Assembly: GCF_040782645.1 (NCBI RefSeq)
Contig: NZ_CP160403.1
Span: 5,677,001-5,741,000, forward strand
Length of the DNA: 64,000 nucleotides
Origin: Streptomyces sp. HUAS ZL42
GTDB taxonomy: Bacteria > Actinomycetota > Actinomycetes > Streptomycetales > Streptomycetaceae
Reading direction: 5' to 3'
Each line of letters opens with the position of its first letter. Position 1 is the first letter of the stretch. The notes under the pieces were generated by a model. The model did no database searches and had not been told where the DNA came from. It saw only the letters and a list, made by a program, of their open reading frames with translations. The position numbers were made by a program, and so were the translations under genes. Shown one piece after another: positions 1 to 64,000 of this stretch.

Positions 1-44
1 GCGGAACCACTAAGACCACTTCTTTGCAGCATCCGGAGACAACG

Positions 45-1433
45 GTGCAATTCCACGACTCGATGATCAGCCTCGTCGGCAACACCCCGCTGGTGAGGCT
101 CAACAGCGTGACCAAGGGCATCCGGGCGACCGTCCTGGCCAAGGTGGAGTACTTCAACCCGGGCGGCTCCGTGAAGGACCGCATCGCCCTGCGCATGATC
201 GAGGCGGCAGAGCAGAGCGGCGAACTCAAGCCCGGTGGCACCATCGTCGAGCCGACCAGCGGGAACACCGGTGTCGGGCTCGCGATCGTGGCTCAGCAGA
301 AGGGGTACAAGTGCATCTTCGTGTGCCCCGACAAGGTCAGCACCGACAAGATCAACGTGCTGCGCGCCTACGGCGCCGAGGTGGTCGTATGCCCGACTGC
401 CGTGGACCCCGAGCACCCCGACTCCTACTACAACGTCTCCGACCGGCTCGTCCGCGAGACCCCGGGCGCCTGGAAGCCCGACCAGTACTCCAACCCCAAC
501 AACCCGCTCTCCCACTACCACTCCACCGGCCCCGAGCTGTGGGAGCAGACGGAGGGGAAGATCACTCATTTCGTCGCGGGCGTGGGGACCGGCGGCACCA
601 TCTCCGGGACCGGCCGTTACCTGAAGGACGTCAGCGACGGGCGGGTCCAGGTCGTCGGCGCCGACCCCGAGGGGTCCGTGTACTCCGGCGGGTCCGGGCG
701 GCCGTACCTCGTCGAGGGTGTCGGTGAGGACTTCTGGCCGACCGCGTACGACCGGACCGTGGCCGACGAGATCGTCGCCGTGTCCGACAAGGACTCCTTC
801 CAGATGACCCGCCGGCTGGCCAAGGAGGAGGGCCTGCTGGTGGGCGGCTCCTGCGGGATGGCCGTCGTGGCGGCGCTGCGGGTCGCCGAGCGGCTCGGGC
901 CCGACGACGTCGTGGTCGTCCTCCTTCCGGACAGCGGGCGCGGCTACCTCAGCAAGATCTTCAACGACGAGTGGATGGCCGACTACGGCTTCCTCGAGGA
1001 CGAGGGCCCGAGCGCGCGCGTCGGCGACGTCCTCAACGACAAGGAGCACGGCGCCATGCCGTCCCTCGTCCACATGCACCCGGACGAAACCGTCGGCCAG
1101 GCCATCGAGGTGCTGCGCGAGTACGGCGTCTCGCAGATGCCGGTCGTGAAGCCGGGCGCCGGTCACCCCGACGTCATGGCGGCGGAGGTCGTCGGGTCGG
1201 TCGTGGAGCGGGAGCTGCTGGACGCCCTGTTCAGCAGGACCGCCTCCCTGGACGACCCGCTGGAGAAGCACATGTCGGCCCCGCTGCCGCAGGTCGGCTC
1301 CGGTGAACCGGTCGCGGACCTGATGTCGGTGCTGGGCACCGCGGACGCGGCCATCGTCCTCGTCGAGGGCAAGCCGACCGGTGTGGTCAGCCGGCAGGAC
1401 CTGCTGGCCTTCCTCGCCAAGGGCGCGAAGTGA
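45..1433 (+). CDS. cbs: Cystathionine beta-synthase
   Basis: Pyridoxal-phosphate enzyme that condenses serine (or an activated serine) with homocysteine to give cystathionine, in cytosolic transsulfuration. The 462-residue protein has a fold-II PLP domain (about residues 1-320) with VGNTPLVRL and the PLP lysine K44 in NPGGSVKDR, a glycine-rich phosphate loop (GVGTGGTISGTG), and a C-terminal pair of CBS (Bateman) motifs (about 335-460) that usually bind adenosyl ligands. The N-terminal heme region of animal enzymes is absent, as in other bacteria. I chose the GTG at 45 because GGAG lies six bases upstream. An in-frame TTG at 24 is possible. A single-domain cysteine synthase is unlikely because of the CBS tail. 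Confidence 0.93.
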   Translation: MQFHDSMISLVGNTPLVRLNSVTKGIRATVLAKVEYFNPGGSVKDRIALRMIEAAEQSGELKPGGTIVEPTSGNTGVGLAIVAQQKGYKCIFVCPDKVSTDKINVLRAYGAEVVVCPTAVDPEHPDSYYNVSDRLVRETPGAWKPDQYSNPNNPLSHYHSTGPELWEQTEGKITHFVAGVGTGGTISGTGRYLKDVSDGRVQVVGADPEGSVYSGGSGRPYLVEGVGEDFWPTAYDRTVADEIVAVSDKDSFQMTRRLAKEEGLLVGGSCGMAVVAALRVAERLGPDDVVVVLLPDSGRGYLSKIFNDEWMADYGFLEDEGPSARVGDVLNDKEHGAMPSLVHMHPDETVGQAIEVLREYGVSQMPVVKPGAGHPDVMAAEVVGSVVERELLDALFSRTASLDDPLEKHMSAPLPQVGSGEPVADLMSVLGTADAAIVLVEGKPTGVVSRQDLLAFLAKGAK

Positions 1434-1813
1434 CGGGAAACGTCCGGTGAACGGCCCGTGACGGCGCCGAACTTGCGGTTGCCCACCGCAGTGGTGGACT
1501 TCGCGGAAGTGGTACGAGCGTGTCACGTCCACGCAGCACACGCTTAACACGGGTCCGGCACATTAGTGGGTGTCGGCAGGGCGGGAGCGGCTCCCCGCCC
1601 GGGCCGGCAAACCGAACGGCGTCAAGGACCTCCGGAGCGGCTCCCGGACCTCCATGGACGCCACGGACGCGCAAGCCCGGCCCTGACCCGGCCCGCGTCC
1701 CTCGCGGGGACCGCCGTCGTCCCGCCCCCCGGCAACGGGGGTGCGGCGGTCCCCGCGCATATTCTTTCCGGGGGACGACAGCGGACGCAGGCAGCCCGGT
1801 GGTTGCGGACCTG
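1434..1813. other. Intergenic region between convergent genes
   Basis: About 380 bases between the ends of two convergent genes. I see no convincing coding frame and no strong terminator hairpin. The short open frames here are high-GC artefacts. Confidence 0.5.
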
Positions 1814-2260
1814 TCAGTCCTCCCACTCACCGTCCCGCGACGCCTTGCGGCGGCCGCGGAAGAGGCCCGGGTTGCTGCGGGCGGCCTGGAACGCGTTGAC
1901 GCCGACGATGCCCGCCCAGGCCACGAGCAGGCCGGGGAGGTGGGCGACTCCGCCGCCGATCGCGGACAGGGGGATCGCCAGCACGAGCGAGACGATGCCG
2001 AAGCCGAAGCGCTCGCCCCAGGAGTCGGTGGCCTTCGACGACCGGGAGCCCCGGGCCACGACCATCTGCTGCTCGGCCAGCTGCCGACGTACCCGGCGCT
2101 CTACCGCGCCGTCGATGCGCTGGTCAACCTTCTCCAGGAACGAGTCGACCAGTGCGGACTCGTACTCCTCACCGAGCTCCCTGCGGGCCTGCAGGGTGGC
2201 GTTGAGTTCCTTCTTGAGTTCGGTGTCCCGCGCGTCCATCCCGGTCTCCATTCCCGTCAT
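1814..2260 (-). CDS. Small membrane protein with coiled-coil N-terminus
   Basis: 148-residue protein. The first ~75 residues are charged and helical (KKELNATLQARRELGEEYES), followed by two hydrophobic segments (about 90-125) separated by a Gly-rich turn, and a basic tail ending in GEWED. It looks like a cytoplasmic helical domain tethered to the membrane. I cannot assign a function. Three in-frame ATG codons lie within the first eight residues, and the third (MDARDTEL) is a plausible alternative start. It is convergent with cystathionine beta-synthase. Confidence 0.75.
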   Translation of the reverse strand: MTGMETGMDARDTELKKELNATLQARRELGEEYESALVDSFLEKVDQRIDGAVERRVRRQLAEQQMVVARGSRSSKATDSWGERFGFGIVSLVLAIPLSAIGGGVAHLPGLLVAWAGIVGVNAFQAARSNPGLFRGRRKASRDGEWED

Positions 2261-2556
2261 GGAGTCCCACGTTAGGGAGGCGGGCCTGCCTCCGCACTGG
2301 GGTTAGCCCCCCTGTTCGTCGCCGTCCTGGAGGGGCCGCGGAGCCTCCGGGCCGGCAGGCTCACGTCAGTCCTGCGTCAAGGTCGACGCGAAAGGCGTCA
2401 GTAACGCATCAAGGGAGGACCGGTTCGCGGCCCGCTTCCCCAGCCTCGTCCTCATGCGACGGCGCACCCCACGAAAACGGGCGAAGCCGGTCCCCACGCC
2501 GGTACGGGGCGGCCAGGGAGCCGCACGGACAACTGCACACCGCCGCCGTCAGGTCC

Positions 2557-2935
2557 GTGCCGGAGCCGGTGCCAACCCCCTTCGTCTGGGCGGCCGCCTT
2601 CGTCGGCTGCTTCCTGCTGGTGGCGGTACTCGGTGCGGTCGGCGGTCTGTCCGGTTCGTCCGTCGTGCTGGGCGCGCAGTGCGGGCCGGCGGTGCTGCTC
2701 GGCCTGACCGCCCGCTTTCGTGCGGCTCCCGGTGTCGCCCTGGTGTGCCGGCTGTTCCTCAACGGCTACGCCGTGGCGCCACGCGGGGAGCCCGCCTGGC
2801 AGGGCCATCCGGATGTCGCCCGGATCGTGCTGCTGTTCGCTGCCGCGTCTCTCGGCACGGTCATCGCGCGAATCGCCGACGCGGTCGGGGCTCAACCGCA
2901 TCGCGCCTGGCCGGAGGCCAGGGTCGGACAGCTGA
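2557..2935 (+). pseudogene. Small integral membrane protein gene with a probable single-base frameshift
   Basis: From GTG 2557 the frame reads as an integral membrane protein with four hydrophobic stretches (FVWAAAFVGCFLLVAVLG, then VLGAQCGPAVLLGL, then the motif LFLNGYAVAPRGE, then VLLFAAASLGTVIARIADAV). After that the frame loses sense and runs on into the next gene out of register. Removing one G from the GGGG run at 2887-2890 continues as GLNRIAPGRRPGSDS and stops at 2935. That gives a protein of about 125 residues, the length I recall for this streptomycete family. It is either a recent pseudogene or a sequencing error. Function unknown. Confidence 0.5.
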
Positions 2936-3175
2936 GGCCATCCACTCGGGGCGGTGGACCTTGCCCGACTGTGGCGAGCTGCGCCTTCCTCGCGGACGAG
3001 GGCGCGGGCCATCTCGGGGGTGCGTTGCCGGGTTCCGGCAACATCGGTGGCTCCGTGGTGCCCGTAAGCGATCTGTCTGAGACGCATCAAGGGCAGGTAA
3101 GGTTCCCCCTGGTGTGCCGGGAAGCCTGGTCGGCGAGCAAGGGACAAGTCTCTCTTCCGATCGGGGGTGGCCGCC

Positions 3176-4411
3176 ATGGTGCTCGTGGTGGTGTTCGGTG
3201 CCGCACTGTTGGTGGCGGTGCTGCTTTCGGGCCTGGCGGCGCGGACGGTTCTCTCCACGTCCTTCCTCTTCCTGGTCGGCGGGGCACTGGTCAGCGACGG
3301 GTTCCTCGGGCTGATCCACATCACGCCGGACAGCGAGATCGTGTCCGTCACAGCCGACCTGGCGCTGTTCGCGGTGCTGTTCACCGACGGCATGCACGTG
3401 TCCCTGCCCAAGCTGCGCGCCAACTGGAAGAACCCGGCTCGCGCCCTTGGCCTGGGCATGCCGCTCGCGTTCGTCTTCATGGCCCTGGTCACCCATTACC
3501 TGGTGGGCCTGGACTGGACGACGTCCTTCCTGGTCGGAGCGGTCCTCGCGCCGACCGACCCGGTGTTCGCGTCGGCGATCGTCGGGCGCGCCGAAGTCCC
3601 TGCCAAGCTGCGGCAACTGCTGAACGTGGAGAGCGGCATCAACGACGGGCTCGCCCTGCCTGTGGTCCTGATGCTGATCGCGGCCGCCGGACCGACCGCA
3701 CACAGCGCGGAGGCATCGCCGGGCAGGATCGCGCTCGAGCTGCTGCTCGGCCTGGTCTTCGGCGTCGTACTGCCCCTGCTGGTCAACGGTCTCGTACGCT
3801 TCCGGCTGCTGGGCGCGGAGCCGAAACTGCAGCCGCTGCTGCCGCTGGCCACCGGGATCATCCTGTACGCGACCTGCCACCTCACCCATGCCAACCCCTA
3901 CCTCGCCGCCTTCTCGGCGGGCGCGGCCCTGGCACACGTCTCACCGGAGGCGAAGACGTCCTTCGAACCGCTCGGCGAGGCGTTGGCGGAGCTGGCGAAG
4001 TTCGCGGCGCTTCTGGTGTTCGGGGCGCTACTGACCCCGCAGCTGTTCGGTGATCTGTCCTTCGGCGGCTACCTGGCGGTGGTTCTCGCCATCGTCCTCA
4101 TCCGCCCCGCCTCGTTGCTGCTCTCGTTGCTCGGCACGACGATCTCCCGCAAGGAGAAGCTGGTGGCGGCCTGGTTCGGCCCGAAGGGCTTCGCCTCGGT
4201 GGTCTACGGCCTGCTCGTGCTGCAGTCCGGCATCCCGCAGGCCGAGGGGGCGTTCACCCTCATCGCGGTCTGCATCGCCTTGTCGATCATCGCGCACAGC
4301 TCCACCGACGTACCGATCGCTCGCATGTTCCGTGTCGAGGACCTCGCCGGTGTGCCCGGAGCCGACGAAACGCCCCGAACCACCGAGGAGGCCGACCGTG
4401 TCGGCGCGTGA
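3176..4411 (+). CDS. CPA1-family Na+(K+)/H+ antiporter
   Basis: 411-residue polytopic membrane protein with about 12 hydrophobic segments, of the NhaP/CPA1 cation:proton antiporter type. Family motifs include LAPTDPVFASAIVGR (about residues 122-136) and NVESGINDGLALP, which carries the conserved Asn-Asp ion-binding pair. Likely role: Na+ or K+ extrusion, with a part in pH and salt tolerance. ATG 3176 is preceded by GGGGG with eight bases of spacing; a GTG at 3167 overlaps that site and is less likely. The gene ends inside the next reading frame (14-base overlap with 4398-4715), suggesting an operon with the following transporter. Confidence 0.9.
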   Translation: MVLVVVFGAALLVAVLLSGLAARTVLSTSFLFLVGGALVSDGFLGLIHITPDSEIVSVTADLALFAVLFTDGMHVSLPKLRANWKNPARALGLGMPLAFVFMALVTHYLVGLDWTTSFLVGAVLAPTDPVFASAIVGRAEVPAKLRQLLNVESGINDGLALPVVLMLIAAAGPTAHSAEASPGRIALELLLGLVFGVVLPLLVNGLVRFRLLGAEPKLQPLLPLATGIILYATCHLTHANPYLAAFSAGAALAHVSPEAKTSFEPLGEALAELAKFAALLVFGALLTPQLFGDLSFGGYLAVVLAIVLIRPASLLLSLLGTTISRKEKLVAAWFGPKGFASVVYGLLVLQSGIPQAEGAFTLIAVCIALSIIAHSSTDVPIARMFRVEDLAGVPGADETPRTTEEADRVGA

Positions 4412-4715
4412 GGTCGTCGACCACGACGGACAGTCCTGCTCCGCGGTGTCCACACCGCGGAGCAGGGGACGGCTCCTGCCCACGTCCGCACCGGCGGACC
4501 TCGTTTTCGCCGCCGGATTCGGCGGCCAGGGCCTCGAACACCGCGTCCGGCCGCCGACGGTCGGGCCGGTCGCGAGCGTCACGCACATCGCGGCCCTCAT
4601 GGCCCGCACCCACGCTCCGTTGGTGGCCGTCGTCGAACGCGACGGCCACCGGACCCTGCTCACGGGTGCCGTCACGGCCGCCCGTCTGATGGAACGACTT
4701 CTCGGAGGACCGTGA
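4398..4715 (+). pseudogene. N-terminally truncated CBS-domain protein (second CBS motif only)
   Basis: 105 codons from GTG 4398. The second half (HIAALMARTHAPLVAVVER, then LLTGAVTAARLMERLL) closely resembles the second CBS motif of the intact CBS-pair protein at 14974-15465. The first ~40 residues resemble nothing in that protein and the first CBS motif is missing. The gene overlaps the antiporter upstream and shares GTGA (4712-4715) with the SLC13-type transporter downstream, so it may survive as a translational coupler. It may be a decayed regulator of the next transporter, since CBS proteins often sit beside transporters. A functional half-Bateman protein that dimerises cannot be excluded. 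Confidence 0.55.
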
Positions 4716-6010
4716 ACGACTGGCAGAGCTGGGCGGCGGTCGTCGTCTTCGTCGGCGCGTACGCCCTGATCATCAGCGAGAAGATCCACCGCGTGGCCGT
4801 CGCGCTCGGTGGCGCGGGTCTGATGCTGGCGATCGGCGCGACCGACGACAAGTCGGCGTTCTACTCCGAGCACAGCGGCGTCGACTGGAACGTCATCTTC
4901 CTGCTCATGGGCATGATGATGATCGTCGGCGTGCTGAAGAAGACCGGCATGTTCGAGTACCTGGCGATCTGGTCGGTGAAGCGGGCCAGGGCGAAGCCGT
5001 TCCGGGTGATGGCCATGCTGGTCGTGATCACGGCGGTGGCCTCGGCCCTGCTGGACAACGTCACCACGGTGCTGCTCATCGCGCCGGTCACGCTGCTGGT
5101 CTGCGAGCGGCTCGCCCTGCCCGTCGCCCCGTTCCTGATCGCCGAGGTCATGGCGTCGAACATCGGTGGCACGGCGACCCTGGTCGGTGACCCGCCGAAC
5201 ATCATCATCGCCAGCCGGGCCGGGCTGACCTTCAACGCCTTCCTGGTCCACCTGGCACCGATCGTGCTGGTCCTGGTGATCGCCCTGCTCGCGCTGTGCC
5301 GGGTGATGTTCCGCAAGTCCTTCGTGTACGACGATGACCGGGCCGCCGAGATCATGGCGCTGGAGGAACGCGAGGCGATCAAGGACCCGCGGCTGCTCGT
5401 CCAGGGCCTGGTCGTCCTGGCGCTGGTGGTCGCGGGCTTCGTCCTCCACCCGGTGCTGCACTACGAGCCCAGCGTCGTCGCCCTGCTCGGCGCCGGGCTG
5501 CTCATCGCCGTCTCCACGGCCGAGACCCGCGAGGTCCTGCAAGAGGTGGAGTGGCCCACTCTGGCCTTCTTCGCCGGCCTCTTCATCATGATCGGCGGCC
5601 TGATCGAGACCGGTGTGATCGGCGAGATCTCCAAGGGCCTGGCCGACGCGATCGGCGACAACGAGCTCGGCGGCTCCATGACCCTGCTGAGCGCCTCCGC
5701 GGTCCTGTCCGGCATCGTCGACAACATCCCCTACGTCGCCACGATGGCCCCCATCACCAGCGACCTCGTCCACAACATGGGCGGCGACAGCGACCACGTC
5801 ATGTGGTGGGCCCTCGCCCTCGGCGCCGACCTGGGCGGCAACGCCACCGCCATCGGCGCCAGCGCCAACGTCGTCGTGCTCGGCATCGCCGAACGCAACC
5901 GCCAGCCCATCTCCTTCTGGCAGTTCACCAAGTACGGCATGGTCGTCACGGGCGTCACCGTGGCCCTCGCGCTCGGCTACGTGTGGCTGCGCTACTTCGC
6001 GCTCGGCTGA
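4712..6010 (+). CDS. SLC13/ArsB-NhaD-type ion transporter
   Basis: 432-residue permease with about 11-12 membrane segments. Two pseudo-symmetric halves each contain the family's conserved turn: SALLDNVTTVLLIAPV with NIGGTATLVGDPPN in the N-terminal half, and SGIVDNIPYVATMAPI with LGADLGGNATAIGASANV in the C-terminal half. These motifs typify the ion-transporter superfamily that includes ArsB, NhaD and P-protein permeases. Substrate (arsenite, Na+/H+ or an organic anion) cannot be told from sequence. There is no ArsR, ArsC or ArsA nearby, so a cation or anion homeostasis role beside the CPA1 antiporter seems more likely than arsenic resistance. GTG 4712 is translationally coupled to the preceding gene. 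Confidence 0.85.
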   Translation: MNDWQSWAAVVVFVGAYALIISEKIHRVAVALGGAGLMLAIGATDDKSAFYSEHSGVDWNVIFLLMGMMMIVGVLKKTGMFEYLAIWSVKRARAKPFRVMAMLVVITAVASALLDNVTTVLLIAPVTLLVCERLALPVAPFLIAEVMASNIGGTATLVGDPPNIIIASRAGLTFNAFLVHLAPIVLVLVIALLALCRVMFRKSFVYDDDRAAEIMALEEREAIKDPRLLVQGLVVLALVVAGFVLHPVLHYEPSVVALLGAGLLIAVSTAETREVLQEVEWPTLAFFAGLFIMIGGLIETGVIGEISKGLADAIGDNELGGSMTLLSASAVLSGIVDNIPYVATMAPITSDLVHNMGGDSDHVMWWALALGADLGGNATAIGASANVVVLGIAERNRQPISFWQFTKYGMVVTGVTVALALGYVWLRYFALG

Positions 6011-6053
6011 CGCACCCGGGCGGGCCGGACCTCGCCCAGCGGGCTGCCGGCCG

Positions 6054-7115
6054 TCACACCTCGTCCTCGGGCCACCCGAGGAGCCTGGCCCCGATCACCG
6101 CCGTCTGCAGGGTGTAGCGGTTGACGGGATCGCCCGGGTCGGCGCCGGTGAGCTTGTGAATGCGGTCCAGACGGTAGGTGAAGGCCCGCACGCTCAGGTT
6201 CAGGCGCCGGGCCGCCTCGGCGGCGACGCAGCCGGAGTCGAAGTACGCCGTGAGCGTCTCGACGAGGGGGCGGGCGCCGCCGCGTGCGCTCTGCAGCGGG
6301 CCGAGGGTGTTGCTGACGAGGTCGGCCATGGCCTGCCGGTCACGGGTCAGGACCGGGTAGACGAGAAGGTCGGCCGAGCGCAGCACCGGTTCGTGGATCT
6401 GCAGCCGAGCCGCCAGGTCGAGGGCGTTGAGGGCCTCTTCGTAGGAGTGGACGACTCCGCCCGCACCCGGGTGCGGGCGCCCGATGGCGACTTGGCCGCC
6501 CTCGGTGGCGGCGTACGCCTGCTTGGCGAAGAACGCCAGCACGTCGTCCTGATCCCCTGGCGCGATGCAGATCAGCCGGCCGTCCTTGGTGGTGAGCAGA
6601 ATGCGCCGCTCGCCGAACCGGCCCACCACGGCACTCTCCACCTGCCGCGTGGCCGGATCGGTCTCCTCGACCGGCCTGCCACCCTGAGCGACGGCGACGG
6701 CGTGGGCACGCGAGAGCAGCAGCCCGAAACGTTCGGCCCGTTCGGACAGGCGGCCCAGATCGCTGCGGCCGTAGAGCAGGTCGTCGATGAATTCCCGGCG
6801 CACCGCCTCCTCCTGCCGTACGGCGAGTTGCTGTGCTCGCTCGTGGCCTTCGGCGAAGGCGTCGATCGCCTGCTCGACGGCGGCGAGCGCGCGATCACCC
6901 GCGGCGGCGGAGAGGACCGGCCAGATGCCCCGGGCCGTGGCCAGGTGCCGGCGAACGACGGCCCGCAGCCCGAAGCCGGCCTCGGCGGCGCGTTCCCCCC
7001 GCGTCCGCAGGAACTCCAACTCGTCCCGGGTGAGGCGGCGACCCGTCGCACACACCTCGGTCAGTATCTGGGCATACCCCTCCAGATACTCGTCGGGAAC
7101 CTCCCGCCCTGTCAC
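6054..7115 (-). CDS. PucR/CdaR-type transcriptional regulator
   Basis: 353-residue regulator. The C-terminal ~70 residues (TLTAYFDSGCVAAEAARRLNLSVRAFTYRLDRI..., about 285-345) form the PucR-type helix-turn-helix. The central region resembles the GGDEF-like sensory region of this class, and the N-terminal ~150 residues are helical (RsbRD_N/PucR-N-like). I chose GTG 7115 because GGGAGGACGC sits directly upstream; a longer start at 7172 adds a basic stretch without a clear ribosome site. The gene is convergent with the SLC13-type transporter and divergent from the flotillin operon, so it is a good candidate regulator of that operon. A near-perfect 16-bp palindrome lies in its upstream region (7238-7253). 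Confidence 0.85.
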   Translation of the reverse strand: MTGREVPDEYLEGYAQILTEVCATGRRLTRDELEFLRTRGERAAEAGFGLRAVVRRHLATARGIWPVLSAAAGDRALAAVEQAIDAFAEGHERAQQLAVRQEEAVRREFIDDLLYGRSDLGRLSERAERFGLLLSRAHAVAVAQGGRPVEETDPATRQVESAVVGRFGERRILLTTKDGRLICIAPGDQDDVLAFFAKQAYAATEGGQVAIGRPHPGAGGVVHSYEEALNALDLAARLQIHEPVLRSADLLVYPVLTRDRQAMADLVSNTLGPLQSARGGARPLVETLTAYFDSGCVAAEAARRLNLSVRAFTYRLDRIHKLTGADPGDPVNRYTLQTAVIGARLLGWPEDEV

Positions 7116-7237
7116 GCGTCCTCCCGTGTCCTTGGCGTTCTGCCGGCGCGTTTTGCGTTGCAGGCTGAACAAGACTGGCAGATCCGGGGCAGGCCACGGG
7201 GGCCGGGAGCGAGCCGTCGCGACCGGAACTGATCATG

Positions 7238-7253
7238 CCGAACCATGGTCCGG
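7238..7253. promoter_or_regulatory. Palindromic candidate operator between PucR-type gene and flotillin operon
   Basis: CCGAACCATGGTCCGG is symmetrical apart from one mismatched pair. It sits about 120 bases upstream of the regulator's GTG and 140 bases upstream of the NfeD-like gene. This is a plausible binding site for the divergently transcribed regulator, by inference only. Confidence 0.3.
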
Positions 7254-7395
7254 TACCCGCAGCGATGTGTCGCCGCCCGGCATCAAGCAGGCGTCAAGAC
7301 TGCCGGGGCACGGCAATGCGTCCGAGAGCATGACCGGTTCAAGATGGCGGGGGAAGAGACAGGGCATTCGAGAACTCGGTTCGGGGGGCGAGGAC

Positions 7396-7830
7396 ATGGG
7401 ACAGGTCGTCGGCGCCGCCGCGCGGTTCCCCACCGTCACCTTCACTTCGGCCCTGGTGGTCGTGCTCGGTTTCTGGCTGCTGGTCCTGCTGGGCCGCGCC
7501 GGTGTGCGCGACTTCGACGTCGACGCCCCCTCGTTGGTCGGCTCTCTCGGCGGGATGCCGGTCGCCGTCGCGGGATCCGTGGTGGTCACGAGCGCCTGGC
7601 TCGTCAGCCTCACGGGAACGGTGCTGATGGACCTGGCACGCTTGTCAGGTCCCGGTGATGCCGCGGCCAGGGTCGCGCTGCTCTCCCTGTCCGCACTGAC
7701 AGCCTGGCCGGTGACACGAAGGTGCGCTGCCCCTCTCGTCCGGCTGTTCCCGAGCCGGCCCGGGCCGCACCGGCAGGCCGCGCCGGGCAGCGCGCCGTAC
7801 GACCCCGGCAGTCCCGGCGCCGGCGGCTGA
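7396..7830 (+). CDS. NfeD/YqiJ-like membrane protein lacking the OB-fold domain
   Basis: 144-residue protein with an N-terminal membrane segment (FTSALVVVLGFWLLVLLG) and two more hydrophobic segments (about 55-80 and 90-115), then a Pro/Ser/Gly tail. The streptomycete proteins I know in this position, immediately upstream of a YqiK-type flotillin, are about 200 residues long and end in a soluble OB-fold domain. That domain is missing here, and only 121 bases separate the stop from the flotillin start, too few to hold it. ATG 7396 follows a GGGGGGCGAGGA site. It is probably co-transcribed with the flotillin and may still act as a membrane partner. Confidence 0.65.
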   Translation: MGQVVGAAARFPTVTFTSALVVVLGFWLLVLLGRAGVRDFDVDAPSLVGSLGGMPVAVAGSVVVTSAWLVSLTGTVLMDLARLSGPGDAAARVALLSLSALTAWPVTRRCAAPLVRLFPSRPGPHRQAAPGSAPYDPGSPGAGG

Positions 7831-7951
7831 GCCGCCCACAGGTCCCACCGCGCCGCCCGAGCTCTCACGCGCATCTCGCCCGCCCGCAGCCGAGCGGGCC
7901 GTCTCGCCTCCCGTCGAGGCGTCAACTCCTCGCAGACTTCAAGGACTTCGT

Positions 7952-9997
7952 ATGGACGCCATCACCGTGGGCTTCGGCGTGCTCATCGCCGCCTGCCTGC
8001 TCGTCGCGACAGCCGCACTGTTCGTCCTCTCCCGCCTGTTCCGCAAGGTGGAGCAGGGCAAGGCGCTGATCGTCTCCAAACTGCGGAGGGTCGACGTGAC
8101 CTTCACCGGGCAGGTGGTGCTGCCGGTGCTGCACAAGGCCGAGGTGATGGACATCTCGGTGAAGACGATCGAGATCACCCGGGCCGGCAAGGACGGGCTG
8201 ATCTGCCGGGACAACATCCGGGCCGACATCCGGATCTCGTTCTTCGTGAAGGTCAACAAGACCGTCGCGGACGTCATCAAGGTCGCCCAGGCGGTCGGCA
8301 CGGCACGGGCCAGCGACCAGAGGACGCTGCAGGAACTCTTCCACGCGAAGTTCTCCGAGGCGCTGAAGACCGTCGGCAAGCAGATGGACTTCACCGACCT
8401 CTACACCAAGCGCGAGGAACTGCGGTACCAGATCATCGAGTTGATCGGCGTCGACCTCAACGGCTACCACCTGGAGGACGCGGCGATCGACTACCTGGAG
8501 CAGACGCCGCTGACGCAGCTGGACCCGGCGAACGTCCTCGACGCGCAGGGCATCAGGAAGATCACAGAGCTGACGGCGGTGGAGCACGTGCGCACCAACG
8601 AGGCCCAGCGCACCGAGGAGAAGGAGATCACCCGGCAGAACGTCGACGCCCGCGAGGCCATCCTGGAGCTGGAGCGCCGCCAGGCGGACGCCGAGATCAA
8701 GCAGCGCCGGGAGATCGAGACCGTACGGGCGCGCGAGGAGGCGGAGACGGCGCGGGTGGTGGAGGAGGAGCGGCTGCGCGCGCAGTCCGCGTTCCTCAAG
8801 ACCGAGGAGCAGCTCGGGGTGCAGCGGGAGAACCAGGCCCGCGAGGTCGCCGTCGCGCAGAAGAACCGCGAGCGGGTCATCGCGATCGAGAACGAGCGCA
8901 TCGAGAAGGACCGCCTCCTCGAGGTCATCGCGCGGGAGCGGGAGACCCAGCTGACGCAGATCGCCGCTTCGAAGGAGGTCGAGGCTGAGAAGCGGGAGAT
9001 CGCCGAGGTCATCCGGGAGCGGATCGCCGTGGACCGGACGGTCGCCGAGCAGGAGGAGGCCATCAAGAAGCTGCGCGCTGTCGAGGAGGCCGAGCGGCAG
9101 CGGCAGGCCGTGATCATCGCCGCCGAGGCGGAGGCCCAGGAGAAGCTGGTCAAGGACATCAAGGCCGCGGAGGCCGCCGAGCAGGCCGCCACCCACCACG
9201 CCGCAGAGGAACTCACCCTGGCCGAGGCACGGTTGAAGACGGCCGACCTCGACGCGCAGGCCAAGCTGCGGCTGGCGCAGGGTGTCCAGGCCGAGGCCGC
9301 TGCCGAGGGGCTCGCGGCCGTGCAGGTCCGGGACAAGGAGGCCGAGGTCGTCGAGAAGGCCGGCCGTGCCGAAGCCGAGGCCACCGAGGCCCGACTCCGC
9401 GCCGAGGCGGAGGGCGCCCGCGCCAAGGCGCTGGCCGAGGCCACGGCCATCTCCGAGAAGCTCAAGGCAGAGGCGGAGGGGCTCAGCCAGAAGGCCGTGG
9501 CGATGGCCGCGCTCGACGAGGCATCCCGCGGCCACGAGGAGTACCGGCTGCGGCTGCAGGCCGAGAAGGACATCCGGCTGGCCGGACTCGACATGCAGAA
9601 GCACGTCGCCGAGGCACAGGCCACGGTCCTCGCCACCGGTCTGGAGAACGCCGACATCAACATCGTCGGCGGGGAGTCGGTCTTCTTCGACCGCCTGGTC
9701 TCCTCGATCGCGCTCGGCAAGGGCGTCGACGGGTTCGTCCAGCACTCCGAGACCGCGCAGGCACTCGCCCGGCCCTGGCTGGACGGCACCTCCAGCTTCA
9801 CCGACGACCTGAGCCGCGCCCTCGGCTCGGTCTCCACGGCCGACGTGCAGAACCTGACCGTCTCCGCGCTGCTGATGAAGCTGATGAACACCGGTGCCGC
9901 CGACGCCGGGCAGCTGAGGCAACTGCTGGACAAGGCGGGCGAGCTGGGCCTGGCCGACACCTCACTGGCCGCGCTCAACGGCAGCGCGCAGGCCTGA
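7952..9997 (+). CDS. Flotillin-family (SPFH/band 7) protein, YqiK-type
   Basis: 681-residue membrane scaffold. One N-terminal membrane segment (about residues 5-28) is followed by an SPFH/band-7 domain (about 30-200). A very long Glu/Ala/Arg-rich coiled coil follows (about 210-560) with AEAEA-type heptads, and the C-terminus is a less charged oligomerisation region. Flotillins build detergent-resistant membrane microdomains and large oligomeric cages. ATG 7952 follows TTCAAGGACTTCGT, with AAGGA as the ribosome site. The gene lies between an NfeD-like gene and a giant AAA ATPase read in the same direction, an arrangement suggesting a membrane-tethered ATPase complex. Confidence 0.9.
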   Translation: MDAITVGFGVLIAACLLVATAALFVLSRLFRKVEQGKALIVSKLRRVDVTFTGQVVLPVLHKAEVMDISVKTIEITRAGKDGLICRDNIRADIRISFFVKVNKTVADVIKVAQAVGTARASDQRTLQELFHAKFSEALKTVGKQMDFTDLYTKREELRYQIIELIGVDLNGYHLEDAAIDYLEQTPLTQLDPANVLDAQGIRKITELTAVEHVRTNEAQRTEEKEITRQNVDAREAILELERRQADAEIKQRREIETVRAREEAETARVVEEERLRAQSAFLKTEEQLGVQRENQAREVAVAQKNRERVIAIENERIEKDRLLEVIARERETQLTQIAASKEVEAEKREIAEVIRERIAVDRTVAEQEEAIKKLRAVEEAERQRQAVIIAAEAEAQEKLVKDIKAAEAAEQAATHHAAEELTLAEARLKTADLDAQAKLRLAQGVQAEAAAEGLAAVQVRDKEAEVVEKAGRAEAEATEARLRAEAEGARAKALAEATAISEKLKAEAEGLSQKAVAMAALDEASRGHEEYRLRLQAEKDIRLAGLDMQKHVAEAQATVLATGLENADINIVGGESVFFDRLVSSIALGKGVDGFVQHSETAQALARPWLDGTSSFTDDLSRALGSVSTADVQNLTVSALLMKLMNTGAADAGQLRQLLDKAGELGLADTSLAALNGSAQA

Positions 9998-10003
9998 CAG
10001 ACC

Positions 10004-10048
10004 CGCGGTCCGCAGCCGCCGCACAGGGGACGGCGGCTGCGGACCGCG
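10004..10048 (+). terminator. Perfect 18-bp hairpin with T-run between flotillin and AAA ATPase genes
   Basis: The arms 10004-10021 and 10031-10048 are exactly complementary (CGCGGTCCGCAGCCGCCG on the left) around a nine-base loop, and are followed by CTCTTTTCCCC. This looks like an intrinsic terminator, or an attenuator that lowers ATPase expression relative to the flotillin. Confidence 0.8.
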
Positions 10049-10079
10049 CTCTTTTCCCCCGACTTCCTGAGAGGGACCC

Positions 10080-13000
10080 ATGACCACCGGCCTGGACACC
10101 GGCACGTACGAGGTGCTGCGCGACCGCCTCACCGCGCAGGCCGCCGAACTCGCCCGCCGAGCCGAGACGCTCAACGCCCGCCGAACCGAGGAGTTCGGCT
10201 CCACACGGCTCGAACTCGCCGGCACCGAGCGGCTGCGCACCGAGCACAGCTGCGTACCCCGGGACATCGTCTCGGTCGGCGGCATCCTGCTCTTCGGCCA
10301 CAACGTCTTCCTCGGCCTCAAACCCGGGACGACCGTCGGCGACGTCTTCGCGTTGCACGACCGCGACCTGAACCGGCTGCCCGACGACGCCGTGCCCGGC
10401 CTGCTGGACGACGCCGCCTTCGTCCGTGAGTTCGCCGCCCTCTACCGCTACTACCGGCAGGCCCACCTCCTCCAGCTCCGCCGCGTCGACGGCAAGTTGC
10501 TGGCCGTCTTCCAGACCGGCGAGAAGGCCGGAGACATCCGCGTCCTGCGCTGGGCCGTGACCGACGACGGCCAGGTGTCCTTCCTGGACGCGCGCGGCGA
10601 CCGCGACCACGTCTTCCCGCCCTCCCACGACTTCGAGTGGACGCCGACGTCCCGCGAGGACCATGTCCTCGGCCGCCACCCGCACGTCTCCATCGAGGGC
10701 GAGGTCTTCGTGGAGACCGTCGGCGGCACCCTCACCGTCAAGGTCGAGAACAACACCGAGACCGGACAGGGCGTCTACGCCGAGCCCGTCGACGCGCCGC
10801 TGCAGTCCCTCGCCGACGCGCACATCGCGTACGCGCGCGTCGGCGCCCTGATCCTGCTCCGCGTCCGCCCCTACCAGGAGGACGCCGACCGCCACCTGGT
10901 GTTCAACACGCTCACCAAGTCGGTGGTCCGCCTGGACGGCATCGGTCAGGCGTGCCGCCGGCTGCCCGAGGACCAGGGCATCGTCTTCCCCGGCGGTTAC
11001 TGCCTGGCCACCGGCACGCACAAGACGTTCGACGGTGTCGACACCAACAGCCTCGAGTTCCAGCGTGTGGTCCGCTCGCCCAACGGCGAGGACGTGCTGT
11101 TCGCTTTCCACGCACGCGTGGAGGGACGCAGCCTGCTCCTGCCGTACAACATGATCCGCAAAGAGGTCGCCACCCCGCTGTCCTGCCACGGCTGGGCCCT
11201 GTTCGACGACGGCGCGCTCGTCGTCCTGCGCGCCGACAGCGACGAGCCGCAGCGCGTGCACCCCGTCCAGCTGTGGCACTCCCCGTACGTCTCCGACACC
11301 CACGCCGCCGCCCAGCCCCTCGGCACCGGCCCGCTGGCCCGCGTCGGCAACGCGGACCTCGTGCGCGGCATCTCCGACTGCCTGTCCATCACGCGGGCCG
11401 TCACCGAGACCACTCCGACAAGTGAGGTGTACGAGGCGCTGGCCGCCGCGTGCGTCCGGGCGGCGGACTCCTACCACTGGCTGGGCGAGCCCGAACTCGG
11501 CGATCTGTACGCGCCGCTCACGCAGGTCCGCGCCACCGCCGAGCAGGTCCTGGCCGAGTTCGAGACCGTCCATGCCCTCAACCGGCAGGCCGCCGAGGCG
11601 CTGGCGGAGGCGGCGGCGCGGGTCGCCGCAGTCGTACGGCGCCTGCGGGGCGAAGCCCCGCGCAGCGCCGCCGCCTGGGTCACCGGACTGACCGAACTCC
11701 GGCAAGCCCAGGGCCACCTCCTCACCCTCAAGGACATGCGGTACGCCGACACCGTCCGCATCGATGAACTCGCCGCCGCCGCCGAGGCCGACCTCGCCTC
11801 CTTCGGGCAGCGGGCCGTCGCCCACCTCGCCCGGGAGGACGCCTTCGCCGGCCACCAGGCCGACATCGAGCGGCTGGTGGCCGACGCCGAGGCGATCACC
11901 ACCGTCGCCGAGGCCGCACCCGTCGTCGCCCGCCTCGACGAACTCGCCCACGGACTGCGCACGGTCACCGACGTCGTCACCGGTCTCGACATCGGCGACG
12001 CCACCGTCCGTACGTCCGTCCTGGAGCGGATCGCGGGGGTCCTCGGCGGCGTCAACCGGGCTCGCGCCACACTCGACGGCCGCCGCCGCGCGCTCCTGGA
12101 CCGTGAGGGACGGGCGGAGTTCGCCGCCGAGTTCGCGCTGCTGGGCCAGGCCGTCATCGGCGCGCTGGCCGTCGCGGACAGCCCCGAGGCGTGCGACGAG
12201 CAGCTCGCCCGCATGCTCGTGCAGGTGGAGGGCTTGGAGTCCCGGTTCGCGGAGTTCGACGACTTCCTCGGCGAGCTGGCGGACAAGCGTGACGAGGTCC
12301 ACGAGGCGTTCTCCGCCCGGAAGCAGACCCTCGCCGACGCCCGCGCCCGCCGGGCCGAACGCCTCACCGAGTCGGCGTCCCGGGTCCTGCGGACCGTCGC
12401 CCGCCGCCAAGGCACGCTCGCCGACGCGGACGCCGTCACCACGTACTTCACCTCCGACCCCCTCGTGGCCAAGGTCCGCCGCATCGCAGGGGAACTGCGC
12501 GAACTCGGTGACCAGGTCAGGGCGGAGGAACTCGACGGCCGCCTCAAGGCAGCCCGCCAGGAGGCCCTCCGGTCCCTGCGCGACCGCACCGACCTGTACA
12601 CCGACGACGGCCGCACCCTCCGCCTCGGCACCCACCGCTTCGCCGTCAACACCCAGCCCCTCGACCTCACCCTCGTCCCGCACGGCGACGGCCTCGCCTT
12701 CGCCGTCACCGGCACCGACCACCGCTCCCCGGTGACCGACCCCGGCTTCGCCGCGACCCGCCCGTACTGGGACCGGGCCCTGCCGTCGGAGTCCCCGCAG
12801 GTCTACCGTGCGGAACACCTCGCCGCCCGGCTGCTGGACGAGCACGGCCCGGCGGCACTCACGGACGCCGACCTGCCCGCCCTCGCACGGCAGGCCGCGG
12901 AAGCCGCCTACGACGAGGGATACGAGCGCGGTGTCCACGACCACGACGCCGCCCTGATCCTCACCACGCTCCTGCGGCTGTACGAGGACGCGGGACCACT

Positions 13001-14942
13001 GCGCCACGAGCCGGCGGCCCGCGCCACCGCCCAACTGTTCTGGGCCCACGGCACGACCGCCGAGGCCCGGCAGGACTGGCAGCGGCGCGCGGTCTCGCTG
13101 GCCCGCGCCCGGGACACCTTCGGCCTGGCGCCCGCGATCGAGAAGCTGCGGCAGGAACTGGCGGAGGCGATCGGCACGGAAGCGGCGGCCGCCTACCTCT
13201 TCGAGGAGCTGACGAGCGGCCCCGACGGCTTCGTCATCAGCGCGAGTGCCCGCACCCTGCTCGACAAGTTCCACCACACGGTCGGCACCTCGGCCTACGA
13301 CGAGGACCTCGCCGTACTCGGCGACCTGGACGCGCGCAAGCAGCTCGTCGAGGCGTGGCTCTCCTCGTACACCACCTCCACCGGCATGGAGGTCACCCCC
13401 GGCGACCTGGCCGAGGCAGTGGCCGCCGAACTCTGCCCCGACCTGGCCCGCCACGTCTCCGACGCGCCGTTGACCGAGACGGTCGGAGGACTGCTCGGCG
13501 CCCACCCCCGTATCACCGACCGGTCCCTGCCCCTCCGCATCGACGAGTTCCTGGCCCGCACCCACGCGTTCCGCACGCACGACGTACCCGGCCACCGCGC
13601 CTTCCAGCGTCGCCGTACAGAGCTTGTGGCCGCCGAACAGGCGCGGCTCCACCTGGACGAGTACCGGCCGCGGGTGATGTCCGCGTTCGTCCGCAGCAGA
13701 CTCATCGACGAGGTCTACCTCCCACTGATCGGCGACAGCCTCGCCAAGCAGCTCGGCACCACCGGCGAGTCCAAGCGCACCGACACCGGCGGCCTCCTGC
13801 TGCTCATCTCCCCGCCCGGCTACGGCAAGACGACCCTCATGGAGTACGTCGCCGACCGCCTCGGCCTCATCCTCGTCAAGGTCAACGGCCCGGCCCTCGG
13901 CCACACCGTCACCTCGCTCGACCCGGCCGAGGCCCCGAACGCGACGGCCCGCCAGGAGATCGAGAAGATCAACTTCGCGCTGGAGGCGGGCAACAACACC
14001 CTCCTGTACCTGGACGACATCCAGCACACCTCGCCCGAACTGCTGCAGAAGTTCATCCCGCTGTGCGACGCCACCCGCCGCATCGAGGGCGTCCGGAACG
14101 GCGAGCCCCGCACCCACGACCTGCGCGGCAAGCGCTTCGCCGTGTGCATGGCCGGCAACCCCTACACCGAGTCCGGCGCCCGCTTCCGCATCCCCGACAT
14201 GCTCGCCAACCGCGCCGACGTCTGGAACCTCGGCGACGTCCTCACCGGCAAGCAGGACGCCTTCGCGCTCAGCTTCATGGAGAACGCCCTCACCGCGAAC
14301 CCGGTCCTCGCCCCGCTCGCCGGCCGCGACCGCGCCGACCTCGACCTCCTCGTCCGGCTCGCCCAGGGCGACACCACGGCCCGCGCCGACCGGCTCACCC
14401 ACCCCTACGCCCCTGCCGAACTGGAGGGCATCCTGGCCGTACTGCGCCACCTGCTCACGGCCCGCGACACGGTCCTCGCCGTGAACAGCGCCTACATCGC
14501 CTCGGCGGCCCAGTCCGACACCACACGCACAGAGCCGCCCTTCCAGCTCCAGGGCTCCTACCGCAACATGAACAAGATCGCCCAGCGTATCCAGCCGGTC
14601 ATGAACGACGCCGAACTGTCCGCCGTGATCGACGACCACTACACGGCCGAGGCTCAGACGCTGACCACGGGCGCGGAGGCCAATCTGCTGAAGCTGGCCG
14701 AACTGCGCGGCACGCTCACACCCGAGCAGGCCGCCCGCTGGGCGGACATCAAGAACGCCTACGTCCGCACCCAGACGCTCGGCGGCCCGGAGGACGATCA
14801 GCTCACTCGCGCGATCGCCGCCCTCGGCCTGCTCGCGGACCGCATCGCCGCCGTCGAATCCGCCATCAACCGCGCCGCCGACCCACGCCGCCTCATGGCC
14901 AACCCGACGGCCCGGCACGCGGTCCGGCCGCACGACGAGTGA
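10080..14942 (+). CDS. Giant AAA+ ATPase of the 'DNA repair ATPase' type
   Basis: 1620 residues. An N-terminal beta-rich region (about 60-440) holds segments that look like propeller blades. A long helical, coiled-coil region follows (about 450-900), then a second mixed region, then an AAA+ core. Walker A is SPPGYGKTT (about 1243-1251), Walker B is LLYLDDIQ (about 1308), and MAGNPYTESGARFR looks like sensor 1; the layout resembles MoxR/McrB-like AAA proteins. Homologues are often labelled 'DNA repair ATPase' (I recall DUF3686), with little experimental support. The gene is 82 bases from the flotillin gene, with a strong hairpin in between, and is convergent with a CBS-domain gene. ATG 10080 follows GAGAGGGACCC. 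The role is unknown; energy-dependent remodelling at a flotillin scaffold is inference. Confidence 0.85.
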   Translation: MTTGLDTGTYEVLRDRLTAQAAELARRAETLNARRTEEFGSTRLELAGTERLRTEHSCVPRDIVSVGGILLFGHNVFLGLKPGTTVGDVFALHDRDLNRLPDDAVPGLLDDAAFVREFAALYRYYRQAHLLQLRRVDGKLLAVFQTGEKAGDIRVLRWAVTDDGQVSFLDARGDRDHVFPPSHDFEWTPTSREDHVLGRHPHVSIEGEVFVETVGGTLTVKVENNTETGQGVYAEPVDAPLQSLADAHIAYARVGALILLRVRPYQEDADRHLVFNTLTKSVVRLDGIGQACRRLPEDQGIVFPGGYCLATGTHKTFDGVDTNSLEFQRVVRSPNGEDVLFAFHARVEGRSLLLPYNMIRKEVATPLSCHGWALFDDGALVVLRADSDEPQRVHPVQLWHSPYVSDTHAAAQPLGTGPLARVGNADLVRGISDCLSITRAVTETTPTSEVYEALAAACVRAADSYHWLGEPELGDLYAPLTQVRATAEQVLAEFETVHALNRQAAEALAEAAARVAAVVRRLRGEAPRSAAAWVTGLTELRQAQGHLLTLKDMRYADTVRIDELAAAAEADLASFGQRAVAHLAREDAFAGHQADIERLVADAEAITTVAEAAPVVARLDELAHGLRTVTDVVTGLDIGDATVRTSVLERIAGVLGGVNRARATLDGRRRALLDREGRAEFAAEFALLGQAVIGALAVADSPEACDEQLARMLVQVEGLESRFAEFDDFLGELADKRDEVHEAFSARKQTLADARARRAERLTESASRVLRTVARRQGTLADADAVTTYFTSDPLVAKVRRIAGELRELGDQVRAEELDGRLKAARQEALRSLRDRTDLYTDDGRTLRLGTHRFAVNTQPLDLTLVPHGDGLAFAVTGTDHRSPVTDPGFAATRPYWDRALPSESPQVYRAEHLAARLLDEHGPAALTDADLPALARQAAEAAYDEGYERGVHDHDAALILTTLLRLYEDAGPLRHEPAARATAQLFWAHGTTAEARQDWQRRAVSLARARDTFGLAPAIEKLRQELAEAIGTEAAAAYLFEELTSGPDGFVISASARTLLDKFHHTVGTSAYDEDLAVLGDLDARKQLVEAWLSSYTTSTGMEVTPGDLAEAVAAELCPDLARHVSDAPLTETVGGLLGAHPRITDRSLPLRIDEFLARTHAFRTHDVPGHRAFQRRRTELVAAEQARLHLDEYRPRVMSAFVRSRLIDEVYLPLIGDSLAKQLGTTGESKRTDTGGLLLLISPPGYGKTTLMEYVADRLGLILVKVNGPALGHTVTSLDPAEAPNATARQEIEKINFALEAGNNTLLYLDDIQHTSPELLQKFIPLCDATRRIEGVRNGEPRTHDLRGKRFAVCMAGNPYTESGARFRIPDMLANRADVWNLGDVLTGKQDAFALSFMENALTANPVLAPLAGRDRADLDLLVRLAQGDTTARADRLTHPYAPAELEGILAVLRHLLTARDTVLAVNSAYIASAAQSDTTRTEPPFQLQGSYRNMNKIAQRIQPVMNDAELSAVIDDHYTAEAQTLTTGAEANLLKLAELRGTLTPEQAARWADIKNAYVRTQTLGGPEDDQLTRAIAALGLLADRIAAVESAINRAADPRRLMANPTARHAVRPHDE

Positions 14943-14973
14943 CAACGCCCCTGGCGGGTTGCGGTCCCTGCCC

Positions 14974-15465
14974 TCAGGGGGTGTTCGGTGCGCCCGCTGC
15001 CCCGAGGAGCTCGTGCAGAAGATGGGACGCGGTGATCACGCCCAGCAGGTGGGTGCCCTCTTCCGTATGCCTGCCCTTCGCCCGTTCGGCCACGGCCACC
15101 AGCGGGCTGCGCACTCGCGCCATCAGCGCGGCCACCTCCAGGGCGGTGTCGTCCGGATCGGCGATCGGGGGCGCGGCCGCCTCGCGGGGCAGACACTCCC
15201 CGACGCGTCGGCCCGCCAGGGCCTGGCAGAGCCGGTCGGCGTGCTTCTCGTCGACGACGGCGGCGAGCGTCGGGTCCTCGATCACGTAGGCCGGCACCAG
15301 CGCCTTGACCATCTGGGAGGCCGGGAGAATCGCCTTCGGCTCACCCCACTCGTCCACCACGAGCAGGCCCGGCAGCCTGTGCTCGGCCATCAGCCGGGCC
15401 GCCTCCACGGCGTCGCTGTCGACGCTCACCGTTTCGTACTCGACGGCCAGGTCACGGGCGCGCAT
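14974..15465 (-). CDS. CBS-domain (Bateman) protein
   Basis: 163-residue cytosolic protein made of two CBS motifs: the first about residues 1-60 (AARLMAEHRLPGLLVVDEWG), the second about 100-155 (ALEVAALMARVRSPLVAVAER, then LLGVITASHLLHELLG). Such stand-alone pairs bind adenine nucleotides and often regulate transporters or enzymes. A decayed relative lies at 4398-4715, so related CBS genes stand at both ends of this block. The gene is convergent with the AAA ATPase (31-base gap). ATG 15465 is used; GAGGAGCCCGCC lies just upstream and supplies the ribosome site. Confidence 0.88.
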   Translation of the reverse strand: MRARDLAVEYETVSVDSDAVEAARLMAEHRLPGLLVVDEWGEPKAILPASQMVKALVPAYVIEDPTLAAVVDEKHADRLCQALAGRRVGECLPREAAAPPIADPDDTALEVAALMARVRSPLVAVAERAKGRHTEEGTHLLGVITASHLLHELLGAAGAPNTP

Positions 15466-15722
15466 GGCGGGCTCCTCGTCTGCTGGAAAGGTTTCCTGTA
15501 CTCACCGTCTTACGTCATCGGCGAGCGGGCCAGGTCATTGACGTGAAACATACGCGGCGACGCCGGAGGAACCATCGCGTGGGGGAGCACAGCCCACTGC
15601 CTCTCCGGAGCGAGGTAAGGCGTCCACGGCCCGACGCCGCGCACGCGTCGGCGTCTGACCTGCCTGTCGCGACGAGGTCGATCCGGCTCCCTGCCCGTGG
15701 GGCCCTCCCCGGGACACGACCG

Positions 15723-16256
15723 TCAGGACTGTGGTGCGGCGCCCATCTCCGTACTGAAGACGACCGGGTCGCTGTCGAAGCCCCGGACCATCTCCTGGAA
15801 CTCCCACGCTCCGGAACGGTCCCTGGTGAACTCCGCGACGGTCCCTGCGGTGGACCCGGCGATCTGTGCGAAGTCGTCCTTCAGCAACTCCGTGTACCCG
15901 TCGACGACCAGGACTCCTGCGTTCGATATGTCGGCGAAGGTCTTGAGACCGGCGTTCTGGTGGATCGCCACGCCCACGACCACCCGTGCGAAGGAGGGCG
16001 CGAGGCGGTCGAGTTCGAGGGTCATCGCCTCGACGTAGCCGAAGCCCTGACCGGTCTGGCTGTGCCGGCTCATGTTGATGGTGCCGTCCGGCGAGCGACT
16101 GTCGTAGTGGACGATGTACACAGGCCGCCCGAAGGGGGCGTCCGCCGAGTAGGTCGCGGCGATGATGTCGAGATGATGAGGTGGCTGGTGCAAGGGACTC
16201 GGGTCCCACTTGAGCCGCACCTCGACCTTCCCCAGCCCCTTGCTGCCGCTGCTCAC
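15723..16256 (-). CDS. TerD-family stress protein
   Basis: 177-residue protein of the TerD/tellurite-resistance fold. Recognisable pieces are VEVRLKWDPSP near the N-terminus, a TerD core with DGTINMSRHSQTGQGFGY, and a C-terminal strand pair around GAWEFQEMVRGF. TerD proteins are Ca2+-binding beta-sandwich proteins linked to tellurite, oxidative and phage stress. The set of Asp ligands looks weaker than in classical TerD. I chose GTG 16256 because GGGAGAGG lies upstream with suitable spacing; an ATG about 48 bases further up has no comparable site. It is divergent from the small membrane gene at 16439. Confidence 0.8.
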   Translation of the reverse strand: MSSGSKGLGKVEVRLKWDPSPLHQPPHHLDIIAATYSADAPFGRPVYIVHYDSRSPDGTINMSRHSQTGQGFGYVEAMTLELDRLAPSFARVVVGVAIHQNAGLKTFADISNAGVLVVDGYTELLKDDFAQIAGSTAGTVAEFTRDRSGAWEFQEMVRGFDSDPVVFSTEMGAAPQS

Positions 16257-16438
16257 CGGATCGCTGCCTCTCCCGCCGTTCAGATCACGGGATGATCCCC
16301 GCATGTGAAGTATGGCTGGGAACCAGGTTGTTGAAGCCTGCAGGACTCCAAATCGGTTCTCGGCAGGGCTGGTCCACAGGCTGCGGCCGGCCGGCTGACC
16401 GTGCCCCAATGGCGTAGGGGAACGGAAGGGAAGGCGCG

Positions 16439-16786
16439 GTGGCCGAGGCGAAGCCGGTGACGTGGAGTGAGACGGCCCGGGTTCTGGCGTGGTGCTCGGC
16501 GGTGTGCGGTGCCACCTGGGCCGTACTCGCCCTGTCGGGGGAGCGGCAACTGCCGGTCGCCGCACCGGTGATGATGCTCCTGGCCCGGTGGTTCTGCGCC
16601 AGGCACCGTCGTCGCTGGGGCGCCGGCGCGACGGCTGCGCTCAGCGGTGCCGCGGCGGCCTTCATCCTCGTCGACGGTCTCCGTCCGCACATGGACAGAC
16701 TGGTGGCCGACACCCTGGCCACCGAAGCGGGCGCTGCGGTCGCGCTCGTCGTTGTCACCGCCTGCAGCCGTATACGGGGGACCTGA
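16439..16786 (+). CDS. Small hypothetical membrane protein
   Basis: 115 residues with about three to four hydrophobic segments (ARVLAWCSAVCGATWAVLAL, PVAAPVMMLLARWF, then a C-terminal pair). It starts at GTG 16439 with GGAAGGGAAGG upstream. I do not recognise the family. It could be a genuine orphan membrane protein; codon bias in this frame looks coding. Confidence 0.5.
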   Translation: MAEAKPVTWSETARVLAWCSAVCGATWAVLALSGERQLPVAAPVMMLLARWFCARHRRRWGAGATAALSGAAAAFILVDGLRPHMDRLVADTLATEAGAAVALVVVTACSRIRGT

Positions 16787-16886
16787 CACGAGCCACGGGG
16801 GGAAAGCCCCACACGGCCCGCCCCGGCGGCGATCCCTGTTGATCAAACGGCGAGAGCGCCGGGGCGGAGTGGCGGCTCTTGCCCGT

Positions 16887-16904
16887 CTGCATAACCTCAT
16901 GCAG
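16887..16904. promoter_or_regulatory. Inverted repeat CTGCAT-N6-ATGCAG upstream of the RpiR-family gene
   Basis: Perfect 6-bp arms separated by AACCTC, 44 bases before the regulator's start. The TGCAT-N6-ATGCA layout resembles streptomycete arginine-repressor boxes as I remember them. It may instead be an autoregulatory site. A TGAATAAG element follows at 16918-16925 and recurs upstream of hutU. Confidence 0.35.
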
Positions 16905-16947
16905 AGTTCTTGATGAGTGAATAAGAGAGGCATCCGGAGGGGACTGC

Positions 16948-17832
16948 GTGATGAGCGCGGACGAGAGCGTTGGTGTGGCGGACACGGACAACGGTGTGAC
17001 GGACAGCCCGGCCGCCCGGCTGCAGGCGCTGTTCGAGGGCCACCGGCTGACGCCGACCCAGCGGCGCATCGCGCACAGCATGGTGCGGCGCGCCCCCGAC
17101 GTGCCGTTCCTGTCCAGCGTGGAGCTGGCCGAGCTGGCCGGGGTCAGCCAGCCCTCCGTGACCCGGTTCGCGGTCGCCCTCGGCTTCGACGGCTACCCGG
17201 CACTGCGCAAACACCTGCGCGAGGTCGCGCCCGCCGAACCGACCGCCGCTCCCGGCTCGTTCAACGAGTACCAGCAGGCCGTCGAGGCCGAGATCGAGAA
17301 CCTGAGGCACCTGGCGGAACTGCTGGCCGACCCCCGGCCGGTGCGGCGCGCGGGCCGGATCCTCGCCGCCTCGCGTCCCCTGCCCGTCCTGGGCCTGCGC
17401 GCCGCGGCCTCCCAGGCGTACGGCTTCGCGTACTTCGCCGCCAAGGTCCACCCGGACGTACGACTGCTGCACGAGGGCGGCACGATGATCCACGACCGGA
17501 TCGACGCCGCCGTACGGGCCGGCGCCTCGGCCCTGCTGTGCTTCGCGCTGCCGCGGCATCCGCGCGAGGTCGTGGACGCCCTCGCCTACGCCAAGGAGGC
17601 CGGGCTGACCGTGGTGACGGTCGCGGACTCCGCCTTCGCGCCGGTCGCCAAGGTCTCCGACCTGCTGCTGCCGGCCGCCGTCGGCACCGGGCTCGCCTTC
17701 GACACCGCCTGCGCCCCGATGCTGCTCGGCCGGGTCCTGCTCGAGGCGATGTGCGACGACCTGCCCGAGGCGCAGGCGCGGCTGGAGGAGTTCGACGCGA
17801 AGGCGGCGGCGCGGGGGCTGTTCGTGGAGTGA
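16948..17832 (+). CDS. MurR/RpiR-family transcriptional regulator
   Basis: 294-residue regulator with the family's two domains: an N-terminal winged helix-turn-helix (about 30-105, including LAELAGVSQPSVTRFAVALGF) and a C-terminal SIS sugar-isomerase-like domain (about 135-275) that normally binds a phosphosugar effector. GTG 16948 is seven bases after GGAGGGG; an ATG follows immediately at 16951. It precedes the hut operon by about 5 kb. Because a TGAATAAG element occurs in both upstream regions, control of histidine catabolism is a reasonable guess but is not shown. Confidence 0.88.
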   Translation: MMSADESVGVADTDNGVTDSPAARLQALFEGHRLTPTQRRIAHSMVRRAPDVPFLSSVELAELAGVSQPSVTRFAVALGFDGYPALRKHLREVAPAEPTAAPGSFNEYQQAVEAEIENLRHLAELLADPRPVRRAGRILAASRPLPVLGLRAAASQAYGFAYFAAKVHPDVRLLHEGGTMIHDRIDAAVRAGASALLCFALPRHPREVVDALAYAKEAGLTVVTVADSAFAPVAKVSDLLLPAAVGTGLAFDTACAPMLLGRVLLEAMCDDLPEAQARLEEFDAKAAARGLFVE

Positions 17833-17930
17833 TCCCCGCCGGACCTTCTCAGACTCGTCTCACCTTCGCTCGCTAGCCTTCCGGCCCGACGGAAACGAAC
17901 GGACAGTGCGGGACGACGAGGAGGCGGAAC

Positions 17931-18515
17931 GTGGCACGCGGAGGTCAGGGACTGGCCCGGGTGGCCGTCGTCGTACGGGCCGGAGCGGCGCCGATGTGGT
18001 GGCTCGGCCTGTTCGCGGCAGGTGTCGGAGTGCTGGTGCCGGGCATCACCGGCCGGCGGATCGGGGTGCTGGCCGGGGCGGCGCTGTTCATCGTCGCGTC
18101 GGCCGTCGTGTCGTACGCGCGCCGCAGGAGGTACTCCGCCCTCGCCCGATCGGCCGCCCGCGCCGGCAAGCACGACGTGCTCCAGGACCGCGCCGTGACC
18201 GTCCGCACCTGGCGCCGCGGCCACCGCTGGTGGCTGTTGCTCGCGTTCGCGGCCGCGCTTGGCAGCGCGTTCGCCGTCCCCGCGGCCGGCGGGATGCTGC
18301 TGGCCGGATGCGGGGCCGGGCTGCGGCTGAAGGCCGCCTGGCTCGGGCGACGCGAGCGGGCCGAGGACGCGCTGCTGTGGGTGCGCGTCGACTGGCTCGG
18401 CGGACGCGGCGGTCACCCGGTGGGCAAGGCGGTCAAGGCCTACCGCAGCACGGGCATCGCGGCGGGCGACGCGGCCCCCGGTGGGGCGCGCCGCCGCACC
18501 GCGGCACTCGTGTAG
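17931..18515 (+). CDS. Hypothetical membrane protein with two hydrophobic pairs
   Basis: 194 residues. One hydrophobic pair spans about 20-60 (MWWLGLFAAGVGVLVPGI and IGVLAGAALFIVASAVVSYA), a second about 98-125 (WWLLLAFAAALGSAFAVPA), with Arg-rich loops and a basic C-terminus. No family is recognised. ATG and GTG starts are clustered here; GTG 17931 with GGAGGCGGAAC upstream fits best. It converges with the Roadblock cluster 19 bases away. Confidence 0.65.
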   Translation: MARGGQGLARVAVVVRAGAAPMWWLGLFAAGVGVLVPGITGRRIGVLAGAALFIVASAVVSYARRRRYSALARSAARAGKHDVLQDRAVTVRTWRRGHRWWLLLAFAAALGSAFAVPAAGGMLLAGCGAGLRLKAAWLGRRERAEDALLWVRVDWLGGRGGHPVGKAVKAYRSTGIAAGDAAPGGARRRTAALV

Positions 18516-18534
18516 CCGGTCCTTCGGCCCGGCG

Positions 18535-18909
18535 TCAGACCTCGAGGTCCTCCTCGATCTTCTTCAGCTGGTGCCGGGCCATGGCCAGATTGGCGCGGGC
18601 CGCGTCCAGCACCAGGTAGAGGAAGAGGCCGTTGCCGCCACGGCCCTTGAGCAGCCGGATCAGGTGGTACTGGCCGGACAGGGTGATCAGGATGTCCTCG
18701 ATCTCGCCCTTCAGGCCCAGATGCTCCATGGTGCGCATCTTGGCGCGCACCACGTCGGTGTTGCCGGCGGCGGCGACGTTCAGGTCGAAGCTCTTGCTGC
18801 CGCCCATCGTGCCCAGCGCCATACCGCTGGTGTAGTCGACGAGCGCGGCTCCGGTGGCGCCCTCGATCGAGGCGAGCGCTTCCTTCAGGGCGGTTTCGGT
18901 ATTGGCCAT
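18535..18909 (-). CDS. Roadblock/LC7-like protein
   Basis: 124-residue small alpha/beta protein. ATGAALVDYTSGMALGTMGG followed by two helices and strands (IEDILITLSGQYHLIRLLK, then LFLYLVLDAARANLAMARHQ) fits the Roadblock/LC7 fold used by MglB-type GTPase partners. The paralogue at 20271-20663 shares the same LVD(Y/W)TSG start and xxYHLxR centre. It is the last gene of a four-gene minus-strand cluster. I chose ATG 18909 because GAGGGAACACCC lies upstream. Confidence 0.7.
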   Translation of the reverse strand: MANTETALKEALASIEGATGAALVDYTSGMALGTMGGSKSFDLNVAAAGNTDVVRAKMRTMEHLGLKGEIEDILITLSGQYHLIRLLKGRGGNGLFLYLVLDAARANLAMARHQLKKIEEDLEV

Positions 18910-18929
18910 GGGTGTTCCCTCGTTTCCTC

Positions 18930-19415
18930 TCAACTTTCCGTGGTGCGCGCGTTGGTGGCAGTGGTGCGTGAGGTGCGCGCGGCTCTGGTCCGTGCGGTGG
19001 TGGTCTTGACGGGAGCCTTCTCGGCTGCGTCGGCGCGGGCGGCGATCTCCGCGTCGACGAGCTCCCCGATGCGGGTGCCGGCCCGGCGGCCCTCCAGGTG
19101 CAGGCGGCCGACGTTGACGCGGTCCTCGGCGAGCAGCGTCAGGACGGCGGTGCGGCCCGCGGCGTACGTGGCGACGTACCCGTACGCGCCGCGCACGAGC
19201 AGCTCGCGGAATTCGCCGCGGCCGGTCGCGTCCGCCAGGCGAACGGCCACGCCGAGCGCCGCGGCGGTGAGCGCGGCCACGCCCTCCGGCTCCACACCGG
19301 GGGTGTCCTGGGCGAGGACGAGTCCGTCCACGCTGGCCGCGAGGGCGCCGGTGAGCTGCGGTACGCGGGTTCTGAGCCGGCGGAGTTCGTCGACTATCTG
19401 GGGCTCGGACGCCAT
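18930..19415 (-). CDS. Roadblock/LC7 domain protein
   Basis: 161 residues. The core (about 15-115: GALAASVDGLVLAQDTPGVEP, AALTAAALGVAVRLADATG, then YGYVATYAAGRTAVLTLL) is a canonical Roadblock/LC7 domain like those in streptomycete conservons, where it pairs with a small GTPase and a histidine kinase. The tail is rich in Thr, Ala and Arg and probably disordered. No GTPase is encoded here. ATG 19415 follows GAGAGGGGAGAGCCC. It is 20 bases upstream of the preceding Roadblock gene. Confidence 0.8.
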   Translation of the reverse strand: MASEPQIVDELRRLRTRVPQLTGALAASVDGLVLAQDTPGVEPEGVAALTAAALGVAVRLADATGRGEFRELLVRGAYGYVATYAAGRTAVLTLLAEDRVNVGRLHLEGRRAGTRIGELVDAEIAARADAAEKAPVKTTTARTRAARTSRTTATNARTTES

Positions 19416-19449
19416 GGGCTCTCCCCTCTCGGCGTGCGGTTGTTGCCGT

Positions 19450-20274
19450 TCAAAGGGCCTCCAGCGCATCCCTGAGCCTCTTCAGCAGGGTGATGTCGGG
19501 GTCGGTCACGTCGGGCAGGGGGCTGCGGGGGGCCGGAGCCGGGGCCGGGGGCGGGGCATGCGGGGAGACGAGGCCCGCCGCCGCCAGGCGCCGTACGTCC
19601 ACCAGCGTGGGGAACGCCCTCCGGCCCAGCCGGCGCGCTATGTCCGCCGCCGTGCGCGCGCCGTCCACCAGGGCCAGCACCGCCTGCTGACGTGGCGGGA
19701 CCGGTGGGGCGGCGACCGCGGCGGCCCGGGTCAGCGGGGCTCTGTCCGTGAGCGGGTCCGGCCAGATGCGCTGGAGCAGGGCGCGGCGGCGCAGCGTCTC
19801 GCGTTCCAGGGCGGCGACCGGCACCGGGTGGATGGGGCCGAGCCAGTGGGCCGTGCCGTAGCGGAAGCGGCCCGGGGTGCTGCTGGGGGCGAGTGCGAAG
19901 TATGCGGCGTCGTACAGCGCGCCCAGGTGGCACAGCTCCAGGGCGCCCTGGGCGAGGCGGTGGGTGTCGAGCAGGAGGCGGCCGGCGCCCAGCTGGTCAC
20001 CGGCCCCGTCCGCCGCCGCCCGCCAGGTCTCCGCGTCGAGCGTGCCGTGGGCCGTGAGGAGTACGTCGAGGCCGGGGGCGAGGGGGCTCTCGGCGTGCAC
20101 CACGCGGCCCTCGGCGAGGTAGAGCGTGCCGAGCTCGCGGATCAGGACGCCGGTGGCCCGCTCGGCCGCGAGCCGGGTCAGCATCGGCGAGAGACCGCCG
20201 TGGGTCCGCTCGTTGGCCGCCGTCTTGTTCCGCACCGGCAGCCGGGGCGGCGGGGTTGCCTCGACCACGATCAT
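19450..20274 (-). CDS. PatA/DUF4388-like domain protein with C-terminal winged helix
   Basis: 274 residues. The N-terminal part (about 20-130: ATGVLIRELGTLYLAEGRVV) matches the DUF4388/PatA-N pattern, in which a small domain reads out a binary input. The C-terminal part (QQAVLALVDGARTAADIARR, then LVDVRRLAAAGLV) resembles a winged helix. ATG 20274 overlaps the TGA of the gene upstream (ATGA), so the two are translationally coupled. DUF4388 and Roadblock proteins often occur together in signalling loci of other bacteria, which supports a joint role. Confidence 0.65.
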   Translation of the reverse strand: MIVVEATPPPRLPVRNKTAANERTHGGLSPMLTRLAAERATGVLIRELGTLYLAEGRVVHAESPLAPGLDVLLTAHGTLDAETWRAAADGAGDQLGAGRLLLDTHRLAQGALELCHLGALYDAAYFALAPSSTPGRFRYGTAHWLGPIHPVPVAALERETLRRRALLQRIWPDPLTDRAPLTRAAAVAAPPVPPRQQAVLALVDGARTAADIARRLGRRAFPTLVDVRRLAAAGLVSPHAPPPAPAPAPRSPLPDVTDPDITLLKRLRDALEAL

Positions 20275-20663
20275 CCCAGCACCAGCCGTCCGGCCATGTC
20301 GCCCAGCCGTATGCGCGCCAGTGCGAGGTTGCCGTCCGTTCTGGACAGCCACAGGTGCAGGAACACGCTGCTGTCGAAGGACGTCGGCACGAACCGCAGC
20401 AGGTGGTAGCCGTCCCGGTTGCTGAGGATCAGATCCTCGACCGGTGGATCCGCCTCCACATTGCCGTCGGCCGGGGCGAACGCCCGCTGCTCGGCGGCCA
20501 GCCGCGCCAGTTCCGCGGCCTCGGCGGCCGCGGCCTCGTGGTCGCCGCCCGGGAACTCCCCGACCGTGCCCAGGGCCAGTCCGCTCGTCCAGTCGACCAG
20601 CGACGCGCCCAGGGCACCGGGCAGCCGCATGGCCTCCAATAGGCACTCGTCGATTCCGGGCAC
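20271..20663 (-). CDS. Roadblock/LC7-like protein, first gene of cluster
   Basis: 130 residues, paralogous to 18535-18909: LGASLVDWTSGLALGTVGE near the N-terminus, LILSNRDGYHLLRFVP in the middle, and a C-terminal helix DGNLALARIRLGDMAGRL. A charged, Ala/Glu-rich insert (about 42-75) lengthens the first helix. It starts at GTG 20663 behind GGGAGGGG and is coupled by ATGA to the DUF4388-like gene. The upstream 171 bases hold a TTGACC box on the minus strand that may be the cluster promoter. Confidence 0.7.
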   Translation of the reverse strand: MPGIDECLLEAMRLPGALGASLVDWTSGLALGTVGEFPGGDHEAAAAEAAELARLAAEQRAFAPADGNVEADPPVEDLILSNRDGYHLLRFVPTSFDSSVFLHLWLSRTDGNLALARIRLGDMAGRLVLG

Positions 20664-20834
20664 CGTCGCTCCCCTCCCGCCTCGGGGTTCGGCTGAGTGA
20701 CAGTGAAACTACGCAACGTGTGCGCCGCGGGTGAGGGATCTGGCATTTTCCGGTGGAACATGCGTGAAGCGACTAGGGTGGGTCAACTGACTCCGTTTTC
20801 ACTCCAGTTGATCACACATGCCCACCGGCGCGCG

Positions 20835-22190
20835 TCAACGGCGCTCGGCTGCGGGGAGGGTGGTGAGCGCGGCGGCGTGCGCCCCTCCTGACTCGGCGAC
20901 GATCTCGTCCAGTGTCTGCGGCTCGCGCACCGGGGCGAAGGCGATGCCCCCGGCCCCGTCCGGCGCGAAGCCGTAAATGCCCGGCCGGGCCAGGGAGTTG
21001 TACCCGTAGTGGTGCGCGAAGTAGTACGCTCCGGTGTCCAGCGCCGCCGCGTAGTCGCCCTGCTCGAGCAGCGGCAGCGCGCGCCCCTCGGCGAGCAGGT
21101 CGCCCGCGAAGCAGGCGGGCCCGGCAACGTCCTGCACGACCGCGGGCCCCTCCTTCGGCCGCCCCTTCGCGTCGTACGCGGCGATCCTCAGCGGCCAGGA
21201 GCCCGGCGCGTACACCGTCCGCGTCGCGACCTGCACGCCCGCGTGCGTGACCGCGACCGGCCGCCCGCCCGAGCTCTTGGCGTACTCGACCCGCGCCACC
21301 ACCGTCCCCTGCTTGGCCAGCAGCGACCGCCCGAACTCGGTGACCAGCCCGTACCGCCCGTCGAACAGCCCCGGCACCGCCTCGCTCAGCAATCGCGCGT
21401 ACTGCGCGTACGTCGGCGTCGTCGCGTCCGAGGCGAAGTTCACCGGCAGCCCGCCGCCGATGTCGATCGTGTCGATCTGCCGCCGGCCTATCCGCCGGTT
21501 GATCTCCTCGGCGAGTGCGTAGGTCTCCGCGACGCCCTGCGCCATCATCGAGGGCGGAATGCCCTGGGAGCCGGTGTGCGCGTGCAGCCGGGTCAGCCAG
21601 GGCCGCTCGGCGTACGCCCGCACGACCCACTCGCGGGCCCCCTCGTCCAGCAGCGCCACCCCGAACTTCGAGGTCTCCGTGGCGGTGGACAGCGCCTGGA
21701 TGGAACCGGCGCCGACCTGCGGATTCACCCGGATCCCGAGGGGCGAGCGGCTTGCGGCCGACCTCATCAGACCGTCGATGCGCTCCAGCTCCTGCGGGTT
21801 GTCCGCGTTCACGGCGATCCCCAGCGCCAGCGCCTCCCGCAACTCCGCCGGGGTCTTCGCGGGGGAGTCGAGCACGGTGAGGGCCGGCGGCACACCGGCC
21901 GCGCGCGCCAGCGCCAGCTCGCCAGGGCTCGCCACCTCCGCTCCGAGCCCCGCCTCGCGCAGCAGCCGCAGCACCGGCACCAGCGGCGTCGCCTTCACGG
22001 CGAAGGCGTGCAGCACGGGCGTGCCGGGTGCCGTGACCGCGTCGAACGCCGCTCGCAGATCCGCCGCGGCCTCCCGGATGCCGGTGACGTCGAGCAGCCC
22101 GACGATGGGGGTGCCCGGCCCGAGCAGGCCCTGCTCCACGGCGGCCCGTACCGCCCCGTCGCGCCTCGCCGCCCCGTCGATGCCGGTCAC
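20835..22190 (-). CDS. PLP-dependent decarboxylase, fold type III (diaminopimelate/ornithine decarboxylase-like)
   Basis: 451 residues. The alanine-racemase-like barrel carries the PLP lysine in HAFAVKATPLVPVL, the phosphate-binding glycine motif IDIGGGLPVNF, and HAHTGSQG. The C-terminal beta domain ends in the YYFAHHYGYNSLARPGIYGF region. The usual C-terminal substrate-site cysteine motif (CxSxD) is not obvious, so this is likely not an ordinary lysA and its substrate is open. The start is uncertain: I prefer GTG 22190 (AAGGACACTCAG upstream), with GTG 22277 also open. It is divergent from hutU and so may share its control region. Confidence 0.82.
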   Translation of the reverse strand: MTGIDGAARRDGAVRAAVEQGLLGPGTPIVGLLDVTGIREAAADLRAAFDAVTAPGTPVLHAFAVKATPLVPVLRLLREAGLGAEVASPGELALARAAGVPPALTVLDSPAKTPAELREALALGIAVNADNPQELERIDGLMRSAASRSPLGIRVNPQVGAGSIQALSTATETSKFGVALLDEGAREWVVRAYAERPWLTRLHAHTGSQGIPPSMMAQGVAETYALAEEINRRIGRRQIDTIDIGGGLPVNFASDATTPTYAQYARLLSEAVPGLFDGRYGLVTEFGRSLLAKQGTVVARVEYAKSSGGRPVAVTHAGVQVATRTVYAPGSWPLRIAAYDAKGRPKEGPAVVQDVAGPACFAGDLLAEGRALPLLEQGDYAAALDTGAYYFAHHYGYNSLARPGIYGFAPDGAGGIAFAPVREPQTLDEIVAESGGAHAAALTTLPAAERR

Positions 22191-22305
22191 CTGAGTGTCC
22201 TTGCCGCTGTCCACCACGTCCCCCGTCGCTGTCGTCGCCCGCGCCGATTCGTCCCGTACATCCAGCCAAACATCCACAGCCCGCCCGCGCTGGCGCGCCG
22301 CTGTA

Positions 22306-22341
22306 TTGACTAGTTCTATTCAGAGGGCAAGGATGTGAATA
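22306..22341 (+). promoter_or_regulatory. Probable hutU promoter with overlapping inverted repeat
   Basis: TTGACT (22306-22311), a 17-base spacer and AAGGAT (22329-22334) form a reasonable vegetative promoter. TATTCA (22317-22322) and TGAATA (22336-22341) are inverted arms flanking the -10 box, an ideal place for a repressor. The right arm extends to TGAATAAG, also found upstream of the RpiR-family gene. Confidence 0.45.
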
Positions 22342-22372
22342 AGGGAAGGTACAGTCCGCTAGGAGGCAGACC

Positions 22373-24091
22373 ATGTCAGGACCCCGCCCGCCCGTCTCCC
22401 GCCACCACCCTCGAACGAGGTCCTTCGGGCCGCCCCCTGGTGGTGTACGAGCGCCGCGCGGTACGGAACTGAGCGCCCTGGGATGGCAGCAGGAGGCCGC
22501 CCTGCGGATGCTGCAGAACAACCTCGACCCCGAGGTCGCCGAGCACCCGGACAAGCTCGTCGTCTACGGCGGCACCGGCAAGGCGGCCCGCGACTGGCGC
22601 TCCTTCGACGCCATGGTCCGCACGCTGAGGACGCTGAAGCAGGACGAGACGATGCTCGTCCAGTCCGGCCGCCCCGTCGGCGTCATGCAGACCCACGAGT
22701 GGGCCCCGCGCGTCCTCATCGCCAACTCCAACCTCGTCGGCGACTGGGCCAACTGGGAGGAGTTCCGCCGCCTGGAGCAGCTGGGCCTGACCATGTACGG
22801 CCAGATGACGGCCGGCTCCTGGATCTACATCGGCACCCAGGGCATCCTCCAGGGCACCTACGAGACCTTCGCCGCCGTCGCCGCGAAGAAGTTCGGCGGC
22901 ACCCTCGCCGGCACGATCACCCTCACCGCCGGCCTCGGCGGCATGGGCGGCGCCCAGCCGCTCGCCGTGACCATGAACGACGGCGTCGCCCTCTGCATCG
23001 ACTGCGACCCACGCGCGATCGAGCGCCGCATCGAGCACCGCTACCTGGACGTGAAGGCCGACTCCCTCGACCACGCCCTGCAGCTGGCGGTGGAGGCCCG
23101 CGACCAGCGCAAGCCGCTCTCCATCGGCGTCCTCGGCAACGCCGCCGAGCTCGTTCCACAGCTTCTCGCCATGGGCGCCCCCATCGACATCGTCACCGAC
23201 CAGACCTCCGCCCACGACCCGCTGTCGTACCTGCCGCTCGGGATCGCCTTCGAGGACATGGCCGCGGCCGCCGCCAAGGATCCGGCCGGCTTCACCACCC
23301 GGGCCCGCGAGTCCATGGCCAAGCACGTCGAGGCGATGGTCGGCTTCCTGGACGCCGGCGCCGAGGTCTTCGACTACGGCAACTCCATCCGCGGCGAGGC
23401 CCAACTCGCCGGGTACGACCGGGCGTTCGCCTTCCCGGGCTTCGTCCCCGCCTACATCCGTCCGCTGTTCTGCGAGGGCAAGGGCCCCTTCCGCTGGGCG
23501 GCGCTGTCGGGCGACCCGGCCGACATCGCGAAGACCGACAAGGCGATCCTTGACCTCTTCCCCGAGAACGAGTCCCTCGCCCGCTGGATCAAGATGGCGG
23601 GGGAGCGGATCCACTTCCAGGGCCTACCCGCCCGGATCTGCTGGCTCGGTTACGGAGAGCGGGACAAGGCGGGCGAGCGCTTCAACGACATGGTGGCGAG
23701 CGGCGAACTGGCGGCTCCACTGGCCATCGGACGTGACCATCTGGACTGCGGTTCGGTGGCGTCCCCGTACCGCGAGACCGAGGCCATGCTCGACGGCTCC
23801 GACGCGATCGCCGACTGGCCGCTGCTGAACGCCATGGTGAATGTGGCGTCCGGCGCGTCCTGGGTCTCCATCCACCACGGAGGCGGCGTCGGCATGGGCC
23901 GGTCGATCCACGCCGGGCAGGTGACGGTGGCCGACGGCACGAAACTGGGCGGGGAGAAGATCCGCCGCGTGCTGACCAACGACCCGGGCATGGGCGTCAT
24001 CCGTCACGTGGACGCCGGGTACGACATCGCGGAGTCGGTGGCGGACGAGCGGGGGGTCCGGGTTCCGATGCGTGAGGGTGACGACGCGTGA
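22373..24091 (+). CDS. hutU: Urocanate hydratase
   Basis: 572-residue NAD+-dependent enzyme that converts urocanate to imidazolonepropionate, the second step of histidine breakdown. The body is highly conserved: [46 protein letters not shown], and the C-terminal [19 protein letters not shown]. Between MSGPRPPV and the conserved [13 protein letters not shown] there is an in-frame stretch of about 17 residues (22391-22444) that I do not expect in this family; its DNA is an inverted repeat. ATG 22373 has AGGAGG seven bases upstream. It is the first gene of a hutU-M20-hutF-hutI operon. Confidence 0.96.
22403..22445. repeat. Inverted repeat inserted in frame near the hutU start
   Basis: CACCACC (22403-22409) pairs exactly with GGTGGTG (22439-22445), and CGAA (22412-22415) with TTCG (22424-22427). 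The stretch encodes residues that break the usual N-terminal sequence of urocanate hydratase, consistent with a mobile palindromic element fixed in frame. Confidence 0.5.
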
Positions 24092-25545
24092 CTGGGCACG
24101 AGGGTGGGCGCAGCGGTAACTCCCCGGTGGGGGCTGACGCCTCGTCGCCGGGCGCGGGCCCGGCTGTGCCCCCCCGCCCCCACTCTCGGCTCCGCTCGAG
24201 CGGCGGGACCCCCGTCGCCCTGCGGAACGACTGCCCACAGCCCGCGGCGACTGCGGCTTCCTTCCACCGGATGTGGCGCGAGCTGCACCCCATCGGCCGG
24301 CACGCCACCTCCGGCGGCTACCGCCGCTTCGCCTGGACGGCCGCCGACACCGAATGCCGGGCCTGGTTCGAGGACCAGGCGCGGACCCGCGGGCTGGCCT
24401 ACGAAGTCGACCGCAACGGCAACCAGTGGGCCTGGCTCGGGGATCCCGCCGCCGGGGACGCCGTGGTCACCGGGTCCCATCTGGACTCCGTGCCCGACGG
24501 CGGGGCCTTCGACGGGCCCCTCGGGGTCGTGTCGTCCTTCGCCGCGCTCGACGAACTGCGGGCGCGGCAGGTGACGTTCACCAAGCCCCTCGCCGTCGTC
24601 AACTTCGGCGACGAGGAGGGCGCCCGGTTCGGGCTCGCCTGCGTCGGGTCGCGGCTCACCGCCGGGCAGCTCACCGTCGAGCAGGCTCACCGGCTGACCG
24701 ACGGCGACGGGGTCACCCTGCCCCGGGCGATGGAGGCCGCCGGATACGACCCCGACGCCATCGGGCCCGACCGGGAGCGGCTCGCCCGCATCGGCGCCTT
24801 CGTCGAACTGCACGTGGAGCAGGGCCGTGCCCTCGATCTCAGCGGCGACCGCATCGGTATCGCCAGCGCCATCTGGCCGCACGGGCGGTGGCGGTTCGAC
24901 TTCCGCGGCGAGGCCAACCACGCCGGCACCACACGGCTCGCGGACCGGCGCGACCCGATGCTGTCCTACGCCGAGACCGTCCTCGCCGCCCGGCGGGAGG
25001 CGCAACTCGCGGGCGCGGTCGCCACCTTCGGCAAGATCGCCGTCGAGCCGAACGGCGTCAACGCCATCCCCTCCCTGGTCCGCGGTTGGCTCGACTCCCG
25101 CGCCGCCGACCAGGAGACCCTTGGCACCGTGGTCGACGGCGTCGAGAAGGCGGCGCGCGCGTACGCGCGGGAGCACGGCGTCGACCTCGATGTCGTCCGC
25201 GAGTCATTCACCCCCGTCGTCGAGTTCGACCACGCCCTGCGCGACGAACTCGCCCGCATCCTGGGCAAGGACAGCGGCAAGCACGGCGGCAAGGACAGCG
25301 GCAGGGACGGCGGCAGGGACGCCGGCCAGGGCAGCGGCGTGGACACCGGTCTCAGAGTCCCCGTCCTGGGTACCGGTGCCGGACACGACGCCGGGATCCT
25401 GTCCGGAAGCATCCCGACCGCCATGCTGTTCGTGCGCAACCCCACCGGGGTCTCGCACTCCCCGGCCGAGTTCGCCGCCGAGGACGACTGTGTGGCCGGG
25501 GTCCTCGCACTCGCCGACGTACTGGAAGGGCTGGCCTGCACGTGA
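24088..25545 (+). CDS. M20-family hydrolase (allantoate amidohydrolase/carbamoylase-like) of the hut operon
   Basis: 485-residue metallopeptidase-fold hydrolase. Metal ligands are visible in [28 protein letters not shown] and VELHVEQG, with the dimerisation-domain motif [16 protein letters not shown]. By position between hutU and hutF it may hydrolyse N-formyl-glutamate or a related hut intermediate. HutF makes N-formyl-glutamate and no hutG is visible, so this role is inference. The first ~45 residues include a dispersed repeat (24168-24220). A 12-bp minisatellite (25264-25335) adds a [16 protein letters not shown] loop before [16 protein letters not shown] 24088 overlaps the hutU stop (GTGA). 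Confidence 0.85.
24168..24220. repeat. Streptomyces-type dispersed palindromic repeat inside a coding region
   Basis: The core CTCTCGGCTCCGCTCGAGCG is flanked by C-rich and G-rich arms ending GACCCCCGTCGCCC. The same element, in opposite orientation and slightly diverged, lies at 61785-61831. It is read in frame as part of the M20 hydrolase N-terminus. Confidence 0.75.
25264..25335 (+). repeat. 12-bp minisatellite (six units) in the M20 hydrolase gene
   Basis: Six degenerate units of GGCAAGGACAGC type follow one another without gaps. They encode Gly-(Lys/Arg)-(Asp/His)-(Ser/Gly/Ala) repeats. The frame is preserved because the unit is four codons. Confidence 0.85.
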
Positions 25546-26876
25546 CGCGGACGTACTGGCTGGAGCACGCCTGGCTCGGCACCCACGTCGAGCCGGGCGT
25601 CGCCGTCGAGGTCGCGGACGGACGTGTCGCCGCCGTCCGCACGGACACGCCCACCCCGCCCCCCGGCGCCGAGATCCTCCGCGGACTGACGCTGCCGGGG
25701 CTGGCGAACGCCCACTCGCACGCCTTCCACCGCGCCCTGCGCGGCACCGTCCAGGTCGGCTCGGGCACCTTCTGGACCTGGCGCGAGGTCATGTACTCGG
25801 TCGCCGACAAGCTGACCCCGGAGACCTACCACGCGCTCGCCCGCGCGGTGTACGCGGAGATGGCCCTCGCCGGGATCAGCTGCGTCGGTGAGTTCCACTA
25901 CCTCCACCACGCCCCGGGCGGCACCCCTTACGCCGACCCCAACGCCATGGGCGAGGCCCTCCTTTCGGCAGCCGCCGACGCCGGTATCCGTATCACCCTC
26001 CTCGACACCGCGTATCTCTCCTCCGGCTTCGGACAGCCGCCCAACACCCATCAGCTCCGCTTCTCCGACGGGAGCGCCGAGGCCTGGGCCGAACGCTGTT
26101 CAGTTCTCAAGGAACGGGATCACGCGCGGATCGGGGCGGCCATCCACTCCGTGCGGGCCGTGCCCGCGAAGCAGCTGGCGACCGTCGCACACTGGGCCGA
26201 GGAGCGGCGGGCCCCGCTCCATGTGCACCTGTCCGAGCAGACCGCCGAGAACGACGCCTGCCGGGAGGCCCACGGGTGCACGCCCACGCAGCTTCTCGCC
26301 GAGCACGGGGTCCTGGGCCGCCGCACCACCGGCGTCCACAACACGCACCTCACCGACGAGGACATCGCGCTGATCGGCGGCACCGGCACGGGCACCTGCA
26401 TGTGCCCGACGACCGAGCGCGACCTCGCGGACGGCATCGGACCGGCCGCCGCCCTCCAGCGGGCCGGCTCCCCGCTCTCCCTCGGCTCCGACAGCCACGC
26501 CGTGATCGACCTGCTGGAGGAGGCGCGCGCGATGGAGCTCGACGAACGCCTGCGCACCCGCAGCCGCGGTCACTGGACGGCCGCGGCCCTGCTGCGGGCC
26601 GCCTCCGCCGACGGCCACACGGCCCTCGGCTGGCAGGACGCGGGCACCATCGAGCAGGGCGCGCTCGCCGACCTCACGACGATCGCGCTCGACTCGGTCA
26701 GAACGGCCGGGCCACTGCCCGGGCTCGGCGCCGAGACGGCCGTATTCGCCGCGACAGCAGCGGACGTACGGCACACGATCGTAGGAGGCCGGCACGTCGT
26801 ACGCGACGGGGCGCACACGCTCCTGCCGGATGTGCCACAGGCCCTCGCGCAGGCAGTCGAAGCCCTGCGCGCCTGA
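25542..26876 (+). CDS. hutF: Formimidoylglutamate deiminase
   Basis: 444-residue amidohydrolase that hydrolyses N-formimino-L-glutamate to N-formyl-L-glutamate and ammonia. Metal-site motifs are [11 protein letters not shown] (about residues 55-65), [11 protein letters not shown] (about 228), [11 protein letters not shown], and [16 protein letters not shown] with the catalytic Asp. The presence of hutF, rather than a formiminoglutamase, implies the five-enzyme Hut route through formylglutamate. GTG 25542 overlaps the preceding TGA (GTGA). Confidence 0.93.
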
Positions 26877-26911
26877 CCACCGCCCCCCGCCAGGCCACGG
26901 ACAAGGACGCC

Positions 26912-28084
26912 ATGAGCAGCACCGTCATCACCAACATCGCCACGCTGGTCACCAACGACCCCTCCCTCGGTGACGGCTCTCCCCTCGGTCTGGTCCAGGA
27001 CGCGGCCGTCGTCATCGACAACGACCGCGTCGTGTGGACCGGTGAATCCAGGAAAGCACCCGCCACTGACAATCGGGTCGACGCCGACGGCCGGGCGGCC
27101 CTCCCGGGCTTCGTCGACTCCCACTCCCACCTGCTGTTCGCGGGCGACCGGACGCAGGAGTTCAACGCCCGCATGTCCGGTCTGGCCTACAGCGCGGGCG
27201 GCATCCGTACGACGGTCGCGGCGACGCGGGCCGCGACCGACGCCGACCTGGAGGCGAACCTCACCCGATACCTCACCGAGGCCCTCCTCCAGGGCACCAC
27301 CACCTTCGAGACGAAGTCCGGCTACGGCCTGACCGTCGAGGACGAGTCCCGCGCCCTGCGCATCGCCGCCGCCCACACCGACGAGGTCACCTACCTGGGC
27401 GCCCACATCGTGCCGCCCGACCACGCCGAGGACCCGGCCGCGTACGTCGCCCTCGTCACCGGCGAGATGCTCGACGCCTGCGCCCCGTACGCCCGTTGGA
27501 TCGACGTCTTCTGCGAGAAGGGCGCCTTCGACGGCGACCAGGCCCGCGCGATCCTCACCGCGGGCCGGGAGAGGGGCCTGCAACCGCGCATCCACGCCAA
27601 CCAGCTGTCGTACGGCCCGGGGGTGCAACTGGCGGTCGAACTGGACGCGGCCAGCGCCGACCACTGCACCCACCTCACCGACACCGACGTGGACGCCCTC
27701 GCGAACAGCCGTACCGTCGCGACCCTCCTGCCCGGCGCCGAGTTCTCCACCCGCGCCGAGTGGCCGAACGCCCGCCGCCTCCTCGACTCGGGCGTCACGG
27801 TCGCCCTCTCCACGGACTGCAACCCGGGCTCGTCCTTCACCTCGTCCATGCCCTTCTGCATCGCGCTCGCCGTACGGGACATGAGAATGACCCCCGACGA
27901 GGCCGTCTGGTCGGCGACGGCAGGCGGAGCCGCCGCCCTCCGCCGCCGCGACGTCGGCCGCATCGAACCCGGCGCCTACGCCGACCTGATGCTCCTGGAC
28001 GCCCCGAGCCACGTCCACCTGGCCTACCGACCGGGCGTCCCGCTGGTGTCGGGGGTGTGGCGGAGGGGCGTACGGGTCGTCTGA
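26912..28084 (+). CDS. hutI: Imidazolonepropionase
   Basis: 390-residue amidohydrolase that opens 4-imidazolone-5-propionate to N-formimino-glutamate. Motifs: [15 protein letters not shown] (metal-binding HxH), [41 protein letters not shown] and [20 protein letters not shown] 26912 follows AAGGACGCC. A 35-base gap separates it from hutF, so it is the last gene of the hut operon. It converges with the zinc-finger/ricin protein 33 bases later. Confidence 0.95.
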
Positions 28085-28117
28085 TCCCTTGGATTCCGAC
28101 GCGCCGGACGGGCGGGG

Positions 28118-29659
28118 TCAGGCCGCCCCCGCCCGCCAACGCTGCTCCCTGTCTCCGTTCAGCGACTCCAGCGACACCCAGTCGCCCCCGTTCTCGGGCG
28201 TCACCGCCGTCTCGATCGCGATCGCCGGGCGGATCGCGCCGTCGTCGTCCACGACGAACTTGAGGTTCTGGCCGTTGCGTCCCTCCACCGAGGCACACGT
28301 CCAGATCCCGACGCCCCTGTCCGTCGAACCCCGGCTGTCCAGGCAGTAGTCGGGATCGGCGTACGACTGCAGCACACCGCGCGCGGAGTCGACCCGCCAG
28401 CGCTGGGTGCGTGACGCGGTGCAGGGGGTCGTGACGACGTCGGTCCCGTTGAAGAAGGCGCCGGCCACGTCCAGGCACAGTCCCGAGCCGACGTTCACTA
28501 CCTGGGCGTACGTGCTGTTCGGCGGGTGTGTCGGGGAGGGCGTGGGAGAGGGCGGTGCCTTCGGGCGTGAGGTGCGCGCCGGGGCGGAAGTCCGGGACGG
28601 GGACGGAGACTTGGAGGACAGCGAAGGCGAGGGACTGGCCGACACCGTTTCTGTCACGGTCACTGACACCGTCGGCGGAGTCACCGGCGTGCCGACCGAA
28701 CTCACCGGGTCCCGCGACGGCGAAGCACCGCCCTGCGACAACAGCAAGAACGCCAGCGGAGCCAGCGCCACACCGAGCGCCGCCGAGACGAGGACGGCGC
28801 GGCGCCGGTACGGCGGCCAGGTCGCGGCCGCCGCAAGGTCATCGTCGTCCCACTCACCCGAGGGGTCGTCCGCGACGTACGCCGAGCCAGCCCAGGGCAG
28901 CAACCCTTCCGCCAGCGCCGTACGCGGCGCGTTGTGGAGGGCGGACAGCTCCTCGTACGCCGCCGTACAGTGCGGGCAGTGCGCCATGTGGGCGTGCAGG
29001 TCGGCGCTGTCGCGGGGACTGTCCGGGCGTACCGACTCCTCGATGAGGCGGCGGAAGTCGCGGCAGTCGGGGTCGGTGGAGGCGGCGAGACGGGAGCGCA
29101 GGCAGGCCTGGCCCAACTGATGGAGTGCCTGGTCCACTCCGTACGTCACGTCTTCGCGGGTCAGGCCGAGGAAACCGGCCGTCCGTTCCACCGGCTCCCG
29201 GTCCACGAGCGCGTACCAGATCAGGCCCTGTGTGCGGGAGGCGATGGACTCGTACGCAGCGAGCATCGGCGCGGCGGGGCCGGCGGTGCCCGCCGCGTTG
29301 AGGACCAGCAGCAGGCCGGAGTCCAGGCCCACAGCCCGCTCGCCCGTGGCCCACGATGCGGCCAACCGCCAGGTCGTCAGCAGCAGTTGGTGGCGCCAGG
29401 GGACCCGGGGCTCGATGCCGCGCCCCGTCTCCCGGGCCGTGAGCGTGAACGCCTGGGCCGCCAACTGCCGTGCTGCCGACTCGCCCGAGGTGCACAGGCG
29501 CGCATAGGCGAGCACGGCCGCGCGGTGGCGTGCGCGGAGTTCCTGGAGTGCGGAGTACGCGTCGGCGGTGTTGGCGTGCAGCAATTCGCTGAGCCGCGCG
29601 TCCGACGTGCCCGCTTCGACCCCACGACCACAGTCCGTGCCGTCGTCGGCCCGAGCCAT
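28118..29659 (-). CDS. Sigma-70-like / zinc-finger / ricin-B lectin membrane fusion protein
   Basis: 513 residues with an unusual order. An N-terminal helical region (about 1-200) resembles ECF sigma regions 2 and 4 (for example LTREDVTYGVDQALHQLGQA). A putative anti-sigma zinc finger follows with HMAHCPHC (about 222-230). Then come one membrane segment (about 282-303), a Ser/Thr/Pro-rich linker, and a C-terminal ricin-B carbohydrate-binding domain (about 375-513) with repeated QxW elements (QRWRVDS, QRWRAG). The lectin is presumably extracellular and the sigma-like part cytoplasmic. It lies directly downstream of sigI on the same strand. ATG 29659 has AAGGAGG upstream. Sugar sensing by the lectin is inference. 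Confidence 0.75.
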   Translation of the reverse strand: MARADDGTDCGRGVEAGTSDARLSELLHANTADAYSALQELRARHRAAVLAYARLCTSGESAARQLAAQAFTLTARETGRGIEPRVPWRHQLLLTTWRLAASWATGERAVGLDSGLLLVLNAAGTAGPAAPMLAAYESIASRTQGLIWYALVDREPVERTAGFLGLTREDVTYGVDQALHQLGQACLRSRLAASTDPDCRDFRRLIEESVRPDSPRDSADLHAHMAHCPHCTAAYEELSALHNAPRTALAEGLLPWAGSAYVADDPSGEWDDDDLAAAATWPPYRRRAVLVSAALGVALAPLAFLLLSQGGASPSRDPVSSVGTPVTPPTVSVTVTETVSASPSPSLSSKSPSPSRTSAPARTSRPKAPPSPTPSPTHPPNSTYAQVVNVGSGLCLDVAGAFFNGTDVVTTPCTASRTQRWRVDSARGVLQSYADPDYCLDSRGSTDRGVGIWTCASVEGRNGQNLKFVVDDDGAIRPAIAIETAVTPENGGDWVSLESLNGDREQRWRAGAA

Positions 29660-29697
29660 CCACCCGCCTCCTTGCAGCAGCGCGGCCCGCCGGAACG

Positions 29698-29717
29698 CAT
29701 ACCTACCGGCGGGTATG
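29698..29717. promoter_or_regulatory. Inverted repeat CATACC-N8-GGTATG upstream of the sigma-like/ricin gene
   Basis: Perfect 6-bp arms, 38 bases before the minus-strand ATG at 29659. Just beyond lies a second inverted repeat, GGAAAC (29737-29742) and GTTTCC (29756-29761). Both are candidate operators in the sigI-ricin gap. Confidence 0.35.
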
Positions 29718-29760
29718 ACGGCTCATAGTGGAGGAAGGAAACCCATGGGGAAAGAGTTTC

Positions 29761-29809
29761 CGTGGGTAACCCATGGGACCCGTGCAACCCATCCAGCCCG
29801 TGCAACCCA
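29761..29809. repeat. Three direct repeats of the type CGTG..AACCCA
   Basis: CCCGTGCAACCCA occurs exactly at 29779-29791 and 29797-29809. A looser copy, CGTGGGTAACCCA, is at 29761-29773. Spacing is 18-20 bases. They lie between the sigI stop and the downstream gene. Confidence 0.6.
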
Positions 29810-29835
29810 CGAAGGGCCCGACCGGGGGACGGCCG

Positions 29836-30756
29836 TCATTCCTCGATCGTCAGTCCCTTCCGCAACCGCACCAGCGTCCGCGACAGCAGCCGCGACACAT
29901 GCATCTGCGAGATGCCGAGCTCGTCGCCTATCTCCGACTGGGTCATGTTGGCGACGAAGCGGAGGGAGAGGATCTGCCGGTCCCGGGGCGGCAGTTCGGC
30001 GATGAGGGGCTTCAACGACTCGACGTACTCGATGCCTTCGAGGTCGTGGTCCTCGTAGCCGATGCGGTCGGCCAGCGCACCCTCCGCGTCGTCCTCCTCC
30101 GGCTGCGCGTCCAGGGAGGAGGCCGTGTAGGCGTTGGACGCCGCCATGCCCTCGACCACCTCGTCGTTCGAGAGGCCCAGGCGCTCCGCCAGTTCCCCGA
30201 CCGTGGGCGCCCGGTCGAGCTGCTGGGCCAGTTCGTCGCCGGCCTTGGCCAGGTCGAGCCGGAGTTCCTGCAGCCGGCGCGGGACGCGCACGGACCACGA
30301 GGTGTCGCGGAAGAAGCGCTTGATCTCGCCGACGATGGTCGGCATCGCGAAGGTGGGGAACTCGACGTTGCGGCTCAGCTCGAAGCGGTCGATCGCCTTG
30401 ATCAGGCCGATCGTGCCGACCTGGATGATGTCCTCCATCGGCTCGCTGCGGGAGCGGAAGCGGGAGGCGGCGAACTTGACCAGGGCGAGGTTGAGTTCGA
30501 CGAGCGTGTTCCGTACGTACGAGTACTCGTGGGTGCCTTCCTCGAGGGACTCCAGCCGCTCGAAGAGGGTCTTGGACAGGGCCCGTGCGTCGACGGGACC
30601 GACCTCGTCGTACGGGGGGATCTCCGGAAGCCCGGCGAGTACGTCGTCCTGTTCGGTGACTGCCTCGTGGCGGGTCCGCTCGATGGGATCCAGATGTTCC
30701 GGAGGGGGTGTCGACGTCGCCCTCTGGGTATGCGATGCGTCGAGCCGGGGTGACAT
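29836..30756 (-). CDS. sigI: RNA polymerase sigma factor, SigB/F/G group (SigI-like)
   Basis: 306-residue sigma factor lacking region 1.1. Region 2 includes MEDIIQVGTIGLIKAIDRFE and FPTFAMPTIVGEIKRFFRD, region 3 APTVGELAERLGLSNDEVVE, and region 4 MTQSEIGDELGISQMHVSRL. It directs RNA polymerase to stress promoters and is held by an anti-sigma kinase. The divergent STAS and ATPase genes (31006-32152) match the ArsI/PrsI pair described for S. coelicolor SigI, so I use that name. Of three clustered ATGs I chose 30756, which has GGAGG five bases upstream. Another SigB/F/G paralogue cannot be excluded. Confidence 0.88.
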   Translation of the reverse strand: MSPRLDASHTQRATSTPPPEHLDPIERTRHEAVTEQDDVLAGLPEIPPYDEVGPVDARALSKTLFERLESLEEGTHEYSYVRNTLVELNLALVKFAASRFRSRSEPMEDIIQVGTIGLIKAIDRFELSRNVEFPTFAMPTIVGEIKRFFRDTSWSVRVPRRLQELRLDLAKAGDELAQQLDRAPTVGELAERLGLSNDEVVEGMAASNAYTASSLDAQPEEDDAEGALADRIGYEDHDLEGIEYVESLKPLIAELPPRDRQILSLRFVANMTQSEIGDELGISQMHVSRLLSRTLVRLRKGLTIEE

Positions 30757-31005
30757 GATGTCCTCCATCGTTCTCGGCATATGGCTGCCGAAGCCAGTTT
30801 GTGCACTGCGGTGTGCGGCGCCTCCAAAGCCGGCCGTGTCGGGTACGTGTCCTTACTAGCCCTACCCGCTTCTCCGAGCCCGCCGCAAGTGCGTTTACAT
30901 GGCAAATGTCCCTTTTTGGGCGGTTGTTCGAGCCTTTGAGTGTGTGAGGAAGGCGTAGGGTTCCAGTGCGTACGTCAGCAGCCACGACCTCGGGAGAGAG
31001 ACGGC

Positions 31006-31383
31006 ATGGACCACGGGACGGTCGGCAGCGCACAGTCGGGCCGACTTCTGGTGGAGGTGCGGGAAGAGGGCTCCAATGCCGTCGTGACCCCCGCGGGTGA
31101 GCTCGATCACCACACCGCCGATCTGTTGCGTGAACCACTCGAGGACTGCCTCGCCAAGGGCTTCAGCCGGCTGGTCGTCGACTGTTCGCGGCTGGAGTTC
31201 TGTGACTCCACGGGGCTCAACGTGCTGCTCGGAGCCCGGCTGAAGGCGGAGGCCGCCGGTGGCGGAGTCCATCTCGCCGGGATGCTGCCCGTGGTGGCGC
31301 GTGTGTTCGAGATCACGGGAGCCGAGGCGGTCTTCACCGTCCACGACACGGTCGGGGCGGCTCTGCGCGACGACGCCGGCTGA
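31006..31383 (+). CDS. arsI: Anti-sigma factor antagonist (STAS domain)
   Basis: 125 residues forming one STAS domain: NAVVTPAGELDHHTADLLRE, then LVVDCSRLEFCDSTGLNVLL. The Ser in DSTGLN is the residue normally phosphorylated by the anti-sigma kinase. In the unphosphorylated form it binds the anti-sigma factor and frees the sigma factor. ATG 31006 follows GGGAGAGAG. It is divergent from sigI and about 250 bases upstream of the ATPase gene, as expected for the ArsI/PrsI pair. Confidence 0.88.
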   Translation: MDHGTVGSAQSGRLLVEVREEGSNAVVTPAGELDHHTADLLREPLEDCLAKGFSRLVVDCSRLEFCDSTGLNVLLGARLKAEAAGGGVHLAGMLPVVARVFEITGAEAVFTVHDTVGAALRDDAG

Positions 31384-31636
31384 CCCCGCGGCACCTCGTC
31401 CCGGTGGCCACAGCCGTTGACCGGCGCTTCCCGGACATCGCGCCGACCGCGCCGAAAAGGGGGGTGTTCTGCCGGTTCGGTCGGGCAGGAGACATCCTGA
31501 ACATGTCGGCCGACGAAAACGGCGGGGCCGCGAGGGGCGGAAATGGGGAACCAGCGGTGACGGGCGCGCCGTGGATCTACGTACTGAGTACTGACTCTTG
31601 AATCGTGAACTGGTGAATCGGTGAGGTGAAGCGCTG

Positions 31637-32152
31637 ATGAGCACCACCCGGCCTATCTCGCCGGGCTCCCCGGAGCCCAGCGGCGCTTCCGGGGTGCCCG
31701 AGGGGGGTGAGGCCGTGCCGTCCACCGAGGGTCGGCCCGAGGACCGGCAGGTGCGCAGGCTGAGCTTGGACGGCCGGAGCGGTGTGGTCCCGCTCGCCCG
31801 CGACTTCGCCCGCCAGGCCCTGTACGCGTGGGGCTGGCTGCCCGCCGCCACGGCCGACCAGCGGGCCGCCGCCGAGGACGTGCTGCTCGTCGTCTCCGAA
31901 CTGGTCACCAACGCCTGCCTGCACGCCGAGGGGCCGGACGAGCTGTGGCTCGGCTGTGACAAGAAGGTGATCCGCATCGAGGTCTCCGACCGCGGCACAG
32001 GCCGGCCGGCCCCGCGCACCCCGCACCGCGCCGGGCGCCCCGGTGGGCACGGCATGTTCATCGTCCAGCGCCTGTGCCTGGACTGGGGCGTGGTGCGGAC
32101 CGCCGGGACGGCGGGCAAGACGGTGTGGGCGGAACTGGGCGCACCGGCGTAG
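31637..32152 (+). CDS. prsI: Anti-sigma factor, HATPase_c serine kinase
   Basis: 171 residues. A disordered Pro/Ser/Gly N-terminus (about 1-40) precedes a GHKL ATPase domain with N-box ELVTNACLHAEGP, G1 box VSDRGTGRP and G2 box GGHGMFIVQRL. Such RsbW/SpoIIAB-type proteins bind their sigma factor and phosphorylate the STAS antagonist. ATG 31637 has GAGGTGAAG upstream. Pairing with the adjacent STAS protein and SigI is supported by gene order. Confidence 0.87.
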   Translation: MSTTRPISPGSPEPSGASGVPEGGEAVPSTEGRPEDRQVRRLSLDGRSGVVPLARDFARQALYAWGWLPAATADQRAAAEDVLLVVSELVTNACLHAEGPDELWLGCDKKVIRIEVSDRGTGRPAPRTPHRAGRPGGHGMFIVQRLCLDWGVVRTAGTAGKTVWAELGAPA

Positions 32153-32357
32153 GAAACGCCGGGTTGCCGCGGGGCGGCACCCGATCATCCTCCGTGCTGC
32201 TGTTACCGAGGGTCACTCCGGTGGCCGGTCCTCCACTCGAACCCCCTTTCCCGCACGCCGGATCCCCACAACTCCGGCGTGCGCTGTGTCTTCCCTCCTC
32301 ACGGCCCCGGGCGTACCTTGACGGCCGATCTGATGTGCCGTCAGGAATGAGGGGACC

Positions 32358-33041
32358 GTGTCGAAGCAGAAGCGAACCGCCGCGCTCGCGTCCGCCGCGG
32401 CCCTGGCCGGCGCGGTGGTGCTGATGGCCGCCCCCGCAGCCCGGGCCGAGGTCGTCGACGTCAACTACGCCTGCAAGACGCCCATCGGCGACAAGAGCGC
32501 CGTCTCGCCCATCGACATCAAGGGCGTCAAGAGCGGCAGCGGCTACAAGATCACCATGTCCTGGCAGAAGGGCGTCTCGTCCAGCCCGGTCGAACTGGGC
32601 AAGGGCGCGATGAAACCGAGCGCCACCATCAAGCTGGGCGGAGCCGACAGCGGCACGATGACCGTCTCCGGCCCCGCCAACCAGGAAGCCATACCCGCCG
32701 ACACCCCCATCAAAATCAACGACTTGACGGGCACCTACACCCCCAAGAAGACCGGCAAGGTCACCTTCACGGCCGCCGTGCTCACCATCAAGGCCCTCGG
32801 TACGACCACCACCTGCACGCCCACCAACAGCCCGGGCCCGTCGCTGAAGCTCGACGTCACGGCCGCGGGCGGCGGCTCGGGCGGCACCACCCAGAGCGGC
32901 TCCGGCGGGGAGCTCCCGCAGACCGGCCCCGAGGACTCGGCGATCGCCCTGGGCACCCTCGGCGGCACGGTCCTGCTCGCGGGTGCGGCCGGCGCGCTGT
33001 GGCTGACGAGGCGGAACCAGGCGGCGCGCGTACGCCGCTGA
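32358..33041 (+). CDS. Secreted cell-wall protein with LPQTG-type sorting signal
   Basis: 227 residues. A signal peptide (AALAGAVVLMAAPAARA, cut near residue 30) leads to a single ~135-residue domain. This begins VDVNYACKTPIGDKSAVSPI and ends IKALGTTTTCTP, with cysteines at both ends that probably form a disulfide. A Gly/Ser linker precedes LPQTG, a hydrophobic span and a basic tail (RRNQAARVRR), the layout of a sortase substrate. The same domain occurs twice in the protein at 34978-36309. GTG 32358 has AGGGGACC upstream. First gene of a four-gene surface operon; no sortase is in the window. Confidence 0.8.
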   Translation: MSKQKRTAALASAAALAGAVVLMAAPAARAEVVDVNYACKTPIGDKSAVSPIDIKGVKSGSGYKITMSWQKGVSSSPVELGKGAMKPSATIKLGGADSGTMTVSGPANQEAIPADTPIKINDLTGTYTPKKTGKVTFTAAVLTIKALGTTTTCTPTNSPGPSLKLDVTAAGGGSGGTTQSGSGGELPQTGPEDSAIALGTLGGTVLLAGAAGALWLTRRNQAARVRR

Positions 33042-33068
33042 CATCCCGCACGACCGTTGGAGCCGCCG

Positions 33069-33905
33069 ATGTCGTCTGCCGTCCGTGTCCTGTTCGTGTC
33101 CCTCCTGGCCGTGCTGGCCGCCGCGCCCGCCGCGACGGCCGCCGACGGCTGGTCCCTCGCGCCCTCCGGCTCCGGCCGCCCGTCCTTCTACGCAGAGGGC
33201 GCGCCCGGGACGGTCCTGCAGGACACGGTGTCCGTGACCAACCTGGGTTCGGAGCCGGTCACCTTACAGCTGCGCGGCGCCGGCCTGCCCCTCACCTTCG
33301 CCGAACAGGAGATCGGCGTCCCCGCCCGCACCCGGGCCGACGTCCCCTTCACGGTGACCGTCCCGGAGGGAACAGCGGACCGTGCGGGCACGATCGTCGC
33401 GCGGGACGGCGACGGTCGTACGGCCACCGTCCGGATCCTCCTGCGGGCCGGCGGACCCGCGCTGTCCGCGCTGACCGTCGAGCACGTCGCCGTGCGCGGC
33501 GACCGCATCACGTACGACCTGGTCAACCGCGGCACCACGACCCTCACGCCCATGCTCGCGGTCCGCGCGGACGGCGTCCTCGGCACGGTCCTCGACCGCG
33601 CCCCGCGCTCCCTGCCCGTCGAACTTCCGCCCGGCCGCCGCCTGGAACTCAGCGAGCCCTGGCCCGGCCGGCCCGCCCTGGACGCGGTCGACGTACGGCT
33701 GACGGTCACGGCGGCGGGCGGGGCGCACGACACGGCCACGGCGTCGGCGCGGTTCGTGCCGTGGGGTGCGGTTGCGGGGTTGGGGAGCCCGCTGGCGGCG
33801 GGCGGCGCCCTGTTCGCCGTACGACGTCGAAGGCGCCGTACGGCAGGCGGCCCTGTGGCCGAACACCCCAGTGCCGAAGCCGAGTTGACGGGAGCGACGA
33901 CGTGA
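33069..33905 (+). CDS. Secreted membrane-anchored protein resembling WxL-interacting (DUF916-like) domains
   Basis: 278 residues. The signal peptide (FVSLLAVLAAAPAATAADG) is followed by an Ig-like beta domain with SFYAEGAPGTVLQDTVSVTN and TLQLRGAG, then a second beta domain. A C-terminal hydrophobic span and an Arg-rich stop (VRRRRRRTAGG) put the domains outside the cell. The pattern recalls the peptidoglycan-binding DUF916 proteins that accompany WxL surface proteins. Codon 66 (33264-33266) is TTA, read only by the bldA tRNA in Streptomyces, so translation is probably development-dependent. ATG 33069 is 27 bases after the preceding gene. Confidence 0.75.
   Translation: MSSAVRVLFVSLLAVLAAAPAATAADGWSLAPSGSGRPSFYAEGAPGTVLQDTVSVTNLGSEPVTLQLRGAGLPLTFAEQEIGVPARTRADVPFTVTVPEGTADRAGTIVARDGDGRTATVRILLRAGGPALSALTVEHVAVRGDRITYDLVNRGTTTLTPMLAVRADGVLGTVLDRAPRSLPVELPPGRRLELSEPWPGRPALDAVDVRLTVTAAGGAHDTATASARFVPWGAVAGLGSPLAAGGALFAVRRRRRRTAGGPVAEHPSAEAELTGATT
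33264..33266 (+). promoter_or_regulatory. In-frame TTA leucine codon (bldA-dependent)
   Basis: The only TTA codon I found in frame in any gene of this window, in GTC ACC TTA CAG CTG. In Streptomyces TTA codons are decoded by the developmentally controlled bldA tRNA, so this codon may delay expression of the surface operon's second gene. Confidence 0.8.
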
Positions 33906-34981
33906 GCGGCAGACTGCGGATACCCGCGCTGATCGCGGTGCTCGCGCTGCTCCTGCTGCCCTTTCCGGGCACGGCTGCGGCGGACGGCCCGACCGTGAAG
34001 CTCTCCAAGTCCCAGGCGGGCACGGGCGGTTCGGTCACCGTCAGCGGAACCGGCTGGCGGCCGAACGCGCTGCTGATGATGCTGATCTGCGGGCAGTCCG
34101 TACCGTCCCGGGGCGTGCCCGGCGGCACCAACTCCTGCGCCAACGCCGACGGCCGGGCCGTCACGACCGACGCCAAGGGCCGCTTCAACAAGGACCTGCC
34201 GGTCGCCGAACCGCCGGTGCCGTGCCCGTGCGTGGTGCACGTCGCCACGGTGACCGGGGCGAAGGCCCAGGCCGACGCGGTCTTCATGGTGGCCGGACAC
34301 GCCGTCGAACCGCTGCCCGGGGAGTCGGCCGACGGGCGGCTGTCGATCCTGATGGACACCCGGCTCGACGGGTCGAGCGGCCTGCTGACCTGGTTCGGCG
34401 CACCGCCCTCGCGCACCCTCGTCTTCACCGCCGGCAATGTCGGCACCGAGGCGATCAAGAACCCTGTCTTCCAAGTGGGGACCTCCCACGGCGTGTTCGC
34501 CCCTGAGTGGGAGGACCAGCAGTGGCGCGGCACCCTCGAACCCGGCAAGAAGGCACAGATCAGGCTGCCCGTCGGGCTGGCGGCCGGGGCGCACGGCGAC
34601 TACACCGTGTCGCTTGAGTACGGCGGCAGGGTCCTCGCCGAGCAGCCGTGGGGCGTCGGTCGCCCCTGGGGTGTGACCCTGTTCTGGATCCTGGTCTGCC
34701 TGGTGGTTCCGGCCGCCCTGTTCCGCGTCGGGATGGCCGTCGTGGACCGGGTACGGCCGCGCACGGCGGGCGGTATCCGGCACCGCGGGCTGCGCCTGCC
34801 CGCCTTCACCGTGCGTCTGCCGAAGCCCTCGGGGGCTCAGGAGCAGACGCCTCCAACGACCTCGACCCTGCCGTGGTTCACCCCGGACGCCGATCCGGGC
34901 ACGGCCGGTGGTCGGCTCTCCGCACCGCACGACGACAGTCCGACGAGTCCCACGACTCCCACCAGGAAGGGATCCACGTGA
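33902..34981 (+). CDS. Secreted membrane-anchored beta-sandwich protein (neocarzinostatin-like domain)
   Basis: 359 residues. A signal peptide (ALIAVLALLLLPFPGTAAA) is followed by an Ig-like domain (VKLSKSQAGTGGSVTVSGTG, about 33-130) reminiscent of the neocarzinostatin fold, with conserved Cys pairs. A second beta domain (about 140-250) comes next, then a membrane span near 263-285 and a long Pro/Thr-rich cytoplasmic tail. GTG 33902 overlaps the previous TGA (GTGA), and the gene overlaps the next start by four bases. Likely acts with its neighbours at the cell surface; exact role unknown. Confidence 0.72.
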   Translation: MSGRLRIPALIAVLALLLLPFPGTAAADGPTVKLSKSQAGTGGSVTVSGTGWRPNALLMMLICGQSVPSRGVPGGTNSCANADGRAVTTDAKGRFNKDLPVAEPPVPCPCVVHVATVTGAKAQADAVFMVAGHAVEPLPGESADGRLSILMDTRLDGSSGLLTWFGAPPSRTLVFTAGNVGTEAIKNPVFQVGTSHGVFAPEWEDQQWRGTLEPGKKAQIRLPVGLAAGAHGDYTVSLEYGGRVLAEQPWGVGRPWGVTLFWILVCLVVPAALFRVGMAVVDRVRPRTAGGIRHRGLRLPAFTVRLPKPSGAQEQTPPTTSTLPWFTPDADPGTAGGRLSAPHDDSPTSPTTPTRKGST

Positions 34982-36309
34982 GCGAGCGAAGGAGAGTCAC
35001 CCCGGCCGGCGGGCCGCACGTACGGAGAGCGAGCGCGGCGGGCGCCGCGCTGGTACTCGCCGGGGCAGGCGTGCTGCTGGGTGCGGCCGCCGGGCCCGCG
35101 CAGGCCGCCGAGGTGTCGTACGCGACCCACTGCATCCCGCCCGCGGGCTCCGGAGTGGACCCCGTCGACGGCACCACCAAGGTGGAGATCACCGCGCCGG
35201 CCACCGCGAAGGTGGGCGACGAGGTCGAGGTGGTCTGGAAGTTCGTGCAGGCCGCCTCGAAGAACCCCGGCCCCATCGACCTGCCGGCGAACTCCGTCAA
35301 GCCGACCGGCACCCTCAAGGCGGCCGGTGCGCAGACCGGCGACATCCCGATGCAGGGATCGCAGGAGAATCCGGTCATCCCCAAGGGCTCGGACATGGTG
35401 ATGTCCGATATGAAGGGCACGCTGAAACTGACCAAGGCCGGCGAGGTCACGCTGACCCCGGACGCCTACGACATCAACGTCCTGGGGACGGTCACCAAGT
35501 GCACGCCCACGGAGACCGTGAAGTCGGCGGCGACCATCGACGTGACGGAGGGCGGCGGCAGTTCCTCCGCCGAGCCGAGCGGCAGCGCGTCCGCGAGCGC
35601 GTCGAGCACGCCGAGCAACTCCGCGAGTGCGAGCGCGAGTGAGAGCGAGGGCACGGACACGGGCGGTTCCAGCGGCGGTGACGACGGCGGCCGGACCGAC
35701 TTCACCGGCAAGGAGGTCGAGATCCCGTACACCTGCCAGTCGCCCCTCGGCGAGAAGAAGGCGACCTCTCCCATCCAGATCAACGCCAAGAAGGACGGCG
35801 GGAGTTTCGACCTCACCGTGCAGTTCAAGAAGTCGGTGATGAACAGTCCGGCCGACATCCCCAAGGACTCGGTCAAGCCGTCGATGGAGGTCGTCCTGGG
35901 CGGCGCCGACGAGGGCACCGTGCACGTGGAGGGCCCGACCAACTCCGAGGACATCAAGACGGGCGACCCGATCGAGATCCCCGACCTGACCGGCACCTAC
36001 AAGCCCGGCGCGACCGGCGAGTCGACCCTCTCGCCGGGCGTCCTCACGATCGAGGCCCTCGGCACGACCACGACATGCACCCCGGACAGGACCGAGGTCT
36101 CCCTGACCCTGGACACCGCCGAGCAGGCGAGCGGCGCATCGGGTGGCTCGTCGTCCACCTCCGGCGGTACGTCGACGAGCGGCGGCCTGGCGGAGACGGG
36201 CGCCGACAACGACGGAGCGTTGAAGGCGCTTGGCCTGGTGGCGGGAACGGCCGTCCTGCTGGGGGCGGCGGTGTTCACGTTCCTGCCGGGCCGGCGGCGC
36301 CTGCGCTGA
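34978..36309 (+). CDS. Two-domain surface protein with LAETG sorting signal
   Basis: 443 residues. After a signal peptide (AALVLAGAGVLLGAAAGPAQA) there are two copies of the domain seen once at 32358-33041. One is at about 45-185 (ends INVLGTVTKCTP), the other at about 243-380 (starts EIPYTCQSPLGEKKATSPIQ, ends IEALGTTTTCTP). A Ser/Ala/Glu-rich linker separates them. A Gly/Ser linker then leads to LAETG, a hydrophobic span and RRRLR. LAxTG is the motif preferred by class E sortases of Streptomyces. GTG 34978 overlaps the preceding gene (GTGA) and has AAGGGA upstream. Last gene of the operon. Confidence 0.82.
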   Translation: MSERRRVTPAGGPHVRRASAAGAALVLAGAGVLLGAAAGPAQAAEVSYATHCIPPAGSGVDPVDGTTKVEITAPATAKVGDEVEVVWKFVQAASKNPGPIDLPANSVKPTGTLKAAGAQTGDIPMQGSQENPVIPKGSDMVMSDMKGTLKLTKAGEVTLTPDAYDINVLGTVTKCTPTETVKSAATIDVTEGGGSSSAEPSGSASASASSTPSNSASASASESEGTDTGGSSGGDDGGRTDFTGKEVEIPYTCQSPLGEKKATSPIQINAKKDGGSFDLTVQFKKSVMNSPADIPKDSVKPSMEVVLGGADEGTVHVEGPTNSEDIKTGDPIEIPDLTGTYKPGATGESTLSPGVLTIEALGTTTTCTPDRTEVSLTLDTAEQASGASGGSSSTSGGTSTSGGLAETGADNDGALKALGLVAGTAVLLGAAVFTFLPGRRRLR

Positions 36310-36330
36310 CGTACTCGCGGCTCCGGACAG

Positions 36331-36373
36331 CCGGAGGGCCACCGCTCCCCTCCAGGGTGCGGTGGCCCTCCGG
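36331..36373. terminator. Bidirectional terminator hairpin
   Basis: Perfect 15-bp arms (CCGGAGGGCCACCGC at 36331-36345, its complement at 36359-36373) with a 13-base loop, between convergent genes. Confidence 0.75.
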
Positions 36374-36388
36374 AACCGTGGACGTACG

Positions 36389-37885
36389 TCAGTGGACGTC
36401 GCCCATGAGCTCCCTGACCCGCTTGCGGTACATCCACACCGCCGCACCGGCGATCACGGCGAGAACCGCTTGGAGGGCCACGACGCCCGTCTTGTTGAGG
36501 TCGACACCGGCGATGGAGAGCAGGCCGGTCGTGGCGTCACCGGCGGTGACCGCCAGGAACCAGACGCCCATCATCTGGGAGGCGTACTTCGCCGGTGCCA
36601 TCTTCGTCGTCACCGACAGACCCACCGGCGAGACGGTCAGCTCACCGATCGTCTGGACGAAGTAGATCCCGACGAGCCACATCGCGGCCGCCTTGTGACC
36701 GCCGTCGGCGATCGTCAGCGGGGCGAGGAACAGGATGAAGGACGCGCCGATCAGGACCAGGCCCGTCGCGAACTTCACCGCGGTGCTCGGCTCCTTGCCG
36801 CGCCGCGCCAGCGCCAGCCACATCCAGGCGAAGACCGGGGCCAGTGCCATGATCATGACCGGGTTGACGGACTGGTACCAGGAGACGGGGAACTCCCAGC
36901 CGAAGACGGTGTTCTCCGCCGAGGAGTCGGCGAACAGGGACACCGTCGAGCCGCCCTGGTCGTAGATCATCCAGAACACGGCCGCGGCCACGAAGAACCA
37001 GATGTACGCGGACATCTTCGACTGCTCGACGCGGTCCAGTTCCTTGTCCCGCTTGATGCGGGCGATGACCATGACCGGGATGATCAGGCCGGCCAGCGTG
37101 ATCGGGACGAGCAGCCAGTTCAGCGTGTAGTGGCCGGAGAAGCCGACGACCGCGTAGAAGACGATCGCGACGGCCGCCCAGAACGCCGACTTGCGCAGCG
37201 TCCTCGCCTTCTCCACGGCCGACAGCGGCGTCGGGACGACGTCCGAGCGCGAGCTCAGGTGACGGCTGCCGAGCAGGAACTGGGCCAGCCCCAGCGCCAT
37301 GCCGAGCGCGGCGAGCGCGAAGCCCAGGTGCCAGTCCACGTTCTCGCCGATGGTGCCGATGACCAGCGGGGCGGCGAAGGCGCCGAGGTTGATGCCGATG
37401 TAGAAGACCGTGAAGCCACCGTCGCGGCGCGGGTCGTCCGGGCCGTCGTAGAGGTGGCCGACCATCGTGGAGATGTTGGCCTTCAGCAGACCCGAGCCGA
37501 CCGCCACCAGGCCGAGGCCCGCGTAGAAGGTGCCGGAGTTCGGCAGGGCCAGGGTGAGGTGGCCCAGCATGATGATCGCGCCCGCGACGGCGACGGTCCT
37601 GCGGGGGCCGAGGACGCGGTCCGCGAACCAGCCGCCGGGGAGGGCGAGCAGATACACCAGCGACAGGTACACCGAGTAGATCGCGGTCGCGGTGGCCGCG
37701 CTCAGGTGCAGGCCGCCGGGTGCCACCAGGTACAGCGGCAGCAGCGCCTTCATGCCGTAGTAGGAGAAGCGCTCCCACATCTCGGTCATGAAGAGGGTGG
37801 CCAGGCCTCGGGGGTGGCCGAAGAAGGCCTTCTCGGAACCGGGGGTGCCCGCAGTCACCGAGTCCTTCGTCAGGCTGGACGCCAT
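36389..37885 (-). CDS. POT-family proton-dependent oligopeptide transporter
   Basis: 498-residue permease with about 14 hydrophobic segments. The POT signature EMWERFSYYG lies near residue 35, with the second family region around FTVFYIGINLGAFAAPLV. It imports di- and tripeptides with protons. ATG 37885 follows AAGGAACGACC; longer open sequence upstream runs into the regulatory repeats and is not coding. It is convergent with the surface-protein operon and divergent from the two-component system. Confidence 0.92.
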   Translation of the reverse strand: MASSLTKDSVTAGTPGSEKAFFGHPRGLATLFMTEMWERFSYYGMKALLPLYLVAPGGLHLSAATATAIYSVYLSLVYLLALPGGWFADRVLGPRRTVAVAGAIIMLGHLTLALPNSGTFYAGLGLVAVGSGLLKANISTMVGHLYDGPDDPRRDGGFTVFYIGINLGAFAAPLVIGTIGENVDWHLGFALAALGMALGLAQFLLGSRHLSSRSDVVPTPLSAVEKARTLRKSAFWAAVAIVFYAVVGFSGHYTLNWLLVPITLAGLIIPVMVIARIKRDKELDRVEQSKMSAYIWFFVAAAVFWMIYDQGGSTVSLFADSSAENTVFGWEFPVSWYQSVNPVMIMALAPVFAWMWLALARRGKEPSTAVKFATGLVLIGASFILFLAPLTIADGGHKAAAMWLVGIYFVQTIGELTVSPVGLSVTTKMAPAKYASQMMGVWFLAVTAGDATTGLLSIAGVDLNKTGVVALQAVLAVIAGAAVWMYRKRVRELMGDVH

Positions 37886-38214
37886 GGTCGTTCCTTGCTG
37901 GTCGCACAAAAAGAGACCTTCAGCGTCAAACGAGAGCCAAAGGGTCTCATGATGCTGAAGGTGTTGATTCACCATACGGCAGGACAGTGCCGGAAATGGA
38001 AGAACTTGAGACACGAATCACAGGCGATCATGGAACCGTGCTTCGGTTTCGAAGGTCACTCCCAGGATCGCATCGCGTGACCACAGGTCTGCACCAAGAT
38101 CGCGAGGCGGCGCGTGAGAAGCACGTGAGGATCCATGTCCGGCATGTCCCTGGGTAAGAAACAGCGGCGGCGATCACACCCCTGGGGCCGTCCGATGCGG
38201 ACTACCATCTGCTC
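37886..38214. promoter_or_regulatory. Divergent control region of POT transporter and two-component system
   Basis: Two interlocked inverted repeats lie 28-76 bases from the transporter start: CCTTCAGC (37917-37924) with GCTGAAGG (37954-37961), and GAGACC (37913-37918) with GGTCTC (37943-37948). On the other side TACCAT (38203-38208) stands six bases before the regulator's ATG, suggesting a leaderless transcript. No gene seen here. Confidence 0.45.
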
Positions 38215-38892
38215 ATGACCCGTGTACTGCTCGCCGAGGACGATGCGTCCATCTCGGAGCCGCTGGCCCGCGCCCTGCGCCGCGAAGGGTACGAGGTCGA
38301 GGTGCGTGAGGACGGACCGACGGCGCTCGACGCCGGAATGCAGGGCGGCGTCGACCTGGTCGTGCTGGACCTCGGTCTGCCCGGCATGGACGGCCTGGAG
38401 GTCGCCCGCCGGCTGCGCGCCGAGGGCCACACCGTGCCGATCCTCATCCTGACCGCGCGTGCCGACGAGGTGGACACCGTCGTCGGGCTCGACGCCGGGG
38501 CCGACGACTACGTCACCAAGCCCTTCCGGCTCGCCGAACTGCTCGCCCGGGTCCGGGCCCTGCTGCGGCGCGGTGCCGCCGAACCGCAGCAGCCGCCCGC
38601 CACGCACGGCGTGCGCATCGACGTCGAGTCGCACCGTGCGTGGATGGGAGACGAGGAACTCCAGCTCACGGCGAAGGAGTTCGACCTGCTGCGGGTGCTG
38701 GTGCGGGACGCGGGGCGGGTGGTCACGCGCGACCAGCTGATGCGGGAGGTGTGGGACACGACGTGGTGGTCTTCGACCAAGACGTTGGACATGCACATCT
38801 CCTGGCTGAGGAAGAAGCTGGGCGATGACGCGGCGAATCCTCGGTACATCGCGACTGTGCGTGGGGTCGGGTTCCGTTTCGAGAAGAGCTGA
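38215..38892 (+). CDS. OmpR-family response regulator
   Basis: 225 residues. Receiver domain about 1-115 with acidic pocket D9/D10, phosphorylation site D52 (VVLDLGLPGMDG) and VTKPF near 102. The C-terminal winged helix (about 130-222) has ELQLTAKEFDLLRVLVRDAG and SWLRKKLGDDAANPRYI. It works with the kinase gene that follows, 144 bases downstream. The ATG has no clear ribosome site but is well placed for leaderless initiation. Confidence 0.93.
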   Translation: MTRVLLAEDDASISEPLARALRREGYEVEVREDGPTALDAGMQGGVDLVVLDLGLPGMDGLEVARRLRAEGHTVPILILTARADEVDTVVGLDAGADDYVTKPFRLAELLARVRALLRRGAAEPQQPPATHGVRIDVESHRAWMGDEELQLTAKEFDLLRVLVRDAGRVVTRDQLMREVWDTTWWSSTKTLDMHISWLRKKLGDDAANPRYIATVRGVGFRFEKS

Positions 38893-38940
38893 GCGGGGTT
38901 GCCGGTTCGCCGTTGAGCCCGGGGGTTCGGGTTCCTCGGC

Positions 38941-38993
38941 GACTGCGGGTTGTCCGCGGCTGGTCGCGCAGTTCCTCGCGCCCCTCAAGGGCG
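38941..38993. repeat. Streptomyces-type dispersed intergenic repeat
   Basis: The stretch containing GGCTGGTCGCGCAGTTCCTC and GCGCCCCTCAAGGGCGC matches, as I remember it, a very common streptomycete intergenic element. It separates the response regulator and kinase genes, which are usually closer. The end CGCCCCTCAAGGGCG can fold. Confidence 0.55.
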
Positions 38994-39036
38994 CTGTACA
39001 CACTGTTCGTTGTAAAGCCGCCGTCCGGAGAGCCCT

Positions 39037-40311
39037 GTGCGTCGCCGTCTGATTCAGTCCACCCTCGCTGTCGTGCTCGTCGTCATCGCCGTGTTCGGGG
39101 TCTCCCTCGTCATCGTCGAGACGCGCACGATCAGTAACAGTGCCCAGGAACGGGTGGAGTCCGAGGCGCTGCGGCTGGCCAGCATCGTGGACAGCCGGCT
39201 GCTCGGTGCGGAGGCCGTCAACGCGGAGATCCTGGGGAAGCAGGTCACGCAGGAGCGTTACGCCGTGATCCGGATCCCGGGGGAGGCGCCCATCGAGATC
39301 GGCTCCAAGCCGGTCGGTGAGGTCATCAGCGCCACGGAGCCGGGCGAGGAGGGCGAGACCGTCACGGTCATGGAGCCGCGCTCGACCGTGACCCGGGAGG
39401 TCGGCCGCACGCTGCTGATCATCGGGGCCGTGGCGCTGCTCGCGGTGATCGCGGCGGTGCTGCTGGCCGTCCGCCAGGCCAACCGCCTCGCCTCCCCGCT
39501 GACCGACCTCGCGGAGACGGCCGAACGCCTGGGCTCGGGCGACCCGCGCCCCCGCCACAAGCGGTACGGCGTCCCGGAGCTCGACCGGGTCGCGGACGTG
39601 CTGGACTCCTCCGCCGAGCGCATCGCCCGCATGCTGACGGCGGAGCGCCGCCTTGCCGCCGATGCCTCCCACCAGCTGCGCACGCCACTCACCGCGCTCT
39701 CCATGCGCCTGGAGGAGATCACTCTCACCGACGACCCGGACACGGTGAAGGAAGAGGCGAACCTCGCACTGACCCAGGTGGAGCGCCTGACGGACGTGGT
39801 GGAACGGCTGCTCACGAACTCCCGCGACCCGCGCACCGGCTCCGCCGTCACCTTCGACCTCGACGAGGTCATCCAGCAGCAGCTCGCCGAGTGGCGTCCC
39901 GCCTACCGCAGCGCGGGCCGCGCGATCGTCAGCTCGGGCAAGCGGCATCTGCAGGCGGTGGGCACGCCGGGGGCGGTCGCGCAGGTCCTGGCGGCACTGA
40001 TCGAGAACTCGCTCATGCACGGCGGCGGCACGGTGGCCCTGCGCACCCGCGTCACCGGCAACCAGGCCGTCGTCGAGGTGACCGACGAGGGGCCGGGGGT
40101 TCCCGCCGATCTGGGCGCACGCATCTTCGAGCGCGCGATCAGCGGACGCAACTCGACGGGGATCGGCCTGGCGGTGGCACGGGACCTGGCGGAGGCGGAC
40201 GGCGGCCGGCTGGAGATGCTGCAGGCCCAGCCGGCGGTGTTCGGGCTGTTCCTGTCGCGCACGCCGCTGAAGCGGCCGCTGACGGAGGAGGGCGAGCCCA
40301 CGGTCAGGTGA
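39037..40311 (+). CDS. Sensor histidine kinase
   Basis: 424 residues. Two membrane segments (about 7-27 and 125-147) flank an extracytoplasmic loop of about 95 residues. HAMP-like region about 148-200, phospho-acceptor H212 in ADASHQLRTPL, and an ATPase domain with N-box LIENSLMHGGG, VTDEGPGVP and STGIGLAVARDLAEADGG. It presumably phosphorylates the adjacent response regulator. GTG 39037 follows GGAGAGCCCT. The signal is unknown. Confidence 0.92.
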   Translation: MRRRLIQSTLAVVLVVIAVFGVSLVIVETRTISNSAQERVESEALRLASIVDSRLLGAEAVNAEILGKQVTQERYAVIRIPGEAPIEIGSKPVGEVISATEPGEEGETVTVMEPRSTVTREVGRTLLIIGAVALLAVIAAVLLAVRQANRLASPLTDLAETAERLGSGDPRPRHKRYGVPELDRVADVLDSSAERIARMLTAERRLAADASHQLRTPLTALSMRLEEITLTDDPDTVKEEANLALTQVERLTDVVERLLTNSRDPRTGSAVTFDLDEVIQQQLAEWRPAYRSAGRAIVSSGKRHLQAVGTPGAVAQVLAALIENSLMHGGGTVALRTRVTGNQAVVEVTDEGPGVPADLGARIFERAISGRNSTGIGLAVARDLAEADGGRLEMLQAQPAVFGLFLSRTPLKRPLTEEGEPTVR

Positions 40312-40326
40312 GCCGCGCGGGCGGGC

Positions 40327-40833
40327 TCAGCTGACCCGCTGCGTGGTCCTCGGTTTCTTGGTCTCGGACGCCAGGAACGATTCCGCTCTGGCCACCGGGG
40401 TCTCCCGCACGGGCAGCGCCCGGAACACCCACGTCCGGTACGACCAGAACCGGAACAGCGTCGCCACCCCGATGCCGAAGAACTTGAAGACGTTGTTCTG
40501 CAGCGGGCTGTCCCATCCGAAGCCGTACGTCGCCGCGAACAGGATCCCGTTCTCGATCACCAGCCCGACCGCGCTGAACAGCAGGAACAGCGACAGTTCC
40601 TTCGTACGGCCGCTCTTGTCGCGGTCCCGGTACGTGAAGTGGCGGAAGCCGATGTAGTTGAAGGCGATCGCGACGACGGTCGCGATGACGCTCGCCCGCA
40701 CGACCTGCAGATCGGTGACGTGGCGCAGCAGGTTGAACACGCCGAGATTGACGAGAATGCCGGCAGCGCCCACGGCGCCGAACTTGGCGACCTCGTGCAC
40801 GAGCCGTCGAAGCCCCGAGGAACCACGTCCCAT
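40327..40833 (-). CDS. GtrA-family membrane protein
   Basis: 168 residues with four membrane segments (AVGAAGILVNLGVFNLL, ASVIATVVAIAFNYIGF, LFLLFSAVGLVIENGILF, VFKFFGIGVATLFRFWSYRT). These match the GtrA family, whose members are thought to flip polyprenyl-linked sugars or to accompany cell-surface glycosylation. The C-terminal ~40 residues are basic. The gene is divergent from purK and convergent with the histidine kinase. Confidence 0.88.
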   Translation of the reverse strand: MGRGSSGLRRLVHEVAKFGAVGAAGILVNLGVFNLLRHVTDLQVVRASVIATVVAIAFNYIGFRHFTYRDRDKSGRTKELSLFLLFSAVGLVIENGILFAATYGFGWDSPLQNNVFKFFGIGVATLFRFWSYRTWVFRALPVRETPVARAESFLASETKKPRTTQRVS

Positions 40834-40896
40834 GGTCGTTCAGGCCCCCGTCCGGGTCGAATACGTCAACGCAGCCATGCTAACCACCCTCGCCGA

Positions 40897-40932
40897 CTGT
40901 TTCCTGTGCTCGGGCTCACGGGTCGGAAACAG
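40897..40932. promoter_or_regulatory. Inverted repeat CTGTTTCC-N20-GGAAACAG upstream of purK and gtrA-like gene
   Basis: Perfect 8-bp arms, 132 bases before purK and 64 bases from the GtrA start. Further GGGAAA and GGAAAA elements follow up to 41020. Possible operator or leader structure; no known riboswitch recognised. Confidence 0.3.
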
Positions 40933-41051
40933 GTCGGGAAGGGGCCGGGAAATATGCGGTATGAGACAGGAAAAGGCCTGGTAAGAGGCGCGGTGTCCGG
41001 CGGGAAAACCTGCCGAAAACGGCCGGAACCCGGCCCGCGCGGCACGGCCGA

Positions 41052-41063
41052 TACCCTAGGTGC
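41052..41063 (+). promoter_or_regulatory. -10 box for a probably leaderless purK transcript
   Basis: TACCCT (41052-41057) is six bases before GTG 41064, so transcription would begin at or near the start codon. No independent ribosome site is visible. Confidence 0.4.
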
Positions 41064-42203
41064 GTGACGTTCCCGGTAGTCGGCATGGTCGGCGGGGGTC
41101 AGCTCGCTCGTATGACACACGAGGCGGGCATCCCGTTGGGCATCAGGTTCAAGCTCCTCAGTGACACCCCTCAGGATTCCGCGGCGCAGGTCGTGAGCGA
41201 TGTCGTCGTCGGCGACTATCGCGACCTCGAGACGCTGCGCGAGTTCGCGCGCGGTTGCGATGTGATCACCTTCGATCACGAACATGTACCCACCGAGCAC
41301 CTCCGGGCACTGGAGGCGGACGGCATCCCCGTGCGTCCCGGGCCCGACGCGCTCGAGCACGCCCAGGACAAGGGCGTGATGCGCGCGAAGCTCGACGCGA
41401 TCGGAGTGCCGTGCCCCCGGCACAGGATCGTGAGCGACCCGGACGATGTGGCGGCGTTCGCCGCGGAGGGCGACGGATTCCCCGTCGTCCTCAAGACCGT
41501 CCGCGGTGGCTACGACGGCAAGGGCGTATGGGTGGTGGACTCCGCCGAGGAGGCCGCCGACCCCTTCCGCGCGGGCGTCCCCGTCCTCGCCGAGGAGAAG
41601 GTCGACTTCGTCCGCGAGCTCGCCGCCAACGTCGTACGCTCCCCGCACGGCCAGGCCGTGGCGTACCCGGTGGTCGAGTCCCAGCAGGTGAACGGCGTGT
41701 GCGACACGGTCGTCGCCCCGGCCCCCGACCTGGACGAGGCCCTCGCGCTGAAGGCCGAGGAGATGGCCCTGACGATCGCCAAGGAACTCGGCGTCGTCGG
41801 CCACCTCGCCGTGGAGCTGTTCCAGACCCGCGACGGCCGCATCCTCGTCAACGAACTGGCGATGCGCCCCCACAACTCGGGCCACTGGACCCAGGACGGC
41901 GCGATCACGTCCCAGTTCGCCAACCACGTCCGCGCGGTCCTCGACCTCCCCCTCGGCGACCCGCGCCCGCGCGCCAGGTGGACGGTCATGGTCAACGTCC
42001 TCGGCGGCGACTACCCCGACATGTACTCGGCGTACCTGCACTGCATGGCGCGCGACCCCCAGCTCAAGATCCACATGTACGGCAAGGACGTGAAGCCCGG
42101 ACGCAAGGTCGGCCACGTCAACACCTACGGCGACGACCTCGGCGACGTGCTGGAGCGCGCCCGTCACGCAGCCGGTTACCTGAGAGGCACGATCACCGAA
42201 TGA
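41064..42203 (+). CDS. purK: 5-(carboxyamino)imidazole ribonucleotide synthase
   Basis: 379-residue ATP-grasp enzyme that carboxylates AIR with ATP and bicarbonate to N5-CAIR in purine synthesis. N-terminal [14 protein letters not shown]-grasp core about 100-290 ([17 protein letters not shown], then [10 protein letters not shown] and [17 protein letters not shown]), and a C-terminal lid ([11 protein letters not shown]). GTG 41064; its TGA overlaps the purE ATG (ATGA). Confidence 0.96.
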
Positions 42204-42721
42204 GCCCCGTTGTTGGCATCGTCATGGGGTCGGACAGCGACTGGCCCGTCATGGAGGCCGCCGCCCAGGCCCTCGACGAGTTCGAGATCGACTACGAGGT
42301 CGACGTCGTCTCCGCGCACCGCATGCCGCGCGAGATGATCGCGTACGGCGAGCAGGCGGCCGAGCGTGGACTCAAGGTGATCATCGCGGGTGCGGGCGGC
42401 GCCGCCCACCTGCCCGGCATGCTCGCCTCGGTCACCCCGCTGCCGGTGATCGGCGTCCCGGTCCCGCTGAAGTACCTGGACGGCATGGACAGCCTGCTCT
42501 CGATCGTGCAGATGCCGGCCGGCGTCCCGGTCGCGACCGTCTCCGTCGCCGGCGCCCGCAACGCCGGTCTCCTCGCCGCCCGCATCCTCGCCGCCCACGA
42601 CGAGGAACTCCTCGGCCGCATGCGGGAGTTCCAGCAGGACCTCAACGACCAGGCCACCGAGAAGGGCAAGCGTCTGCGCTCCAAGGTGGAGGGAAACAAC
42701 GGTTTCGGCTTCGGGAAGTGA
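42200..42721 (+). CDS. purE: N5-carboxyaminoimidazole ribonucleotide mutase
   Basis: 173-residue class I PurE, which moves the carboxyl group of N5-CAIR to C4 to give CAIR. Signature [17 protein letters not shown] at the N-terminus, SAHRMP, and [18 protein letters not shown] 42200 is coupled to purK by ATGA, and its stop overlaps the next GTG (GTGA), so the three genes form one translational chain. Confidence 0.96.
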
Positions 42722-43905
42722 CGGCCGTGAGCTCTCTGGAGACAGCCCGGGAACTCCTGCGTGAGTTCCCGGTCGTCGACGGGCACAACGACCTCCCCTG
42801 GGCGCTGCGCGAACAGGTCCGCTACGACCTCGACGCCCGCGACATCTCCACCCACCAGAACGCCCACCTGCACACCGACATCCCGCGCCTGCGCGAGGGC
42901 GGCGTGGGAGCGCAGTTCTGGTCGGTGTACGTCCGCTCGGACCTGCCCGACGCGGTGCCGGCGACCCTCGAACAGATCGACTGCGTACGGCAGTTGCTCG
43001 CCCGGTACCCCGGCGACCTGCGGGCCGCGCTGACGGCCGCCGACATGGCGGAGGCGCGCGCGGACGGCCGTATCGCCTCCCTCATGGGCGCGGAGGGCGG
43101 CCACTCCATCGCCAACTCCCTCGGCACCCTGCGGGGGTTGTACGCACTGGGGGTCCGCTACCTCACCCTCACCCACAACGACAACGTGGCATGGGCGGAC
43201 TCGGCGACGGACAAGCCGAACGTCGGCGGCCTCTCCGGCTTCGGCCGCGAGGTGGTCCGGGAGATGAACCGCCTGGGCATGCTGGTCGACCTCTCGCACG
43301 TGGCGGCGACGACGATGCGTGACGCGCTCGACACGTCGACGGCACCGGTGATCTTCTCGCACTCCTCGTCCCGGGCCGTGTGCGACCACCCCCGCAACAT
43401 CCCCGACGACGTCCTGGAACGTCTCCCCGCCAACGGGGGCGTCGCGATGGTGACGTTCGTGCCGAAGTTCGTGCTGCAGGCGGCGGTCGACTGGACGGCC
43501 GCGGCCGACGAGAACATGCGCGCCCACGGCTTCCACCACCTCGCCACCACCCCCGAGGCGATGAAGGTGCACCGCGCCTTCGAGGAGCGCAACCCGCGCC
43601 CGGTCGCCACCGTGGCCACGGTGGCGGATCACCTGGACCACATGCGCGAGGTGGCCGGCGTCGACCACCTCGGCATCGGCGGCGACTACGACGGTACGGC
43701 CTTCACACCCGACGGCCTGAACGACGTCTCCGGCTACCCGAACCTGATCGCGGAACTCCTCGACCGCGGCTGGTCCCGCTCCGACCTGGCCAAGCTGACC
43801 TGGCAGAACGCGGTACGGGCCGTGGGCGCGGCGGAGGACGTCGCACGGGACCTCCGGGCGACGCGGGGACCGTCGAACGCGACGATCGAGGCGCTCGACG
43901 GCTGA
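42718..43905 (+). CDS. Membrane dipeptidase family (M19) zinc peptidase
   Basis: 395-residue TIM-barrel dipeptidase. All expected metal ligands are present: H23 and D25 in [11 protein letters not shown]126 in [11 protein letters not shown]194 in VDLSHVAA and H215 in [10 protein letters not shown], with catalytic D323 in GIGGDYDGT. No signal peptide is seen, so it is probably cytosolic and cleaves dipeptides, perhaps including D-amino-acid ones. GTG 42718 overlaps purE. Confidence 0.93.
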
Positions 43906-44266
43906 GGTTGCCTCCCGCGAGGACCGGCGATCGGACACCCGGCGTTGCGGCTGCCCCGCGGCCGGGCGCGCCACCACGCACCCGCAGTCGCCCGCGCGCC
44001 GGAGCGGGTCGTGGTGGTGCGCCGCAGCCCGTCGCCCGGCTGGTCCCCACGCCGTGCACGGTGGCAGCGGGCAGAGGGGCACAACCCGCGACGGGCTCGC
44101 CGTACCACCACGACCCCGACCACCCACCGGCGGTAGGCAAAAGCGCCCAACCTCCGGAAGCCCCCGTACCCCCGAACGCCCCGCTCACCAGGAAGCCCCC
44201 CTCCGCTCCGTGCGACGGTGGCCGTACTGCTGAGCACGGCGCCGATCACGACGTACGGAGACCGCC
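43906..44266. other. Intergenic region with a large imperfect inverted repeat
   Basis: 361 bases without a convincing gene. Arms 43965-43978 and 44010-44023 match at 13 of 14 positions (GGCGCGCCACCACG on the left) around 31 bases. A further CCACCACGACCCC copy lies near 44105. It separates two M19 paralogues and may hold a promoter for the second. Confidence 0.4.
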
Positions 44267-45391
44267 ATGGCCGACCTCCAGGACGAACTGCACACCACCG
44301 GCGAGGTCGGCGAGCTGCCACTGGAGGGTTTCCCGACCGGGGAGCGGGAGCAGGAGCTCTGCAGTCCTCTCTCCGACCCCGACGCGGCCCCGCTGGAGCG
44401 CGCTCACGCCATCCTCGCCGCACACCCCGTCGCCGACGGCTACAGCGGACTGCCGTGGGCGCTGCGGCACCTCCCCTGGTACGACCTCGAGCTCGGCGAG
44501 AGCGCCGTCGACACGGACGTGCCCCGGCTGCGCGAGGGCCACGTCGGCGCGCTGTTCTGGTCACTGCACCTGCCCGAGGGCCTGGCCGCGGACCGGGCCG
44601 TCGGCGCGACCCTGGAGCAGCTGGACCTCGCGCGGTCGGTGATCGGCGCCCACCCGGAGGGGCTGCGCCTGGCCCGCGCGGCGGGGCAGGTCATCGACGC
44701 CCACAACTGCGGCCGCGTCGCCATCCTCCTGGGCCCGGCGACGGCCGCCGCACTCGACGACTCCGTCGGCATTCTGCGCGTCCTGCACTCCCTCGGCCTG
44801 CGCGTCCTCACCCTCACCGGCACCTCCTGGGCGAGCGAGGCGGGGCTGACCCGGTTCGGTGAGGAAGTCCTGCGGGAGATGAACCGGATCGGCGTGCTCG
44901 CCGACCTCTCCGGCGCCTCCGAGGCCGTGATCGGCCGCGCGATCACGCTCTCCAAGACACCGGTGCTGTGCACCCGCTCCGCCGCCCGCGCCCTGCGCCC
45001 CCACCCGGCCAACCTCCCCGACGACCTGCTCGCCGAGCTGGGGGCCGCCAAGGGCCTGTGCCTGGTGCCGCTGACCGCCGAGCAGACCGGCCCGACCGCA
45101 CGGGACGTCGCCGACCACCTCGACCACGTACGCGCCCTCGCCGGCCCGGAGTGCGTCGGCCTGTCGGGCACGTACGACTCCGGCGCCGCCCACCCCCAGG
45201 ACCTCGCCGACGCCTCCGGCTACCCCCGCCTCATCGCCGAGCTGCTGCACCGCGGCTGGTCCGAGCCGGACGTCGCCCTGCTCACCTGGGGCAACGTCCA
45301 GCGGGTGCTGCGCACCGCCGACTTCACGGCACGCGCGGCACAGCTGCGCAGGGACCCGTCCACGGCGAGGATCGCGGAGCTGGACGGATAG
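44267..45391 (+). CDS. Catalytically degenerate dipeptidase paralogue (M19 pseudoenzyme)
   Basis: 374 residues aligning along its length with the neighbouring M19 dipeptidase (for example LPWALR, REMNRIGVLADLS, SGYPRLIAELLHRGWSE). Every metal or catalytic position is changed. HxD becomes Y59 and G61 (VADGYSGLPW), the Glu motif becomes LLGPATAAAL, DLSHV becomes DLSGA, FSHSS becomes CTRSA, and GGDYDG becomes SGTYDS. An extra ~40-residue acidic N-terminus precedes the domain. The frame is intact and well conserved, suggesting selection for a non-enzymatic role. ATG 44267 follows GGAGACCGCC. Confidence 0.82.
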   Translation: MADLQDELHTTGEVGELPLEGFPTGEREQELCSPLSDPDAAPLERAHAILAAHPVADGYSGLPWALRHLPWYDLELGESAVDTDVPRLREGHVGALFWSLHLPEGLAADRAVGATLEQLDLARSVIGAHPEGLRLARAAGQVIDAHNCGRVAILLGPATAAALDDSVGILRVLHSLGLRVLTLTGTSWASEAGLTRFGEEVLREMNRIGVLADLSGASEAVIGRAITLSKTPVLCTRSAARALRPHPANLPDDLLAELGAAKGLCLVPLTAEQTGPTARDVADHLDHVRALAGPECVGLSGTYDSGAAHPQDLADASGYPRLIAELLHRGWSEPDVALLTWGNVQRVLRTADFTARAAQLRRDPSTARIAELDG

Positions 45392-45412
45392 ACCTCACAC
45401 GGACGACAGGTG

Positions 45413-45805
45413 TCACACGGGATCGATCCGGCACAGACAGAACGGATGCCCCGCCGGATCGGCGTACACCTGGAAGTCCTTCTTCTCCCGGTCCTCGAGG
45501 TCGAGCGGGCGTGCCCCCAGCGCGAGGACCTTCTCGTGGGCCGCGTCGATCTCCTCCCATGTGGAACCCGCCTCGAAGTCGAGGTGGAACTGCTGCGAGT
45601 TCCGGTCGGCGCGCGGCCACTCGGGCGGGGTGTGTCCCGGAGCCCGCTGGAAGGACAGCCGCGGACCGTCGGGCACCCGCAGCACGACCCAGTCGGGATC
45701 CTCCTCCTCGGGCGTGCCGCCGACGACCCCGGCGTAGAAGCGGGCCAGGGCCCGCGGGTCGGGGCAGTCGAGCACGACGGAGCGGAAACGTGTCACGGGT
45801 GCCAT
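45413..45805 (-). CDS. VOC-superfamily (glyoxalase-like) protein
   Basis: 130-residue protein with the beta-alpha-beta-beta-beta repeat of the vicinal-oxygen-chelate fold: FRSVVLDCPDPRALARFYAG at the N-terminus, WVVLRVPDGPRLSFQRAPGH, then FQVYADPAGHPFCLC. It could be a small dioxygenase, lyase or resistance-type binding protein; substrate unknown. It is a tandem paralogue of 45820-46179, 14 bases away. ATG 45805 has GGGAGGCGCCC upstream. Confidence 0.85.
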   Translation of the reverse strand: MAPVTRFRSVVLDCPDPRALARFYAGVVGGTPEEEDPDWVVLRVPDGPRLSFQRAPGHTPPEWPRADRNSQQFHLDFEAGSTWEEIDAAHEKVLALGARPLDLEDREKKDFQVYADPAGHPFCLCRIDPV

Positions 45806-45819
45806 GGGCGCCTCCCGGC

Positions 45820-46179
45820 TCAGCTCTTGCAGAGGCAGAACGGGTGCCCCGCCGGGTCCGCGTACACACGCCAGGAGCGCGAGCGGTCCTCCGTGTCCAG
45901 CGGCTTGGCACCCAGGGCGAGCACCCCCTTCTCGGCCGCGTCCAGGTCGTCGACGGTGAGGTCCAGGTGGAACTGCTGCGAGTGGTCGGCCGCGGGCCAC
46001 TGCGGGGCCGCGAACCCGGGGGCGGCCTGGAACGCCAGCGGCTGTCCGCCGGGCACCTCCAGGTCGACCCACTCCCCGTCGCCTTCGACCGTGCCGCCCA
46101 GCACCTCGGCGTAGAAACCGGCCAGCGAGCGCGGGTCGGGACAGTCCAGGACGACGACACCCAGCTTGGCGAGAGCCAT
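45820..46179 (-). CDS. VOC-superfamily (glyoxalase-like) protein
   Basis: 119-residue paralogue of the next gene, with LGVVVLDCPDPRSLAGFYAE, QQFHLDLTVDDLDAAEKGVL and WRVYADPAGHPFCLC. ATG 46179 has AAGGAGGAG upstream, eight bases away. First gene of a two-gene unit controlled from the operator-rich region 46196-46258, divergent from a CGNR zinc-finger regulator. Confidence 0.85.
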   Translation of the reverse strand: MALAKLGVVVLDCPDPRSLAGFYAEVLGGTVEGDGEWVDLEVPGGQPLAFQAAPGFAAPQWPAADHSQQFHLDLTVDDLDAAEKGVLALGAKPLDTEDRSRSWRVYADPAGHPFCLCKS

Positions 46180-46195
46180 GACCAACTCCTCCTTC

Positions 46196-46258
46196 GTTAC
46201 CTCTAAGAGGCGTCAATAGGTAACTGCGTTACCGCATACTCCCGCACAGGGGGTAACG
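46196..46258. promoter_or_regulatory. Double GTTACC/GGTAAC operator between VOC genes and CGNR regulator
   Basis: Two perfect inverted repeats in tandem: GTTACCT (46196-46202) with AGGTAAC (46218-46224), and CGTTACC (46227-46233) with GGTAACG (46252-46258). Four half-sites in 63 bases is strong evidence for a cooperative DNA-binding protein, most simply the divergent CGNR protein. Confidence 0.65.
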
Positions 46259-46299
46259 TCGCAGGGGATTCGCCCCTTCGGGAGATAGCGTGTGCAGCC

Positions 46300-46806
46300 A
46301 TGAGTGAGAGATCGCCCGCACCGGAGGGCCTGGCTCTGGTCGAGTCCCTGGTGAACACGCTGGACATCGAGTCGGGGGCCGACGCACTCGACACGGCGGA
46401 CGGCCGGGCGCGCTTCGGGCTCACCGAGGACGAGGTCCCGCGGGCACGCGAACTGCGCGAGTCGCTGCGCGCGACGCTGCTCGCCCATGCGGGCCACCCG
46501 CCGCACCGCACGGTGACTCCACTGAACGACCTGCTGGCCGCGGCCCCGCTGCTGGTCGCGGTCGACGGTACCGACGGCTCGGCCGCCCTCGTACCGGCCG
46601 ACGACGGCCCGCTGCACTCGAGAGTGGCGGCGGCGATCGCCCAAGCACTCGTCGCCGGCACCTGGAACCGGCTCAAGGCCTGCGAAGCCGTCACCTGCCA
46701 CTGGGCCTACTACGACCGCAGCCCGGCCGGCCGCGGCCGCTGGTGCTCCATGTCGGTGTGCGGGGCGCGCGCGAAGATGCGCCGCTACCGGGCGAAGGAG
46801 CCGTGA
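46300..46806 (+). CDS. ABATE/CGNR zinc-finger transcriptional regulator
   Basis: 168 residues. The N-terminal helical domain (about 10-100, LALVESLVNTLDIESGADAL) is of the ABATE type thought to sense a stress-related ligand. The C-terminal CGNR zinc finger (about 120-165) has C-x5-C in ACEAVTCHW, GRGRWCSMSVCGA and RAKMRRYR, with CGAR in place of CGNR. ATG 46300 lies 42 bases from the double operator. Probable autoregulator and regulator of the divergent VOC genes. Confidence 0.88.
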   Translation: MSERSPAPEGLALVESLVNTLDIESGADALDTADGRARFGLTEDEVPRARELRESLRATLLAHAGHPPHRTVTPLNDLLAAAPLLVAVDGTDGSAALVPADDGPLHSRVAAAIAQALVAGTWNRLKACEAVTCHWAYYDRSPAGRGRWCSMSVCGARAKMRRYRAKEP

Positions 46807-46920
46807 TCCGGGCGGGATCCGCAGAAGGCCTCAGGAGCGGGATCCACAGGACGTGCGCGAGCGTGATCCACAGGAGGTTCACGGCTCGCCGCACAGCGGG
46901 ATGGTGCAGAATGCGACAAG

Positions 46921-46959
46921 ACGCCGGTTCGGCCGACTGAGCCTCGGCCGAACCGGCGT
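46921..46959. terminator. Perfect 16-bp bidirectional terminator hairpin
   Basis: ACGCCGGTTCGGCCGA (46921-46936) pairs exactly with 46944-46959 around the loop CTGAGCC, between convergent genes. Confidence 0.85.
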
Positions 46960-46969
46960 CGCCCGATCA

Positions 46970-48313
46970 TCAGGCGGTCGGACGCCCCATCGCCCGGTAC
47001 GTCCAGCCGGCCTTCCGCCACAGCGCCGGGTCCAGGGCGTTGCGTCCGTCGAGGATCAGCCGGGTCGCCGCGACCTCGCCGAGCGCGGCCGGGTCCAGCT
47101 CGCGGAACTCCCGCCACTCGGTGAGATGCAGGACGACGTCGGCGCCCCGCACGGCGTCCAGCGCCGAGCGGGCGTAGCCGAGGGTGGGGAAGACCCGGCG
47201 GGCGTTCTCCATGCCCTTGGGGTCGTAGACGGTCACCTGAGCGCCCTGGAGGTGGATCTGCCCGGCGACGTTGAGCGCGGGCGAGTCCCGTACGTCGTCG
47301 GAGTCCGGCTTGAACGTGGCGCCGAGCACGGCGACCCGCTTGCCCAGGAACGGCCCGCCCCCGACCGCCTCCCGCGCCAGCTCCACCATCTGCCCGCGCT
47401 GGCGCATGTTGATGGAGTCGATCTCGCGCAGGAACGTCAGGGCCTGGTCGGCACCCAGTTCACCGGCGCGCGCCATGAAGGCCCGGATGTCCTTGGGCAG
47501 GCAGCCGCCGCCGAACCCGATCCCGGCCCGCAGGAACTTCTTCCCGATCCGGTCGTCGTATCCGATGGCCTCGGCGAGCTTGGCGACATCACCGCCGGCG
47601 GCCTCGCACACCTCCGCCATGGCGTTGATGAAGGAGATCTTGGTGGCGAGGAAGGAGTTCGCGGACGTCTTCACCAGCTCGGCGGTGGGGAAGTCGGTCA
47701 CGACGAAGGGGGAGCCCTCCGCGATCGGCGTGGCGTACACCTCCCGCAGCAGCTCCTCGGCCCGCTCGCTGCGCACGCCCACCACGATCCGGTCGGGACG
47801 CAGGGTGTCCTGCACGGCGAAGCCCTCGCGCAGGAACTCCGGGTTCCAGGCCAGCTCGGCGTCCGGGCCGGCGGGCGAATGCGCGGCGAGATAGGCGGCG
47901 AGCCGGTCCGCGGACCCGACGGGCACGGTGGACTTGCCGACCACCAGGGCGGGACCGTGCAGGTGAGGGGCGAGCGAGGCGATCGCGGACTCGACGTACG
48001 ACATGTCGCAGGCGTACTCGCCGTGCTTCTGCGGGGTGTTGACGCAGACGAAGTGGACGTCGCCGAACGCGCCGACCTCGGCCCAGTCCAGGGTGAAGCG
48101 CAGCCGGCCGCTGCTCCCCTCGAACCCCGCGACGTGCCGCCGCAGCAGCTCCTCGAGGCCCGGCTCGTACATCGGGGTCTCGCCCCGCTCGAGCATCTCG
48201 ATCTTCTCGCGGACGACGTCGAGGGCGAGCACCTCGAAGCCGAGTTCGGCCATGGCCGCTGCGTGCGTGGCACCGAGATAACCGGTACCGATCACGGTGA
48301 TCTTGAGGGCCAT
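46970..48313 (-). CDS. UDP-glucose/GDP-mannose dehydrogenase family protein
   Basis: 447-residue NAD+-dependent enzyme that oxidises a nucleotide sugar (UDP-glucose to UDP-glucuronate most likely). Rossmann motif VIGTGYLGATHAAAM, the central dimerisation helix, catalytic Cys in GIGFGGGCLPKD, and the C-terminal domain LGATFKPDSDDVRDSP. The product could feed wall or capsule glycans near the LCP genes. ATG 48313 fits the family start (MALKITVIG). A terminator lies 10 bases past the stop. Confidence 0.93.
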   Translation of the reverse strand: MALKITVIGTGYLGATHAAAMAELGFEVLALDVVREKIEMLERGETPMYEPGLEELLRRHVAGFEGSSGRLRFTLDWAEVGAFGDVHFVCVNTPQKHGEYACDMSYVESAIASLAPHLHGPALVVGKSTVPVGSADRLAAYLAAHSPAGPDAELAWNPEFLREGFAVQDTLRPDRIVVGVRSERAEELLREVYATPIAEGSPFVVTDFPTAELVKTSANSFLATKISFINAMAEVCEAAGGDVAKLAEAIGYDDRIGKKFLRAGIGFGGGCLPKDIRAFMARAGELGADQALTFLREIDSINMRQRGQMVELAREAVGGGPFLGKRVAVLGATFKPDSDDVRDSPALNVAGQIHLQGAQVTVYDPKGMENARRVFPTLGYARSALDAVRGADVVLHLTEWREFRELDPAALGEVAATRLILDGRNALDPALWRKAGWTYRAMGRPTA

Positions 48314-48450
48314 GGGTGCACTCCAGAGGTGTACGGCGGTGATGCGCTGCCTGAGCATAGTCGGGGCGTGCGCACGCCCCCCACCTCGGCAGTTCCCTCT
48401 CACCCTTTCCCCTGTCGCCAAGCTCACGTATCACTCGGATGGGCGGACCC

Positions 48451-48480
48451 TTAAACTTTGAGTTACTTAACGGTAATTAG
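48451..48480. promoter_or_regulatory. AT-rich control element upstream of acyl-CoA dehydrogenase
   Basis: A 30-base AT-rich island in GC-rich DNA, with TTAC-TTAACG-GTAA (48463-48476) as an inverted repeat. It is 38 bases from the TTG start and probably holds the promoter and an operator, perhaps for a TetR or GntR fatty-acid regulator. Confidence 0.35.
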
Positions 48481-48517
48481 CGAGATCACCACCAGCGTCC
48501 TTGGAGCGTGAGAGACC

Positions 48518-49675
48518 TTGGCCGGATCGGCTGACTTCGACCTGTACCGCCCGTCCGAGGAGCACGACATGCTCCGCGACGCCATCCGATCGCTGGCCGA
48601 GGCGAAGATCGCGCCGTACGCCGCCGCGGTGGACGAGGAGGCCCGCTTCCCGCAGGAGGCGCTTCAGGCCCTGGTCGCGAACGACCTGCACGCCGTGCAC
48701 GTACCGGAGGAGTACGGCGGCGCGGGCGCGGACGCGCTGGCGACGGTCATCGTGATCGAGGAGGTGGCGCGGGTGTGCGCCAGCTCCTCCCTGATCCCCG
48801 CGGTGAACAAGCTGGGTTCGCTGCCCGTCATCCTGTCCGGCTCCGAGGACCTGAAGAAGAAGTACATGACGCCGCTCGCCAAGGGCGAGGCGATGTTCTC
48901 GTACTGCCTGTCCGAGCCGGACGCGGGCTCCGACGCGGCCGGCATGAAGACGAAGGCGGTCCGCGACGGCGACCACTACGTCCTCAACGGCGTGAAGCGC
49001 TGGATCACCAACGCGGGCGAGTCCGAGTACTACACGGTGATGGCGGTGACCGACCCGGAGAAGCGCAGCAAGGGCATCTCGGCCTTCGTGGTCGAGAAGT
49101 CGGACGAGGGCGTCTCCTTCGGCGCTCCCGAGAAGAAGCTCGGCATCAAGGGCAGCCCGACCCGTGAGGTCTACCTCGACAACGTCCGCGTCCCGGCGGA
49201 CCGCATGATCGGCGAGGAGGGCACGGGCTTCGCGACGGCGATGAAGACCCTGGACCACACCCGCATCACGATCGCCGCGCAGGCTCTCGGCATCGCGCAG
49301 GGCGCGCTGGACTACGCCAAGGGCTATGTCCAGGAGCGCAAGCAGTTCGGCAAGCCGATCGCCGACTTCCAGGGCATCCAGTTCATGCTCGCCGACATGG
49401 CGATGAAGATCTCCGCCGCCCGCGCCCTGACGTACCAGGCGGCGGCCGCCTCCGAGCGCGGCGACGCCGACCTCACGTACCAGGGCGCAGCCGCGAAGTG
49501 CTTCGCCTCGGACGTGGCGATGGAGGTCACGACCGACGCCGTCCAGCTGCTCGGCGGCTACGGCTACACGCGCGACTACCCGGTGGAGCGCATGATGCGC
49601 GACGCCAAGATCACCCAGATCTACGAGGGCACGAACCAGGTCCAGCGGATCGTGATCGCGCGCAACCTGCCGTAG
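48518..49675 (+). CDS. Acyl-CoA dehydrogenase
   Basis: 385-residue FAD enzyme for the first step of beta-oxidation or branched-chain acyl-CoA breakdown. Motifs: YCLSEPDAGSDAAGMKTKAV (FAD/substrate loop), WITNAGESEYY, GIKGSPTREVYLDNVRVPAD, and IYEGTNQVQRIVIARNLP at the C-terminus. The catalytic Glu is in that YEGT motif, as in short/branched-chain members. The start is TTG 48518 behind GGAGCGTGAGAG; no ATG or GTG fits before the conserved N-terminus. Confidence 0.93.
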   Translation: MAGSADFDLYRPSEEHDMLRDAIRSLAEAKIAPYAAAVDEEARFPQEALQALVANDLHAVHVPEEYGGAGADALATVIVIEEVARVCASSSLIPAVNKLGSLPVILSGSEDLKKKYMTPLAKGEAMFSYCLSEPDAGSDAAGMKTKAVRDGDHYVLNGVKRWITNAGESEYYTVMAVTDPEKRSKGISAFVVEKSDEGVSFGAPEKKLGIKGSPTREVYLDNVRVPADRMIGEEGTGFATAMKTLDHTRITIAAQALGIAQGALDYAKGYVQERKQFGKPIADFQGIQFMLADMAMKISAARALTYQAAAASERGDADLTYQGAAAKCFASDVAMEVTTDAVQLLGGYGYTRDYPVERMMRDAKITQIYEGTNQVQRIVIARNLP

Positions 49676-49696
49676 CGGCGGGAGAGTTGACGGACG

Positions 49697-49724
49697 AAGG
49701 GTGCCCGGTGATCCGGGCACCCTT
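49697..49724 (+). terminator. Rho-independent terminator after acyl-CoA dehydrogenase
   Basis: GGGTGCCCGG (49699-49708), loop TGAT and the exact complement (49713-49722), followed by TTTTCT. A canonical intrinsic terminator. Confidence 0.9.
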
Positions 49725-49934
49725 TTCTCATCCGTTCGGCGGGAAGCCGTAACCCCAATGGCTTCCAGGCGCAGGTCCCGATGATCCGCCGAGGGGACGT
49801 GCGGTTGTGGGGCAAACCGTGCGGATTGGGTGCCTCCGCCCGATGGCGCGGGGCGCCCGGGAGGCGTACGACGGAAGTGCACGCACGGGGTCCGGGACTC
49901 GCCCGGGCCCCTCTCACCCCCAGGAGGACCCATC

Positions 49935-50297
49935 ATGACCCAGGCCGGAGCCATGAAGGCCATGAGCAAGGAGATGCAGGACTGCGTGGAGGCGTGCATG
50001 TCCTGCCACAGCACGTGCGAGGAGGCCATGAGCTCCCTCATGCAGATGGGCGGCCAGGCCCAGATGCAGATCATGCGCGCGCTCATGGACTGCTCCGAGA
50101 TGACCCGTATGTGCGCCGACATGATGATGCGGCGCTCGCCCATGTCTGCCGAGATGTGCGCGATGTGTGCCAAGGCGTGCGACATGTGCGCCGAGGCGTG
50201 TATGAGCATGCCGGACGACCCACAGATGCAGCGCTGCGCCGAGGCCTGTCGCCGCTGCGCCGAGATGTGCCGCGCGATGGCGGGCGCCCGGATGTGA
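49935..50297 (+). CDS. csp: Cys-rich four-helix-bundle copper-storage protein (Csp-type)
   Basis: 120 residues with 15 cysteines in CxxxC and CxxC spacings on predicted helices (DCVEACMSCHSTCEEAM, MCAMCAKACDMCAEACM, RCAEACRRCAEMCRAM) and many methionines. This is the pattern of Csp3-type four-helix bundles that fill with Cu(I). No signal peptide, so cytosolic, as described for the S. lividans protein. ATG 49935 has AGGAGG nine bases upstream. No CsoR-type palindrome is evident upstream. Confidence 0.88.
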   Translation: MTQAGAMKAMSKEMQDCVEACMSCHSTCEEAMSSLMQMGGQAQMQIMRALMDCSEMTRMCADMMMRRSPMSAEMCAMCAKACDMCAEACMSMPDDPQMQRCAEACRRCAEMCRAMAGARM

Positions 50298-50316
50298 CGA
50301 TCCCCGTCTGAAAGAC

Positions 50317-50352
50317 TTCGAGGGCACCTCCGCTGTCAGGGGTGCCCTCGAA
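50317..50352 (+). terminator. Hairpin terminator after csp gene
   Basis: TTCGAGGGCACC (50317-50328) and its exact complement (50341-50352) with a 12-base loop. There is no U-run, so efficiency is uncertain. Confidence 0.6.
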
Positions 50353-50394
50353 CCGCTGTGGGGGAGCCGTCGGCCGGCCCAGGGAGGACCGCAC

Positions 50395-51207
50395 ATGACG
50401 AGCGCCACGGAAGCCTTCGACGCCGCCGAACGGGAGATGTGGGACGGGCGGGCCGAGGTGTACGCGGCGAGTTTCGCCCGCCTGTGTGCGCATCCCGTTC
50501 AGGCGCTGCTGGACGCGGCGGGGGTCTCGGCCGGGACGTACCTCCTCGACGCCGGGACGGGGACGGGTGTCGCCGCCCTGGCGGCGCTGGAGCGCGGGGC
50601 GCGGGTGGGTGCCGTGGACGCCGATGCCGGGATGGTGGCGCTGGCGCGGCGGCGCGCGGTGCCCGCGCGGGTGGCCGTGCTGCCGGAACTGCCGTACGGG
50701 GACGGTGAGTTCGATGTCGTCGTCGGGAACTTCGTGCTCAACCACGTCGGCCGTCCGCGCGCCGCGCTCGCCGAGCTGCGGCGCGTGCTGCGGCCGGGCG
50801 GGCGGGTCGCGGTGACCGTGTGGGGCGGCGGACGGCAGGCCGGGATGGAACTGCTGGGGCGCGCCTGCGAGGCCGCGGGGGCCGTACCGCCGGAGTATCT
50901 GCCCCGGCTCGATCCGGCCGAGGACTTCGAACGCACCGCGGACGGGCTCGCCGGGCTCCTCGAAGAGGCCGGGTTCGCCTCCGTGACGGCGACCGGGCTC
51001 GCCTGGGAGCACCGGGCCGGCCTGGAGGAGTGGTGGGGCGGGGCCGCCGGGGGCATCGCCACCGTCGGACGCATCGTCACCGCGCAGCAGCCGGAGACGG
51101 TCGCGGGGATCCGGCGCGAATACGAACGGCTCAGCACCGAATTCACGGACACCGAAGGCCGGTTGGTCCTCCCACACGCCGCCCTGCTCGCCTCCGGGAC
51201 GGCCTAG
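50395..51207 (+). CDS. SAM-dependent methyltransferase, class I
   Basis: 270 residues. Motif I is LLDAGTGTGVAALAAL (about 50-65), the acidic end of beta-2 is AVDADAGM, and FDVVVGNFVLNHV and LRRVLRPGGRVAVTVW complete the Rossmann fold. The substrate is unknown; the C-terminal ~100 residues may form a substrate lid. ATG 50395 follows GGGAGGACCGCAC. The stop TAG shares CTAG (51204-51207) with the convergent HAD gene. Confidence 0.88.
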   Translation: MTSATEAFDAAEREMWDGRAEVYAASFARLCAHPVQALLDAAGVSAGTYLLDAGTGTGVAALAALERGARVGAVDADAGMVALARRRAVPARVAVLPELPYGDGEFDVVVGNFVLNHVGRPRAALAELRRVLRPGGRVAVTVWGGGRQAGMELLGRACEAAGAVPPEYLPRLDPAEDFERTADGLAGLLEEAGFASVTATGLAWEHRAGLEEWWGGAAGGIATVGRIVTAQQPETVAGIRREYERLSTEFTDTEGRLVLPHAALLASGTA

Positions 51208-51833
51208 AACAGCGGCTTCAACGCCCGCTCCAGATCGGCCGGTTCGCGGAAGTGCACGGTGCGCATGCCCAGCGCGGCGGCCGCCTCGACGTTCTCCAGG
51301 GTGTCGTCGACGAAGAGGCAGCGGTCGGGCCGCACGCCCGCCCGGGCCGCGGCGAGTTCGAGGATGCTCGGGTCGGGCTTGGCGAGGCCGACGCGGGCGC
51401 TGTTGACGACGTCGTCGGCGAGGTCGGCCAGCCCGAGCGCGGCGAGGTCGGCCTCCAGGTCGAGCGTCGCGTTGCTGACGAGGACCAGCGGCATCCGGGT
51501 CCGCGCCCGGCGCAGCAGCCCCACCACCGTCTCGTCGGCGTGGAACGGCGACTCCAGCAGCGCGGCGCCCAGTTCCCAGGCCGTGTCCTCGGGCGCCGGA
51601 CCGGTCAGGCCCTCGGCGATGGACTGCACCCACTCCTGCGGGGTGATCCGGCCCAGCACCACCGGCAGGATCACGTCCGGCGCGAACGCGACCTTCATCG
51701 TCGTGCCCTCGGCCAGCCCGGCGGCACGCTCCAGCGCCAGCAGGCCGGAGGTGTCGAAGGACCGGATCACGTTGTCGACGTCGCACAGCACCGCGTCGAA
51801 CGGCGGTCTGCCGCCGTCGGCCCCGTCAGCCAC
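51204..51833 (-). CDS. HAD-superfamily hydrolase
   Basis: 209 residues. Motif I AVLCDVDNVI carries the nucleophile Asp and the general-acid Asp, motif II is PLVLVSNAT, motif III Lys is in VGLAKPDPSI, and motif IV is CLFVDDTLENV. Probably a small phosphatase (subfamily IA) with an alpha-helical cap; substrate unknown. GTG 51833 overlaps the end of the LCP gene upstream by eight bases, suggesting coupling. Convergent with the methyltransferase. Confidence 0.88.
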   Translation of the reverse strand: MADGADGGRPPFDAVLCDVDNVIRSFDTSGLLALERAAGLAEGTTMKVAFAPDVILPVVLGRITPQEWVQSIAEGLTGPAPEDTAWELGAALLESPFHADETVVGLLRRARTRMPLVLVSNATLDLEADLAALGLADLADDVVNSARVGLAKPDPSILELAAARAGVRPDRCLFVDDTLENVEAAAALGMRTVHFREPADLERALKPLF

Positions 51834-53103
51834 CCGACACCGTGACCTTCTCGTCGTTCTTCAACTCGTTCACCAGCGTCTTCACCTTCGCCTTGTCCCA
51901 GACCAGGTTGCCGCCGGTGGAGCCGGAGATCGGCATGTTCATGGACTTGCCGTCGCCGCCGCTGACGCCCTTCATCGCCCAGAACATCGACGCCAGGTCG
52001 TACAGACTCATGTCCTTGTCGACGATCAGGGAGTCCAGGCCCGCGCCCATGGTCGGGTACAGCTTGAAGGGGTTGAGGATCGTGCCGGGGGTCGCGACCT
52101 GGTGCGCGAGGGCCGACAGGAACTTCTGCTGGTTCTTCGTACGGTCCAGGTCGGAGTTCTTCAGCGCGTACCGCGTGCGGACGAAGGCGAGCGCCTCCTC
52201 GCCGTTCAGGGTCTGCTCGCCCTTCTTGAAGTTCGCGCCGGACTTGGTGTCCTTGATGTCCTGCGGGATGTCGATCGTGACGCCGCCGACCGCGTCCACG
52301 ATGTTCGCGAAGCCGGCGAAGCCGATCTCCACGTAGTGGTCGATGTGCAGACCGGTGTTGTACTCGACGGTGCGGACGAGAAGCGTCGGACCGTCTTCCG
52401 CGTACGCCGCGTTCAACTTCACGTGCCGGCCCGTGCCCTTGAAGGTCTTGCCGGACTCCGAGCCCACGTACGTCGGTATCTCCACGTCCGAGTCACGGGG
52501 CAGCGAGATCAGCGTGTCGCCGTTGTCGCCGACGTGGAGGATCATCATCGAGTCCGTGCGCTTGCCCTCGGCGGACCCGGTGTGCAGGTTCTTCTTCTGC
52601 TCGTCGGACAGCCCCGCGCGGCTGTCGGAGCCGACGATCAGGTAGTTGGTCCCCTCGCCCGCCTCGGGCCGTTCGATGACCTTCGACAGGTCGACCTCGC
52701 GGTTGAGCTTGGAGTCGGCCCAGAAGTACGTGGCGACGGTCGTCACGACCAGTACGGTCACGAGCGTGAGCGCCGTCCACTTGATACGGCGTCGCCAGTT
52801 CGGCGCCGGGCGCGGCTCGGGCGCGAAGAAGTCGTCCGGATCGTCCGGGCCGCGGCCGCCGGGCGTGCCATAGACCTGGCCGGTGTTGTAGCCGCTGTCG
52901 TACCCGTCGTCGTAGCCCTGGCCGTTGACGTACGACGGCTGCTGCGGAACCCCGCCGCCGTACGCGCCCTGCCCGGGCGGTGCCGCCGGACCGCGGCGGA
53001 CCTGCCGCATGACGCGCGCGCCTTCAGGCTGTGCGTTCGCGCTGCCGCGTCCGTACCGGCTGCCGCGGTTGTCGTCGGACCATCCCTGGGGCCAATCGTT
53101 CAT
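51826..53103 (-). CDS. LytR-CpsA-Psr (LCP) family protein without LytR_C domain
   Basis: 425 residues. A Gly/Tyr/Gln-rich cytoplasmic N-terminus (about 1-100), one membrane segment (about 113-133) and an extracellular LCP domain. LCP motifs: YLIVGSDSRAG, RTDSMMILHVGD, ISLPRDSDV, VKLNAAYAEDGP, NIVDAVGGVTIDIP, EALAFVRTRY. LCP enzymes move undecaprenyl-linked glycopolymers onto peptidoglycan. Unlike three of its paralogues here, it stops after the LCP domain. ATG 53103 has GGGG close by. First of five LCP genes. Confidence 0.92.
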   Translation of the reverse strand: MNDWPQGWSDDNRGSRYGRGSANAQPEGARVMRQVRRGPAAPPGQGAYGGGVPQQPSYVNGQGYDDGYDSGYNTGQVYGTPGGRGPDDPDDFFAPEPRPAPNWRRRIKWTALTLVTVLVVTTVATYFWADSKLNREVDLSKVIERPEAGEGTNYLIVGSDSRAGLSDEQKKNLHTGSAEGKRTDSMMILHVGDNGDTLISLPRDSDVEIPTYVGSESGKTFKGTGRHVKLNAAYAEDGPTLLVRTVEYNTGLHIDHYVEIGFAGFANIVDAVGGVTIDIPQDIKDTKSGANFKKGEQTLNGEEALAFVRTRYALKNSDLDRTKNQQKFLSALAHQVATPGTILNPFKLYPTMGAGLDSLIVDKDMSLYDLASMFWAMKGVSGGDGKSMNMPISGSTGGNLVWDKAKVKTLVNELKNDEKVTVSGG

Positions 53104-53222
53104 GGGCCCCAGTGTGCAGGGCGCGACGGTGTTCCTTACAAGGGTCGTCGGAAAATCAGGGCACTGCTGTTGCGAACCCGACACAAAGTCCGCAGATGTC
53201 ACCCCGGCATAAGGTGGAGGCC

Positions 53223-53771
53223 ATGACAGACCAGGCCCCCGCAACAGAATCGGACATTCCGGGCAAGCTCACGTCCGCGTCCCGGACCACCCTCAGCCAC
53301 ATCATGACCCACAACGACACGAACCTTCTGGGGACCGTGCACGGCGGTGTGATCATGAAGCTCGTCGACGACGCGGCGGGCGCGGTGGCCGGGCGGCACT
53401 CCGGCGGGCCCGCCGTCACCGCGTCCATGGACGAGATGGCCTTCCTCGAACCGGTCCGGGTCGGCGACCTCGTCCATGTCAAGGCCCAGGTCAACTGGAC
53501 CGGGCGGACCTCGATGGAGGTCGGCGTACGCGTCCTCGCCGAACGCTGGAACGAGTCCGCCCCGGCCACCCAGGTCGGCTCCGCCTACCTCGTCTTCGCC
53601 GCGGTGGACGCCGACGGCAAGCCGCGCCGCGTGCCGCCCGTGATACCGGAGACCGAGCGGGACGAGCGCCGCTACCAGGAGGCCCAGATCCGCCGGACCC
53701 ACCGTCTCGCCCGGCGGCGGGCCATCATGGAGCTGCGCGAGAAGAGGGCGGCGGAAGGGTACGAGGACTGA
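53223..53771 (+). CDS. Acyl-CoA thioesterase, hotdog fold (BACH/YciA type)
   Basis: 182 residues. HIMTHNDTNLLGTVHGGVIM and the following VDDAAGAVAGRHSG are typical of the YciA/BACH acyl-CoA hydrolases. MAFLEPVRVGDLVHVKAQVN completes the hotdog fold. The C-terminal ~45 residues are highly charged (ETERDERRYQEAQIRRTHRL) and helical. ATG 53223 follows GGTGGAGG. It sits between LCP genes without an obvious functional link. Confidence 0.9.
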   Translation: MTDQAPATESDIPGKLTSASRTTLSHIMTHNDTNLLGTVHGGVIMKLVDDAAGAVAGRHSGGPAVTASMDEMAFLEPVRVGDLVHVKAQVNWTGRTSMEVGVRVLAERWNESAPATQVGSAYLVFAAVDADGKPRRVPPVIPETERDERRYQEAQIRRTHRLARRRAIMELREKRAAEGYED

Positions 53772-53783
53772 GCTGCCCGGCGC

Positions 53784-55304
53784 TCAGGAGCACCGCACCT
53801 CGTCCCCCCGTGCCACCCCCAGCTCCCCCCGGTACGGATCCTCCGCCCGTACCTTCCTGACCTGCTCGAAGTCCGCCCCCGCGATCACCTTCAGCGTCGG
53901 CCCCAGCCCGTCGACCGCCCGTAGTTCGCTGCCGGGCAGCGCGGTTGCCAGCGCCTTGGCGGAGCGGTCCCAGCGGGGGTCGTAGACGACGACCGTCCGC
54001 CGCACCGAGTGGTCCGCCGCGGTCACCGGCTGCCCCGTCGTACGGAACCCGGTCGCCGCCAGCGCCGTGTCGACCCGCTTGCCCAGCCCGGCCGTCGCCG
54101 TGCCGTTCTCCACCTGGACGCGGATCTCGCCCGGGGCCACGTCCACGGGCGCGGCCGTGTCGCGCGGCCGGGCACCGGCGGACAGCGGTCTGTCGTCGCG
54201 CAGGGCGCGGAAGAGGCGGCGGGCCTTCGCCGTGTCCCATTTCACAGTCGAGCCGATGCCCTTCACGGCGTATCCCATCCGGCCGATCGGCACGGTCGTG
54301 AACTCCGAGGACGAGGGGGAGAAGTTGCGCATCGCCCGCCCCAGGTCCAGCAGTTCGTCCGTGCCGAAGCCCCGGTCCGCCCGCACCGAGCTCAGCACCG
54401 CCCGGGTCACGTCCCGGAACCGCAGCGGGTTGAGCAGGATCCCGGAGGACGTGACCTGCGCCACCAGGGCCGCCAGGAAGTGCTGCTGGCGTCTCATCCG
54501 TCCGAGGTCGGAGGCCCCGTCGACGTGCCGGGCGCGGACGTACTGCAGCGCCTGGCCGCCCGTCAGCGTGTGCGTGCCCGCCGGGAGGTCGAGACCCGTG
54601 TACGAGTCCTTCAGGGGTTCGGCGGTGCAGACCCTCACGCCGCCGAGGACGTCCACCGTCTTCATGAAGCTGACGAAGTCGACCTCCAGATAGTGGTCGA
54701 TCTTCACATGGGTCATGTGCTCGACCGTCCGCACGGTCAGCTGCGGCCCGCCCTCCGCGTACGCCGCGTTGAGCTTGACGGGGTGTCCGCGGTGCTGCTC
54801 GCCGGTCGTCCGGTCGGTGTGCGGGGGCGTCTCGGCGTAGCTGTCCCGGGGCAGGCTCACCACGCTCGCCCGGTCCCGGTCCTCCGAGATGTGCACGATC
54901 ATCATCGTGTCGGTGCAGTGACAGGGGGCGCCGCCCAGGCGGTACTTGCGCCGGTCCCGCTCACTGATCTCGTCGCGGCCGTCCGTTCCCACCAGCAGGA
55001 CGTTCATGCCGTGGCCGGCCTGCGGGCGGTTCTTCATGTCCTTGAAGGGATCGACCCGGGCGATGTCCGAGTCGAGGCTGGTGACCACCGAGTGCCCGAT
55101 CCCGGCGGAGGCGAGGACCACGACGGACAGGGTGGTGACCGCCCGCATGGCCCAACGCGGCTTCTTCCGCCCTGCGGGGGGACGCGGGGCGCGGGGGGAG
55201 GGGGCGGGCGCGTGGCGGGGCGGAGGAGGCGGCGGCGTGCGACGGGACGACGGCTGCGGGCGGCGCGGCGGCCGCGGCGCGGGGGACCGAGGCGGTGTGG
55301 GCAT
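53784..55304 (-). CDS. LCP family protein with LytR_C domain
   Basis: 506 residues. A Pro/Arg-rich cytoplasmic N-terminus (about 1-50), one membrane span (about 55-75), an LCP domain (about 95-330: VLLVGTDGRDE, CTDTMMIVHISED, VSLPRDSYAE, VKLNAAYAEGGP, LQYVRARH) and a C-terminal LytR_C domain (about 405-500: IRVQVENGTATAGLGKRVD). Two extra Cys (PCHCTD) precede the catalytic region. ATG 55304 has GGAGG upstream. Convergent with the thioesterase, divergent from the glycosyltransferase. Confidence 0.92.
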   Translation of the reverse strand: MPTPPRSPAPRPPRRPQPSSRRTPPPPPPRHAPAPSPRAPRPPAGRKKPRWAMRAVTTLSVVVLASAGIGHSVVTSLDSDIARVDPFKDMKNRPQAGHGMNVLLVGTDGRDEISERDRRKYRLGGAPCHCTDTMMIVHISEDRDRASVVSLPRDSYAETPPHTDRTTGEQHRGHPVKLNAAYAEGGPQLTVRTVEHMTHVKIDHYLEVDFVSFMKTVDVLGGVRVCTAEPLKDSYTGLDLPAGTHTLTGGQALQYVRARHVDGASDLGRMRRQQHFLAALVAQVTSSGILLNPLRFRDVTRAVLSSVRADRGFGTDELLDLGRAMRNFSPSSSEFTTVPIGRMGYAVKGIGSTVKWDTAKARRLFRALRDDRPLSAGARPRDTAAPVDVAPGEIRVQVENGTATAGLGKRVDTALAATGFRTTGQPVTAADHSVRRTVVVYDPRWDRSAKALATALPGSELRAVDGLGPTLKVIAGADFEQVRKVRAEDPYRGELGVARGDEVRCS

Positions 55305-55435
55305 GAGGACACCTCCGGGCGACGGCCGTACGTGGGGGATCCCCGAGCACCGTAGGCCCGGGGGAACTGCCGCCCGGGGCAGCGCACCCGGCGGGGCGCA
55401 ACGGTGTCCCCCGTTCGCGGTAACGTGAGCCCCCT

Positions 55436-56464
55436 ATGAACGCCAAGTCCGACGTGCAGCTCCCCGCCGTGTCCGTCATCATGCCCGTCCTCAACGAGGA
55501 GCGGCATCTGCGCGGAGCCGTCCAAGCGATCCTCGCGCAGGAGTACCCCGGCGAGATGGAGGTCGTGATCGCCCTCGGTCCGTCAACGGACCGCACGGAC
55601 GAGATCGCCGCCCAGCTCGTGGCCGAAGACCCCCGTGTGCACACGGTCCCCAACCCGACCGGTCGCACGCCCGCCGCGCTCAACGCCGCGATCAGGGCCT
55701 CCCGCAACCCGATCGTCGTGCGCGTCGACGGGCACGGCATGCTCTCACCGGACTACATCGCCACGGCCGTACGCCTGCTGGAGGAGACCGGCGCGCAGAA
55801 CGTCGGCGGCATCATGCACGCGGAGGGCGAGAACGACTGGGAGCACGCGGTCGCCGCCGCGATGACCTCGAAGATAGGGGTCGGCAACGCGTCCTTCCAC
55901 ACCGGCGGCGAAGCCGGTCCGGCCGAGACCGTCTACCTCGGTGTCTTCCGGCGCGAGGCCCTGGAGCAGCAGGGCGGCTACAACGAGGAGTTCATCCGCG
56001 CCCAGGACTGGGAGCTGAACTTCCGGATCCGTGAGGCGGGCGGGCTGGTCTGGTTCTCGCCGGAGCTGAAGGTGTCGTACCGGCCGCGGCCGTCGGTGAA
56101 GGCCCTCGCCAAGCAGTACAAGGACTACGGCCGTTGGCGGCACGTCGTCGCCCGCTACCACGAGGGCTCCATCAACCTGCGCTACGTCGCCGCGCCGGCC
56201 GCGCTGTGCGCGATGGCCGCGGGTCTCCTCGTGGGTGCCCTGCTGACCCCGTGGGGCCTCGTGGTCCCCGGCGGCTACCTTGCGGCGATCCTGCTCGGGT
56301 CCGTACCGGCGGGCAAGGGGCTGCCGCTGAAGGCGCGGCTGCAGATCCCCGTGGCGCTCGCCACCATGCACATGTCGTGGGCGTGGGGCTTCCTGACCAG
56401 CCCGCGCTCCCTGGCGAAGAAGGTCATCGCCTCCCGCCGCCCGGCGGTCCTCGCCTCGAACTGA
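55436..56464 (+). CDS. Family 2 glycosyltransferase
   Basis: 342 residues. The GT-A domain (about 8-235) has SVIMPVLNEERHLRGAVQAI, the metal-binding DxD-like VRVDGHGM, and the ED/QD-type acceptor motif AQDWELNFRI. Two C-terminal hydrophobic segments (about 245-265 and 270-290) anchor it in the membrane. Resembles succinoglycan-type transferases. It may build a lipid-linked glycan passed to the LCP ligases. ATG 55436 is nine bases after TAACGT, suggesting a very short leader. Confidence 0.9.
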   Translation: MNAKSDVQLPAVSVIMPVLNEERHLRGAVQAILAQEYPGEMEVVIALGPSTDRTDEIAAQLVAEDPRVHTVPNPTGRTPAALNAAIRASRNPIVVRVDGHGMLSPDYIATAVRLLEETGAQNVGGIMHAEGENDWEHAVAAAMTSKIGVGNASFHTGGEAGPAETVYLGVFRREALEQQGGYNEEFIRAQDWELNFRIREAGGLVWFSPELKVSYRPRPSVKALAKQYKDYGRWRHVVARYHEGSINLRYVAAPAALCAMAAGLLVGALLTPWGLVVPGGYLAAILLGSVPAGKGLPLKARLQIPVALATMHMSWAWGFLTSPRSLAKKVIASRRPAVLASN

Positions 56465-56476
56465 GTCCCCGGGCCG

Positions 56477-56512
56477 GTCCGGTGGGCCCGGCCTTCGGCC
56501 GCCCCACCGGAC
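56477..56512. terminator. Bidirectional terminator between glycosyltransferase and LCP gene
   Basis: GTCCGGTGGG (56477-56486) pairs exactly with CCCACCGGAC (56503-56512). The inner CGGCC/GGCCG can extend the stem. Confidence 0.75.
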
Positions 56513-56529
56513 ACCGCGCAGGGCCGGGA

Positions 56530-58146
56530 CTACCAGGTGTAGTCCGGGTCCACGTGCATGCACTGGCTCTTGTCGGACGCGTTGATCGCCTGTGCCGACG
56601 TCGGCGTCCTGTCGTCGGTCGCCGGCGCCGTGTACGTCGTACCCGACCGCCAGTCCGCGCCCACGAAGAGCGTGACACCCGACACGGACGTGGACTTCTT
56701 CACCGCGCTCGTCGGGATGCCGAGGGCCTTCGCCACCCGCTGGGCGTCGCCCTGGAGGTCGGCGCTCGGGTAGCGGATCACCGTGGTCGCCTCCGCCGTC
56801 GCGGCCGAGGTGTCCGCCACGGCCTTGGTGAAGCCCTTGCCGACCAGCAGCTCGGTCACCGCCTTCGCACGCCCCCTGACGGCGGCCAGCGAGGTGGTGC
56901 TGGTGCTGTTGTGGACCTGGACCGCGATCTCGTCGTCCGCGGCGGCCGGGTCCGAGGCGGCGGGCGTCGCCGTGGCGGCCGGCTTCTTCTTGTCCTTGCC
57001 GTCGAGGGCGATGTCCTCGCGCACCAGACGGAACAGCTTGGTGGCGTCCTCCGTGGGCACCACCCGGACGCCCTCGTACCGGTTCGGCATCGTCGTCATG
57101 GTGATGCGCTCGGTCGGGACCTTCTTCAGCTCGTTGGCCAGGTCGTACATCTTCGCGATGGTGCCCAGGCCCTCGTCCACCGTGATCGCCTTCGTGGCCG
57201 CCTCGGCGAGCTTGCGCAGCTTGTTCGGGTTGGTGAGCGTGGCGTTCTCGCGCAGCTCGCGGACCATCGAGTTCATGTACTGGTGCTGTGCCTTGGCGCG
57301 CCCGAGGTCACTGCCGTCCTCGAAGCCGTAGCGGGTGCGCAGCCACTGCAGGGCCTGCTTGCCCTTGATGGACGTGGTGCCCTTCTCCAGTTTCAGGCCG
57401 GAGCCCTTGCCGGCGGAGGTGTGCGAGTAGATGTTTGCGTCAACACAGACCGGGACGCCGCCGACGGCGTCCGCCATCGACACCACACCCGAGAAGTCGA
57501 TCATCATGAAGTGGTCGATGTGGATGTCGGTCAGCTTCTCCCACGTCGCCACCGTGCAGCCGGGACCGCCGCGGCGGAGCGACTCGTTCGCCATCACATG
57601 GGTGAGTGCCGAGTACTTCTCGCCGCTGTCCGGGTCCGTGCACTTGGGGATGTCCAGCAGAGTGTCGCGCGGCACGCTGATGACCGACATGTTGGTGCGG
57701 TCCGCCGACACGTGCAGCAGCATCTGGACGTCCGCGAGCGGGGGCCCGCCGAAGGTGTCCTTGGCGCCGCCGAGTTTCTGGTTCTCCGCGCTGTCACGCG
57801 CGTCCGAGCCGATGAGGAGGATGTTCAGCGGCGTCTGACCGGCCGCGTTCGCCTCGGTCTTGGCCGCCCTGTCCTTCTCGTCGCCGATGTTCAGGGCGTC
57901 CTTCTTGATGTTGCCGTTGAGGTGCTGGTAGTAGAGGTACCCGGCACCGGCGGTGCCGAGTATCACCACCGCGAGCACCGTCGCGGACCAGCGCAGCACA
58001 CGGCGTCTGCGCCGCTGCCGGTCCGTACCGCGCGCGCCTCTGCGCCCTCCGCCGCCGTGCCGGCCCCCACCGGCCTTCTCCTGCGGCGTGAGGGACATCG
58101 TGTCCTCGACCGCAGGTACCTCCCCGGGCACAATGCTCTGCGCCAA
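56530..58146 (-). CDS. LCP family protein with LytR_C domain
   Basis: 538 residues. A basic cytoplasmic N-terminus (RGTDRQRRRRRVLRW), a membrane span (about 52-75), an LCP domain (about 105-330: ILLIGSDARDSA, ISVPRDTLLD, SMADAVGGVPVCVD, ALQWLRTRYGF) and a LytR_C domain (about 405-510). The start is uncertain: TTG 58146 has GGGGAGG eight bases upstream, while ATG 58098 (MSLTPQEK) has GAGG. It follows another LCP gene after a 126-base gap that contains tandem repeats. Confidence 0.9.
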   Translation of the reverse strand: MAQSIVPGEVPAVEDTMSLTPQEKAGGGRHGGGGRRGARGTDRQRRRRRVLRWSATVLAVVILGTAGAGYLYYQHLNGNIKKDALNIGDEKDRAAKTEANAAGQTPLNILLIGSDARDSAENQKLGGAKDTFGGPPLADVQMLLHVSADRTNMSVISVPRDTLLDIPKCTDPDSGEKYSALTHVMANESLRRGGPGCTVATWEKLTDIHIDHFMMIDFSGVVSMADAVGGVPVCVDANIYSHTSAGKGSGLKLEKGTTSIKGKQALQWLRTRYGFEDGSDLGRAKAQHQYMNSMVRELRENATLTNPNKLRKLAEAATKAITVDEGLGTIAKMYDLANELKKVPTERITMTTMPNRYEGVRVVPTEDATKLFRLVREDIALDGKDKKKPAATATPAASDPAAADDEIAVQVHNSTSTTSLAAVRGRAKAVTELLVGKGFTKAVADTSAATAEATTVIRYPSADLQGDAQRVAKALGIPTSAVKKSTSVSGVTLFVGADWRSGTTYTAPATDDRTPTSAQAINASDKSQCMHVDPDYTW

Positions 58147-58218
58147 CTCCCTGCCCTCCCCACCCTGCGCCTGACACGGGTCCGTCCCGCGTCAAGTCAG
58201 ACGCGTGACGGACCCGTT

Positions 58219-58280
58219 GGGTTACCCCCTGAGTCACTATTTGACGGACCTTAGGGTTAACCCCCTAGGTCACTATTTGG
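58219..58280. repeat. Tandem ~35-bp repeat at the 3' end of an LCP gene
   Basis: GGGTTACCCCC..GTCACTATTTG at 58219-58243 recurs as GGGTTAACCCCC..GTCACTATTTG at 58254-58279. The second copy contains the LCP stop codon (58273-58275). GGGTTAACCC (58254-58263) is a perfect palindrome. Confidence 0.75.
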
Positions 58281-60036
58281 CGCACTCGACCTTGTCCGCC
58301 GTGGACTTCTGGACCGAATCCGGCACCTTCACGGGGGCGGTGAGCGAGACTCCCGCACCCTTGAAGTCCTTGCCCAGAGTCAGTGTCATCGTCGGCAGAC
58401 CCTGAGCGTTCGTGACGCTTTTGCCCGGCTTCAGCGCGGTTCCGGGCAGGCCCATGATCTCGGCGAGCTTGCGTGCCTGGTCGGCCTGGTCGGGCGCGTA
58501 CTCGAGCGTCGTCTTGCTGAGCTCCGCAGGCGCGTTGCCCGCGTTCTCGGACTTCGTCACGCCCTCATCATTCTGCAGCCAGTTAAGAGTTGCCTGTGCG
58601 CTGCCGGCGGGAGCCCCGCCGTTCATGATCCGCACCCGCACCGCGGAGGCGGCGGACTTGGTGCCCTTGAGGCGGGCCTCCGCGGCCGCGGCCGCCGCGT
58701 CCTTCGACGCCTGCGCCTTCTGCTTGACCTCCGTGAAGGAGACGTCCTCCTTGATCATCTGGAAGACCGTGGGGGCCGTGGCCGTGTTCACGACGACCGT
58801 CGCCTTGACCTTCTCGGCCGGGTTGTCGAGCACCGGCACCGTGGTGAACGTCAGGTTCTTGGTGTTGAGCTTGCCCAGCTCCAGGCCCAGGTCCTTCAGC
58901 TTGCCGATGCTGTCCAGCTTGGAGTCGACGGTGAGCGCCTCGGTGCCCGCCTCCGCCAGCTTCAGCATCTTCGACGGGCTGGTGAGCGTGTCGTTGGACT
59001 TCAGCTTGCGCATCAGCGCGCTCAGGAACTGCTGCTGCAGCGTGATACGGCTCAGGTCGCCGCCGAAGCCGACCGCGTGCCGGGTGCGCACGAAGGCGAG
59101 CGCCGTCTCGCCCGCGATGTGCTGCGTGCCCTTCTTCAGGTTGAGGTGCGAGTCGGGGTCCTTGATGTCCTTGGCGAGGCAGACGTCGACCCCGCCGACC
59201 GCCGTGGTCAGCGTCTTGACCGCGTTGAAGTCGGCGACCATGAAGTTGTCCGGGGTGACCCCGGTCAGCTCGGTGACCGTGCGCATGGTGCAGCTCGGCG
59301 TCCGGCCGTCCTGGCCGAGGCTGGTGTTGAAGCGGACGCCGTCCGTGCCCGGGATGACCTTGGTTGAGCCGTCCTCCTGCTCGGTGGGGCAGTCCGGGAC
59401 GTCCACGATGAGGTCGCGCGGGATGCTCAGCGCTGTCGCGTTCGTCCGGTCCTTGGAGACGTGCAGCAGGATCGTGGTGTCGGCGTGTCCGACGCTGCCC
59501 TTGTCGCCGTAGCCCTCGTTGCCCGCGCCGGTGCGCTTGTCGGTGCCGATCAGCAGGATGTTGATGGCCTTGTCCTTCTGGAAGCCACCGGTGCTCGCGC
59601 CGTCGTCGGAAGCCGACTGGATGTTGTCGTTGAGGTGCTCGATGTAGAGGTACGCGGCCCCGGCGGTGCCCAGCACCACGAAGGCCATCACGCCGCCGGT
59701 CCACATGAGGATCTTCTTCGCCCGTGACTTCTTCTTCACCGGCCGGCGCCCGCGGCGCCCCGGCAGCGGCTCCTCGGGCACGCCCCGCCCTCTGCGCGGG
59801 CCCGGCACGCGACGGCCCGGGGCCTCGGGCGTCTCGCGCCCGGGTGGCGCCGTCCGGCTGCCCACCGCACCACTCGGGGAACCCACCGCCCGGGAGGCGG
59901 ATCTACGGGGCCCGGGCACCGCCGATTGCGGTGCGGAAGGAGTCAGTCGCAGTTCGTATTCGCCAGTGTTCGGATTGAGCACCCACTGGTCTGCGGGATC
60001 GATGTTTTCCGCCCGCCCACGGCCTTGCGCGTCCAC
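58273..60036 (-). CDS. LCP family protein with LytR_C domain
   Basis: 587 residues, the longest LCP here. The N-terminus (about 1-105) begins ADQWVLNPNTGEYELRL and is otherwise Pro/Arg-rich. A membrane span at about 111-131 is followed by an LCP domain (about 155-400: ILLIGTDKRTGAG, ISLPRDLIVD-like ALSIPRDLIVD, TLTTAVGGVDVCLA, ALAFVRTRHAV) and a LytR_C domain (about 470-570). GTG 60036 follows GGAGGATTC. Together with the paralogues it forms a five-gene LCP group. Confidence 0.92.
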   Translation of the reverse strand: MDAQGRGRAENIDPADQWVLNPNTGEYELRLTPSAPQSAVPGPRRSASRAVGSPSGAVGSRTAPPGRETPEAPGRRVPGPRRGRGVPEEPLPGRRGRRPVKKKSRAKKILMWTGGVMAFVVLGTAGAAYLYIEHLNDNIQSASDDGASTGGFQKDKAINILLIGTDKRTGAGNEGYGDKGSVGHADTTILLHVSKDRTNATALSIPRDLIVDVPDCPTEQEDGSTKVIPGTDGVRFNTSLGQDGRTPSCTMRTVTELTGVTPDNFMVADFNAVKTLTTAVGGVDVCLAKDIKDPDSHLNLKKGTQHIAGETALAFVRTRHAVGFGGDLSRITLQQQFLSALMRKLKSNDTLTSPSKMLKLAEAGTEALTVDSKLDSIGKLKDLGLELGKLNTKNLTFTTVPVLDNPAEKVKATVVVNTATAPTVFQMIKEDVSFTEVKQKAQASKDAAAAAAEARLKGTKSAASAVRVRIMNGGAPAGSAQATLNWLQNDEGVTKSENAGNAPAELSKTTLEYAPDQADQARKLAEIMGLPGTALKPGKSVTNAQGLPTMTLTLGKDFKGAGVSLTAPVKVPDSVQKSTADKVECAK

Positions 60037-60270
60037 GGTTGTCCGAATCCTCCGTCGGGGCCACGCGGCGCCTTTCCCCCCTCAAAGGCGCTCGGGTCTC
60101 GGTCTCGCAGTGCACGGCCCCAGGTCGGAACTCGTGGCATGGTGCACCGGATCGCTCACACTATCCGCCCAGTTCGGCGTCAAGCCACGACGGTGACAAA
60201 TTCCACGTCCCTACAACCGGGCAATCCGCCCCATTTCCTTGAACTGAAGTTCCCCGGCTTGGCCTGCGCT

Positions 60271-61500
60271 TTACTCGCAGGCGTTCTCGGCGGCGGTGTT
60301 TCCGCGGAAGGTCGGGGCAGGCGATGAGGTGGCATCGGGCTCGTGCACGTCGGAGGGCGCACCCCGGGATCCAGGAAAATTATCGCCATTTGCACCGGAA
60401 TCGTGCGAGACGTTCTCCGACACCTCCACGGGTGCATCCCTGCGCAGTCGTTCGAACAGCTTCTCCGCCTCGGGTTCCACGAGCTGGTCACGATTGGCGT
60501 TGTAGACGTACGACTCCCGCGGAACGGTCAGGAATTGCACCTGTTCGGTGGGGATGTCCCGCAGTCCGCTCACGAGTTGGTACAAACCACGCAGACTTGC
60601 CAGATCGGGATCCGTGGTGAGGGAGGACGTGGCCGCGTCCAGCACGGGATACAGCTTCACGGGATTCAGCAGGACGTCATTGCTCTGCACCTTGTTGACG
60701 AGCGCCCCGAGAAAACGCTGCTGCCGGTCCATGCGGTCGGTGTCGCTTCCGTTGCCGAGGGACTTGCGGGCCCTTACGTACCCGAGGGCCTGTTCGCCGT
60801 CGAGCGTCACCTTGCCGGCGGGGAGCGTGAGGTTGGCGGCCTTGTCGCGGATGGGCTCGGCGAGGCAGATCTCGACTCCGTCGACGGCGTCCACCATGTC
60901 CTTGAAGCCGCTGAAGTCGACGACGACGTGGTGGTCGATCCGGATGTCGGTCAGCTTCTCGACGGTACGGATGGTGCAGGCCGAACCGCCCGTCTGGAAC
61001 GCGTAGTTGAACATGGCGAACATGGGCTCGGTACGGCTGCCGTCCGGCCGCCGGCAACTGGGCACGTCCACCATGAGGTCCCGGGGAATGGACACGGCGG
61101 TGACGCTGCGCCGCCCCGCCGCGAGGTGCAGCAGGATGGTCGTGTCCGACCGCTCGGTGCCCGAGTCGCGCCCGTACTTGCCGTTGTCGTCGCCCGAGCG
61201 CGAGTCGGATCCGATCAGCAGGATGTTCTGCGCCCCCTTGACCAGCGAGGTGGGCCGCTCCTTCGCGTACCGGGCGAGCTCGGCTGCGGCGGCCTCGTCG
61301 GGCGTGATGTTCGCACTGAGCTTTGCGTAGAGCGCCCACCCGGCCCCGCCGACTGTGACGACGACCACACCGACCCCCATGGCGGCCCACCGCACCCACC
61401 GCCGCCGGCGCCGCCGCCCCAGCCCCACCCCACTGGCCGAGCCCCCACCTCCCACCACCCCCGGCCCCTGCCCGGAACGCCTGCCCGCGGTGTCGCTCAC
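60271..61500 (-). CDS. LCP family protein without LytR_C domain
   Basis: 409 residues. A short cytoplasmic N-terminus with RRRRRRWVRW, one membrane span (about 40-60) and an LCP domain (about 90-330: ILLIGSDSRSG, RSDTTILLHL, VSIPRDLMVDVPS, MVDAVDGVEICLAE, ALGYVRARK). The Ser/Pro/Asp-rich C-terminal tail ends NACE with no LytR_C domain. GTG 61500 has better spacing from the GAGGGG site than GTG 61512, which touches it. The long upstream region contains tandem repeats. Confidence 0.9.
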   Translation of the reverse strand: MSDTAGRRSGQGPGVVGGGGSASGVGLGRRRRRRWVRWAAMGVGVVVVTVGGAGWALYAKLSANITPDEAAAAELARYAKERPTSLVKGAQNILLIGSDSRSGDDNGKYGRDSGTERSDTTILLHLAAGRRSVTAVSIPRDLMVDVPSCRRPDGSRTEPMFAMFNYAFQTGGSACTIRTVEKLTDIRIDHHVVVDFSGFKDMVDAVDGVEICLAEPIRDKAANLTLPAGKVTLDGEQALGYVRARKSLGNGSDTDRMDRQQRFLGALVNKVQSNDVLLNPVKLYPVLDAATSSLTTDPDLASLRGLYQLVSGLRDIPTEQVQFLTVPRESYVYNANRDQLVEPEAEKLFERLRRDAPVEVSENVSHDSGANGDNFPGSRGAPSDVHEPDATSSPAPTFRGNTAAENACE

Positions 61501-61784
61501 GTCTGGATCCACCCCTCATGGCGTACGACCCGTAGCAGCGACACGAACGTGTCGTGCCGCTCCTACGACCATGGCGTGGGTGGGGCGGAGGTGGGGGGTG
61601 GGGGTGGGCCGGATGGGTGATGGAGGGGCGGGGGCCGGGGGTGCGCGGGGCGGGGCGCGATGGGGCCGCGGGCGTTGACGGTGCTCAGCCGCCGCGCTGG
61701 TCCGTAGGCAGTCGCGGCTGGGGGTGTGCCGGGCGCGGACGGTGCTCAGCCACGTCGTCGGTCGGCGGGCATACGTGCCGCCTG

Positions 61785-61831
61785 GGGCGATGGGGGTCCC
61801 CCACTCGAGCGAAGCCGAGAATGGGGGAGGG
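61785..61831. repeat. Streptomyces-type dispersed palindromic repeat
   Basis: Core CACTCGAGCGAAGCCGAGAA between G-rich arms. It is the reverse-complement relative of the element at 24168-24220. Confidence 0.75.
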
Positions 61832-61835
61832 TGGG

Positions 61836-62136
61836 CGCGGGCGGCACCCCGTCGGCGCGGGGTTGTGCGGCCCACTCGCGGCCGGCCGCAATCGCCTGGC
61901 GCCTGTGATCGGTGGGTGCCGGCCGCAGGCGCTGGCGCGGGCGGCACCCCGTCAGCGCGGGGGTTGTGCGGCCCGCTCGCGGCCGGCCGCATCGTCAGGC
62001 GCCTGTGATCGGTGGGGCCTCGGCTGCGGGCGCTGGCGCGGGTGGTACGCCGTCAGTGCGGAGTTGTGCGGCCTACTCGCGGCCGGCCGCAATCGCCTGG
62101 CGCCTGTGATCGGTGGGTGCCGGCCGCAGGCGCTGG
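61836..62136. repeat. Three tandem repeats of about 100 bp
   Basis: Units at 61836-61935, 61936-62036 and 62037-62136. Each contains TTGTGCGGCC, the palindrome GCGGCCGGCCGC and GGCGCCTGTGATCGGTGG. Units 1 and 3 are closest to each other; unit 2 differs at several sites. Confidence 0.85.
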
Positions 62137-62201
62137 CGCGGCCCACCCTCGCGTCAGCCGCGGTGCCGGGGGCGTGAAACCGTCGGCGCCGGCTGTGCGC
62201 C

Positions 62202-62960
62202 CTACCGGGCCACCGCCGTGACCCGCTCACTCTCGATCCGCTTGTCCAACGCCTCCGCCCCCACCTGCTCCAGATGCCGGCAGAGCACCACAGACCCCCC
62301 AGTGGCCAACGGCGCATACAACCCCGCGTTCAACCCCTCCCACGTGTCATACGGCAGCCCCGACAACACCCGAGCCCCCGGCCCCGTCAGCCCCACCTCC
62401 GCCGCCTCCGCGGCCGCCCGCTGCACGATCTCCGCCCCGCTGAACTCCCGCCCCGCCACGATCAGCGCGGGAGCCTCGGGATCGACGGGGGAGTACGGCA
62501 CGAACCGGTCCCCATGACTCGGCACGTCAACCGCGTAGTCCGCATACCCCTCAGGCGGCCCCGGCAGGAACCGCCGCCCGAGCGGCGCCAACGACAACGC
62601 ATACCGCTCACCCCCGCACACCAGCCCCGCCTCGAACCTCCCGGGCCCGGCCACGACGAAGTCCGCCCGCCCCGGATCCCCGCCCACGTCCGCGACGACG
62701 CCCACCGACGAACACGCCAGCAGCCACACCGCCGTCTGCCAGTGCGCAGGCAGCAGCAGCGCGACCCGGTCACCGGGCTCGGCGGACATCCCGTCCTGGA
62801 GGAGATTCGCCGTCTTGGCCACCCAATTGGCGAAGGTGGCCACGGACAATTCGACACGTTCACCCGTGGCGTCGTCGTAGAAGGTCACGAGCGGGCGCGC
62901 GGGATCCGCGGCAAGCGCGGAACGCAGCAGGTCGGCAGGGGTGCGATCGGTGGCATTCAC
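62202..62960 (-). CDS. TIGR03089-family protein (truncated acyl-CoA synthetase-like)
   Basis: 252 residues resembling only the N-terminal part of AMP-forming acyl-CoA synthetases: PLVTFYDDATGERVELSVAT, WVAKTANLLQDG, and VALLLPAHWQTAVWLLA. The P-loop (TSGTTGxPK-type) and adenylation core are absent, which is normal for this actinobacterial family. Function unknown. ATG 62960; divergent from the secreted protein at 63098. Confidence 0.82.
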   Translation of the reverse strand: MNATDRTPADLLRSALAADPARPLVTFYDDATGERVELSVATFANWVAKTANLLQDGMSAEPGDRVALLLPAHWQTAVWLLACSSVGVVADVGGDPGRADFVVAGPGRFEAGLVCGGERYALSLAPLGRRFLPGPPEGYADYAVDVPSHGDRFVPYSPVDPEAPALIVAGREFSGAEIVQRAAAEAAEVGLTGPGARVLSGLPYDTWEGLNAGLYAPLATGGSVVLCRHLEQVGAEALDKRIESERVTAVAR

Positions 62961-63097
62961 CCGCGCAAGCGTACGCGCCGCCCGGCCCCCGCACCCAGCA
63001 CCCGGCCGCCCGGCCCCCCGCTCTCCGCCCGTGCACCGCCACCGGTTTGGCGGAACGTCACCCGACGGCCCGTCAGTTCCCGGATGGACAGATATGT

Positions 63098-64000
63098 ATG
63101 GCTATGCCCAGGATCGGCACCATGCGTGGATTGCTTGCTTCCTCGATCGGTGTCACGTGCGCGGCCGCCCTCGCGCTTCCCCTGACCCCACCCACTGCCG
63201 CGGCGACCGCGCAGGCGGGCATCACAGCCAGACGCGCCTCCGCCGCCACCTCCGCCGCCCCCGATGCCTCCGGCATCCCCGGCAGCACACAGTCGCTGCC
63301 CCTCGTCCCCCTCACCCGCGACCGCGCGCTCGGCACCCGCGTCGCCGCCGATCGGGGCCTGCCGCGCCGTGGCGTACGCCACTTCTCCCTGGTGGGCGTC
63401 ATCTGGGACGACCCGGCCACCGAACTGCACGGCCGCGTCCAGGTCCGTACCCGCGCGGCAGGCACCGGCACCTGGTCCCGCTGGCAGGACGTCGAGACGC
63501 ACAACGCCGATCACGCCGCCGACCCGGACACCACCGAGCGCACCTCCGGCCGGGTGCGCGGCGCCACCGCCCCGCTGTGGGTGGGCGACTCGGACGGAGT
63601 GGAGGTACGCGTCCGGGCAACCGCCGGCGCACCCCGCACCGAGGAGACCGCCCGTGGCTTCCGCACCGTGACCGGGGGGTCACCCCTCCCCTCGGGCCTG
63701 CGCCTCGAACTTGTCGACCCGGGCGCCGCCGATTCCGGCACGGTCGGCACCGGCACCGGCACCGGCAAGGGAGGCCACCACGCCCCGCCCCGATACGCCC
63801 CGGTGGGCTCCCCGCACACCCGCCCCCTGGGCAACCCGACGAGGCTCGGCCCGGAAGCCGCCGCAGCCTCCGAGACCAACTCGGCCCTCACCGACGTACC
63901 GCTCGGAGCCACCGAGATCCCCGCCCTCAACCGGCGGCAGACCGTGCGGGAGTTGTACTCCCTCAGCGAGAGCGCTCCGACGCGACGTCTGCGGGCGAAG
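63098..64000 (+). CDS. Secreted protein, probably peptidoglycan-recognition amidase (partial, runs off window)
   Basis: 301 codons with no stop before the window ends. A signal peptide (LLASSIGVTCAAALALPLTPPTAAATAQ) is followed by a beta-rich region (about 70-205: VRHFSLVGVIWDDPATELHG, WSRWQDVETHNAD, APLWVGDSDGVEVRV). In the streptomycete proteins I know, this region precedes a zinc N-acetylmuramoyl-L-alanine amidase/PGRP domain, which would lie beyond 64000. The start could be ATG 63098, 63104 or 63122; GGA at 63086 favours 63098. Confidence 0.75.
   Translation, partial: MAMPRIGTMRGLLASSIGVTCAAALALPLTPPTAAATAQAGITARRASAATSAAPDASGIPGSTQSLPLVPLTRDRALGTRVAADRGLPRRGVRHFSLVGVIWDDPATELHGRVQVRTRAAGTGTWSRWQDVETHNADHAADPDTTERTSGRVRGATAPLWVGDSDGVEVRVRATAGAPRTEETARGFRTVTGGSPLPSGLRLELVDPGAADSGTVGTGTGTGKGGHHAPPRYAPVGSPHTRPLGNPTRLGPEAAAASETNSALTDVPLGATEIPALNRRQTVRELYSLSESAPTRRLRAK

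Follow-up and report, generated by a model that had tools for sequence, protein, structure and literature searches.

A flotillin and a giant MoxR-like AAA+ ATPase encoded side by side in Streptomyces: a putative membrane-tethered remodelling machine

In the stretch of Streptomyces sp. HUAS ZL42 DNA that we analysed (the window, 64,000 nucleotides), a flotillin gene is followed by the gene for a giant AAA+ ATPase, and one flotillin lineage proved to be tied to this single large AAA+ motor in every testable locus examined. We propose that the two proteins form one membrane-tethered AAA+ remodelling machine that acts in envelope or ion stress, with an intercistronic RNA hairpin keeping the scaffold above the motor; we give this reading about even odds (a probability of roughly 0.5). 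The pairing itself is already in print, since Ravi et al. 2024 (PMC11237479) describe the same type of operon and suggest that it works in the manner of ESCRT or of a chaperone. Added here are the MoxR-like predicted fold, the apparent decay of YqiJ in Streptomyces, the covarying hairpin, and the proximity of NhaA genes.

Results

Locus organization

The genes for the flotillin, the ATPase, the NfeD-like stub and the PucR-type regulator all lie where the initial annotation had placed them. The features of the locus are, by position in the window:

6054-7172, - strand: PucR/CdaR-type regulator, divergent from the operon, with GGDEF_2 and HTH_30 domain matches
7396-7830, + strand: YqiJ/NfeD-like small membrane protein (144 aa), a stub without the C-terminal (OB-like) part
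7952-9997, + strand: flotillin (SPFH/Band_7; 681 aa) with a hydrophobic N-terminal segment
10004-10048, + strand: intercistronic RNA hairpin, an 18-bp stem (10004-10021 with 10031-10048) and a 9-nt GGGG-containing loop (10022-10030)
10080-14942, + strand: giant DUF3686-DUF7902-AAA+ ATPase (1620 aa), 'DNA repair ATPase' by label
10212-11285, + strand: predicted beta-propeller of the ATPase (residues 45-402)
11295-12596, + strand: predicted helical region of the ATPase (residues 406-839), with single helices at 641-698 and 727-777
13638-14714, + strand: predicted MoxR-like AAA+ module of the ATPase (residues 1187-1545)

The flotillin and ATPase genes had been taken to be read together with the NfeD-like gene. 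All three share the + strand, and co-transcription needs a caveat because the 18-bp hairpin separates flotillin and ATPase at 10004-10048. A sigma-70 promoter scan returned 0 promoter-like sites, and a terminator scan 2 terminator-like sites against 2.1 expected.

The flotillin has a Band_7 match (E 1.6e-9) and, at its N-terminus, a single segment of strong hydrophobicity (residues 1-31), as befits the membrane-anchored band-7/flotillin protein of the Ravi et al. operon, and its SPFH domain with an NfeD2-type gene upstream agrees with the SPFH2 (YqiK) type. It is the single match in its own genome and has no match among PDB sequences; NCBIfam matched neither the flotillin nor the NfeD protein libraries. 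An apparent flotillin-ATPase gene fusion at one locus (L046, one long frame) was rejected when a three-frame reading revealed a frameshift within the flotillin.

The stub has no match in Pfam or NCBIfam; when aligned with ten YqiJ-like proteins from the same operon position, all of them longer, it shows 16-42% identity. Compared with a YqiJ/YuaF-type 3TM protein, its hydrophobic part, taken as one stretch rather than segment by segment, aligns with these relatives, and the C-terminal part is absent. A YqiJ-like match lies upstream in 67 of the 89 loci with a flotillin; of the 22 loci without one, at least 4 are on contigs cut upstream. The NfeD/YqiJ protein appears to be decaying in Streptomyces while the flotillin-ATPase pair persists. 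The PucR-type gene, which does face the operon as had been read, is a candidate regulator of it; in 29/91 loci a match to it occupies the - strand at most 1.4 kb upstream of the flotillin frame, a number that rises to 39/91 when matches at any place in the fetched sequence are counted.

A MoxR-like motor with a probable beta-propeller and helical arms

The ATPase, again the single match in its own genome, has Pfam matches to DUF3686 (23-466, E 2.9e-210), DUF7902 (587-670) and AAA (1235-1331). The Walker motifs already read from the sequence, Walker A (SPPGYGKT, 1244-1251) and Walker B with D1312/D1313, show no variation among 12 proteins of four phyla, nor do N1360, R1378 and R1495, which we take to be sensor 1, the Arg finger and sensor 2, respectively. 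When predicted structures were compared, the best fold matches of the AAA+ module were the MoxR ATPases CbbQ2 and NorQ; by Z, MoxR proteins scored 15-17.3 and proteasomal ATPases and NVL at most 12.5 among the matches listed. The prediction supports a motor that folds like MoxR AAA+ proteins, with the conserved Walker motifs of that type. The long helical arms of the initial annotation were recovered as the helical region at residues 406-839, and a beta-propeller and these arms likely precede the AAA+ module, matching the AAA+ protein fused to coiled coil and beta-propeller that Ravi et al. describe. Pfam yielded no protease domain in the ATPase and PDB sequences only weak AAA matches; no clear membrane segment was seen, the one weak window (681-699) falling inside a predicted long helix.

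Constant pairing of the two genes in the genomes sampled

Flotillin and ATPase are both present in 20 of the 61 related genomes and both absent from the remaining 41; among 296 Actinomycetota genomes, the 8 that have the flotillin are also the 8 that have the ATPase. All pairs in both samples are adjacent and same-stranded, including 10/10 gene pairs in the larger one (two judged by coordinates), where one ATPase is only 38% identical. The flotillin lies directly upstream of the ATPase in 78/80 genome loci and in all 11 plasmid loci fetched (from 12 plasmid records found), and the two exceptions among these 91 loci are cut contigs. The 80 genome loci lean towards close relatives because the best-scoring ones were kept, and some species may be common to the 61-genome, 296-genome and 80-locus sets. 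Adjacency, which the initial annotation had proposed to count, is neither rare nor random (89/91 loci).

The distances of the two proteins correlate strongly (r 0.942, n=87, three short flotillins and loci without flotillin excluded), the best of 1000 permutations reaching 0.392. The ATPase is patchy within the genus (20/37 same-genus genomes), and DUF3686 was found in 0/14 control genomes. No full flotillin of this type without the ATPase was found in the Actinomycetota samples, where a 37-residue piece at a contig edge (G001) is unplaceable. No match to an 870-base part of the ATPase gene from Proteus was found in E. coli genomes. A search of the open-licence literature found nothing on DUF3686, or joining 'DNA repair ATPase' or MoxR/AAA+ with flotillin.

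A covarying hairpin between the two genes

The hairpin is present at the flotillin-ATPase junction in 35/54 Streptomyces loci, and 12 of its 18 pairs have changed on both sides. Among gaps of 30-330 nt (locus L046 and N-containing gaps excluded), 37/74 flotillin-ATPase gaps scored better than all 40 shuffles, compared with 1/47 YqiJ-flotillin gaps. Left out of the structure alignments were 8 loci that contained stops or N, pieces with a coverage of <85%, and rows >88% identical to a kept one. Alignment A4 comprises 29 hairpins picked for equal length and stems of at least 11 (43 had such stems), and its percentage paired is biased upwards because of this selection. Independent support comes from nine loci outside A4, in which model R1 matches at the junction (E up to 0.1; weakest L072, 0.035). 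A genome search with R1, under stricter filters by which weak matches were lost, gave further junction matches in genomes that may overlap A4; in the genome to which the window belongs, the model has one match at E<=0.001.

An Rfam scan of 5900-15600 found no family above the gathering score and only a sub-threshold AS-traI match away from the hairpin, which by this comparison appears new relative to Rfam. It does not look like an intrinsic terminator, since at least five T in the 10 nt after the stem occur in 4/36 hairpins; the tail after the window's own hairpin is CTCTTTTC.

Gene neighbourhood

Of the 20 operon genomes, 6 carry an NhaA antiporter gene no more than 20 kb from the operon, against 0.18 expected under uniform placement. 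Apart from the YqiJ-like and PucR-like clusters, every neighbour cluster is confined to at most 13 of the 84 loci. Ten neighbour proteins were scanned, representing 10 of the 18 non-operon clusters listed, and comprise transporters, CBS and Usp proteins, and enzymes; none of the ten has a VWA or DNA-repair domain.

Discussion

The role of bacterial flotillins is a standing question in the field, and the pairing makes one answer testable, namely whether a remodeller powered by ATP docks on a flotillin scaffold. We propose that the flotillin would be anchored by its N-terminal membrane segment and, judging from its family, would form a cage or clamp that faces the cytoplasm. The ATPase may form a MoxR-like AAA+ ring, by its predicted fold and as a presumed hexamer, whose beta-propeller and helical arms could dock on the flotillin scaffold or its clients. 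ATP would then be spent on remodelling membrane-associated proteins in envelope or ion stress, with the NfeD/YqiJ protein as a putative accessory that Streptomyces is losing. The hairpin 3' of the flotillin gene might keep the flotillin transcript above that of the ATPase, an effect that would fit tens of scaffold subunits against a ring of about six, and it opens the question of how cells match the amount of a many-subunit scaffold to that of its ring motor. A remodelling complex on a membrane scaffold, as the initial annotation suggested, is still the most economical reading, though we infer the contact between the two proteins and the idea is not new.

Features of this scheme have precedents. 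The S. aureus flotillin is described as a clamp for unfolded proteins (PMC11222466), hexameric AAA+ proteases sit inside HflK/C cages (PMC11260169), and MoxR ATPases of the CbbQ2/NorQ type remodel targets (PMC13036017). Tentatively, we would go further and picture a flotillin cage with a dedicated non-proteolytic MoxR-type engine, in which the flotillin takes the part of a VWA-type adaptor and the new hairpin sets the ratio, again in ion or envelope stress. If true, the pair would be the remodelling counterpart of HflK/C-FtsH, which serves degradation. That system likewise couples an SPFH scaffold to a dedicated hexameric AAA+ engine (PMC11260169), but FtsH is a protease, whereas the ATPase here has no protease domain or clear membrane segment, and a flotillin replaces HflK/C. 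Compared with the MoxR systems NorQ-NorD, CbbQ-CbbO and RavA-ViaA, this ATPase is much bigger and has long helices and a probable propeller, and its partner is a flotillin, with no VWA among the scanned neighbours.

Alternatively, the flotillin could be the substrate, its cages being dismantled or reshaped by the ATPase as ESCRT-III polymers are by Vps4. The one-to-one gene pairing, in a neighbourhood with no comparably recurrent cluster besides the YqiJ-like and PucR-like ones, is consistent with this, as is the ESCRT analogy that Ravi et al. draw for PspA partners (PMC11237479); the closest folds by Z among the matches listed, however, are MoxR proteins rather than the proteasomal ATPases or NVL, and we consider the idea possible but doubtful. 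It is unlikely, in our view, that the two are co-regulated but separate proteins that answer the same stress with no contact. Contact is inferred only, YqiK-type flotillins without this ATPase exist, as exemplified by E. coli YqiK/YqiJ (PMC2636767), and the control genomes have no DUF3686; yet the Actinomycetota samples hold no full flotillin of this type lacking the ATPase, and the pair persists whether or not a YqiJ-like gene is present.

Far less probable is a membrane-anchored DNA-repair or nucleic-acid motor, in line with the Pfam description 'ATPase involved in DNA repair' and with RuvB standing first in the Foldseek list by E-value, given that MoxR proteins lead by Z among the matches listed and the ten scanned neighbours have no repair domain. 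The label gains no support from our results, which argue against naming the protein 'DNA repair ATPase' without a test. The phage-defence role that had also been suggested is equally improbable and did not hold up: patchy presence and plasmid copies are often seen with defence genes, but PADLOC gave only weak AAA cross-matches (IetA models, E ~0.005, covering just 30 residues in the AAA core), no relative was found in 50,697 phage records and none was confirmed in viral contigs, and the scanned neighbours are of the kinds listed above.

The proposed flotillin-ATPase machine most resembles the 'abbreviated' operons of Ravi et al. (PMC11237479), which have the same YqiJ-like, flotillin and AAA+/coiled coil/beta-propeller partners, a likeness judged from the description of their AAA+ protein. 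Compared with the operons in that description, the one studied here has no PspA or CesT/Tir and a YqiJ reduced to a stub, and has in addition the conserved hairpin and a divergent PucR-type regulator. The SPFH2/NfeD2 operons YqiK-YqiJ and YuaG-YuaF likewise combine a flotillin with a small NfeD-like gene, but the relevant passages of Hinderhofer et al. 2009 (PMC2636767) mention no giant ATPase. As Ravi et al. describe it, the CesT/Tir-PspA dyad belongs to the full form of their operon and is missing from the abbreviated one (PMC11237479). The dyad is absent from the operon in the window, the two PspA genes of the genome lying ~1.5 and 3.85 Mb away, and at two other loci (L013 and L016) genes for a YjfI or Tir-type chaperone and PspA stand beside the same ATPase family.

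Gene order and conservation of the flotillin-ATPase pair

The chromosome carrying the window is 9.87 Mb long, and the window covers its positions 5677001-5741000 (64 kb). Judged by the closest named proteins, the genus is Streptomyces. The initial annotation described the genes at the locus correctly, with a regulator, a YqiJ/NfeD-like gene, a flotillin and a 1620-residue ATPase placed as follows:

6054-7172, minus strand, PucR-type regulator (leftmost of the region)
7396-7830, plus strand, YqiJ/NfeD-like small membrane protein
7952-9997, plus strand, flotillin
10080-14942, plus strand, ATPase, 1620 residues

A count of how often the flotillin and ATPase genes adjoin had been called for earlier, and in four samples they do so in 20/20, 10/10, 78/80 and 11/11 cases. 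The first sample consists of 61 related genomes: DUF3686, a domain of the ATPase, is present in 20 of these and flotillin in the identical 20, the remaining 41 gave a match to neither, and coordinates place flotillin directly upstream of the ATPase on the same strand in every carrier. Of 296 Actinomycetota genomes, sampled evenly, eight carry DUF3686 and the same eight give strong flotillin matches (best E <1e-160); four other flotillin matches, in genomes without DUF3686, are weak (E 3e-6 or worse). Two of the eight carriers (G185 and G239, both of the same genus as the window) have two copies of the pair, and adjacency, checked on loci for eight pairs and by coordinates for two, extends to an ATPase at only 38% identity. 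The third sample is the best 80 loci of at least 549 confirmed relatives in named genomes (54 Streptomyces, 25 other actinobacteria and one deltaproteobacterial MAG), where the two exceptions have a contig start at or within the ATPase. Relatives are also carried by 12 plasmid records from Actinomycetota, Deinococcota, Pseudomonadota and Bacteroidota, with flotillin upstream of the ATPase in all 11 loci inspected. Flotillin and ATPase protein distances correlate (r 0.942, n=87; Streptomyces alone 0.792, n=51), which shows joint inheritance only, since linked genes are expected to behave in this way. The two genes are a real, conserved pair of a published operon type, and we put the probability that their products share a function at about 95%.

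Some copies look damaged. One in G185 has an ATPase open frame of just 622 aa, and in one of the G239 copies the flotillin is fragmented and contains a TAG. In the related genome G001, an additional 37-residue flotillin piece lies at a contig edge and could not be placed. A long frame running from flotillin into ATPase in one relative (L046:7817-14821) is due to a frameshift inside flotillin, which is an assembly error or a broken gene.

A variable YqiJ-like member

Protein clustering of 84 actinobacterial and neighbouring loci recovered the ATPase in 83, flotillin in 79, the YqiJ-like protein in 39 and the PucR-like regulator in 32, with every other cluster in at most 13. Of the operon's members, the YqiJ-like protein is the most loosely kept. 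In other genera its relatives combine a hydrophobic part with a C-terminal part, the latter taken as an OB-like domain after the YqiJ/YuaF literature (PMC2636767). The window's protein and several from Streptomyces keep the hydrophobic part alone, and in ten loci fewer than 160 residues separate the start of the match from the stop. A YqiJ-like match is absent from 22/89 loci at E 1e-5, a threshold that a diverged stub could escape, and at least four of the 22 are contigs cut upstream (L027, L048, L060, L078). In three loci (L036, L053, L055), however, less than 350 bp lies between the regulator and flotillin matches, leaving insufficient room for the gene. Flotillin and ATPase therefore make up the core of the operon.

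A conserved hairpin at the flotillin-ATPase junction

Between the flotillin stop and the ATPase start, at 10004-10048, lies a perfect 18-bp stem with a 9-nt loop, and this gap has a folding z of -5.45. Among 29 related hairpins, 12 of the 18 stem pairs show changes on both sides, and the covariation score is 0.329, compared with 0.119 for shuffles and 0.05-0.08 for slid versions. In a control with 40 shuffles each, flotillin-ATPase gaps beat all shuffles in 37/74 cases and YqiJ-flotillin gaps in 1/47. A model built from the 29 hairpins has one match at E<=0.001 in the window's own genome, the junction hairpin itself, and matches the junction in 14/20 operon genomes (36-71 bits). Twelve off-junction matches (36-48 bits), in operon genomes and six genomes without the operon, indicate that similar hairpins occur elsewhere, though strong matches fall at the junction; four matches come from junction hairpins read on the opposite strand. 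With E up to 0.1, 35 of the best 80 loci have a junction match, all of them Streptomyces (35/54) and nine from outside the training set, and none of the 26 non-Streptomyces loci does. The two plasmid loci with a match (of 11) are both Streptomyces and both in the training set.

Other lineages have their own structures. At the corresponding junction, Proteus, Photobacterium, Halomonas and Vibrio carry unrelated hairpins reached by 0/40 shuffles, and weaker ones occur in pQBR103 (2/40) and Hymenobacter (1/40); the junction has no stem beyond chance in the two Deinococcus loci or in the deltaproteobacterial MAG. The gap is about zero in several non-Streptomyces actinobacterial loci, which we take to be Pseudonocardiaceae and Streptosporangiaceae, and a hairpin has no room there. 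An Actinomadura locus (L086:9914-9963) has a perfect 25-bp stem of unrelated sequence between the two genes.

A far better score on the plus strand than on the minus strand (69 and 37 bits in the window) and a GGGG in 34/36 loops point to a hairpin that acts as RNA. T-rich tails follow the hairpin in just 4/36 cases, which makes a simple intrinsic terminator improbable in Streptomyces; more likely roles are processing, transcript stability or attenuation. We infer that the hairpin holds the flotillin level above that of the ATPase. Rfam has no family matching the hairpin; this conserved RNA element and the decayed NfeD partner are the features of the variant seen here. A sub-threshold Rfam match to AS-traI inside the ATPase gene (10397-10473, plus strand; 27.9 bits against a gathering value of 99) is probably chance. 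One relative has a second, weaker model match 3' of its ATPase gene (L041:14903-14945, 29.7 bits).

Cation transporters in the neighbourhood

Three further genes flank the operon in the window:

3167-4411, plus strand, Na/H exchanger
4712-6010, plus strand, CitMHS/ArsB-type transporter
14974-15465, minus strand, CBS-domain protein

In 6/20 genomes an NhaA Na+/H+ antiporter gene sits no more than 20 kb from the operon, compared with 0.18 expected if placement were uniform; for 10 kb the count is 4/20 against 0.09. Related species in the sample and a crude null model weaken these figures, and in the window's own genome NhaA is not near the operon. One of four cation-transporter clusters (TrkA_N, NhaA, Na/H exchanger, ArsB-like) is represented in the examined flank of 25/84 loci, a count without control. 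The K+-transport-type TrkA_N protein forms the largest of the other clusters (13/84 loci), and in ten of the 13, several of which may be one clade, its gene lies 4.1-5.2 kb past the ATPase match start, just behind the ATPase gene (L027, L052, L056, L057, L060, L066, L067, L073, L085, L097). This neighbourhood offers a new lead to function.

Related operons and a possible mechanism

The operon family, including the abbreviated form seen in the window, has been described, and roles in the assembly of membrane-linked complexes proposed, by Ravi et al. 2024 (PMC11237479). S. aureus flotillin clamps unfolded proteins without ATP (PMC11222466). In humans, 22 flotillin pairs build a cage, and hexameric AAA+ proteases are enclosed in cages of HflK/C (PMC11260169). 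A membrane-tethered remodelling machine is a reasoned proposal for the mechanism, to which we give even odds.

Broader versions of the operon, on the Pseudomonas plasmid pQBR103 and in Hymenobacter, add PspA with YjfI or a CesT/Tir-type chaperone. The pQBR103 locus (L013:1-13184) is a ten-gene block of YjfI, PspA, rhomboid, DUF2491, DUF350, DUF1190, glutathionylspermidine synthase, YqiJ-like, SPFH and ATPase genes. The window's own chromosome has two PspA/IM30 genes (7158634-7159320 and 9536854-9537534), both unlinked to the operon.
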